Assembly: GCA_945877505.1 (NCBI GenBank)
Contig: CAMDWT010000018.1
Coordinates: forward strand, 1-39,472
DNA: 39,472 nucleotides
From: Crenothrix polyspora
GTDB taxonomy: Bacteria; Pseudomonadota; Gammaproteobacteria; Methylococcales; Methylomonadaceae
Direction of reading: 5' to 3'
Shown piece by piece: positions 1-39,472 of this stretch (position 1 is its first letter; every line of letters starts with the position of its first letter). Made by a program: the position numbers and the translations under genes. Below the pieces are notes generated by a model. The model saw nothing but the letters and a program-made list of their open reading frames with translations, was not told the origin of the DNA and made no database searches.

Positions 1-248
1 TTCATTTGTTCAAAGCTTTTGCCTTCGCTTTCTATCGCGCCCCAATAGGGATTGAGCCAAACAATGAAAGTGGTTTCCTGGGTAAATTGTGTCGCGAGTT
101 GTGCGAAGCCGTTCAAGGTATCCGTTAACGCTTGGCTGCCTGTTATCACCGTATGTATCACGAGTTCATGCCCCAGTTCCTGTAACAGTGAGGGCACCTG
201 GTTTGTCCCCAAATTATTAGCGATAAAAAATACTGATAACAAGGTCTT
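1..248 (-). pseudogene. fragment of TraL-like (ParA-type) plasmid-transfer ATPase
   Basis: The minus strand reads open from about 299 to the window edge. It includes NNLGTNQVPSLLQELGHEL, then a stretch ending FIVWLNPYWGAIE and KSFEQM. This resembles the middle to C-terminal part of TraL/MobD-type P-loop ATPases of mobilisable plasmids, recalled from family knowledge. The P-loop half, which should lie upstream, is absent. What precedes the homologous part (about 240-299) looks unrelated and has no ribosome binding site. The rest may continue left of the window. I infer a broken gene copy whose 5' part was replaced by the sequence that encodes the NTF2-like fragment on the other strand. Confidence 0.4.
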
Positions 249-432
249 CGCAGAAATGGGGTTTCTTGAGGTTGAGTTTCCGGGGCCATGTGTTGTCATA
301 GCGCAAGGAGACAAAAACAGTTTAGTCGCGACTGTATTGATTAAGGTAGAAGATAACAAAATCAAGCGTATTGATATGTGTGCAGTACCTTCACCTCATT
401 CAGCTAAAAGAACTGGAATTTATCCTGGCTAA
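241..432 (+). pseudogene. C-terminal fragment of an NTF2-like protein
   Basis: The frame ending at the TAA of 430-432 encodes GFLEVEFPGPCVVIAQGD, IKVEDNKIKRIDMCAVPSP and finally SAKRTGIYPG. This resembles the last 55-60 residues of small NTF2-like (SnoaL-fold) proteins, whose ends often read as basic-IxRIDMcvxPxP followed by an R-(S/T)-G-x-Y-P motif. The upstream part of the same open frame (52-240) is only the antisense of the TraL-like fragment, so the open frame as a whole is a chimera and not a real 126-residue protein. There is no start codon or ribosome binding site at the start of the homologous part. The family assignment is from memory. Confidence 0.35.
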
Positions 433-607
433 TTTAAGGAAATAAGATGTATGAACCTTTTATTAATATGAAAACGGTCCATTTTTAGATCATGGCCTGA
501 GTCAACTCAAAATAACAAAAAATTTGTTTTGAATGAAAGAAAATTTACTATTTCTTAATACTGCATACTTTTTAAGTGATAAGGTAAACAAATAGTAATT
601 ATTTTTA

Positions 608-634
608 GGTTGAAAAGGTTTTTCAACCTTTTTT
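608..634 (+). terminator. Rho-independent terminator
   Basis: A perfect 9-bp stem, GGTTGAAAA (608-616) with TTTTCAACC (620-628), closes a 3-base loop and is followed by six T. It has classic intrinsic-terminator geometry on the + strand. No intact gene precedes it. The only coding-like sequence upstream is the NTF2-like fragment, plus a 13-codon frame at 447 (preceded by AAGGA) that stops almost at once. Confidence 0.75.
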
Positions 635-671
635 ACAATCCATTTTTTCAATATTATTAATGGAGGTTTTT

Positions 672-743
672 ATGAGTTGGCTTATTGATAGACTATTTGG
701 CACTAAGACACAATCTGAAATTCACGTTTTCATCATTCGTTGA
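672..743 (+). pseudogene. 23-codon truncated ORF behind a good ribosome binding site
   Basis: The ATG at 672 is preceded by TGGAGG at a normal distance and opens with MSWLIDRLFGTKTQ, the look of a real protein N-terminus. It stops after 23 codons, exactly where it runs into the 3' end of the recombinase remnant (from 722). I read it as the first codons of a lost gene cut by the recombinase-bearing insertion. No family can be named from so little sequence. Confidence 0.3.
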
Positions 744-1075
744 ATGGTAGAAAGGGATACCTTTAATTCTGTCGCAGTTTTACGCCAGGATAGGCCGCCG
801 GTAATAAGGTCTTTGGCTTTGGTTTTTAATTCATCATTGTCTACTTTTACAGGTCATCCCAATTTAATCCCGTAATGTTTGAGTTGATCTAGCTTTGACT
901 TGGTGCGTTCAGAAATAATTTGGCGTTCAAATTCAGAAATGGCTGCCAGCTTATTTAAAGTAAGATTAGATTGCGCTGAATTATCGAGAGTGCCAAGACC
1001 TAGCACAACTAATTTGATACCGCGTCCTATTTGTGGGTCGGGTAAATTTGGTCTTATTTGGAAACATGTTTCTTA
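722..1075 (-). pseudogene. serine recombinase (resolvase/invertase) remnant
   Basis: The minus-strand frame reads PNLPDPQIGRGIKLVVLGLG, then LAAISEFERQIISERTKSKL, KHYGIKLG, an in-frame TGA (forward TCA at about 857), then PVKVDNDELKTKAKDLIT and GGLSWRKTATELKVSLSTIQ, and ends at 722. This is the dimerisation helix (the EFERxxISERT motif) and the C-terminal helix-turn-helix of the Tn3/Hin resolvase family. Two lesions are visible. The N-terminal catalytic part with the active-site serine is missing, because the frame opens at a stop near 1078 without an ATG. A nonsense codon also falls in the KLGRP hinge, where CGA probably became TGA. It is a dead gene. Confidence 0.8.
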
Positions 1076-1086
1076 TTGAGATCAAG

Positions 1087-1109
1087 GTCGGGTAATACCG
1101 ACTTTTTTT
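1087..1109 (+). terminator. weak hairpin plus T-run
   Basis: GTCGG (1087-1091) and CCGAC (1098-1102) pair around a 6-base loop and are followed by seven T. The stem is only 5 bp. A near-copy of the left side, GGTCGGGTAA, also occurs at 1037. This could be an intrinsic terminator left from the mobile region, but nothing intact on the + strand would use it. Confidence 0.35.
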
Positions 1110-1210
1110 ATGGCTGAATTATCAGCAACAGTTCTGTTTATTGTGATGATTTATATTCAATTGCAACGTGAGTGCAACGTAGAGGATTTTATGACTTTTT
1201 TCACCACAAT

Positions 1211-1251
1211 AAAAAATGGCCTAGAGAATTATTAAAACTCTCTAAGCCATT
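1211..1251 (-). terminator. terminator of tRNA-Leu
   Basis: AATGGC-C-TAGAGA (1215-1227) pairs with TCTCTA-A-GCCATT (1239-1251), with one mismatch. Read on the minus strand, the stem is followed by a T-run (TTTTTTATTG). It lies about 30 bases beyond the tRNA 3' end, in the right orientation to end the tRNA transcript. Confidence 0.7.
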
Positions 1252-1282
1252 GGTTTCTTTGCACAACTCGGAAACCCATGTT

Positions 1283-1369
1283 TGGTACCGAGGGCCGGAA
1301 TCGAACCGGCACGAAGTCACCCTCACCGGATTTTGAATCCGGCGCGTCTACCAGTTCCGCCACCCCGGC
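1283..1369 (-). tRNA. tRNA-Leu (anticodon CAA)
   Basis: The reverse complement begins GCCGGGGTGGCGGAACTGGT and ends GGTTCGATTCCGGCCCTCGG followed by TACCA. The anticodon stem CCGGA/TCCGG encloses the loop TTCAAAA, which gives anticodon CAA, reading UUG. A long variable arm (GGTGAGGGTGACTTCGTGCC region) makes it a class II tRNA, as expected for leucine. The CCA end is encoded. The length is 87 bases. The acceptor stem contains two G-T wobble pairs. The 3' side abuts the remains of mobile DNA, as is common at tRNA genes used as integration sites. Confidence 0.95.
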
Positions 1370-1459
1370 AAAGAAGAGCTATTATAAGAACACTGGGTAA
1401 TAAAAGCTAGTTTATTTTTAAGGTGTATTAAATGTCTTAACCTGATAATATCGCTGGTT

Positions 1460-2476
1460 ATGAAAAAAAGTGATTTTAATTATTTATTGCCTACGGCATT
1501 GATTGCACAAAAGCCTCTAGAAACGCGTGATGCTAGTCGCTTATTATGTGTGGATAGGCAAACGGGTGAGCTATGTGATCGGCAATTTACGGACTTTATT
1601 GATTTAATCAATGAGCGTGATCTTTTGGTTTTTAATGATACCAAGGTGATACCTGCTCGATTGTTTGGTAACAAGCAAAGCGGGGGTAAAGTTGAGATTT
1701 TAATAGAGCGTATTATTGATCAGCATCATGCTATCGCGCATGTTAAAGCCAGTAAATCACCAAAGCCAGGGACGGTGATTGAATTGGCTGAAGGTCATCA
1801 TTGTGAAGTGCAGGGTAGGGTTGATGATTTATTTGAATTGGAATTTGCTGACAATAATTTACTGCCGTTGTTAGATGCTATTGGTCATATTCCTTTGCCG
1901 CCTTATATTACTCGTGCAGATGATGCTTCGGATTTAACACGCTATCAAACCGTATTTGCCAAAGAATTAGGGGCCGTAGCTGCACCAACAGCGGGTTTAC
2001 ATTTTGATCTGGCGATGATGGATAAAATCAAAGCCAAAGGTGCAAATACAAGCTTTGTTACGTTACATGTAGGTAGTGGGACTTTTCAACCTGTTCGAAC
2101 AGAATTATTGTCAGAGCACGTGATGCATAAAGAATATTATGTCGTCCCTCAAACCACGGTTGATGCTGTAGCGCTGACGAGAGAAAAGGGTGGGCGCGTT
2201 ATTGCTATTGGTACGACAGCGGTCAGAGCCTTAGAGTCGGCGTCTAAAAGCGGACAGTTGACCGCTGGCTTTGGTGATACCGATTTATTTATTACGCCTG
2301 GATATACGTTTCACTCGGTTGATGCTCTGTTGACTAATTTTCATCTGCCTGAGTCGACCTTACTGATGCTGGTTTCTGCTTTTGCAGGCTATGAATCTAC
2401 GATGAAGGCTTATAGTCATGCCATTGATCAAAACTATCGCTTCTTTAGTTATGGTGATGCCATGTTTTTAAGTTAA
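1460..2476 (+). CDS. queA: S-adenosylmethionine:tRNA ribosyltransferase-isomerase
   Basis: QueA transfers the ribosyl group of S-adenosylmethionine to 7-aminomethyl-7-deazaguanine at the wobble position of tRNAs Asp, Asn, His and Tyr, which makes epoxyqueuosine in the cytoplasm. The 338 residues match the family's usual 340-360. It starts with the typical [11 protein letters not shown] and contains [17 protein letters not shown], the signature AAPTAGLHF (about 175-183), [14 protein letters not shown] and [19 protein letters not shown] near the end. The ATG follows a weak ribosome binding region, and the conserved N-terminus fixes the start. tgt does not follow as in E. coli. The next gene is mfd, 67 bases downstream on the same strand. 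Confidence 0.97.
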
Positions 2477-2543
2477 GTCTGTGCCAACTGCATTCAAGCG
2501 TCTATGACCCATAATCTTAACCTTCTTTTAAAATAGCGACTAA

Positions 2544-5500
2544 ATGCCTGAGACACTTATTTTTTCACCGATTGTTCCTCAATCAAAAAATGAAGCAATT
2601 ATTTGGGCAGGTTTGGGTGGATGTGCTGATGCCTTAGCCTTAGCGTCAGCCATTGCTAATGAAAATCGGCTATTTGTTATAATCACCCCCGATAATCAAA
2701 CGGCTTTACGTTTAGAACATGAACTGGCCTTTTTTTTACAGGGTGAATATCCCCTATTGCATTTTCCCGATTGGGAAACATTACCCTATGATGTTTTTTC
2801 ACCGTTACCCGAAATTATTTCCGAACGGTTAAAAACATTGGCGTTACTGCCTCAGGTAAAACGAGGTGCTTTAGTGGTTTCAGTGACTACTTTAATGCAC
2901 CGATTAGCGCCCCGAGAACATGTCTTAGCGAATAGTTTTGCGATTAAAGTCGGTGAGGATTTTAATCTTGAACTAAATAGACTTAAGCTGGAAAGTGTGG
3001 GTTACCAATGTGTATCGCAGGTTTATCAACATGCGGAATTTGCGGTTAGAGGCGCCATTGTTGATATATTTCCGATGGGAAGTCATGTGCCGTTCCGTAT
3101 TGAATTATTTGATGAGGAAATTGAATCAATTCGGACCTTTGATCCAGAGACACAACGTTCATTAGAAAAAATCAATCAAATTCAGTTGTTTCCAGCACGT
3201 GAATTTCCCTTTACAGATGAGTCCATCAAGTATTTTCGGCAGGCTTTTAGAGCTAGCTTTCCGGAAACTTCACCTAAAAATTCTTTGTATCTTGATGTCA
3301 GTAAAGGCATAACGCCAAATGGTATCGAATATTATTTACCGTTGTTTGTTGAACAAACGGCCACCTTATTTGATTATTTACCGCCTTCAGCTATTTTAGT
3401 GACCTCAGATAGTTTTATGGCGACTGCGCAGGAGTTTTATGCAGAAGCTGATGAACGTTTTCAGCAACGTAAATATGATATCGACAGGCCATTACTTAAG
3501 CCGGAGTTGTTATTTTTAAATGCTGAGGCATTGTCCGCCAGAGCTGAGTCGTTTGCACGAATTACTCTGCAAGATCAAGCTCATGATGATGGTATCACGT
3601 TTACCTGTCATCAGTTACCTTCGGTTATATTGGATGGTAAATCAGCGCATCCTGCGCAGGCATTAAGTCAGTTTATCGATTCTTTTGCCGGAAAAATACT
3701 GTTTGTCTCAGAGTCTGCAGGGCGACGAGAAGCGCTTCTTGATAAGCTAAGAACATACAAGATTTCCGTTAAGCTCGTTGATAGTTGGCAGGCATTTTTA
3801 CAGTCGGAGGTTTCACCTTGTCTGTTAGTTGCGCCTATGGAGCATGGTTTATGGCTAGATAATCCTGCCATTGCCATTATTACCGAAAGCTTGCTATCAG
3901 GTGAAAAAGTGATGCAACGTCGCCGTAGGCGTCAATCTGCAGCGCGTGAGCTAGAAAATATTGTCAATAATCTTAATGAGTTGACGATAGGATCACCGGT
4001 GGTTCATCGAGATCATGGGGTTGGGCGATATTTGGGTTTGCAAACCTTGCAAGTCGGTGGCATTACTTCAGAATTTTTGATGTTGGAATATGCCAATAAC
4101 GATAAGTTATATGTGCCGGTTTCTACGTTATATGTCATTGGTCGATATACGGGTATGAGTCCAGAAAATGCGCCTTTGCATAAGTTGGGCGGGGACCAAT
4201 GGACTAAGTTAAAGCAAAAGGCAATTACCCGTATTCGAGACGTAGCGGCTGAGTTATTAGAGATTCATGCTAAGCGAGCGGTTAAACAGGGGCATGCTTT
4301 TATTGTTGAGGATGCCGATTATCAAAATTTTGCCGAAGCTTTTCCCTTTGAAGAAACCCCTGATCAATTATCGGCCATTGAAGCGATATTGGAAGATATG
4401 GCCAGCCCTCAGCCGATGGATAGGGTTATCTGTGGCGATGTAGGCTTTGGTAAAACAGAAGTGTCTATGCGCGCGGCTTTTATTGCCGTACAAAGTGGCA
4501 AACAAGTGGCGGTATTAGTGCCCACGACTTTATTGGCTCAGCAGCATTATCAGAATTTTAGAGATCGATTTGCTGATTGGCCTTTTCGGGTTGAGGTGTT
4601 GTCGCGCTTTGTAACGCCTAAGCAGCAGAAACAGATTGCCGAGGAATTGGCAGAGGGGAAAGTTGATATTGTTATCGGTACGCATACTTTATTATCTAAG
4701 GAATTAAAGTTTAAAGCGTTAGGCTTGGTGGTGATAGACGAAGAGCATCGTTTTGGTGTCCGCCAAAAAGAACATTTTAAGAAAATGCGCACAGAGTTAG
4801 ATATTTTGACCTTAACTGCCACACCTATTCCAAGAACGCTGAATATGGCTATGGCAGGGTTAAGAGATATTTCGATTATCGCCAGTCCTCCGCCTAATCG
4901 TCACGCGATTAAAACATTTATTACCGAATGGATAGACTCACAAGTCAGAGAAGCTTGTTTACGTGAAATTAAGCGCGGTGGGCAAGTATTTTTTCTGCAT
5001 AACGAAGTTAAAAGCATGGATAAGATGGCGAGAGAGTTGTCTGAGCTTATCCCTGAGGCGCGCATAGAAATTGCCCATGGACAACTCCCAGAGCGTGAAC
5101 TTGAACGCATCATGTTAGATTTTTATCACCAGCGCTTTAATTTATTACTGTGCTCTACGATTATTGAAAGTGGTATCGATATTCCTACGGCGAACACTAT
5201 TATCATCGATCGAGCTGATAAATTAGGATTAGCGCAATTGCATCAATTACGTGGTCGTGTAGGACGTTCACATCAACGGGCGTATGCTTATTTTATAGTG
5301 CCTCCAAAATCATTGCTAAGTAAAGACGCGATGAAGCGGCTAGAGGCGGTTGAAGCTTCAGGTGACTTGGGGGCAGGCTTTATGTTGTCGTCCCATGATA
5401 TGGAAATTCGTGGTGCGGGGGAGTTGTTGGGTGATGATCAAAGTGGTCAAATTCAGGAAATTGGATTTACTTTATATACTGAATTGTTGGATCGAGCGGT

Positions 5501-5996
5501 TAGTGCCTTAAAATCGGGCAAACAACCTGAACTTGATACGCCTATGGATAGTGGCGCAGAAGTTGATTTGCAAGCATCTGCCCTTATACCCGAGGACTAC
5601 TTGCCGGATATTCATGCGCGCTTAGTCTTATATAAGCGTTTATCCAGTACGGAAACGCAGGCTGAATTACATGAGTTACAGGTCGAAATGATTGATCGTT
5701 TTGGTTTATTGCCAGAGCCAGTCAAAACATTGTTCAGTGTCACTGAATTAAAACATCAGGCAGAACGCTTAGGCATTAAGAAAATTGAAGCTAATGCCGG
5801 AGGCGGGCGAATTATTTTTACTTCAACGCCGAATATTAGTGCGGAAAACTTGATTAATTTAATACAAACGCAGGCGCAGTGTTATAAGTTTGATGGCGCT
5901 GACAAATTGAAGTTTATAAAACCATTTACAAGCACTGAGCAGAAGATAGACTTCATTAGTACGCTATTAAAAACCATCAGTATTGAGGTTGTCTAA
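2544..5996 (+). CDS. mfd: transcription-repair coupling factor
   Basis: Mfd displaces RNA polymerase stalled at DNA lesions and recruits UvrA. It has 1150 residues (E. coli 1148). The order is the UvrB-like N-terminal module with DWETLPYDVFSPLPEIISER (from about residue 74), the RNA-polymerase-interacting domain with VVHRDHGVGRYLGLQTLQ (about 480-500), then the RecG-like translocase. The translocase shows Walker A GDVGFGKTEV (about 631), the DEEH box as VVIDEEHRFGVRQKEH, LTATPIPRTLNMA, and the late motif LHQLRGRVGRS (about 900). The C-terminal TRCF domain is present. The start is the ATG opening MPETLIFSP, with no strong ribosome binding site. It is intact, with nothing unusual. Confidence 0.98.
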   Translation: MPETLIFSPIVPQSKNEAIIWAGLGGCADALALASAIANENRLFVIITPDNQTALRLEHELAFFLQGEYPLLHFPDWETLPYDVFSPLPEIISERLKTLALLPQVKRGALVVSVTTLMHRLAPREHVLANSFAIKVGEDFNLELNRLKLESVGYQCVSQVYQHAEFAVRGAIVDIFPMGSHVPFRIELFDEEIESIRTFDPETQRSLEKINQIQLFPAREFPFTDESIKYFRQAFRASFPETSPKNSLYLDVSKGITPNGIEYYLPLFVEQTATLFDYLPPSAILVTSDSFMATAQEFYAEADERFQQRKYDIDRPLLKPELLFLNAEALSARAESFARITLQDQAHDDGITFTCHQLPSVILDGKSAHPAQALSQFIDSFAGKILFVSESAGRREALLDKLRTYKISVKLVDSWQAFLQSEVSPCLLVAPMEHGLWLDNPAIAIITESLLSGEKVMQRRRRRQSAARELENIVNNLNELTIGSPVVHRDHGVGRYLGLQTLQVGGITSEFLMLEYANNDKLYVPVSTLYVIGRYTGMSPENAPLHKLGGDQWTKLKQKAITRIRDVAAELLEIHAKRAVKQGHAFIVEDADYQNFAEAFPFEETPDQLSAIEAILEDMASPQPMDRVICGDVGFGKTEVSMRAAFIAVQSGKQVAVLVPTTLLAQQHYQNFRDRFADWPFRVEVLSRFVTPKQQKQIAEELAEGKVDIVIGTHTLLSKELKFKALGLVVIDEEHRFGVRQKEHFKKMRTELDILTLTATPIPRTLNMAMAGLRDISIIASPPPNRHAIKTFITEWIDSQVREACLREIKRGGQVFFLHNEVKSMDKMARELSELIPEARIEIAHGQLPERELERIMLDFYHQRFNLLLCSTIIESGIDIPTANTIIIDRADKLGLAQLHQLRGRVGRSHQRAYAYFIVPPKSLLSKDAMKRLEAVEASGDLGAGFMLSSHDMEIRGAGELLGDDQSGQIQEIGFTLYTELLDRAVSALKSGKQPELDTPMDSGAEVDLQASALIPEDYLPDIHARLVLYKRLSSTETQAELHELQVEMIDRFGLLPEPVKTLFSVTELKHQAERLGIKKIEANAGGGRIIFTSTPNISAENLINLIQTQAQCYKFDGADKLKFIKPFTSTEQKIDFISTLLKTISIEVV

Positions 5997-6079
5997 GTGC
6001 TCACTTTAGTGGCTCAAGTCAAAAGCAAGGGTTGTTTAAGATGTTTTCTTATTACCTATAATGAATTTAAAGAGAAATT

Positions 6080-6445
6080 ATGTTGCCACACGTTTTAAAG
6101 TCGAACGACGCTGATGAATATTATTTTGATGAAGGTTGCTTTATTCTGGAGTTGTCTAACTCTCCTGCAGATCCTGATGTATCGATTGCTAGAGCGAGAG
6201 TTGAACCGGGGGTAACAACTAAGGTGCACCGATTAAAAGGCGTCGTTGAAAGATATGTAATTTTAGCAGGGGTTGCGAAGGTTCAAATAGGCCTGCAAGA
6301 GCCACAACACTTAGTCGTTGGTGATGTGGTGATTATCCCAGCACTGTGCCCACAAAGTATTAGCAATATTGGCACAGAAGATCTGGTTTTTTTAGCAATA
6401 TGCTCGCCAAGATTTACGGTAGAGGCTTATGAATCGCTAGAATAA
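6080..6445 (+). CDS. small cupin-domain protein with incomplete metal site
   Basis: A 121-residue single-domain cupin. The first cupin motif is seen as GVTTKVHRLKGVVERYVILAG (44-64) and the second as GDVVIIPALCPQSISN (81-96). In the canonical motifs, HxH, E and a later H bind metal. Here H50 and E57 remain, but the second histidine of HxH is L52 and the last one is Q92. Metal binding is therefore weakened or lost, and a binding or sensing role is as likely as catalysis. The gene follows mfd by 83 bases, after AAAGAGAAA, and converges on the minus-strand signalling gene. The family is clear; the function is unknown. Confidence 0.8.
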   Translation: MLPHVLKSNDADEYYFDEGCFILELSNSPADPDVSIARARVEPGVTTKVHRLKGVVERYVILAGVAKVQIGLQEPQHLVVGDVVIIPALCPQSISNIGTEDLVFLAICSPRFTVEAYESLE

Positions 6446-6490
6446 AGTGTTTAACTTCAAGTTTTTTTAGGTTGAGCATTCTATTTTAAT

Positions 6491-8125
6491 TTATTTTTCC
6501 AACTCATAAACATGAATGCTATTACGACCTGAGTTTTTAGATTTATAGAGCGCATCGTCAGCATTTTGATATAAAGTATCTTCGTCATTACCGTGTTCAG
6601 GGTAAAGGGCTATACCAATACTTCCGCTGATATTAATATTATAACCTTCTATGTCCATTGGTTTGTGTAGGGCCACTTTAATTTTTTCAGCAATTAATAG
6701 GGCACTTTTATGGTTTTGAATTTCTGGCAATATAATTACAAATTCATCACCACCAATACGCGCGATGGTGTCACTGTCTCTTATAAGGTTATTTTTAATC
6801 CTTAGGCCAACTTCTTTTAAAACAGCATCGCCAATAGAATGACCAAAACGATCATTAACCGGTTTAAAATGATCTAAGTCTAAAATAATAAGAGCAAAAG
6901 GAATTTTGCTGCGTGTGGAATGGGTGATTGCTTGTTGAATACGATCACTTAATAGGCGTCGGTTGGGTAGTCCTGTTAAGGGATCATGGAGGGCGAGTTG
7001 ACTTAATTGCTGTTCTTTGTTTTTAGTCAAGGTAATGTCTTGCACAACAATCCAGACGACTTTTCGAGCATCATTAAGGTTCTGATTTAGCGCAAACCCC
7101 TGAATCATGATTGGGAATTGAGTGCCATCTTTACGGGTGAATTCTTTTTCATTGGGGCCGAAATGACCATAGGTATTGAGATCATACATTTGTTGAATTT
7201 CTTGAAATTCGTATTCTTTTGGTGTGATGTCCCAAATGGTCAGGCTTAAAAATTCCTCTTTACTATAGCCGGTATAGATAAATAAAGACTGATTAGCTTC
7301 TAAAAATTCACCTGTTAGATGGTCGATCATTGCAATACCGACAGGGCTTGATTTAAAAAATTCTTGAAAGCGTTCTTCAGGGTGATGAAGTTTAATTTTG
7401 CTCGTTAAATCAAAGGCGTAACTGAGGTCATTTTCGAAGCTATCACGAAGTTTCAGCGCACCCAACAAATTGCCGATAAAGGCATCAATACAAACAGGGT
7501 CAAAGTGCAGGCCTTTATTGGATTCAAGGTGATGTATCACCTGATTAATATTCCACGTTGGCTTAAAAGTACGTAGGGATAATAAAGAGTCGAAAACGTC
7601 AGCAACCGCAACAATGCGAGAACTTAGCGGTATTTCTTCGCCAGCTAGGCCGTTAGGATAGCCGGTGCCATCAAATTTTTCATGATGGGTTAGGGCGATG
7701 ATAGCCGCTTCTTTTAAGAGTGGTAGCCGGCTATCATTCAAAATATCATGGCCAATAGTCGTATGGGTCTTTACGAGATCATACTCTTCAGCGGTTAGTG
7801 AGCCTTGTTTAAAGAGAATATAATCAGGGATACCGATCTTGCCGATGTCGTGACAAGAGCAAGCCATCATAAGTTTTTCTTGTTCGTTTACAGACCAACC
7901 TAAACCACTAGCAATCAATCGAGCATACTTGGACACTCTTAAATTGTGCGCGCTGGTGGCTTGGTCTCGGTAAGTCGTTACTTTTGCTAAGCGTAAAATA
8001 ATTTCTATCTCAATTTCGTATTCATTGATGGGTTCAAATGAAATAGGTGTTCCATGTAATAACTCGATCATAGGCTTATTAATTTGGTAATCAGTTATAT
8101 CAATGGCAGATTTATAGTCAGTCAT
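6491..8125 (-). CDS. HD-GYP / PAS / GGDEF bifunctional c-di-GMP signalling protein
   Basis: A 544-residue cytoplasmic protein with no membrane segment. Residues about 40-225 form an HD-GYP phosphodiesterase (CHDIGKIGIPD at 91-101, THHEKFDGTGYP at 146-157). Residues about 250-370 form a PAS sensor (FFKSSPVGIAMIDHLTGEF and following). Residues about 375-542 form a diguanylate cyclase with the intact active motif GGDEF (458-462). Five residues before GGDEF sits RDSD (449-452), which matches the RxxD inhibitory site for c-di-GMP. Both synthesis and breakdown therefore look possible, and the N-terminal placement of HD-GYP ahead of PAS and GGDEF is uncommon. It is transcribed away from the HD-GYP response regulator at 8330, across a 204-base shared upstream region. 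Confidence 0.9.
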   Translation of the reverse strand: MTDYKSAIDITDYQINKPMIELLHGTPISFEPINEYEIEIEIILRLAKVTTYRDQATSAHNLRVSKYARLIASGLGWSVNEQEKLMMACSCHDIGKIGIPDYILFKQGSLTAEEYDLVKTHTTIGHDILNDSRLPLLKEAAIIALTHHEKFDGTGYPNGLAGEEIPLSSRIVAVADVFDSLLSLRTFKPTWNINQVIHHLESNKGLHFDPVCIDAFIGNLLGALKLRDSFENDLSYAFDLTSKIKLHHPEERFQEFFKSSPVGIAMIDHLTGEFLEANQSLFIYTGYSKEEFLSLTIWDITPKEYEFQEIQQMYDLNTYGHFGPNEKEFTRKDGTQFPIMIQGFALNQNLNDARKVVWIVVQDITLTKNKEQQLSQLALHDPLTGLPNRRLLSDRIQQAITHSTRSKIPFALIILDLDHFKPVNDRFGHSIGDAVLKEVGLRIKNNLIRDSDTIARIGGDEFVIILPEIQNHKSALLIAEKIKVALHKPMDIEGYNINISGSIGIALYPEHGNDEDTLYQNADDALYKSKNSGRNSIHVYELEK

Positions 8126-8222
8126 AAGCTGTATAGAGGGTTGTTGTTATTAATCTGTCTGGTGCAACTGAATAAAGAGAATAGAGCTAATAAGTTTATA
8201 AATAAACAAATATTCTTCTTCG

Positions 8223-8259
8223 ATTAACGTTTTAGTCTTTCGATTATAGTATCGTTAAT
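8223..8259. promoter_or_regulatory. inverted repeat in divergent intergenic region
   Basis: ATTAACG (8223-8229) and CGTTAAT (8253-8259) are perfect 7-base arms 23 bases apart, in the AT-rich gap between the two divergent c-di-GMP genes. The position suits an operator serving both directions. No known binding consensus was recognised, and short AT-rich arms can arise by chance. Confidence 0.25.
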
Positions 8260-8329
8260 TAACTTGTCAATTTGAATGAATAATGTAATATGAATATAAC
8301 TGATAATTACAGATTAATTTGTTTCTTTT

Positions 8330-9424
8330 ATGGTTGATGATTTAAATACACCTATTATTTTACTTATTGATGATACCCCTGATAGTCTCGATGTTACGAG
8401 GAATTTACTTAAAAGTTTATACAGAGTAAAAGTGGCAACAAGTGGTGTGCGTGGGTTAAAAATTCTTGAAGAGGAAGTGGTACTTCCTGATCTGGTTTTG
8501 CTTGATGTTATGATGCCTGAAATGGATGGTTATCAGGTTTGTAAAATCATTAAAGCCAATCCAAAGACCAAAGATATCCCTATTATTTTTCTGACTTCAA
8601 AAACTGACAGCATTGATGAGGAGTTAGGGTTAACCTTGGGTGCGGCTGATTATATTTCTAAGCCTATTAATCCCAGTATCGCACTGGCGCGAGTTAAAGC
8701 GCAATTGGATACTAAACGTTTGGCTAATTTTTTGAAAGATAAAAACTCTTATCTCGAAGTTGAAATTGCCCGGCGTATGGATGAGGTCACTAAAATTCAA
8801 GATGTGACTATTATGGCTATGGCTTGCCTTGCAGAAACACGTGACAATGAAACCGGCCAGCATATTCTTCGCACCCAAAATTATGTGAAGGTTTTGGCTG
8901 TGGAATTAAGTAAGAATCCAAAATTTGCAACGTATCTTACGAATGAACAAATTGAAATTTTATTTAAGTCAGCACCGTTGCATGATATTGGTAAAGTAGG
9001 TATTTCGGACAATATTTTATTAAAGCCTGGAAAATTGGATCCAGAAGAGTTTGAAATCATGAAAACGCATACCACAATTGGCCGAGATGCCATTGTAACG
9101 GCGGAAAAAATATTGGATACGCCGCATTCGTTTCTGCAATGTGCGAGGGAAATTGCTTATTCACATCAAGAAAAATGGGATGGCACAGGTTATCCATTGG
9201 GGCTTAAAGGCGATGATATTCCAATCTCTGCCAGACTAATGGCTTTGGCTGATGTCTATGACGCACTGATTTCTAAGCGTGTTTATAAGCCCGCAATGAG
9301 TCATGAGGACGCTGTGGCTATTATTGTAAAAGGTCGGGATACACATTTTGATCCGGATATGGTGGACGCTTTTGTAGAAGTGGCGCCTATTTTTGAATCG
9401 ATAGCCTTCAGGCACTCTGATTAA
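8330..9424 (+). CDS. response regulator with HD-GYP output domain (RpfG-like)
   Basis: 364 residues. The receiver domain (about 8-125) has the acidic pair D14/D15, phospho-acceptor D59 in LLDVMMPEMDGY, and K111 in ISKPI. A coiled linker (about 128-160) leads to an HD-GYP phosphodiesterase domain (about 165-355). The HD pair is H218-D219 (PLHDIGKVGISD) and the GYP motif is at 287-289. The usual HHE before DGxGYP reads H279-Q280-E281, a variant I believe occurs in this subfamily. The enzyme should degrade c-di-GMP when phosphorylated. It lies 89 bases upstream of the RsbR-like gene on the same strand. The natural phosphodonor candidate is the hybrid kinase at 11913. Confidence 0.92.
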   Translation: MVDDLNTPIILLIDDTPDSLDVTRNLLKSLYRVKVATSGVRGLKILEEEVVLPDLVLLDVMMPEMDGYQVCKIIKANPKTKDIPIIFLTSKTDSIDEELGLTLGAADYISKPINPSIALARVKAQLDTKRLANFLKDKNSYLEVEIARRMDEVTKIQDVTIMAMACLAETRDNETGQHILRTQNYVKVLAVELSKNPKFATYLTNEQIEILFKSAPLHDIGKVGISDNILLKPGKLDPEEFEIMKTHTTIGRDAIVTAEKILDTPHSFLQCAREIAYSHQEKWDGTGYPLGLKGDDIPISARLMALADVYDALISKRVYKPAMSHEDAVAIIVKGRDTHFDPDMVDAFVEVAPIFESIAFRHSD

Positions 9425-9513
9425 TAGCGCCAAAAAACACTTAACCGACTGTTTGTATAGACTTTTTTATTAAGGTCTTGAATGTTTTTTAAATACATTA
9501 AACTGGAATAACA

Positions 9514-10401
9514 ATGATTCAGGTAAATAGAACCTTAAGTAAATTCGTTTTTACTGAAAATGATGCTCAGTATGTCCGTGAAGCAGGTGAGTTGCTTAAG
9601 GATTATATCCCTGTATTTATCAATTCATTTTATGAGTGGCTGGCAGGTCAGGAGGAGTATCAATTATTCTTTGCAGATAATCCCGCTAGCATGGCCCGTG
9701 TAAAAGACATGCAGTCGAGTCATTGGCATAAGTTTTTTAAGGCTAACGTTGATCAAGAATATTTTAGTTCACGTCGCCATGTTGGCGCAGTCCATGCGCG
9801 GATAAATTTGGGTAATGATATTTACTGCGCGGGAATGTCTATTTCAGGTAATTTGCTGATTAAACAACTCCGCAGTATCAAAACGGCGCCCGCTCATTTG
9901 GATGCCATAATAGATGCCGTTAATAAATTAATCGCTATCGATACCTATTTAGCGTTAGATGAAATAGCTAATGTTAAAAATAAAGAGCTGGCTAGTTATA
10001 CTCAAACGCTAATGGCGATGTCTACACCGGTTATTCCAATTTGGGAGGATATTCTTTTATTACCTATTTTAGGGATAGTTGATTCAAGTCGCTCTCAAGA
10101 TATCATGAATAAAACGCTAGCAAAGATTGCAGAAACCAGTGCAAAAGTTTTTATTATGGATATTAGCGGGGTAGCTGCTATGGATACAGCCGTGGCTAAT
10201 CAGTTAATAAAAATCACTAAAGCGACCCAGTTAATGGGCTGTATTTCGATTATTTCAGGCATTTCACCCGAGGTGGCTTATACCTTGGTCGAGTTGGGTG
10301 TGCAAGTGGGCGATGTTAAAACCACGGGCTCGTTGCGAGATGCCGCAGCGATTGGCTTGGAATTAATTGGTGCAAAAATCATTAATGATCAGTCTATTTA
10401 A
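9514..10401 (+). CDS. rsbR: globin-coupled STAS protein, RsbR-type stressosome sensor
   Basis: 295 residues. Residues about 10-150 form a protoglobin/globin-coupled-sensor domain. The family motif VGAVHARINL places H94 as the proximal heme ligand. Residues about 170-285 form a STAS domain of RsbR type: TPVIPIWEDILLLPILGIVD, VFIMDISGVAAMDTAVANQL, then GISPEVAYTLVELGV. T225 (in MDTAVAN) and T257 (in AYTLV) fall at the two threonines that RsbT phosphorylates in RsbR proteins; this alignment is by eye. Known heme-RsbR proteins, for example in Vibrio, sense oxygen or related gases and build the stressosome shell. The next gene is the RsbS-like partner, after an 89-base gap without a terminator. 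The globin and STAS calls are firm; the ligand is inferred. Confidence 0.88.
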   Translation: MIQVNRTLSKFVFTENDAQYVREAGELLKDYIPVFINSFYEWLAGQEEYQLFFADNPASMARVKDMQSSHWHKFFKANVDQEYFSSRRHVGAVHARINLGNDIYCAGMSISGNLLIKQLRSIKTAPAHLDAIIDAVNKLIAIDTYLALDEIANVKNKELASYTQTLMAMSTPVIPIWEDILLLPILGIVDSSRSQDIMNKTLAKIAETSAKVFIMDISGVAAMDTAVANQLIKITKATQLMGCISIISGISPEVAYTLVELGVQVGDVKTTGSLRDAAAIGLELIGAKIINDQSI

Positions 10402-10490
10402 AAGTAGCGTGCTGATTTATTCATGGTTGGCATGTGGTTTTTTAAAGAACTCGTGATAAAAATTAATCATTTAAATGGACAGTCATTAAA

Positions 10491-10862
10491 ATGAGTTCTC
10501 TAGGCTTTAGTTATGGCTTGACCAGCGTTAAGGGTTCATTGATGCTGACGTTGCCTAGCTCTATTTCGGATGAATTTATAGAACAAATTAAGATCCTAGT
10601 GGCGAATGAAGCCAAGAAGACGCGTTCCCGGGCTGTGATTTTTGACTTTTCGGCGACTAAAATAATGGATTGTTCGGAATTCATAGACTTGAAAAATATG
10701 GCTAACTCCTTGCAATTGTTAGGCGTAGTTCCTTTGTTTGTGGGTTTAAGTCCCGGTATTGTGGTGCACTTGATCAACAATGATGTTTATTTTTCTGGCA
10801 TTAGTGCGTTAATAAATATTGAAGCGGCTTACGATTACTTAGATAAATTATATGGAAAGTGA
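10491..10862 (+). CDS. rsbS: stand-alone STAS protein, RsbS-like stressosome scaffold
   Basis: 123 residues, a single STAS domain. The pattern SRAVIFDFSATKIMDCSEF (46-64), then LLGVVPLFVGLSPGIVV, matches the central strand and loop of STAS antagonists. In B. subtilis RsbS the phosphorylated serine directly follows the conserved aspartate (MIDSF). Here that aspartate is D60 and the next residue is C61, with S62 one place later. Either the site has shifted or this copy cannot be switched in the normal way. The gene overlaps the next one, whose ATG lies at 10852 inside its final codons, so the two are translationally coupled. The RsbS role rests mainly on gene order. Confidence 0.72.
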   Translation: MSSLGFSYGLTSVKGSLMLTLPSSISDEFIEQIKILVANEAKKTRSRAVIFDFSATKIMDCSEFIDLKNMANSLQLLGVVPLFVGLSPGIVVHLINNDVYFSGISALINIEAAYDYLDKLYGK

Positions 10863-11925
10863 GTTAAATGGAAATATAACTTTCAAGATATCAAGCAAAG
10901 TTAATATATTTAGTATGATTGATAAAATCCCTAAATTGGGGGTTTTAAAAGAGAGTACAGCCGTTAACAGGATGATTATAACGACCATTGTTTCCGAGTT
11001 GGCGTGGAATATTCTTAAATACGCGCAACAGGGTGAAATTCGCTTATGTCGCAGTGTATTAGGCTCCAAAGTTAATATTGATATTTGGGCTCAAGATAAA
11101 GGTCCTGGTATCGTCAATGTAGATGTTGCGTTACAAGAAAATTATAGTTCTGGGGGAACGCTGGGTTTGGGTTTGCCGGCGGTTAAACGAATGTCTGATC
11201 TCTTTTGGATAAAATCAGATGTTGGTCAGGGGACTTTGGTGCTTGCGCGAAAGTGCATCAAAGAATTAAAACCAAATTTTAAGCTGGGATTTTCTTCATT
11301 TTTGCCGGTGGATACTAACGACCTAGTGTGTAATACCTATAAAGACTATGAGATAAGCGCCACGATTAAACCGTTCGATCATAATGATGTGGGTGGAGAT
11401 GCTGCCGTTATAATTGAATGTGAAGGTGGTTTTTTGTTGTCCATCATTGATGTTTCAGGTCATGGTGATGAGGCTCATGTGCTCGCCCAACATATTGTTG
11501 CTTTTATTAAGGATAACGCCAGTTCTGATTTGGTTAAATTGATGAAGAAATTGAACGCATTTTTAATGCTCACGCGAGGCGCTGCGGTGAGTTTGGTTTA
11601 TATCAATACCCGTCGTCATCGCCTACATTATCTTGGCGTGGGCAGCACGAATGCCGCTTTAGTAGGGGATAATAAGTGGCGAGGTGTTTCTCGAGAAGGT
11701 GTTTTAGGTGGTAGAATTCCATCAATGTTAGTGGAAGATGTAGTTGAGCTAACGAAGGGTGATGCCGTTTTGTTATGGACAGATGGCTTACCTAGCCAAG
11801 AAGTTATCACATTATTTCGTTCAATTACATGGAAATCAGCAACACAAATTTCTCAACAACTTATTACTGATCTAAGAAAGCATTATGATGATGCAGGATG
11901 TTTGGTTTTTAAATGGCTGAAATAA
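10852..11925 (+). CDS. fused RsbT-like kinase and RsbX/SpoIIE-type PP2C phosphatase
   Basis: 357 residues with two domains. Residues about 1-135 are a GHKL ATPase of the RsbT/anti-sigma kinase type: the N-box is [15 protein letters not shown] (44-58), the G1 box is QDKGPGI (81-87) and the G2 box is TLGLGLPA (103-110). Residues about 165-355 are a PP2C phosphatase: NDVGGD (178-183), DVSGHGD (200-206), TDG (310-312) and a terminal HYDDAG. In the classical stressosome, RsbT phosphorylates RsbR and RsbS while RsbX removes the phosphates. Here both activities sit on one chain. It overlaps rsbS by 11 bases and the hybrid kinase by 13 bases. It might instead be named an ATP-binding SpoIIE-family phosphatase. 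Confidence 0.87.
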
Positions 11926-14588
11926 TTGAGTTGGGTAGCCTTTCGCTAAGCGACAACAATGCGTTGCTTAATGTGCGTGAGAAAGCCTATGACTTAGTTG
12001 TAGTCCTGACTAATGAGGTCAGTTTTGCCTCAAAATTTGCGGCAGAAATATCGGATTTATATCGTTGGTTATTGCGATATGCCGAGTCCCCCAGTTTAGT
12101 TGTCAAGGTGAGTGTTGACTCATTCGATTATCAGTTGGTTTTCGATTTTTTCACCAAAAATCGTTTAGATTTGACGGCTAGTCTACCTTGTAATCCCGTG
12201 CATTTTGTTAATGTTACCCCTTCAAGTGACGGGATTAAGGCGACTATTCGTCATGCTATTAACGCGCCTTTATTTACTCGCGATCAAGTACCCAGTCTTC
12301 GTGCATCTCTAGCAACACAATCTGTTGAGGCTTTACTGGAAGATCTCCGCTGTAAAAATGAACAGTATGCTGCTGCGATAGCGATTGCAGAGCAAGCATT
12401 ATTAGCGAAGTCAAATTTTGTGGCTAATGTAAGCCATGAAATTAGAACGCCTATGAACGCCGTCATTGGTATGAGTCATTTGGCGCTTAATACTGAATTA
12501 ACAATTAAGCAGCGTGATTTTATAGAAAAAATCCTGAGTTCTGCGCATCATTTACTGGGTATTATCAATGATATCTTGGATTATTCAAGAATAGAAGCCG
12601 GTAAAATGAGCTTGGAATCAACGAATATGAATCTAAATTATATTCTTGATAATGTCACTAACTTATTGGCAACGAAATGTTCATCCAAAAATATTGAACT
12701 AATTTACAATGTTGAGAGTGATGTTCCGCTTGAATTAATAGGTGATCCGCTTCGACTTTCTCAAGTGATGATTAACTTTGTAACGAATGCGATTAAATTT
12801 ACTGAGAAAGGTGAAGTTAATATTAGCATTAAAAAAGTTAACCAACTGATAGGTAAAGTACTCTTGCACATTTCAGTCATTGACACAGGTATTGGTGTAG
12901 AGGCTTCACAGCTAGGTAAGCTTTTTCAGAGCTTTCAGCAGGCTGATGACTCTATTACAAGAAAGTATGGCGGAACGGGACTTGGTTTGGCTATTTCAAA
13001 GTACCTTGTAGAGCTTATGCAGGGTGAAATTGGTGTAGACAGTATTTATGGCCAGGGATCTACTTTTTGGTTTACAGCTTGGTTTAATTGTCCTGAGCAG
13101 ATAAACCAACCACGATTGCCAGAAAGCGCTCTCAACGATCGAATACTCGTCATTGATGGCAGTCAAGCGGTTAGAACAGCACTCAGTCACTTATTAATCA
13201 GGATGAGATTACGGGTCGATGTGGTTGATTCAGGCGAGTTAGCAATTGATTTGATTAAGCAGGCTGAACTAGAAGGGGATTTTTATCATATCGTTTTTAT
13301 CGATTTTAAGGTGAACAGCAGGACCCCGCTTCAAGTTATTAAAAACATAAAGATACTGGCGCTTGGGGTACAGCCCAAAATAGTCTTGATGAATAGTTTT
13401 GAGACGGATGATTTGTCTTTTAATGATCAAGCCTTAGTAGACGGCATTTTGGTAAAACCGATAACCCCTTCTGATATGTTGGATCAAGTCATGATTCAAA
13501 TTGGGCGTCCTACTAAAAATAAACAGGCCCATTTACTGCATAAAGGTTCTCGAGAATCATTGCAATTGATTTCAGGTGCAAGAGTATTAGTGGTTGAAGA
13601 TAATGAATTAAATCGAGAAGTTGCCTCTTTATTGTTGATGGAAGCAGGGTTTAAAGTTGATTTTGCAGAAAATGGAGTAATCGCAATCGATAAGGTTTTA
13701 CAGCTTAAATACGATATCGTTTTGATGGATATGCAAATGCCGATAATGGATGGCATAACAGCAACCCTTGAAATTCGCAAACTGGAGCAGTTTGCAAAGC
13801 TGCCTATTGTGGCGATGACGGCAAATGGTATGTTGTCTGATATTAATAACTGCCTTTCGGCGGGCATGAATGATCATCTGCTCAAGCCAGTGGAGCCACA
13901 AGATCTTTGGGATAAGCTCATAAAATGGATTCAGCCTCGAGAAGGTTTAGGTGAGAAACCTAAAAAGAAAACGAAGACCTTTGATGTTGAAGAACAATTG
14001 CTTCCTTCTGAGATAGAGGGCTTGAATATAGAAGATGGATTACGACGAGTGTTGGGTAATAAAGCGCTGTATTTATCAATGCTGCAGAAATTCATCAAGG
14101 GTCAGCGTGGGTTTTGTGACGACCTTGCTACGCCTCTGGAAGCCAATGACTGGGCTACCGCAGAGCGTGTGGCGCACACCTTAAAGGGGGTTTCTGCGAG
14201 TATAGGCGCGGTTAATTTGTCTGAAAAAGCAAAGATATTGGAAAAGTTGTTACATGATTGTGCTGAACGGAGTGAAGTTGATGACGCTTGCATTCAAGTC
14301 AAGTTAATCTTGGATAAGATAATTGAAGAACTTGAAGCAAAAATGCCGTTAAAAAAAGAAGATATTAGTTTGTTGGCTATTGTCGATAAAGACTTACTAA
14401 GCCAGGTTGTTACTCATCTCAGACAGTTGCTTATCGATTCAGACGGTGATGTTGTTGATTTTTTCAAAAAAAATCAGGCTATCATGAAAGCGGCATTTCC
14501 GGCTTATTTTTTGCGTTTAGAGCAATCTGCTGAGAATTATGATTTTGATGAGATGCTGATTTGCTTGAATGAAGCGACTAAGAATTAA
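11913..14588 (+). CDS. hybrid histidine kinase with two receivers and HPt
   Basis: 891 residues, cytoplasmic, with no membrane segment. Residues about 1-125 form an N-terminal domain whose [12 protein letters not shown] and [16 protein letters not shown] resemble a degenerate RsbT-like ATPase lacking catalytic boxes. A coiled linker follows (about 135-165). HisKA has H175 in [10 protein letters not shown], and the HATPase (about 285-400) has DTGIGV and [10 protein letters not shown]. The first receiver (about 410-535) is degenerate: it has D464 but only one acidic residue in VIDGSQ. The second receiver (about 553-675) is intact (EDN, D606 in LMDMQMP, K in LKPVE). An HPt domain carries H755 (AHTLKGVSA). 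The gene is coupled to the RsbTX fusion by a 13-base overlap, so it is the likely output or input arm of the stressosome. Confidence 0.9.
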
Positions 14589-14625
14589 ATGATTAAAGCA
14601 GTAGATGTATCTAATTGATCGGATG

Positions 14626-14639
14626 TTGATTTGGATCAA
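14626..14639 (+). promoter_or_regulatory. perfect FNR box with matching -10 element
   Basis: TTGATTTGGATCAA is an exact match to the FNR consensus TTGAT-N4-ATCAA. If it is centred at -41.5 (class II position), the -10 hexamer should fall at 14662-14667, where AAGAAT is found. This would drive the small lipoprotein gene at 14763 under low oxygen. The regulator, fnr, is encoded just downstream on the other strand. Confidence 0.72.
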
Positions 14640-14762
14640 TCTTGTATTGGCTTATTAATGCAAGAATAACTCACCCCAATAAGGGTCAGACAAAGTCTGC
14701 TTTCAGCCTAGTCGTTAGGTTAGAAGTGGTTAGAAATCAAATCAACAAAAGAGAAAAATTAG

Positions 14763-14882
14763 ATGAAAATTATTAGCCAATTATTATTGTTAGTTATCGC
14801 TGTAGCTTCACTTACTGCTTGTGATTCAACTAAAGGTCCTAGTAAGCCAGCAGAAACAACGTCTTTACACGCTGCTTTATAA
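14763..14882 (+). CDS. small lipoprotein, probably FNR-regulated
   Basis: 39 residues. MKIISQLLLLVIAVASLTAC is a short signal peptide ending in a lipobox (LTAC), with the lipidated cysteine at position 20. Mature DSTKGPSKPAETTSLHAAL follows, about 20 residues without known domain. The ATG is preceded by AAAAGAGAAAAA. Entericidin-like and other tiny lipoproteins look like this, but the sequence is not one I recognise. It stands alone between the hybrid kinase and fnr, with an FNR box about 125 bases upstream and a strong hairpin 58 bases downstream. Its function is unknown, but its context indicates anaerobic or microaerobic expression. Confidence 0.65.
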   Translation: MKIISQLLLLVIAVASLTACDSTKGPSKPAETTSLHAAL

Positions 14883-14940
14883 AAAGCAGATATCTATACG
14901 GTTGAGGGTCTTTAATGTCTCTCAGTGCGTTTAGTTTGCA

Positions 14941-14967
14941 CCGGGTAACTTATCTTAAGTTACCCGG
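14941..14967. terminator. strong hairpin between convergent genes
   Basis: A perfect 12-bp stem, CCGGGTAACTTA (14941-14952) with TAAGTTACCCGG (14956-14967), closes a 3-base loop. It lies between the lipoprotein gene and the 3' end of fnr. Neither side has a T-run, so termination would not be of the classic intrinsic type. An RNA-stabilising hairpin is the other possibility. Confidence 0.5.
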
Positions 14968-15010
14968 GCACTCTGTTCATCCAGCCTCTACTCTCTTTGA
15001 TAGGCATAGT

Positions 15011-15748
15011 TTAGTGCGTATCGTTAGAAAGTGCTGTTTGGCAGGGTTCAATAATGGCTTTTAATAAGTCAAGGTCGAGAATTTTAATGGCACGGTGGTT
15101 GACCGTGATAATATTTTCTTTGATTAATACGCTCAGTTGACGACTAATAGTTTCATGGCTAACACCTAGGTAGTTGCCGATATCTTGACGACGCATACTT
15201 AAGTTAAAAGCGTTGCTTGAATAGCCCAGCGCACTGTAACGCTTGGATAGCATCAACAAAAAAGTCGCCATTTTTATTTTTGCTGAGTTTTGCCCCAGTA
15301 AGATCATCTGTTCGTGATTAGCTGAAATTTCCTTGCTTAAAATACGCGTCAACTGGTATTGAAGATTAGGTATTTCTGTACAGAGTTCATTAAGCCTCGT
15401 TAAGGGGAGTTCACAAACCGAACTGGTTTCTAAGGCATCAACAGAACTGCTAAAACGTCCCTCAAACAAAGCATCCAGCCCCATTAATTCACCAGGTAAA
15501 TAAAAGCCAAGCGTTTGCTCAATACCTTCTGAATTCATAATAAAGCTTCGAAAAGAACCGGATTTTACCGCATATAAACTCTTACATAATTCATCTTTTG
15601 AATACAGTAATTCGTCTATTTGTAAGGGTCTTTTTATTTTTATGATAATTTCAAGCGTTTCAACTTCATTAATTTGCAAGCCATAAGGCAGGCATAAATC
15701 AGATAATTTACACGATAAACAGGAGGTTTTTGGGGGATTAGGTGTCAT
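15011..15748 (-). CDS. fnr: FNR oxygen-sensing transcription regulator
   Basis: 245 residues. The [4Fe-4S] ligands are C10, C13, C19 (SCLSCKLSDLCLPYG) and C112 (ETSSVCELP). Their spacing of 3, 6 and 93 residues is identical to E. coli FNR (C20, C23, C29, C122). The cyclic-nucleotide-like beta-barrel spans about 30-125, the dimer helix follows, and the helix-turn-helix is DIGNYLGVSHETISRQL, with the recognition residues E199, S202 and R203 that read TTGAT. This makes it a true FNR rather than a CRP or DNR type. It is the third gene after the M48 peptidase and rsgA on the minus strand, 29 bases after rsgA. A perfect FNR box lies beyond its 3' end. Confidence 0.95.
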   Translation of the reverse strand: MTPNPPKTSCLSCKLSDLCLPYGLQINEVETLEIIIKIKRPLQIDELLYSKDELCKSLYAVKSGSFRSFIMNSEGIEQTLGFYLPGELMGLDALFEGRFSSSVDALETSSVCELPLTRLNELCTEIPNLQYQLTRILSKEISANHEQMILLGQNSAKIKMATFLLMLSKRYSALGYSSNAFNLSMRRQDIGNYLGVSHETISRQLSVLIKENIITVNHRAIKILDLDLLKAIIEPCQTALSNDTH

Positions 15749-15777
15749 TGCCTTAGGCCTGTGTGGTCAAGCTGATT

Positions 15778-16665
15778 TTAAACAAAAGATAGCGGCATTT
15801 TCTCGCGCAATTTTAAAAATCGTTGGTAGCGAGTTGATGAGATTTCACCGTTATCGACAGCGAGTTTTACGGCACAGCCTTTGTCTTTTAAGTGCCGGCA
15901 ATCATTAAATTGGCATTGATCAATCAGGGGTTGAAACTCTCTGTAGCCATAGGCTAATTGCTGTTCAGACAGTCCAGCCAAGCCAAAAATAGCAACGCCG
16001 GGACTGTCAATTAAATCACCACCCTCAGGCAAATGATAGAGCGTTGCAGCGGTGGTCGTATGTCGACCGTGTTTGGTGGTTGCTGAAACGGTATTCGTTT
16101 TTAGATCTTTATCGGGAATAATGGCATTGGTTAATGACGATTTACCCACTCCCGACTGCCCTGCCAACATACTGACTTGATCTTTTAAGACGCTTTTTAA
16201 TTCATCCATTCCAGAAGTTGCCCAAGCACTTACTCGATAGAGTGGGTAGCCTAATTTTGCATAATCCAGCAGTTCTTTTTCTATGACCTCTGTTTGGGGA
16301 AGATCGGTTTTATTAAGCACTAAAGCGGCATTAATCGTGTGATTTTCACAAACCGCTAGATACTGATCGATAAGTAAAAAATCACAATGAGGTTCTACCG
16401 CAAAAACAACAAATACGGTGTCAATGTTAGCGGCTACAGGCCTTGTTTTGCCATTTCTGGATGGCCTTGTTAAGCACGAACGTCTGGGTAGTATTTCTTC
16501 TATTCGGCCTTGATCTGGTGAGGATAGAGACCATAAAACACGATCGCCAACGGCGACTGTTTCCAGTCGCCTTAACGTTTGGCAAAGGATGATTTTATCG
16601 TTATATTCAACGGCAATACCTTGACCTAAATGTGCAATAACCTGACCTTCCTGTAAGTCAGTCAT
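15778..16665 (-). CDS. rsgA: ribosome small-subunit-dependent GTPase
   Basis: RsgA assists late maturation of the 30S subunit. It has 295 residues, shorter than the E. coli form because the N-terminal extension is minimal. The OB-fold (about 1-70) is followed by a circularly permuted GTPase: NKTD (118-121, G4) comes before the P-loop GQSGVGKSS (169-177, G1) and DSPGV (220-224, G3). A C-terminal zinc motif, CQFNDCRHLKDKGC, is seen. The start ATG overlaps the stop of the M48 peptidase gene by one base (TAATG), so the two genes are translationally coupled. Confidence 0.96.
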   Translation of the reverse strand: MTDLQEGQVIAHLGQGIAVEYNDKIILCQTLRRLETVAVGDRVLWSLSSPDQGRIEEILPRRSCLTRPSRNGKTRPVAANIDTVFVVFAVEPHCDFLLIDQYLAVCENHTINAALVLNKTDLPQTEVIEKELLDYAKLGYPLYRVSAWATSGMDELKSVLKDQVSMLAGQSGVGKSSLTNAIIPDKDLKTNTVSATTKHGRHTTTAATLYHLPEGGDLIDSPGVAIFGLAGLSEQQLAYGYREFQPLIDQCQFNDCRHLKDKGCAVKLAVDNGEISSTRYQRFLKLREKMPLSFV

Positions 16666-17912
16666 TAGACTTTTGATTCTAAATGCGCAATACGAATAGC
16701 TGCAGGTGGATGACTGTAATGAAAGGCTGAATAGAGAGGATCAGGTGTTAACGTATTGGCATTTTCTTCATACAACTTAACCAGTCCGCTGATCAATTTA
16801 GTGGCTTGCGCATTGTTTGCTGCAAAATCATCGGCTTCAAATTCAAATTTACGTTGAAAATAAGCGCTGATTGGCTGCATGAAAAAAGTAAAAGTGGACG
16901 AGACTAACAGGAATAAAAGTAGTGCAGTTGCATGAGATTTTTGGGCTATATCAACACCTAAACCGGTATAAAACCAATCTTGATCAATTAGCCAACCTAA
17001 AACACCTAGACTGATTAAGCTCATGATTGATGTTGCTATCAGCATTTTAATGACGTGTTTACATTTAAAATGTCCAAGCTCATGCGCCAGCACAGCTTCA
17101 AGTTCTTCATCATCCAGTGAGTTAACTAAGTTATCAAAAAACACGATGCGTTTATTGTTGCCCAAGCCAGTAAAGTAAGCGTTACCATGACCTGAACGTT
17201 TAGAACCATCCATAATAAAGATGCCCTGGCTATTGAAGCCACAGCGAGCTAGTAACCCTTGAATGCGGTCTTTTAAAGAACCTTCGTCCATGGGCGTGAA
17301 CTTATTAAATAAGGGAGCGATGACGGTTGGGTAAAGCCAGCTCATTAATAAAGAAAAGCCCATGATAATGCCCCACGCCCATAGCCACCAAGTGGAGCCA
17401 ACGTTGTCCATAATCCACAGAATTAAAGCCAAGAAAGGTAGACCTATCGCAGCGCCTAAGGCTAAATGCAGTAGTTGGTCTTTGACAAATTGAGCTATAG
17501 AGCTCTTGTTAAAGCCAAACTTTTCTTCGATCACAAACGTTTGATAAAGACTGCTAGGAATTTCTACGAGTGTTAAGAGGAAAAAAACCGTGGCTGTTGC
17601 CGCAACGCCCGCAAATAAGGGGGTCGTTATGACAGTGGAATAGCCTTCGAAAATGGCATTAATGACGCCACCCAAGGTCATTAATAAGAGTAAGACGATG
17701 CTAATCACCCCATCTATACCGCCAAGCTTAACTTTGGCTAAGGTGTAATCAGCAGCTTTTTGGTGTGCATCTGAGGTCACCTTGGTTTTAAAGGCATCAG
17801 GAACGGCGCTACGATGTTTGGCTACATAATTAGCTTGTCTTTTAGATAGCCAAAACTGAACCGTAGAGGAAATAATGAGGGCGATTAAGAAGATAATAGT
17901 AAAAGTATTCAT
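16665..17912 (-). CDS. M48 family (Ste24-like) membrane metallopeptidase
   Basis: 415 residues with several membrane segments (about 3-20, 68-85, 98-115, 148-168, 173-193 and 288-345). The zinc motif is HELGH (277-281), with a third ligand in FEFEADDFA (about 350). The long form, with the N-terminal CAAX-protease-1 domain, is the Ste24 type and not the shorter HtpX. In bacteria such proteins probably handle damaged membrane proteins; this is family inference. It heads the minus-strand run M48 peptidase, rsgA, fnr and is divergent from orn across 87 bases. Confidence 0.9.
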   Translation of the reverse strand: MNTFTIIFLIALIISSTVQFWLSKRQANYVAKHRSAVPDAFKTKVTSDAHQKAADYTLAKVKLGGIDGVISIVLLLLMTLGGVINAIFEGYSTVITTPLFAGVAATATVFFLLTLVEIPSSLYQTFVIEEKFGFNKSSIAQFVKDQLLHLALGAAIGLPFLALILWIMDNVGSTWWLWAWGIIMGFSLLMSWLYPTVIAPLFNKFTPMDEGSLKDRIQGLLARCGFNSQGIFIMDGSKRSGHGNAYFTGLGNNKRIVFFDNLVNSLDDEELEAVLAHELGHFKCKHVIKMLIATSIMSLISLGVLGWLIDQDWFYTGLGVDIAQKSHATALLLFLLVSSTFTFFMQPISAYFQRKFEFEADDFAANNAQATKLISGLVKLYEENANTLTPDPLYSAFHYSHPPAAIRIAHLESKV

Positions 17913-17999
17913 AGGTCGGGCACATTGAGTTTAAGAGTTAGACGTACAGTTTTGCCAATGCTACACTAACCGCTACCCACAACACAATGGAATCAATCA

Positions 18000-18545
18000 A
18001 TGGGACAAGATTCACAGCATCTTATCTGGATAGATCTTGAAATGACGGGACTCGATCCTGATAGTGATTTAATTATAGAAATTGCTACGATTATTACCGA
18101 TAAAGAGTTAAATATTCTCGCACAAGGGCCGGTTCTAGCTATTCATCAAGACGATGCTGCCTTGGCGGCGATGGATGAGTGGAATCAAAAGCATCATGGT
18201 CAATCAGGCTTAATTGATCGAGTTAAGGCATCAACGATTAACGCGGCGGAAGCCGAACGATTAACAATCAAATTTTTGCAAGCTTGGGTGCCTGAGAATA
18301 CCTCACCCATTTGCGGTAATAGTATTGGGCAAGATAGACGTTTTTTATATCGCTATATGCCTAAGCTTGAGGCCTATTTTCATTATCGTAATATTGATGT
18401 GTCAACGCTTAAAGAGTTGGCCGCTAGATGGGCGCCCGCCATAAAAGACGGTTTTAATAAAGAATCTAAGCATCAGGCGCTTGATGACATTGTTGAATCT
18501 ATTGAAGAGTTACGTTACTACCGAGAACACTTTATCAAGTACTAA
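18000..18545 (+). CDS. orn: oligoribonuclease
   Basis: Orn degrades 2-5-nucleotide RNAs and pGpG, the linear product of c-di-GMP breakdown. It has 181 residues, the usual length. DEDDh exonuclease motifs are visible: [10 protein letters not shown] (Exo I), a central [17 protein letters not shown] (Exo II), and [12 protein letters not shown] near the end (Exo III, with histidine). Its start codon is the ATG opening [14 protein letters not shown]. Because it clears pGpG it finishes the c-di-GMP pathway run by the HD-GYP proteins here, although orn is universal in this group. Confidence 0.97.
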
Positions 18546-18547
18546 TC

Positions 18548-19255
18548 ATGAATCAATTGATAGCTATTGCCCTGGGGGGCGGTTTTGGTGCAGTAGTCAG
18601 GTTTTTAATTTCTTCGGGGCTTTATCAATGGTTGGGTCGAGGCTTGCCTTATGGCACTTTGGCCGTTAATGTTATTGGCTCTTTTTTAATTGGCTTGCTG
18701 ACCGAAGCACTTATATTAGAACGGATCACCTTTAGTCTTGAGTACCGTGCCGCTATCTTGGTGGGCTTTATTGGTGCTTTTACTACGTTCTCAACTTTTT
18801 CTTTAGAAACTATCTATCTAATTGAGCAAGGCAGTTTATCTAAAGCGGCTCTTAATGTAGTGGTTAGCGTCTTGGGTTGTTTAGTCGCTGTTTGGATAGG
18901 GCTGCTGTGCGGTAGAGCGTTATTTTTGTACTCGGATGGGTTGTGGCATTGGAACGGTTTTGTTATTCCGTATGGCTTACTGATCGTCAATGCCATAGGG
19001 GCTTTTTTAATCGGCATAATAACGACGATTTTGTTGCAAAAAGTAGCGTTACCCATGGAATATCGCGTGACTATCATGGTCGTGATGCTGGGTGTCTATT
19101 TAACCTTGTCAGGGTTATATTTAATGTTATTTTTAATTGAGCAAGGTTACTCTTTTGAGGCACATAGCCGCATTATGTTGACCACTTTTTTGGTTAATAG
19201 TTTGAGCTGTTTAACCGTTATTTGGGCCGGATTTTTGATAGGTAAGCAAATATGA
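18548..19255 (+). CDS. crcB: tandem-fused fluoride channel (CrcB/Fluc)
   Basis: 235 residues, about twice the normal 125. The first half is a complete CrcB domain: GGGFGAVVRF (10-19), NVIGSFLIGLLTE (41-53) and the pore motif GAFTTFSTFSLE (76-87). The second half aligns with it: VIPYGLLIVNAIGAFLIGI (139-157) and LPMEYRVTIMVVMLGVYLTL (168-187). In the second half the TFSTFS segment has become LTLSGLY. The fourth membrane helix of the first half (about 105-128) seems to double as the first helix of the second, giving seven helices. Normal channels are antiparallel homodimers. It follows orn by two bases. Confidence 0.85.
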   Translation: MNQLIAIALGGGFGAVVRFLISSGLYQWLGRGLPYGTLAVNVIGSFLIGLLTEALILERITFSLEYRAAILVGFIGAFTTFSTFSLETIYLIEQGSLSKAALNVVVSVLGCLVAVWIGLLCGRALFLYSDGLWHWNGFVIPYGLLIVNAIGAFLIGIITTILLQKVALPMEYRVTIMVVMLGVYLTLSGLYLMLFLIEQGYSFEAHSRIMLTTFLVNSLSCLTVIWAGFLIGKQI

Positions 19256-19487
19256 AGAGTCAATCAGTGACCATTATTAGAATGTATACTTTAAACATAT
19301 TATGTAGAGGTCGCGATGGGTTATATCGACCATAAACACTAAATTCAAGCTTCTTAGCGTTATGATGCGCAAATCGTTAAGGCTGTGTTTTTATAACTTA
19401 CGCTAACCTTATTAGGTTTGATGTTTTTGCCTTAACGCACCAGTGTTACAATAAATCCTATCAACTATTTCATTAAGTAGACTATCA

Positions 19488-22400
19488 GTGGATTCAAACT
19501 TCCCCCCCTTGTTCTCCGATGCGGCGCCGGTCCGGTTACGTGAAATTCCTTATAACTACACCTCTTTTTCCGATCGTGAAATTGTCATCCGCTTATTGGG
19601 CGAGGAAAGCTGGCAGATTTTAGAAAAATTGCGCGGTGAACGGGTTACTGGTCGTTCTGCAAGAATGCTTTTTGAGGTGCTCGGAGATATTTGGGCGGTG
19701 CAGCGTAACCCGTATCTTGAGGATGATTTGCTGGATAATCGTAAACGTCGAAAAGCGTTGTTAGAGGCGTTGCGGCATCGACTTAAGCAGATGAATAAGC
19801 GCGATATCGAGGATGAAAGCGAGCATCCGGAAAGAACGAAGCGGGTGGCGCTATTGATAGACGCCGCGCATCAAGCGGTCGATGCCTTTGAAGCCCACTT
19901 TGAGCGGACTCGCGAAATGCGTCGAAAAGCGTTGGCTTTATTAGTCAAACATACGCGTAAAGATAATATTTGCTTTGATGGTTTTGCACGTGTGTCTCAT
20001 GTGACCGATGCGACTGATTGGCGGGTTGAATATCCGTTTGTGGTTTTGTATCCCTCGACTGAAGAAGAAGTGGGGCATTTGGTACGCGATTGCATTAAGT
20101 TAGGCCTCACGATTATTCCTCGTGGCGGCGGTACTGGTTATACCGGGGGTGCCGTTCCCTTAAGCATTTATTCGGCGGTCATTAATACCGAAAAGTTGAT
20201 TGATATTGGACCCGTGAACCCTGCGGCATCGTTGCCGGGTGTTGAGCAAACTTACGCTACCATTAATACCGGTGCTGGGGTGGTGACTCGGCGGGTGATG
20301 GATACGGCAGAAAATGTGGGTTTGGTTTTTGCGTGTGATCCTACCTCTGCCGATGCTTCCTGCATAGGCGGTAATGTTGCTATGAATGCCGGCGGCAAGA
20401 AAGCAGTACTGTGGGGAACTGCATTGGATAATTTGCTATCTTGGCGGATGGTAACGCCTGACGGAAACTGGTTGGAAGTTGAGCGTATTAATCATAACTT
20501 AGGCAAAATCCATGAGCAGGATAAGGTCAGTTTTACGCTTAAACGCTATGATGCAAATGGGAGCAAGTTGCTGTCTGAAGAAGCGCTGGTTATTCCCGGT
20601 TCGCAGTTTCGTAAAGGTGATTTGGGCAAGGATGTAACCGATAAATTTCTGGGCGGTTTGCCAGGTATTCAAAAAGAAGGTTGCGACGGCATTATTACGT
20701 CTGCGCGTTGGATATTACATAAGATGCCCGCCTTTACCCGCACGTTCTGTTTGGAATTCTACGGACAAGTTCGTGAGGCCGTGCCAGCCATTGTCGAAAT
20801 TCGTGATTATCTGGCAGCCTTGCCTAAAAAAGGTGAAACACGCGTCATGTTGGCAGGTCTTGAGCATCTTGATGAGCGCTATGTTAAAGCGGTAGGTTAC
20901 GCAAGCAAAGCCAAAAATCATGGCCGCCCCAAAATGGTGTTGGTTGGCGATATAGTTGGCGACGACGAAAAACAAGTTGCTTTAGCGGCTTCTGAAGTTA
21001 TCCGTCTTTGCAATGCCCGTAATGCAGAGGGCTTTATCGCGGTCAGTCCGGAGACTCGTAAGACTTTTTGGTTGGATCGTGCCCGCACGGCGGCTATTGC
21101 AAAGCACACCAATGCTTTTAAGATTAATGAAGATGTCGTAATTCCGTTACCCCGTATGGGCGACTATTGCGATGGTATTGAACGGATTAACATTGAGCTC
21201 TCATTGCGCAATAAGTTAAGGCTTTGCCATGCGTTAAGGCTTTCTTTGCTGGGTGATTTACCGTTACGATCTTATGAAAATAATGTTGATGCCATCGCGT
21301 TAATTGGCGATAGACGTGAACGATCCATAGCGCTTATTGAGCAAGTCCAAAAACGGTGGCAGTGGCTTTATGATAATTTAGATATGCCCCTGCAACAGGC
21401 AGAATCTAATTTTACTGAACAGGGTGTTACGGTTAGTGAATTAACTAATCGGGCGGATCAACCGACACTTTTTCATCGCTTACAAGATCACTCGTTAACC
21501 GTCTCGTGGAAACGAGAACTCTTGCCTTTATTACAAGATATTTTTGAGGGTGATAATTTTAGGCCGGTTATTGAACGCATAGATGCAGTGCATAAAGAAG
21601 TGTTGCGTGGTCGGGTCTTTGTTGCCTTACACATGCATGCAGGTGATGGTAACGTACATACAAATTTACCCGTCAATTCTGACCATTATGAAATGCTACA
21701 AGAAGCTAATAAAGCGGTTGAACGCATTATGGCTTTGGCGCGTTCTTTAGATGGCGTAATATCCGGAGAACATGGGATTGGTATTACTAAATACGAGTTT
21801 TTAAAGGCTGAAGAGTTGGCCAGTTTCCATGCATACAAACACGCAATTGATCCAGAAGGTCATTTTAATCGTGGTAAATTAATGCCCGGTGCGGGCATGG
21901 AAGCCGCTTATACGACGTCGTTTAGTTTGATGGGTTATGAGTCACTCATCATGCAACAAAGTGATATTGGTGCTATCTCAGATTCTATCAAGGATTGTTT
22001 ACGTTGTGGAAAATGTAAGCCGGTGTGCGCCACACACGTGCCTCGTGCTAATCTCTTGTACTCACCAAGAAACAAAATTTTGGCAACCTCTTTATTGATT
22101 GAGGCCTTTCTTTACGAAGAGCAAACCCGAAGAGGTATTTCAATCACGCATTGGAAAGAGTTTGAGGATGTAGCTGATCATTGTACGGTGTGTCATAAAT
22201 GCTTTAATCCTTGTCCAGTTGACATTGATTTTGGTGACGTGTCGATGAATATGCGCAATTTACTGCGGAAGATGGGTAAACAAAGCTTTAATCCCGTTAA
22301 ATCAGCGGCGATTGCTTTTTTATCAACGGGGCGACCGAATAGCATTAAATTCATGCGTAAGTTTTTAATTGAATGGTCTTATAAAGCACAACGTATTGGC

Positions 22401-23399
22401 AACTTTTTATTAAGACCTTGGGGCAAGGCGCAACTTGCTCAGCCACCTTCATCAACAGGTAAGCCGGCGTTACGCGAGTTTGTGATTCATTTTACCAACC
22501 GGAAAATGCCAGATAACGTCCCGTCTAAAACCGCTAGAGCACTGCTGGATGTAGAGAGTGATCAGGTTGTGCCGATTATCCGTGACCGTCATAAAACGCA
22601 GGCGGATTCAGAGGCTGTTTTTTATTTTCCAGGCTGTGGTTCAGAGCGATTATTTTCTCAAGTAGGCTTAGCGACTCAAGCAATGCTCTATGAAATTGGT
22701 GTGCAGACCGTATTGCCCCCAGGCTATTTATGTTGCGGTTACCCGCAGCGAGCTGCTGGGCAGTTTGATAAGGCACAAAAAATAACCACAGATAACCGTG
22801 TACTCTTTCATCGGGTCGCTAATACCTTAAATTATTTGGATATAAAAACGGTCGTTGTCAGTTGTGGTACGTGTTTTGACCAGTTACTGGACTATGAGTT
22901 TGAAAAGATTTTCCCGGGGTGTCGCATGTTGGATATTCACGAATATCTTCTTGAGAAAGGCGTAAAGTTAGAAGGCCTGAATGGTAGTCGTTATTTGTAT
23001 CACGATCCTTGTCACAGTCCTATGAAGCAACAAGATCCTATGAAAACCGTAAATGCTTTGATGGGTGAGACGGTGCTTAAATCCGAACGTTGTTGTGGAG
23101 AGTCGGGAACTTTAGCGGTTGCTCGACCTGATATTTCAACCCAAGTGCGTTTAAGTAAAGCGACTGAACTGTTGAATAATTCTAGCCAACTTCGAGTAGA
23201 TGGTTTTGATGGTCCGATTAAAATGCTGACGTCTTGCCCATCGTGTGTGCAAGGCTTGCAACGATTTGAAGAGGGCGAAGAACAACTAGACGTGGATTAC
23301 ATTGTCGTAGAAATTGCACGGCATGTGTTAGGTAAAGACTGGATGAAAAACTATATCAAACACGCAAGTAATGGTGGTATAGAAAGGGTTTTATTATAA
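19488..23399 (+). CDS. FAD-linked oxidase with Fe-S and CCG domains (DUF3683, YdiJ-like)
   Basis: 1303 residues. An N-terminal DUF3683 segment ([20 protein letters not shown], about 17-36) precedes an FAD-binding domain of the D-lactate dehydrogenase/GlcD type (about 175-330, with [16 protein letters not shown]). A C-terminal oxidase domain ([28 protein letters not shown]) follows. Two 4Fe-4S motifs come next, [11 protein letters not shown] from C837 and [12 protein letters not shown] from C899, and then two GlpC-like CCG domains ([15 protein letters not shown]). It is a GlcD-GlpC fusion that should oxidise a 2-hydroxyacid and pass electrons to the respiratory chain; the substrate cannot be read. 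The start is GTG at 19488, because the LREIPYNY motif lies too close to allow a later start. Confidence 0.92.
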
Positions 23400-23450
23400 G
23401 GTGTTATGTCGCTAGTACTCAATGCGTCACCAACAAGCTAAGTACGGATA

Positions 23451-23470
23451 GGGTCTATTTAGGCCCTTTT
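23451..23470 (+). terminator. short intrinsic terminator
   Basis: GGGTC (23451-23455) pairs with GGCCC (23462-23466), including one T-G wobble, and four T follow. It lies 50 bases after the FAD oxidase stop and 70 before recC. It is a short but G-C rich stem in a sensible position. Confidence 0.45.
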
Positions 23471-23541
23471 CACTGTTTAGAGGTCGCTTAGCCTTGCGCA
23501 TTAAGATCGAGATTAACTGTTAGCTAAGAGGGCTTTTTTTG

Positions 23542-26500
23542 ATGACTACCGCACAGCATTCCTCTACTCTCGATAATGGTATTGCCGTCATACATTCCAA
23601 TAAATTAGAATCTTTGTTGGAGGTGGTCGCGCATTGGCTTGAAGTGCATCCTTTAGCGCCGCTTGAGAACGAGGTTTTCCTTGTTAATAACAATGGTATG
23701 GGGCAATGGCTTAAGCAAAATTTGGCGCAAAATAGTGCGTTGGGAATTGCCGCAGGCTTTACTGTTAAATTACCGGCAACTTTTATTTGGCAAGTTTATC
23801 GCTGGGTGTTGGGTGACAAAATCCCAAAAGAACAACTGCTTGCAAAGCCCGCTTTAATTTGGCGCTTATACCGTTTACTGCCTAATTTAGTAAAGAAAAC
23901 CGGTTTTGAGGTGCTAGGACAATTTCTAAAAGAGGACACTCAAAGTCGCAAACGCTATCAACTGGCCGAGCAGTTAGCGGATTTATACGATCAATATCAA
24001 GTGTATCGTTCGGATTGGTTATCAGATTGGGCCTTAGGTCATGATCAATTGCGAGATGCCAAAGGTGAGGTGCAGATATTGCCGGAGTCTCAACGTTGGC
24101 AAGCCTTACTGTGGCGTGAGCTTTTACAGGATTTAGGCGCAGAAAATAGCACCTTTGCCAGTCGCGCATCAGTCCATGCCGAGTTTATGGCAAAGATAGA
24201 TCAAAGTCAGCCTAAGCTACCTAAGCGATTGATTGTATTTGGCTTATCAACTTTGCCCCAACAATCACTAGAAGTGTTGGCAAAAATCTCTCAATTTTGC
24301 CAAGTCGTGTTGTTTGTACATAATCCATGTCAGCATTATTGGGCTGATATTATTGAAGATAAGGATTTATTAAAAGCTGAACGTCATCGCCAGTCTTATA
24401 AAGACGGCATGTCGGCGGAATTAAGTCTTGAAGCCTTGCATCAATTTGCAAATCCTTTGTTGGCGGCTTGGGGTAAACAAGGTCGTGATTATCTGCGATT
24501 GTTGGATTTATTTGATGATCAAAGTGCCTATCAAGGGTGGAACTGGCCACAGTATAAAATTGATTTATTTGAAGACTATGGTCAAGCAGATGCCCGTAGT
24601 TTATTACAACATGTCCAGCAATCCATTTTAGATTTAGAGCCAATAGCCTCGCCCCCCGTTAGATTATCAGCCGTTGATGGCTCCCTCGCTTTTCATAATG
24701 CACACAGTCGACAACGTGAAGTTGAAATTTTGCATGATCAATTATTAGCGCGTTTTAATGCCGATTATTCGTTGCAACCGCGTGATGTGATTGTCATGGT
24801 CCCTGATATTAATAGCTATGCGCCACATATTCGTGCCGTGTTTGGACAAACTGATCGTGACGATAAACGTTATATTCCATTTAGTTTGGTTGACCAACAA
24901 CAGCGTGGGCAAAATCCACTATTAAATGCGCTGGAAGTGTTGTTGCGTTTACCTGAGTCACGCTTTGAAGTGAGTGAGTTTTTAGGCTTATTGGAAGTCC
25001 CTGCACTGAGAAAAAAGTTTGCGATTGATGAGGTCGCTATCCCAAAAATACAACAATGGCTTAATGAATCGGGTATTCGTTGGGGCTTGGATAGCCAACA
25101 ACGCCAAGATTCGGTAGCTATGCCGGAAAATTTAACCGCTAACACCTGGCATTTTGGTTTGCAGCGCTTATTGTTGGGCTATGCCGTGGGAGCAGGGCAA
25201 CAATTTAACACGATTGAGCCGTATGGAAATATTGGTGGTTTAGAGGCGCAGTATTTAGGTAGTTTAGCGTCCTTACAAGCCTTATTGGCGGTGTATGTTG
25301 TAAAGTTGCGTCAAGATTATGGTGTCGTTGCGTGGTCAACAGTATTAAGTGAAATGTTGGACGATTTTTTTGAACCCACGCATGAACTTGAGCGTAAAAC
25401 CCTAGCGACCTTACAGCAGACTTTACAGCAATGGCGAAAAAATTGTGAGCTAGCAAAGCTTGATCTAGCTGATTTATTACCCATTAATATTGTTCGAGAA
25501 GCTTGGTTGTCGGCGGTCGATGAGCCCACTTTACAACAACGCTTTTTGAGTGGTCGGGTTAATTTTTGTACGCTAATGCCAATGCGGGCTATTCCGTTTA
25601 AAGTAGTGTGCTTATTGGGCATTAATGATGGCGATTTTCCACGAACGCAACAAGTACAAAGTTTCGATTTAATGGGGCAACGCGGGCATTATCGGCCGGG
25701 TGATCGCTCGCGTCGGCAAGATGATCATTATTTGTTTTTAGAAGCCGTAATGTCTGCTCGAACCCAACTCTATATCAGTTGGGTGGGGCGGAGTATTCGA
25801 GATAATACAGAGATCCCGCCTTCGGTTTTTGTTAGTCAGTTACTTGATTTTTTAGCGCACAATTTTAGTCTTGATAGTTTGGTTGCAGAGCCAGTAAAAC
25901 CAGAGAAATGGCTGACAGCGATCACCGTAGAGCATCCGTTACAGCCGTTTAGTCCTCAGTACATTAAAGGTGATGCGGATACGCAATTGTTTACTTATAG
26001 CCACGAATGGTTTGAAAACGAAGGTAATAAAGAACACGCGGGTAGCCCAGCGTCAGCGATAACCTTTGAAGCGCCCAAAGCGGTAACTATTGAGTCACTA
26101 GGACGGTTTCTAAAAGCGCCGGTTAAAACATTTTGTAAGGAAACGTTAAAGTTTAGTTTTGACGATGCTATTTTTAGCAATGAGGATAATGAACCCTTTG
26201 GTTTTGATTCTTTACAAACCTACCAGCAATCTGAAGACTTGTTGACCAGCCTGAAGGCTAATCCAACTGAAACACTTGAAAGTGTTTTTAGCCAAAGTTT
26301 TCAAACGATGCAAGCGCGCGGTAATTTACCTTTAGCGGGTTTTTCTAAAATGACCTTTGAGGCGTTAACAGCGCCTGTGACGGGCGCTTGGACGCAGCAT
26401 CAAGCCTTACTTGAAACGTGGTCGACAGAGGTCGCACCAGAATCGCTGAGTGTGGAGGTGATTTTAGTTGATAAGAGTGGGGTGCAAGTCACGGGTCATC

Positions 26501-26997
26501 TAACAGAAATACATCAGAATCAAGCGGGTGACTTAGCCTTAATTAGGCTGACCGCACGGGTTTTAATGAAAGGTAAGCTTCTAAAGTATCACAGCTTACT
26601 GGATTATTGGTTAACACAGGTCGTTGCTTGTGCCTCAGGTTTGGGAATACGAACGTTCATAGTCGGTGCCGATATCATGGTTGAAATACAGCCGATTGAT
26701 CAACACGAGGCGCAGCAAATGTTGGTGAAACTGCTTACGGCATGGCATCAAGGCTTGCAGCGACCGTTGCCAGTGGCTGTTAAATCGGCGTTTGCGTGGC
26801 TATCTAAACAAGATTTGTCGGTTGCTAAAGCAGCCTATGAGGGCGATAGTTGGAATAAGGGAGAGGTGGATTATGATGCTTATTTACGCCGTTTTTATCC
26901 AACGTTTGAAACTTTAGCACTGGGCTTTTCAGAGTGGGCGGCACTTTTATATACGGATGCTTTTACGGGTCTCCAATTAGTAAAAGGAGCAGAGTAA
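23542..26997 (+). CDS. recC: exonuclease V subunit RecC
   Basis: RecC is the Chi-recognising, catalytically dead helicase-nuclease subunit of RecBCD. It has 1151 residues (E. coli 1122). Recognisable parts are VFLVNNNGMGQWLKQNLA near the N-terminus, RLIVFGLSTLPQQSLEVLA, RYIPFSLVDQQQRGQNPLLN, and FCTLMPMRAIPFKVVCLLGI with NDGDFPR following, which is typical of RecC. The ATG at 23542 is chosen over the TTG one codon upstream; AGAGGG precedes it at a workable distance. The stop overlaps the recB start (TAATG). The recC-recB-recD order without ptrA is usual outside the enterics. Confidence 0.95.
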   Translation: MTTAQHSSTLDNGIAVIHSNKLESLLEVVAHWLEVHPLAPLENEVFLVNNNGMGQWLKQNLAQNSALGIAAGFTVKLPATFIWQVYRWVLGDKIPKEQLLAKPALIWRLYRLLPNLVKKTGFEVLGQFLKEDTQSRKRYQLAEQLADLYDQYQVYRSDWLSDWALGHDQLRDAKGEVQILPESQRWQALLWRELLQDLGAENSTFASRASVHAEFMAKIDQSQPKLPKRLIVFGLSTLPQQSLEVLAKISQFCQVVLFVHNPCQHYWADIIEDKDLLKAERHRQSYKDGMSAELSLEALHQFANPLLAAWGKQGRDYLRLLDLFDDQSAYQGWNWPQYKIDLFEDYGQADARSLLQHVQQSILDLEPIASPPVRLSAVDGSLAFHNAHSRQREVEILHDQLLARFNADYSLQPRDVIVMVPDINSYAPHIRAVFGQTDRDDKRYIPFSLVDQQQRGQNPLLNALEVLLRLPESRFEVSEFLGLLEVPALRKKFAIDEVAIPKIQQWLNESGIRWGLDSQQRQDSVAMPENLTANTWHFGLQRLLLGYAVGAGQQFNTIEPYGNIGGLEAQYLGSLASLQALLAVYVVKLRQDYGVVAWSTVLSEMLDDFFEPTHELERKTLATLQQTLQQWRKNCELAKLDLADLLPINIVREAWLSAVDEPTLQQRFLSGRVNFCTLMPMRAIPFKVVCLLGINDGDFPRTQQVQSFDLMGQRGHYRPGDRSRRQDDHYLFLEAVMSARTQLYISWVGRSIRDNTEIPPSVFVSQLLDFLAHNFSLDSLVAEPVKPEKWLTAITVEHPLQPFSPQYIKGDADTQLFTYSHEWFENEGNKEHAGSPASAITFEAPKAVTIESLGRFLKAPVKTFCKETLKFSFDDAIFSNEDNEPFGFDSLQTYQQSEDLLTSLKANPTETLESVFSQSFQTMQARGNLPLAGFSKMTFEALTAPVTGAWTQHQALLETWSTEVAPESLSVEVILVDKSGVQVTGHLTEIHQNQAGDLALIRLTARVLMKGKLLKYHSLLDYWLTQVVACASGLGIRTFIVGADIMVEIQPIDQHEAQQMLVKLLTAWHQGLQRPLPVAVKSAFAWLSKQDLSVAKAAYEGDSWNKGEVDYDAYLRRFYPTFETLALGFSEWAALLYTDAFTGLQLVKGAE

Positions 26998-29900
26998 TGA
27001 CCGCGATTAATAAATTAGAGGTCATTAAATTTCCTTTATACGATACCCGCTTAATTGAAGCCAGTGCCGGCACCGGTAAAACCTTTACGATTGCCGCTTT
27101 GTATGTGCGCTTAATCTTAAACCATCAGTTAGGCACGGCTTTTCAAAATAGACCGTTGTTACCGCCCGATATTTTGGTGGTTACTTTTACAGAAGCAGCG
27201 ACTAAAGAGTTACGCGATAGAATTCGTGCGCGCTTAAGTGCTGCCGCACGTTTTTTTCGTGGGCACAACGAAGAGGCCGATCCATTTTTGACCGAATTGT
27301 GTCTAGATTACCCAGAAGAATCGCAGCGTTTACAGTGTGCACAGCGCTTAGAGTTAGCGGCAAACTGGATGGATGAAGCGGCGGTGTATACCATTCATGG
27401 TTGGTGTAATCGTATGCTAAAACAGCATGCTTTTGATAGCGGCAGTCTGTTTCGCTTAGAGCTTAAGCCCGATGAAACGGAGTTATTAAATCAAGTTGTT
27501 CGCGATTATTGGCGTACTTTTTACTATGCGTTATCGACAGAAAACAAGTTTCTGCCAGAAATATTTGCCGAGTTTAAAACCCCAGAGACCTTGTTAAAGG
27601 TCGTTAAAGATTTTTTGATTAAAGACGATCCGATTACAACGGATGTGCTACTCGCTAAAGATATTAATGGCCTGTGTGAGTCGTTTTATAGCAAACGTAA
27701 TGCTGATTTGCTGGCTTTAAAAGCGCCTTGGACGCTGTGGGCAGGGGAGATGCGACTGTTAATTGAAAAGGCCGTTGCTGATAAAGTGTTGCCAGGGAAA
27801 AATTATCAAGCTAGGTATGTAGAGACGTGGTTTAGTAAAATTCAAGACTGGGTTGATACCCCTAGCCTAATTAAACTCGAGTTATCAGACACCGCCTTTG
27901 GTAATTTATCAGCCCAAGGTTTAGATAAGTTAACGCTGTCGGGTGAACCGCCAAAACATCCGGGTTTTGATGTGATAGGCATTCTGCCGGCACAAGTAGA
28001 GGCCTTACCTACGTTAAAAACGACATTAATGGGACATGCGGTGCAGTGGATGCGGGGCCGAGCGAGCTCAGAAAAAAATCGTTTAGCCCAAATGTCCTAT
28101 AACGACATGCTAACCGGTTTAGATTTTGCATTGCAGGGTCAAAATGGTGCGCAGTTTGCTCAGGTGATTCGTCAGCAGTTTCCTATTGCCTTAATTGACG
28201 AGTTTCAGGATACCGACCCAGTGCAATATCGGATTTTTGAGACACTCTATCCCCCGTCGGAAACCGGTGCTTTAGGTTGTTTTATGATTGGCGATCCTAA
28301 GCAGGCAATCTATTCGTTTAGGGGCGCGGATATTTTTACTTATCTAAAAGCCTACGAAGCCACTAAAGGAAAACACTACACCTTAGACAAAAATTATCGC
28401 TCAACTCACGCTTTGGTTGAGGGCGTTAATCAACTATTTGAGTTTGCGGAGGCGCAACAGGAAACACGGGGCGCCTTTTTGTTTAAAAAGGCTAAAGATA
28501 ATAATCCCTTGCCATTTTTGGCCGTTGAAGCGCAAGGACGTAAAGATGCGTGGGTGATTAAAAATAAAAAGGCTACCGCGTTAACGTGTTGGTATTGGGA
28601 GAGCACGAGTGCGGTTTCTCAGGATGAGTATCGTGCCAAAATGGCAGACGTCACGGCCAGTGAGATTGTCCGCTTGCTTAATGCCTCTGACGATAATAAA
28701 ACGGGCTTTGCTGGTCAATCAGCCTGTAAACCTTTACAGCCAAATGATATTGCAATTTTAGTGCGTACCGGTAAAGAAGCTTCACTGATGCGAAGAGCGT
28801 TGGCAAAGCGACGGTTGCCGAGTGTTTATTTGTCAGAGCGGGATTCTATTTTTGCCCGTGCTGAAGCGACTGATGTATTGATTTGGTTAAAAGCCTTAGC
28901 TGATCCGCGAAATGAATCTAAAGTAAGGGCGGCATTAAGTACGGCGACCTTAGGCTTTACTTTTCAAGCCTTACAAGCGTTCGTCGTTGATGAAATCAGC
29001 TGGGAGACTCAATTAGAGCGTTTTAGTCAGTATCACACTAGTTGGTTGCAAGACGGTATTTTACCGGCCTTACGACGGTTAATAAATGATTACAATATAC
29101 AGCGTGTGGGCGTAGAAGTAGGTGAGGGCGAGCGTACACTGACCAATCTATTGCATCTTGCTGAGTTGTTACAAACCGCCAGTGCCCAATTAGAAGGTGA
29201 ACCTGCCTTAATTCGATATTTAGCAGAAGCGATTGCCGATGAAGGCAGTCAGACTAATGATGAGAATGTCTTAAGGCTAGAGAGCGATGCTGATTTAATT
29301 AAGATTGTGACCATTCATAAGTCCAAGGGTTTGGAATATCCCTTGGTATTTTTACCCTTTATCTGTGCTTTTAGAGAGCCGAGTCATCGGGATAGTTATT
29401 TTAAATATCATGATGAAAATAACACCTTGTGTGTTGATTTAAATAAAACAAATGCCAGTAAAGTACTCACTGATAAAGAGCGCTTACAAGAAGATTTACG
29501 CTTAATGTACGTCGCCATAACACGCGCGCAATATGGTTGTTGGTTGGGCATTGCCCCTATTAAAAAAGGCAAAACATCGGCGTGTCAGTTAGAGAAAAGC
29601 GCATTGGGGTATTTATTGGCGTGGTCAACTGAGGACGTTGCCAGTGACTTATCTGCTCGTTTAAACCAGATGAAAGGTAAATGTGAGTCGATAGCGGTCA
29701 CGGTGTTGCCAGAAATTACCCTGGATAACTATGTCGCAAATGCGAAAGCGCCAACTATGGGAGTTGCCCGTAGCGCAGACATAAAGATCAGCGATAATTG
29801 GTGGATTGCCAGTTACAGTGCATTAAAGCACAGCAGCCAAGTGGGTCAGAAAAACTTACCCGATGAGCCGGAAACAGCGCAAGACGCCACAGAAGGCGAT

Positions 29901-30683
29901 GAAGCCGAGAATGACGAGCTTATTAGCGCTGTAAACGGAGTAACTATTTATGATTTACCCAAAGGCGCAGGGCCGGGGCTTTTAATCCATAGCTTATTAG
30001 AGCAGTGTGGGCGCGTTGGTTTTAAAGCCAGTTTAGAAAATGAAGACAAGCGTCGATTGCTCATTCAAAGTCTTTTTACTCAAGCGTCATGGAAAGACAA
30101 AACCACGATTATTGAAACGGCCTTACCGCAGTGGTTGTCTATGCCCTTGCTGGATAATGAGGTCGTGACATTAGCGACTTTAGATAGCGGCCACTATCAA
30201 GTTGAAATGGAATTTTTAATGGGTGCTGACAAGGTTGATTTGTTAGTCGTTGATAAGTTACTGAGTCAGTATTTTTACCCAGACCAAGCGCGACCTAAAT
30301 TAAACTTCAAATGGGTAAATGGCTTGATGAAAGGTTTTATCGATTTAGTGTTTATGCATAATAATCAATATTATATTGCCGATTATAAATTTAACAGTTT
30401 AGGGGCCAATGCAACAGCCTATTCAAACGCCTCTTTAGACCTTGCCATGCTCGAGAAACGGTATGATTTACAATTGGTCATTTATGTCTTGGCCTTACAT
30501 CGCTTACTAAAGTATCGGATCGCTGAGTATGATTATGATAAGCATATCGGTGGTGGTGTCTATTTGTTCTTAAGAGGTTTTCAAAGTGCATCAGGTGGCC
30601 GTGTGGTGACTAAACCCGCAAAAATATTGATTGAAACCTTAGATGATTTGTTTGGTAAAAGGCCTAAAGGAGACAATGCATGA
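26997..30683 (+). CDS. recB: exonuclease V subunit RecB (helicase-nuclease)
   Basis: RecB is the 3'-5' helicase and the nuclease of RecBCD. It has 1228 residues. A UvrD-type helicase opens with ASAGTGKTFTIAALYVR (Walker A), then VVTFTEAATKELRDRIRARL, ALIDEFQDTDPVQYRIF (Walker B), GDPKQAIYSFRGAD, and a later IVTIHKSKGLEYPLVFLPF and LMYVAITRAQYG. The C-terminal nuclease shows GFIDLVF and YYIADYKFN, the D and DxK catalytic residues. An open frame continues upstream into recC, but the correct start is the ATG at 26997 (MTAINKLEV). It is preceded by AGGAG and overlaps the recC stop by one base. Confidence 0.96.
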   Translation: MTAINKLEVIKFPLYDTRLIEASAGTGKTFTIAALYVRLILNHQLGTAFQNRPLLPPDILVVTFTEAATKELRDRIRARLSAAARFFRGHNEEADPFLTELCLDYPEESQRLQCAQRLELAANWMDEAAVYTIHGWCNRMLKQHAFDSGSLFRLELKPDETELLNQVVRDYWRTFYYALSTENKFLPEIFAEFKTPETLLKVVKDFLIKDDPITTDVLLAKDINGLCESFYSKRNADLLALKAPWTLWAGEMRLLIEKAVADKVLPGKNYQARYVETWFSKIQDWVDTPSLIKLELSDTAFGNLSAQGLDKLTLSGEPPKHPGFDVIGILPAQVEALPTLKTTLMGHAVQWMRGRASSEKNRLAQMSYNDMLTGLDFALQGQNGAQFAQVIRQQFPIALIDEFQDTDPVQYRIFETLYPPSETGALGCFMIGDPKQAIYSFRGADIFTYLKAYEATKGKHYTLDKNYRSTHALVEGVNQLFEFAEAQQETRGAFLFKKAKDNNPLPFLAVEAQGRKDAWVIKNKKATALTCWYWESTSAVSQDEYRAKMADVTASEIVRLLNASDDNKTGFAGQSACKPLQPNDIAILVRTGKEASLMRRALAKRRLPSVYLSERDSIFARAEATDVLIWLKALADPRNESKVRAALSTATLGFTFQALQAFVVDEISWETQLERFSQYHTSWLQDGILPALRRLINDYNIQRVGVEVGEGERTLTNLLHLAELLQTASAQLEGEPALIRYLAEAIADEGSQTNDENVLRLESDADLIKIVTIHKSKGLEYPLVFLPFICAFREPSHRDSYFKYHDENNTLCVDLNKTNASKVLTDKERLQEDLRLMYVAITRAQYGCWLGIAPIKKGKTSACQLEKSALGYLLAWSTEDVASDLSARLNQMKGKCESIAVTVLPEITLDNYVANAKAPTMGVARSADIKISDNWWIASYSALKHSSQVGQKNLPDEPETAQDATEGDEAENDELISAVNGVTIYDLPKGAGPGLLIHSLLEQCGRVGFKASLENEDKRRLLIQSLFTQASWKDKTTIIETALPQWLSMPLLDNEVVTLATLDSGHYQVEMEFLMGADKVDLLVVDKLLSQYFYPDQARPKLNFKWVNGLMKGFIDLVFMHNNQYYIADYKFNSLGANATAYSNASLDLAMLEKRYDLQLVIYVLALHRLLKYRIAEYDYDKHIGGGVYLFLRGFQSASGGRVVTKPAKILIETLDDLFGKRPKGDNA

Positions 30684-32644
30684 TTATGCAAGCAATCCAA
30701 CAATGGCAGAAGTATTCTTGGTTAAGCTACATTGATGGCGCTTTTGTAAATTTTATTGCAGAACAAGAACCTAACGCGACCGATAGTTTACTCTGGGCGA
30801 GCGCCTTGGTCAGTCAGCAACTAAGTTTAGGCGAAGTGTATGTCGATTTAGCCAAGCTGTCTCAAAACGTGGAAGCGGTATTAGGCATCACTTGTGCTGA
30901 TGAAGCGCAAAGCGCAGATTCGAGTTTAGCAAAAATTAAAAGCTATACCTTAACGGATTGGCAAACAGGTTTAGCGAACACCTTGGTGGTCGGCACAGGC
31001 GAGGGAAATTCGCCGTTGGTGCTGACTGGCTCGCGTTTATATTTAAGGCGTTATTGGCAATGCCAACAAACGGTTGATCAGGGTATTCAGCAGCGCTTGC
31101 TGCCTTGTAGAGACAGTCTGCCGGCGCCATTAAAAGAGCAAATTACGCAATTATTCTCAGCGCAATTGCAACAACCGGATTGGCAGAAAATTGCCTGCGT
31201 TTTAGCACTTCGAGCTCGTTTTAGTATTATCACTGGCGGACCGGGTACGGGTAAAACAACAACACTCACGAAATTATTAGCCATATTAGTTCAGTTATTA
31301 CAAGGCGAGGCTAAGGAGCAACATCGTCTAAATATTTTATTAGCCGCACCGACGGGTAAAGCCGCCGCGCGAGTCAGTGAGTCTATCAATAAAGCCATTA
31401 GCGCGTTGGAGGTAGCGGATGCCATCAAAGCACTGATGCCCACTAAGGCGACCACCTTGCATCGCTTATTAGGCACACAAGCCATGACGCGACAGTTTAA
31501 GCATCATCGTAATAATCCATTCGTAGCCGATATTGTGATTGTGGATGAAGCCTCAATGATTGATTTAGAAATGATGGCCGCATTACTCGATGCCTTGCCC
31601 GAAACAGCGACCTTAATTTTATTAGGCGATAAAGATCAATTAGCTTCTGTAGAGGCTGGTGCCGTATTGGGCGATTTGTGTCAGGGCGCGGTTGAGGTGG
31701 CTTATGATGCGAATACCCAAGCATGGCTTAAAACTTACGCAAAAGAAGACGTAGCGGTGGGTAAGGTGTTAACAGCCAATCAAGCCCTTAATCAACAAAC
31801 GGTAATCTTGAAACATAGTTATCGTTTTGGCGAACATAGCGGTATTGGCCAGTTGGCGACGGTTGTTAATGCGGGTGATTTTGAAAAAGCCCAAGCCATT
31901 TTAGAGTCGCCACACTTTGCAGATTTGCATCCCAAATTGGCTAGCACGAAGCAGACGGCAAAGAATACCTCCAGTGCGGCGAGCGCAGATGGGCTTTTAA
32001 AAGCCTTAGTGTGCGCTAACTGGGGTGAAACAAACGCTGGTATTCCAGAGGCTTGCCAGGGTTATGGTTATTACCGAGCCCTTATTAAAAAACGCCCCAA
32101 AGACAACACCCCCACAGCTATTAATACATGGGCCAAACAAGTACTAAAGGCGTTTGATACCTTTCAGGTTTTATGTGCCTTACGAAAAGGCCAGTGGGGT
32201 GTGGAAGGTTTAAATGAACGGATTGAACACTGGTTGGTAACCGATAAAAAAGCGCAGATGTGGTACGAAGGTCGACCGATTATGATTACCAGTAATGATT
32301 ACAGCTTAGACTTAATGAATGGTGATATTGGACTAGCGCTAATAGATCATACTGAGCAATTACGCGTGGTGTTTATCGCTAATGAGAAAGACCATGCCGA
32401 TGGTTTACATTGGGTATCACCCTTACGCTTACCGCATGTTGAAACGGCTTATGCGATGACCGTACATAAGTCACAAGGGTCTGAATTTAATCACGTGGCG
32501 ATGGTGCTGCCGGATGTTGCAAGTCGAGTGCTTACCCGAGAATTGATTTATACCGGAATTACCCGCGCTAAAGAAAATTTTAGCTTAATTGAACCAAGCG
32601 CTGGTGTGTTTAGCCTAGCCATTAAAGCAAGTTGTGTTGGGTAA
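30680..32644 (+). CDS. recD: exonuclease V subunit RecD (helicase)
   Basis: RecD is the 5'-3' helicase that drives RecBCD before Chi. It has 654 residues (E. coli 608). Visible are Walker A ITGGPGTGKTTTLTKLLAIL (about 190-210), LLAAPTGKAAARVSESI, TLHRLLG, IVIVDEASMIDLEMMAALLD, LLGDKDQLASVEAGAVLGDL, and the C-terminal YAMTVHKSQGSEFNHVAMVL and ELIYTGITRAKE. The ATG overlaps the recB stop (ATGA) and follows AAAGGAG. An ATG two codons later is the alternative start. Confidence 0.96.
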   Translation: MIMQAIQQWQKYSWLSYIDGAFVNFIAEQEPNATDSLLWASALVSQQLSLGEVYVDLAKLSQNVEAVLGITCADEAQSADSSLAKIKSYTLTDWQTGLANTLVVGTGEGNSPLVLTGSRLYLRRYWQCQQTVDQGIQQRLLPCRDSLPAPLKEQITQLFSAQLQQPDWQKIACVLALRARFSIITGGPGTGKTTTLTKLLAILVQLLQGEAKEQHRLNILLAAPTGKAAARVSESINKAISALEVADAIKALMPTKATTLHRLLGTQAMTRQFKHHRNNPFVADIVIVDEASMIDLEMMAALLDALPETATLILLGDKDQLASVEAGAVLGDLCQGAVEVAYDANTQAWLKTYAKEDVAVGKVLTANQALNQQTVILKHSYRFGEHSGIGQLATVVNAGDFEKAQAILESPHFADLHPKLASTKQTAKNTSSAASADGLLKALVCANWGETNAGIPEACQGYGYYRALIKKRPKDNTPTAINTWAKQVLKAFDTFQVLCALRKGQWGVEGLNERIEHWLVTDKKAQMWYEGRPIMITSNDYSLDLMNGDIGLALIDHTEQLRVVFIANEKDHADGLHWVSPLRLPHVETAYAMTVHKSQGSEFNHVAMVLPDVASRVLTRELIYTGITRAKENFSLIEPSAGVFSLAIKASCVG

Positions 32645-33053
32645 TGTACTGCTTTTGCTGGTAAATAGAGCGGAAAGTCGTGTGCAGGTAGTTCCCATGC
32701 ACGGTTTGTTGTGGGAGGGTTGGCGTAAGCTAGATCGTTAATCTACTCGTTTGTTTATCATCAAAACTAGTTATACATACTTAATTCATAACCATCAGAA
32801 ATCAACAAGTCAGGAGCCTTTATCTCCGTACCAACTCTTACCCATTTTATTAATATTTTTCCACAAACATTAAGCGCTTTGCTTAACAATTGTTCATATT
32901 GTGCTCCTTAGTGCAGTGCTATATTAATCTTGGTTTCAAAAAAAAACTGGGCTATAAAACTGGATAGGGTTAGGCCAGGCTGAGAGCCAGTTTTATTCGG
33001 GCATGCTTATTGGGTTATTTGTAAGCTAAAATAACAATTACTTGGAATAGGGT
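32645..33053. other. 409-base non-coding gap
   Basis: The left 100 bases carry the intron-like hairpins described separately. The rest is AT-rich. A direct repeat AAAACTGG (32943 and 32956) has its inverse CCAGTTTT at 32987, followed by TTTTATT-like sequence. This could be a weak terminator-like fold. No convincing ORF is seen. Confidence 0.4.
32667..32741 (+). mobile_element. possible group II intron 3' end remnant (domains V-VI)
   Basis: The stretch AGAGCGGAAAGTCGTGTGCA through CATGCACGGTTTGTTGTGGG to GGCGTAAGCTAG looks like the region that follows the maturase gene in bacterial group II introns. AAGTCGTG (32675-32682) can pair with CACGGTTT (32700-32707), as in the lower stem of domain V. 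A small hairpin closed by GTAA (32720-32733) then sits where domain VI would be. No reverse transcriptase or other intron domain is present, so it is at most a truncated tail. It begins 25 bases after the recD stop. The evidence is pattern memory plus pairing. Confidence 0.4.
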
Positions 33054-33641
33054 ATGAAGAAAATAGGTTTTTTATTACTACTAATTGGTTTTACTAATGT
33101 TTATGGAGAAAGTTGTTTTGATGTCGCTGATTGTCAGGTGAAAGCCGATCAAGGTAATGCTGATGCACAATTCAGTTTAGGGTTGATGTATGCCTTAGAT
33201 GAAATTCACCAAGATTTTAAAGAAGCAGCCAAATGGTATAGAAGGTCGGCCGAGCAAGGTAATGCAGGCGCCCAATACAATTTGGGTTTGATGTATATAA
33301 ACGGACACGGGGTTGCTAAGGATTACAAAGAAGCCGTCAAGTGGATTAGAAAGTCCGCAGGCCAAGGTATCACAGATGCACTCTTCAATTTAGGGGGGAT
33401 GTATGCCAAGGGTCAAGGTGTTCCTCAGGATTATGTGATGGCCTACATGTATTGGGATGTTTCGGCCACTCGTAATGTTGAAGCTTTGCCTGCTAGGGAT
33501 GAAGTGGCTAAAGCAATGACTCTTGCTCAAATAGAAAAGGCACAGACATTGTCCCAAACTTGTTTAGCATCAAAATACAAAAACTGTATTTATGATTCTG
33601 TCACAGAAATAACGAATACGCACTCTAAAAGCATTCACTAA
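33054..33641 (+). CDS. secreted Sel1-repeat protein
   Basis: 195 residues. A signal peptide (MKKIGFLLLLIGFTNVYGES, cleavage near 18-20) is followed by three Sel1-like (TPR-class) repeats at about 37-72, 73-108 and 109-144. These are recognised by GNADAQFSLGLMYA, GNAGAQYNLGLMYINGHGV and ITDALFNLGGMYAKGQGV, with KEAAKWYRRSAEQ spacers. A helical tail without repeats follows. Such repeats mediate protein contacts in the periplasm or outside the cell; no partner is indicated. The ATG follows TTGGAATAGGGT. The gene stands alone. Confidence 0.85.
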   Translation: MKKIGFLLLLIGFTNVYGESCFDVADCQVKADQGNADAQFSLGLMYALDEIHQDFKEAAKWYRRSAEQGNAGAQYNLGLMYINGHGVAKDYKEAVKWIRKSAGQGITDALFNLGGMYAKGQGVPQDYVMAYMYWDVSATRNVEALPARDEVAKAMTLAQIEKAQTLSQTCLASKYKNCIYDSVTEITNTHSKSIH

Positions 33642-34376
33642 CAAGTAGTCACTAACAGAGATCCACTTAATATAAAAAACTAGTCTGGATTGGTATTAAA
33701 ACCCTACAGAAACAAAAGGGTCGACGCCTTTTTTTGTAGCGTGAGTTTGTTTGATGGCTCAACATGAAAGTGGTTTGAAATAATGCGGGAAGACAATGAG
33801 TTTTAATTTGCCACTTATATTTTTTACTAGTGTATTTTTTGCGAATTTTGTTGATGTGATTGGTGATCAGGTGTGCGTTATTAAAACTAAGCGGGACGGG
33901 GTTTGCAACCCCGTTCTTAACGTTTAAGGTTTCGAAAGTTATTGAGGCATCTAAACGTTTCGGTCGGGGTTGTAAACCCCGACCGGCTGAGTTATTTATA
34001 AAAATTTATTAAAGGGTTGACGTTGCAGTTAGTAGGTCTAGGGCTAGTTTTTGCGGACTCTACAGTGGTTTTTAGAGCAATAAAAACGATAAATTTAAGC
34101 TATTCATACGATCGTAGGATTTCGAAATACTGAATAACTGTTTATAGTTAATTTAAAGTCTTGTTAATTTTAATAAGGATGACAGGTAGCGCTCCTCCAG
34201 TTATTGGGGTGTTTATTGATGCCCATAAAGGACGTCTAATACGCCAAGTTCTATGCGACGGCTAAATAATTAAGCGTAATAACCCCCCCGCTCCTTTTAG
34301 TGGTGTCAGAAAAATTAGAATAAGCCAGACTAAATATCTGATGTTAAGTAGCCTCAATTATTTAGGAGAAAAAAAT
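33642..34376. other. 735-base gap with REP-like pair
   Basis: There is no ORF with coding character. It contains the two palindromes at 33896 and 33961. The right end has the ribosome binding site TTTAGGAG of the DUF805 gene. A run of seven C at about 34285 stands out in otherwise AT-rich sequence. Nothing else was recognised. Confidence 0.6.
33896..33985. repeat. composite of two REP-like palindromes (BIME-like)
   Basis: Unit 1: ACGGGGTT-TGC-AACCCCGT (33896-33914). Unit 2: CGGTCGGGGTT-GTA-AACCCCGACCG (33961-33985), a perfect 11-bp stem. Between them an inverted pair, AACGTTTA (33919-33926) and TAAACGTT (33952-33959), brackets the spacer, so the whole can fold as one branched structure. GGGGTTTGCAACCCC-type palindromes are typical of REP elements moved by RAYT transposases. 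No transposase is in the window. Confidence 0.75.
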
Positions 34377-34868
34377 ATGTACTGTAGTGAATGCGGTAAA
34401 AAAAATGGCTCTGATGCAGAGTTTTGTATTGAGTGTGGCTCATTCATTTTTTTTGAAACCCAAAATACCAAAAAAGATCAGATGGATACTCAAAGTGCCC
34501 ATGGAATGAGTTTTATAAAGTCCCTTTCATCCTGTTTCTTAAACTACGCAAACTTTGATGGTAGAGCTTCTCGCTCTGAATATTGGTGGTTTATGTTGTT
34601 TTATTTATTACTCGATGGGTGTGGCGTTATTGTAGAAGCCGCTATGCCAAGCTTTAACGTAGTTTCAGAGCTACACATAGTGACAAACTTAATTGCTCTG
34701 ATCTTATTACTCCCTTCGATAGCGGTAACCTCAAGAAGGCTTCATGACACGGGCAGAAGTGGATGGAAGCAATTATGGGTGCTTACTATTATTGGAATAA
34801 TCCCTGTCATTATCTGGCTAGCCTCCCAAAGTAACCCGTATAAAAATAAGTACGGGGTTATTCGTTAA
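34377..34868 (+). CDS. zinc-ribbon DUF805 membrane protein
   Basis: 163 residues from the ATG at 34377, chosen because TTTAGGAG lies 8-9 bases upstream. An in-frame ATG at 34341 has no ribosome binding site. The N-terminus is a zinc ribbon, MYCSECGKKN and EFCIECGSF (C3, C6, C17, C20). The DUF805 membrane domain follows, with FDGRASRSEYWWFMLFYLLL, a second and third hydrophobic stretch, the family motif SRRLHDTGRSGWKQLW, and NPYKNKYG near the end. About four membrane helices are expected. The function of DUF805 is unknown. It stands alone, with a hairpin 14 bases past the stop. Confidence 0.88.
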   Translation: MYCSECGKKNGSDAEFCIECGSFIFFETQNTKKDQMDTQSAHGMSFIKSLSSCFLNYANFDGRASRSEYWWFMLFYLLLDGCGVIVEAAMPSFNVVSELHIVTNLIALILLLPSIAVTSRRLHDTGRSGWKQLWVLTIIGIIPVIIWLASQSNPYKNKYGVIR

Positions 34869-34882
34869 TAGACATAAAAAAA

Positions 34883-34916
34883 GGCGAAATTAAGCAACTA
34901 GACCCTTAGTTTCGCC
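34883..34916 (-). terminator. hairpin with T-run on the minus strand
   Basis: GGCGAAATTAAG (34883-34894) pairs with CTTAGTTTCGCC (34905-34916), 12 bp with one T-G wobble. A-rich sequence (seven A) lies on the left, so the T-run exists only for minus-strand transcripts. The nearest genes on both sides are on the + strand, so the orientation is unexpected. It may act simply as a stem protecting the 3' end. Confidence 0.5.
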
Positions 34917-34956
34917 CTGTTAGTTCAAATTTAAGTAACTAAGATACGGTAAGACC

Positions 34957-35898
34957 TTGAAAAAGAAAATGCTAAAACTAAAGGGTAGGGTTTTAAGAAT
35001 TGGAATACGAATGCTCTATTTTTATCAGTTTAGACGGTTCTATAAAAAAATAGCGTTAAGCAAATTTGGTAACGTCTTAAATAAAGTGACTCCTGATGTA
35101 AAAAAGCGTATTGAACAAAAGTTTACCCGAGCTTATTTAGCCACTTTTATATCATTAGAACAAAGAATTATCTTTAATAGCAGTCATTACCATTATATTG
35201 ATGAACATCTCACTGATTCCTTTTTTCGTCAGATCAATAAAGGGATAGTTTTATGGGGTATGGATTGTGACACAGATGCGCATCAGATTGTCTTGACCAT
35301 TCCTCACGGAACCAGTGCAGAGGGGGACTTGTTATTAGAATATCGATTTAATAATAAGGTATTACATCAACTGACCTTTTCATTTATTGAGGGACAGTTA
35401 ATGGGAATGGAACAGAAGCAACTTGTATTTATTGGTGGCTCTCAAGGTCGACTAGGTAAGTCAGAGTCAATAAGAATTGCATCAAAGCAAAACAGAGAAA
35501 TAAGCCCATCTACCGCATTGGTCATTGCATTAAAAGCAATAAGCAAAACCCTTGCTATAGAAAACATAACGGGGGTAAAAGCAGAGCATCATATTTCTAT
35601 GCAAGGTGACCCATGCTTAAAAGGACAGCATTCTTATAATCAGCTTTGGCTTAAAAACTATGGGATTGAAACCGCGTTATTTTATGTAATGCCAACTCAT
35701 GCAAGCCCTTCTGAATCAGAGCCGGTAGCAGGAAGCCACGCATCTCGAACAAGAAGAAAAAGAAAAAATAGGCAGAATTTATTGACTGTCATTGAACTAG
35801 GCTTTGCTAACTACGTTTCTAGCCAAGTCCGGTCTAGTCACTATTGTGATGACTCAGCAAGAAGTGAATATGAAAGAGGACTAACCCTCACGTTATGA
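34957..35898 (+). CDS. VirK/YbjX-like (DUF535) protein
   Basis: 313 residues, no membrane segment. The pattern VLHQLTFSF, QLVFIGGSQGRLG (about 164-176), ALVIALKAISKTLAIENITG (about 190-209) and EHHISMQGD fits the DUF535 family (YbjX/VirK), in which a GGLQG motif is followed by a long helix and a gi..i.gv strand. The function is not established; some members affect envelope or peptide resistance. The first codon is TTG at 34957. ATG at 34969 is equally possible, and neither has a good ribosome binding site. Residues about 250-280 are unusually basic (RTRRKRKNRQ). The gene ends just before a REP-like palindrome. Confidence 0.6.
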   Translation: MKKKMLKLKGRVLRIGIRMLYFYQFRRFYKKIALSKFGNVLNKVTPDVKKRIEQKFTRAYLATFISLEQRIIFNSSHYHYIDEHLTDSFFRQINKGIVLWGMDCDTDAHQIVLTIPHGTSAEGDLLLEYRFNNKVLHQLTFSFIEGQLMGMEQKQLVFIGGSQGRLGKSESIRIASKQNREISPSTALVIALKAISKTLAIENITGVKAEHHISMQGDPCLKGQHSYNQLWLKNYGIETALFYVMPTHASPSESEPVAGSHASRTRRKRKNRQNLLTVIELGFANYVSSQVRSSHYCDDSARSEYERGLTLTL

Positions 35899-35923
35899 AA
35901 AAAGAGGTCTGCCCCCTTTTACC

Positions 35924-35949
35924 CGGTCGGGGATGTAAACCCCGATCGG
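35924..35949. repeat. REP-like palindrome, third copy
   Basis: Its sequence matches the unit at 33961 except for two bases. The left arm CGGTCGGGG (35924-35932) pairs with CCCCGATCG (35940-35948). The loop is ATGTAAA. It sits between the convergent DUF535-like gene and the minus-strand gene at 35974, where it could also stop transcription both ways. Confidence 0.75.
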
Positions 35950-35973
35950 CTCATAAGTAACACATTGTTGCAA

Positions 35974-36465
35974 TTATTCTTTTGCCTTCAGGTTATTTAA
36001 AATCACATCAAACCCATTGTAATAATATCTGCATCGATCTTCGATCATTTTTGACTCATAGGTATTATTTGGTTGTTCGTTCTTCTTAAATTCATTTTTT
36101 AGCTTGAGGGAACGATAGTATCTCTCATCCATATAAAGGTCAGAAGGCTCATGAATTCCATCTTTAAGTGCCTGACGTGCCACCCCCTCGATTTCTATGA
36201 TTTGAGCAAACGGAATTCCTAGACTGTTCAGTGACACATGGTTTTTCGTTTCTGAAATGTGGAGTAAGTTATCATTGTCGCCTTGTGCGATGACGGCGTA
36301 GACCTTCAACCCCAAGCACTCCTGATAGATACCACTCAATTCTTTTGCCAAGTTTATAAAAACCTCAGGCTCGTAATCATATTTCAATTCACTCTGGTGG
36401 TGCCCAACTGCCCAGTTACTTTTTAATAAAAGACTATCAGCAAAAGAGATAAATGATATATTCAA
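35974..36465 (-). CDS. uncharacterised protein, possibly 5'-truncated
   Basis: 163 residues from a TTG codon (36463-36465). The open frame goes on upstream to 36582 without any ATG or GTG. The upstream part (KVFKVYKLNVFILY, LRDKIDQLAKNHL) reads like genuine protein running straight into the rest. So either translation begins at a weak start or the first part of the gene has been lost at the junction with rhuM. Recognisable stretches are ISFADSLLLKSNWAVGHHQ, LKVYAVIAQGDND, and LLHISETKNHVSLNSLGIPF. I do not recognise a named family. The strands and motifs have a vague likeness to nucleotide-cyclase-like domains, which I cannot support. Confidence 0.5.
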   Translation of the reverse strand: MNISFISFADSLLLKSNWAVGHHQSELKYDYEPEVFINLAKELSGIYQECLGLKVYAVIAQGDNDNLLHISETKNHVSLNSLGIPFAQIIEIEGVARQALKDGIHEPSDLYMDERYYRSLKLKNEFKKNEQPNNTYESKMIEDRCRYYYNGFDVILNNLKAKE

Positions 36466-36598
36466 ATGATTCTTGGCAAGTTGATCAATTTTATCCCTTA
36501 ATTTAATTAGCTTTTCTCGATATAGAATGAAAACATAAAGCTTGAAGACTTTAAAAACCTTCTTCTTTCCTGACTCGCCACCCTAGAAAACTAACTCC

Positions 36599-37618
36599 AT
36601 GCCTAATAGCGAAATACTTATATACCAAAATCCTGATGGCAAGATAAAAATTGATGTGCGCCTAGAGGAAGAGTCGGTTTGGTTAACACAGGCTCAATTG
36701 TGTGAACTCTTTCAAAAATCAAAAGCCACCATCAGCGAGCATATTAAAAATATATTTGAAGAGGGTGAATTAGAAGAAAGTTCAGTTGTTCGGAATTTCC
36801 GAACAACTGCTATAGATGGTAAAAACTATGATACTAAATACTATAACCTCGATGTCATCATCTCAGTGGGCTATCGAGTAAAATCTCCTCAAGGTACACA
36901 GTTTAGAATTTGGGCGACCCAGCGCCTTAAAGAATACATTATTAAAGGCTTTGCTTTAAATGACGACCGCTTTAAATCGGGTACCTCGATGAACTACTTT
37001 AATGAACTGCAAGAGCGTATTCGTGACATCCGCTTGTCTGAACGCTTCTTCTATCAAAAAATTAAAGACATCTACACGACTAGCATTGATTACAATCCCA
37101 AGGATGAAAAAACGGTCGCGTTTTTTAAAGTAGTGCAAAACAAATTACTGTGGGCAATTAGTCAACAAACTGCCGCTGAATTAGTGTATCGCAGAGTCGA
37201 TGCCAGTTTGCCATTAGTGGGTATGCAAGCGTTTGATAAGAGCAATACAGTCTCGATTAAAAAGTCTGATGTCAGTATTGCTAAAAATTATCTTAATGAA
37301 GATGAGCTAAAACTATTGGGCTTATTGGTGGAGTAATATTTAGCCTTTGCAGAAACCATGGCACTCCAGCAAACGCCCATGTATATGAATGATTGGATTA
37401 AGCGTTTAGATGCTATTTTGCAACTTAACGGTAGAGACTTATTAAACCATGCCGGTAAAATCAGTCATGCGATGGCGCAGGAGAAATCTGAAGCCGAATT
37501 AGAGCAGTATCGAATAAGCCAAAAAGCCCTTGAAAAAGCGCAATCTCTAAATGAACTCGAAGCAGATATTAAAAAGTTAGGTTCAGAGCTAGTACAGTTA
37601 ATAAATGCGGACTTCTAG
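36599..37618 (+). pseudogene. rhuM: rhuM-family gene broken by one stop codon
   Basis: The frame from the ATG at 36599 reads as a RhuM (virulence/restriction-locus) protein: VWLTQAQLCELFQKSKATIS (a Fic-like/HTH start), KYYNLDVIISVGYRVKSPQG, QFRIWATQRLKEYIIKGFAL, then YLNEDELKLLGLLVE. TAA at 37334-37336 (codon 246) ends it. Reading on in the same frame gives YLAFAETMALQQTPMYMNDW and LLNHAGKISHAMAQEKSEAE, the normal RhuM C-terminus, up to the stop at 37616. One base change (probably CAA to TAA) explains it. RhuM proteins often lie inside type I restriction operons, as here with hsdR downstream. Its 3' end overlaps the antitoxin gene tail-to-tail. Confidence 0.85.
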
Positions 37619-37873
37619 GTTTTTACCTAACGAAAGCGCGTACTTTTTAAGTGTCGATAACTTTATATCTTCAGCATGGTTTTCTATCCGTGAAATGGCT
37701 GATTTTTTAGTCTGTAAGCGGGTGGCTAATTCTTCTTGAGTAACCCCTTCCGCTTCACGTATTTCTTTTAACATAACGCCGATTTTAAATAGCTGATAAT
37801 CTTCATCAAAGTTATTAGAGAAGTCTTCATCTCGTGATTTTCGGCTTAGAATATATTTTTGTAGGTCGCTCAT
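37598..37873 (-). CDS. higA: HigA-type antitoxin (XRE family)
   Basis: 91 residues. An N-terminal flexible part (1-30) precedes a Cro/CI helix-turn-helix: [56 protein letters not shown]. It should bind its own promoter and neutralise the toxin encoded just before it. The toxin gene is upstream, and the two overlap by four bases (ATGA), so they are coupled. The toxin-first order is characteristic of higBA. Its last 21 bases overlap the end of rhuM on the opposite strand. Confidence 0.88.
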
Positions 37874-38220
37874 TTATTCTTCCTCATTAGATAATCTTTT
37901 TTTCTTTGTTCTGAGAGTAAAATTTCTGCTTTAGGTGTTTTCTGAGTTTTCTTTTGAAAGCCATTAGTTAAAACCACAAAATTTACAGCATCAAAAAATC
38001 CAAGTAGCCGGAAAATATTATTACCTTGTTGAATTCTTATTTCCCATAAATCATCTGTATTGGTCAGTTTTTTAAAATAAGTCGCAGGAACGAGTTCTAA
38101 TTCTTCAACAAGTTGCAAAACCCAAGTTACTTTTTGAGCTTGTTTGCTGTTTAAACCGTCTAGAAATTGTTCGATGGGGCATTCATTCGTATGTGTTCGA
38201 TAAAATATAATTTCTCTCAT
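37870..38220 (-). CDS. higB: HigB-type toxin (RelE/ParE superfamily, Gp49-like)
   Basis: 116 residues. It contains [20 protein letters not shown], a helix with [13 protein letters not shown], then [39 protein letters not shown] and RRKDYL-like sequence at the end. This is the phage-derived Gp49/HigB toxin family, which cleaves mRNA at the ribosome. The basic and aromatic residues R82-L83, F98-K100 and K103 lie where catalytic residues are expected. The start is MREII at 38220. Confidence 0.87.
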
Positions 38221-38235
38221 AATGAGTCATGTTAA

Positions 38236-38264
38236 CTTATAGGTGAACATTAGGGCAAGCGCAA
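38236..38264 (-). promoter_or_regulatory. candidate promoter of the toxin-antitoxin pair
   Basis: On the minus strand TTGCGC (38259-38264) and TATAAG (38236-38241) are separated by 17 bases. The -10 is good and the -35 weak (three of six). GTTAAC and GTTCAC half-sites overlap the -10 and could be the antitoxin's operator. This is inference only. Confidence 0.3.
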
Positions 38265-38344
38265 ACAACGGATCATTAGATTATTAACGTTATGGGATAT
38301 ACTAAAATATTAAGCCGATATTAAAAAGCCAAGGTAGCCTAACA

Positions 38345-39472
38345 ATGAAATTTACGGAAGAAAAACTAGAGCAGGCTTTTATTGAGCTATTGGGAAATGA
38401 AAATTACCCACATCATACTGGTAATACTATTTCAAGAGCCTTCGAAGAAGTCCTAATCGAAGACGATTTGCGCCAATATTTACTCAGTAAATATGCCTGC
38501 AAGCAACTCATGGTCACTGAAGCTAATTCAATTATTCTACAACTTAAAACCCTACCTGCTAGCGATTTATACGAGAGCAATAAAACCATTATGCGTTGGC
38601 TGAGTGATGGTTTTATTTTAAAACGTGAAGACCGCAACCAAAAAGATATTCATATAGAGCTGATAGATTGCACAGGGCTAGAAACTCAACTGGCTAATGT
38701 TGATTTTGATATGGTTGTTGCTGAACCTAGTTTGAAATATTTGCCTGATCACAATATATATAAATTTGTCAATCAGTTAGAAATAACAGGGACTGAAAAG
38801 CGCATTCCTGATGGCATTATTTATATCAACGGTTTGCCTTTAGTGGTGTTTGAATTTAAAAGCGCGATCCGAGAAGAAGCTACCGTTTTTGATGCCTTTA
38901 ATCAATTAACCGTGCGTTACCGTCGTGATATTCCTGAGCTGTTTAAATACAATGCCTTTTGTGTGCTGAGTGATGGAGTTAATAATAAAGCCGGTTCCTT
39001 CTTTGCACCTTACGAGTTTTATTATTCCTGGCGGCGTGTGGCAGGTTTAGCAAAAGATGTAGAGGGTATCGATAGCCTGTTTACTTTGGTACAAGGCATG
39101 CTGAATCAAAACCGCTTACGAGATATTATTAGTAACTTTATTTACTTACCCGATACTTCAAAGAAGCACGAAAAAATAGTCTGTCGTTATCCGCAATACT
39201 ATGCGGCAAAGCGCTTGTTTGAGCATATTAAACTCGCTCAAAAGCCAGAGGGTGATGGTAAGGGCGGCACTTATTTTGGGGCTACCGGTTGTGGTAAAAG
39301 TTTTACCATGCTTTATCTCGCCAGACTGCTGATGAAAAGTGCCCATTTTGCCAGCCCCACTATCATCATGATTACTGATCGCACCGATTTAGACGACCAG
39401 TTAGCGGGGCAATTTACCAATGCTAAAAAGTTTATCGGTGACAATACCGTTGTCAGTGTTGAAAGCCGTTCC
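38345..39472 (+). CDS. hsdR: type I restriction endonuclease subunit R (5' part)
   Basis: HsdR cuts foreign DNA after ATP-driven translocation. The first 376 residues are present and the gene runs off the window (full length is usually about 1000). The N-terminal nuclease is visible: PD at 155-156 (RIPDGIIYING) and E170-F-K172 (VVFEFKSA), the PD-(D/E)xK site. Next comes the helicase Walker A GATGCGKSFTML from about 312, and the start of motif Ia, MITDRTDLDDQL. The ATG at 38345 follows AAGG. hsdM and hsdS are not upstream in this window; they may follow downstream. It is the partner gene of the broken rhuM and the toxin-antitoxin pair. Confidence 0.92.
   Translation, partial: MKFTEEKLEQAFIELLGNENYPHHTGNTISRAFEEVLIEDDLRQYLLSKYACKQLMVTEANSIILQLKTLPASDLYESNKTIMRWLSDGFILKREDRNQKDIHIELIDCTGLETQLANVDFDMVVAEPSLKYLPDHNIYKFVNQLEITGTEKRIPDGIIYINGLPLVVFEFKSAIREEATVFDAFNQLTVRYRRDIPELFKYNAFCVLSDGVNNKAGSFFAPYEFYYSWRRVAGLAKDVEGIDSLFTLVQGMLNQNRLRDIISNFIYLPDTSKKHEKIVCRYPQYYAAKRLFEHIKLAQKPEGDGKGGTYFGATGCGKSFTMLYLARLLMKSAHFASPTIIMITDRTDLDDQLAGQFTNAKKFIGDNTVVSVESRS

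Follow-up and report, generated by a model that had tools for sequence, protein, structure and literature searches.

The five-gene locus in the window (the whole 39,472-nt stretch analysed, from Crenothrix polyspora contig CAMDWT010000018.1) is, judged by its gene content, a globin stressosome of the Vibrio type, here carried by a Methylobacter-like methanotroph; RsbT and RsbX are fused and the regulator gene lies upstream. It is read in this way because 22 of 24 Vibrio-genus RsbR loci carry the same gene set, in the order R-S-T-(X)-HPt hybrid kinase-REC-HD-GYP; by Vibrio-genus loci we mean those in the genus of a genome in which RsbR hit PDB 7o0i with an E of 5e-168. We regard the identity of the system, together with a relay to the adjoining receiver, as probable. 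New here is the N-terminus of the hybrid kinase (HKn), which is blank in Pfam and is predicted to adopt an RsbW/SpoIIAB fold without ATP motifs. The features are as follows, with the evidence for each in brackets.

8330–9424, + strand: REC-HD-GYP response regulator (Pfam, motifs, 53.7% identity over 363 columns to the Vibrio-type regulator of locus L071)
9514–10401, + strand: RsbR, protoglobin (residues 7–149) and STAS (residues 173–264) (Pfam, PDB 7o0i_B, alignment)
10491–10862, + strand: RsbS, single STAS domain (Pfam, profile with relatives, PDB RsbS chains)
10852–11925, + strand: RsbT kinase fused to RsbX-type PP2C (Pfam, motifs, trees)
11913–14588, + strand: hybrid histidine kinase, 891 aa (Pfam)
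11913–12269, + strand: HKn, predicted RsbW/SpoIIAB/RsbT fold, no ATP-binding motifs (hhalign, AF2, VIA-align, motifs)
12405–13076, + strand: catalytic core of the kinase, HisKA (H175) and HATPase_c (Pfam, residue positions)
13137–13502, + strand: REC1, degenerate, limits approximate (residue positions)
13584–13916, + strand: REC2, intact (E562/D563, D606, T636, K658) (Pfam, residue positions)
14079–14339, + strand: HPt (H755) (Pfam, residue positions)

The five open reading frames are separated by gaps of 89 and 89 nt and then overlap by 11 and 13 nt. Coordinates and strand, as given by the sequence-only reading, were borne out by the ORF list and the Pfam domains, and chance is of no concern for domain matches at such E-values. 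Its description of one gene cluster with a globin-type stressosome, an RsbT-PP2C fusion, an HPt hybrid kinase and an HD-GYP regulator was likewise supported. The contrast with Vibrio that it drew from the last two was wrong, since both also occur in the 22 Vibrio-genus loci. Shared with Vibrio rsbRSTX-D1-D2, as read in Vibrio-genus genomes rather than in the named V. vulnificus or V. brasiliensis strains, are a protoglobin-STAS RsbR, an RsbS without the canonical serine, RsbT, an RsbX-type PP2C, an HPt hybrid kinase with two receivers and a predicted RsbW-fold N-terminus lacking ATP motifs, and a REC-HD-GYP regulator. Unlike in Vibrio, T and X form one protein in the window, the regulator gene comes first rather than last, REC1 is degenerate and no PAS domain was detected in the kinase, whereas the L071 kinase has one past its N-terminus. 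With Bacillus subtilis RsbRST the locus shares the RsbR/RsbS STAS core and the RsbT kinase, but a hybrid kinase phosphorelay replaces the RsbU-RsbV-RsbW-SigB branch.

RsbR (Pfam Protoglobin 1.4e-29, STAS 1.1e-11) aligned over residues 11–288 of 295 to the RsbR chain of PDB 7o0i (7o0i_B, E 5.2e-76) and was 45% identical to the L071 RsbR over 275 columns. H94 and Y40 of the protoglobin domain, to which we presume heme roles, were invariant across nine aligned RsbR proteins; S191, T225 and T270/T271 were noted in the STAS region. RsbR would bind heme and respond to O2, and may assemble with RsbS into a pseudo-icosahedral complex. The Pfam STAS match of RsbS (1.2e-4, 22.2 bits) fell slightly below the cut-off of 22.6; a profile that includes 14 relatives supports the protein as RsbS, as do matches to PDB RsbS chains (1e-6 to 3e-5). 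The canonical phospho-serine directly after the conserved Asp is absent from the window RsbS, which has D60-C61-S62 instead of D-S, and the B. subtilis-type switch is, on its sequence, not kept. In the same alignment, all nine genus relatives had D-L-T (8) or D-V-T (1) and more distant Methylomonadaceae had D-S (5/5); among Vibrio-genus RsbS the serine was missing from 23/23, two of which have D-T (L093, L094).

The hybrid kinase (Pfam HisKA 2.1e-21, HATPase_c 2.5e-26, two Response_reg stretches, Hpt 6.6e-12) reads as an HPt phosphorelay kinase, with a HisKA His, an ATPase domain, a receiver Asp and an HPt His. H175, D606 and H755, and D59 of the regulator receiver, all sit at the positions their domains require. 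REC1 retains D464, its acidic pair is replaced by VIDG and its Thr/Ser is lost (LMNS). The N-terminal approximately 120 residues had been omitted from the earlier domain list.

For this N-terminal region, hhalign against the separate-RsbT profile gave probabilities of 91.6–93%, the non-RsbT controls reaching 0.5% or less after trimming; the values were 0.0% against the own-genus fused-T profile and 3–4% against other fused T. The AF2 model of the window HKn (pLDDT 65) aligned to RsbW with a VIA-align Z of 11.6 (rmsd 2.7, 108 aligned) and had no Foldseek match below 1e-3; the predicted Vibrio model gave a Z of 10.8 (rmsd 2.6, 97 aligned) and a Foldseek E of 1.3e-5. Searched with simple patterns of our own design, the N-box occurred in 0/9 Methylobacter-type and 1/22 Vibrio HKn domains and G1 in 0/31; a G2 pattern was dropped, having matched only 26/41 RsbT-like domains. 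Models and motif counts therefore suggest, in both the window and Vibrio, a fold relative of RsbT/RsbW/SpoIIAB rather than a kinase. An hhalign match of 96–98% between the Vibrio HKn and the Methylobacter-type HKn was rejected as proof of homology, for it fell to 2–18% without the C-terminal helix; because this domain-only match is weak, a structure of the Vibrio domain was predicted as well. Taken singly, the N-termini of L071–L074 gave at most 1.5% against the RsbT profile. Against HKn, L072 (91%) and L073 (47%) alone matched well, L074 reaching 12% and L071 30% over 31 columns near the helix. The pooled profile matched RsbT at 94.9%, with controls up to 1.3%. Pfam gave no RsbU_N match in the kinase N-terminus or, to E 0.05, in four relatives, a missing match being weak evidence.

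We infer the following signal path. RsbR, with its heme, and RsbS would form the stressosome core, which the fused RsbT-RsbX would both phosphorylate and dephosphorylate. A change in the state of the core would reach the hybrid kinase through the ATP-less HKn and the helix behind it, after which phosphate would pass from H175 to D606 of REC2, to H755 of HPt and to D59 of the regulator receiver, whose HD-GYP domain would then degrade c-di-GMP. The docking of HKn, which draws on predicted models, is put forward tentatively. The full version is somewhat more doubtful: Vibrio-type stressosomes may gate the phosphorelay directly, the dead RsbT/RsbW-fold copy in the kinase sitting at the RsbT sites of the RsbR/RsbS core, or else pairing with RsbT, so that the kinase itself is captured or freed according to the O2 state, with a single fused kinase-phosphatase setting that state in the Methylobacter branch.

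Sections of the Vibrio literature bear on this step. Those of Heinz et al. (PMC9237108) leave the route from stressosome to kinase open, report no positive RsbT-D1 interaction in two-hybrid work, and suggest, for V. vulnificus D1, where no RsbU_N domain was found, that RsbT phosphorylates the hybrid kinase. Sections on V. vulnificus describe similar phenotypes for delta-RSTX and delta-D1 mutants (PMC10014275), and others on V. brasiliensis describe RsbT phosphorylation altered by the RsbR ligand state (PMC4976288). Phosphorylation by RsbT, with HKn a structural relic or dimerisation domain, is about as plausible as HKn docking by itself, and the RsbT kinase motifs are intact in the window. Against it stand the anti-sigma-kinase fold predicted for the first kinase domain in two distant lineages and the position of HKn immediately before a long predicted helix that bears conserved residues.

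The regulator (Response_reg 3.4e-24, HD_5 4.9e-30) carries, besides D59, the HD and GYP motifs of a c-di-GMP phosphodiesterase (DNETG; HDIGK 218; HQEKWDGTGYP, GTGYP 285) and would hydrolyse c-di-GMP; c-di-GMP degradation is already a hypothesis in the V. vulnificus text for the downstream module (PMC10014275). The expectation that this regulator always adjoins the rsb genes proved partly right within the genus: the upstream neighbour had a receiver in 9/9 readable loci, but it was an intact HD-GYP protein in only three, had its HD-GYP core deleted in four and was a REC-kinase-REC protein in two. A constantly adjoining HD-GYP was thus rejected. Within the genus the receiver is, by these gene neighbourhoods, conserved and the c-di-GMP output is not, and with intact HD-GYP in only 3/9 loci, c-di-GMP breakdown looks lineage-specific. 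That the receiver itself is the true conserved output, as a phosphate sink or partner-binding receiver with an HD-GYP that is dispensable in this genus, is rather unlikely. It would fit the four deleted loci, which kept REC, lost the HD-GYP core at the same two points and group in the receiver tree (93/97), and the receivers of the four REC-kinase-REC proteins included in that tree, which fall within the locus clade. However, the HD-GYP motifs are intact in the window, L031, L058 and the Vibrio-type regulator of L071, and the RsbR tree does not unite the deleted loci (two changes, unresolved fork), for which reason a single deletion event is likely rather than proved. The window receiver joined genus HD-GYP regulators from elsewhere, not the locus clade (98/98, midpoint root; the window is a long branch and its exact placement unsure), and orthology of the regulator therefore rests on position and full-length identity (62% to genome G142).

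In RsbT-X (HATPase_c 2.5e-6, SpoIIE 9.1e-11) the RsbT kinase motifs (18 protein letters, not shown) and the PP2C motifs VGGDA, DVSGHG, TDG and DDAG are present. The fused gene was found in 10/35 own-genus genomes, with PP2C joined to RsbT in 10/10 of those having the gene, and short same-strand gaps or overlaps surrounded it in all seven loci measured. As Heinz et al. describe RsbX as single-domain, membership in the Vibrio type was lowered to 'variant'. The T part grouped with Vibrio-type T (93/85) and the X part with Vibrio-type X (89/84), both supports slightly below the tool's own starred level and both with the window on long branches whose exact placement is unsure; the window T branched with the fused TX of L074 (96/87). 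Other Methylomonadaceae stressosome loci share an ATPase domain fused to PP2C or histidine kinase, with RsbR/RsbS-type STAS genes. Their ATPase domain keeps N-box and G1 and forms a separate tree group, and of the nine PP2C-fusion loci used, eight also had a separate RsbT among the sequences collected (the contig of L032 ends there). Equating T-X with these common fusions, which a first T tree, again with the window on a long branch, joined weakly (92/74), was rejected once Vibrio-type T and L074 had been added. It is very unlikely that the PP2C part is an RsbU-like output phosphatase acting on an anti-anti-sigma factor rather than a feedback RsbX: sections of Heinz et al. (PMC9237108) list PP2C among the output modules of certain globin stressosomes, such as that of Methylomicrobium, but in the tree this part falls with X as it occurs in Vibrio-type loci, where it is a gene of its own.

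A class-wide RsbR search at E 1e-35 returned the window alone (1/369), a sampling result. In a draw across the phylum, RsbR occurred at 1e-22 in 38/398 genomes including the window, three others reaching 1e-69 or better, and loci were examined in 12 of the 37 other genomes. A family search around genome G762 returned G762 alone (1/146). A terminator-like site at 10407–10435 lay within chance (10 found vs. 6.9 ± 3.2 expected), and an FNR-box search allowing up to two mismatches gave 62 matches vs. 36 expected, so single weak matches mean little.

Counting against the preferred explanation are the HD-GYP losses, the own-genus locus L056, in which a transposase-like ORF breaks the kinase gene while R, S and TX are still open, the missing RsbS serine, the receiver-tree placement, the weak domain-only HKn matches and those to fused T, the pLDDT of the window HKn model and its lack of a Foldseek match below 1e-3, and the lack of a two-hybrid positive for RsbT and D1. 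In Vibrio and in a methanotroph alike, the downstream kinase starts with a domain for which the RsbT/RsbW fold is predicted and ATP motifs are lacking; it is a candidate route by which the stressosome could reach the kinase, and one open to testing. Such a route matters for stressosomes without RsbU or SigB, whose onward signalling is left open in the sections of the Vibrio work cited. The natural HD-GYP deletions suggest, in turn, that the receiver can outlast the c-di-GMP output.

Analysis of the 39 kb window (contig C18; genome size 2.46 Mb) recovered five plus-strand genes at 8330–14588, at the coordinates proposed in the sequence-only reading, and Pfam bore out the domains named there:

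Window cluster, + strand: receiver-HD-GYP regulator (Pfam)
Window cluster, + strand: RsbR, protoglobin-STAS (Pfam)
Window cluster, + strand: RsbS, single STAS (Pfam, slightly below cut-off)
Window cluster, + strand: RsbT-type ATPase fused to RsbX-type PP2C (Pfam)
Window cluster, + strand: hybrid kinase with HisKA, ATPase, two receivers and HPt (Pfam)

The assignments of H755 (HPt histidine) and D59 (receiver aspartate of the regulator) were correct. The second kinase receiver (REC2) was intact, and the first (REC1) had lost one acidic-pair residue and the Thr/Ser. Divergent from the cluster and facing the regulator gene lay a gene for an HD-PAS-GGDEF protein (6491–8125, −), with a perfect sigma-70-like site at 8270–8243; no GGDEF match was found in the flanks read around relatives' clusters. 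An Fnr-type regulator with an N-terminal C-x2-C-x5-C run was encoded convergently to the kinase (15011–15748, −), scoring 219.8 bits against the NCBIfam Fnr subfamily, below the cut-off of 228. The sole perfect FNR box of the window (TTGATTTGGATCAA, 14626–14639) lay between the kinase and a small lipoprotein-like ORF at approximately 14763–14882.

The fused RsbT-RsbX gene (TX) was present in 10 of the 35 genomes of the window's genus and was accompanied by RsbR in nine; in the tenth (L057), the contig stops just beyond RsbS. The proposed order RsbR-RsbS-TX-kinase was kept wherever the contig permitted, with the exception of L056, and in the seven loci measured the gaps were short or the genes overlapped. 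In L056, from a one-contig Methylobacter-like genome, the kinase gene (10627–12245) was interrupted, with a transposase-like ORF at 11034–12245; RsbR, RsbS and TX were open, and the loss apparently extended into the next REC-kinase-REC gene. The window TX, 36–39% identical to four of the nine other genus copies, had the longest branch among them in the tree. A second, stand-alone globin RsbR retaining the D-T site lay distant from the cluster in G127 (L061, 1404–2285) and G118 (L062, 6982–7866).

The expectation that the HD-GYP regulator always adjoins the rsb genes did not hold. The upstream neighbour was readable in nine of the ten genus loci (that of G039, divided between contigs L063 and L030, was joined by analogy with the one-contig G156), and it was a REC-HD-GYP protein in only three (window, L031, L058). 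In four (L056, L063, L059, L060) it was a receiver with a stub, approximately 120 residues including the HD and GYP motifs being missing between the same two end points; in two (L028, L029) it was a REC-kinase-REC protein, and these genomes carried an HD-GYP regulator on a separate contig (L064, L065). The four HD-GYP-deleted forms clustered together in the receiver tree (93/97), and the RsbR tree left these loci unresolved. With midpoint rooting, the window receiver joined HD-GYP regulators from elsewhere in the genus (98/98), although over its full length the regulator was nearest to that of L031 (62%). The REC-kinase-REC receivers nested within the locus' own receiver clade and therefore look like copies of the locus receiver.

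A phylum-wide draw returned RsbR at E 1e-69 or better in three other genomes. The RsbR of G624 matched PDB 7o0i chain B (E 5.4e-168), taken to be the V. vulnificus complex of 48 RsbR and 12 RsbS chains (RsbS of 115 residues), for which the V. vulnificus paper prints the code 7O01; from this match we infer that G624 belongs to Vibrio. Its locus (L071) had the order R-S-T-X-kinase-REC-HD-GYP, the kinase comprising HisKA, ATPase, two receivers, HPt and a PAS domain, and the regulator REC and HD (Pfam). A PAS domain in the Vibrio kinase D1 was reported by Heinz et al. (PMC9237108). RsbR occurred in 24 of 196 genomes of this inferred Vibrio genus, and all 24 neighbourhoods were read. The stressosome order ended in REC-HD-GYP in 22 (L071, L083–L097, L099–L104), including L095, whose regulator was divided between two frames, and L100, which lacked an X gene between T and kinase; all that L098 retained was RsbR and a remnant of the kinase (receiver and HPt), and the HD-GYP regulator was absent from L105 as read. 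The HPt hybrid kinase and HD-GYP regulator, earlier thought to set the window apart from Vibrio, are thus the rule in that genus. L072 and L073, from two other genomes, read R-S-T-X-kinase, their kinases bearing two receivers and HPt; the stretch covered showed no HD-GYP regulator in either. L074, belonging to a different class, shared the fused T-X and the same kind of kinase with the window but had a PAS-type RsbR; REC-sigma54-activator (3289–4785, Pfam) and REC-GGDEF (1339–2286) regulators adjoined its kinase.

T and X were separate genes in L072, L073 and the Vibrio-genus loci possessing both. Since the window branch and L074 were united in both the T-part (96/87) and X-part (89/84) trees, within a group with Vibrio-type genes (93/85 and 89/84, respectively), the fusion looks like a single event within Vibrio-type stressosomes. 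ATPase-PP2C fusions also occurred in other Methylomonadaceae, where most had a separate RsbT alongside, and these formed a different tree group. Carrying both a kinase and the phosphatase that opposes it, the fused protein would constitute a bifunctional editor of the core. No publication on an RsbT-RsbX fusion was found in searches of mostly open-access literature that did not extend to the 2005 and 2017 reviews cited by the Vibrio papers.

The RsbS serine directly after the conserved Asp, the site phosphorylated by RsbT in B. subtilis, was absent from the aligned window RsbS (D-C-S). In the same alignment, nine genus relatives had D-L-T or D-V-T and five more distant RsbS had D-S; the serine was absent from all 23 Vibrio-genus RsbS read, two of which had D-T. 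All ten genus RsbS carried Ser/Thr one position downstream of the lost site. Window RsbR T225 and S191 aligned with VvRsbR T233 and S199. That V. brasiliensis RsbS lacks the conserved B. subtilis sites was already stated by Jia et al. (PMC4976288).

The N-terminal domain of the window kinase (HKn; residues 1–120, 11913–12269) had no Pfam match at 1e-3, nor had those of four relatives to 0.05. A profile of nine HKn domains scored 91.6–93% against separate RsbT, 42–47% against RsbT-like kinases, 0–4% against fused T, and 0.5% or less against PP2C, STAS, globin, receiver and HPt controls; the HisKA-ATPase profile reached 58% across 14 columns in the adjoining helix and fell to 0.2% once trimmed. 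The window AlphaFold2 model (middling pLDDT, 65) aligned in VIA-align with RsbW (Z 11.6, rmsd 2.7, 108 aligned), UsfX (11.3) and SpoIIAB (11.2), followed outside the anti-sigma kinases by LvrC (7.9) and histidine-kinase ATPase domains (~6). As an independent test, a Vibrio-type HKn was folded (pLDDT 85; 22 of 23 Vibrio-genus kinases found, L105 excluded). Its top 19 Foldseek rows (best E 1.3e-5) were all drawn from complexes of RsbV/RsbW, SpoIIAB, UsfX or SigF, and VIA-align gave RsbW Z 10.8 (2.6, 97), with LvrC at 7.2 and others at 5.0 or less beyond the anti-sigma kinases. HKn is thus predicted to have an anti-sigma-kinase (RsbW/SpoIIAB-type) fold. The N-box pattern occurred in 0/9 window-type and 1/22 Vibrio-type HKn and the G1 pattern in 0/31, both being present in 41/41 RsbT-like domains of these loci; by these patterns, the ATP motifs of HKn are gone. 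Some Methylomonadaceae kinases (L033, L039, L043) start with an RsbT-like domain retaining N-box and G1, which may represent the ancestral state. In the models, HKn runs into a long predicted helix; coiled-coil control of RsbU by RsbT has been described, with extension to histidine kinases proposed (PMC12143880).

Published work already describes globin stressosomes coupled to c-di-GMP or phosphorelay modules, with eleven downstream architectures presented and a legend naming HDc and HPT (PMC9237108); the term HD-GYP is absent from the main text of that paper and of PMC10014275. Judging by the literature searched, PMC3360785 and PMC4260858 included, novelty lies in the fusion of T with X, in the naturally occurring HD-GYP deletions and in the anti-sigma-kinase fold predicted for the kinase N-terminus. 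The following signal flow is probable as a whole, its evolutionarily weakest step being that from receiver to HD-GYP output and its biochemically weakest that at HKn. By analogy with published work on Vibrio, O2 would be read by the heme RsbR; the phosphorylation of the core would be set by RsbT-X and sensed by HKn, directly or via RsbT, and phosphate would pass from the kinase, by way of REC2 and then HPt, to the adjacent receiver, which in the window species would drive the HD-GYP phosphodiesterase.
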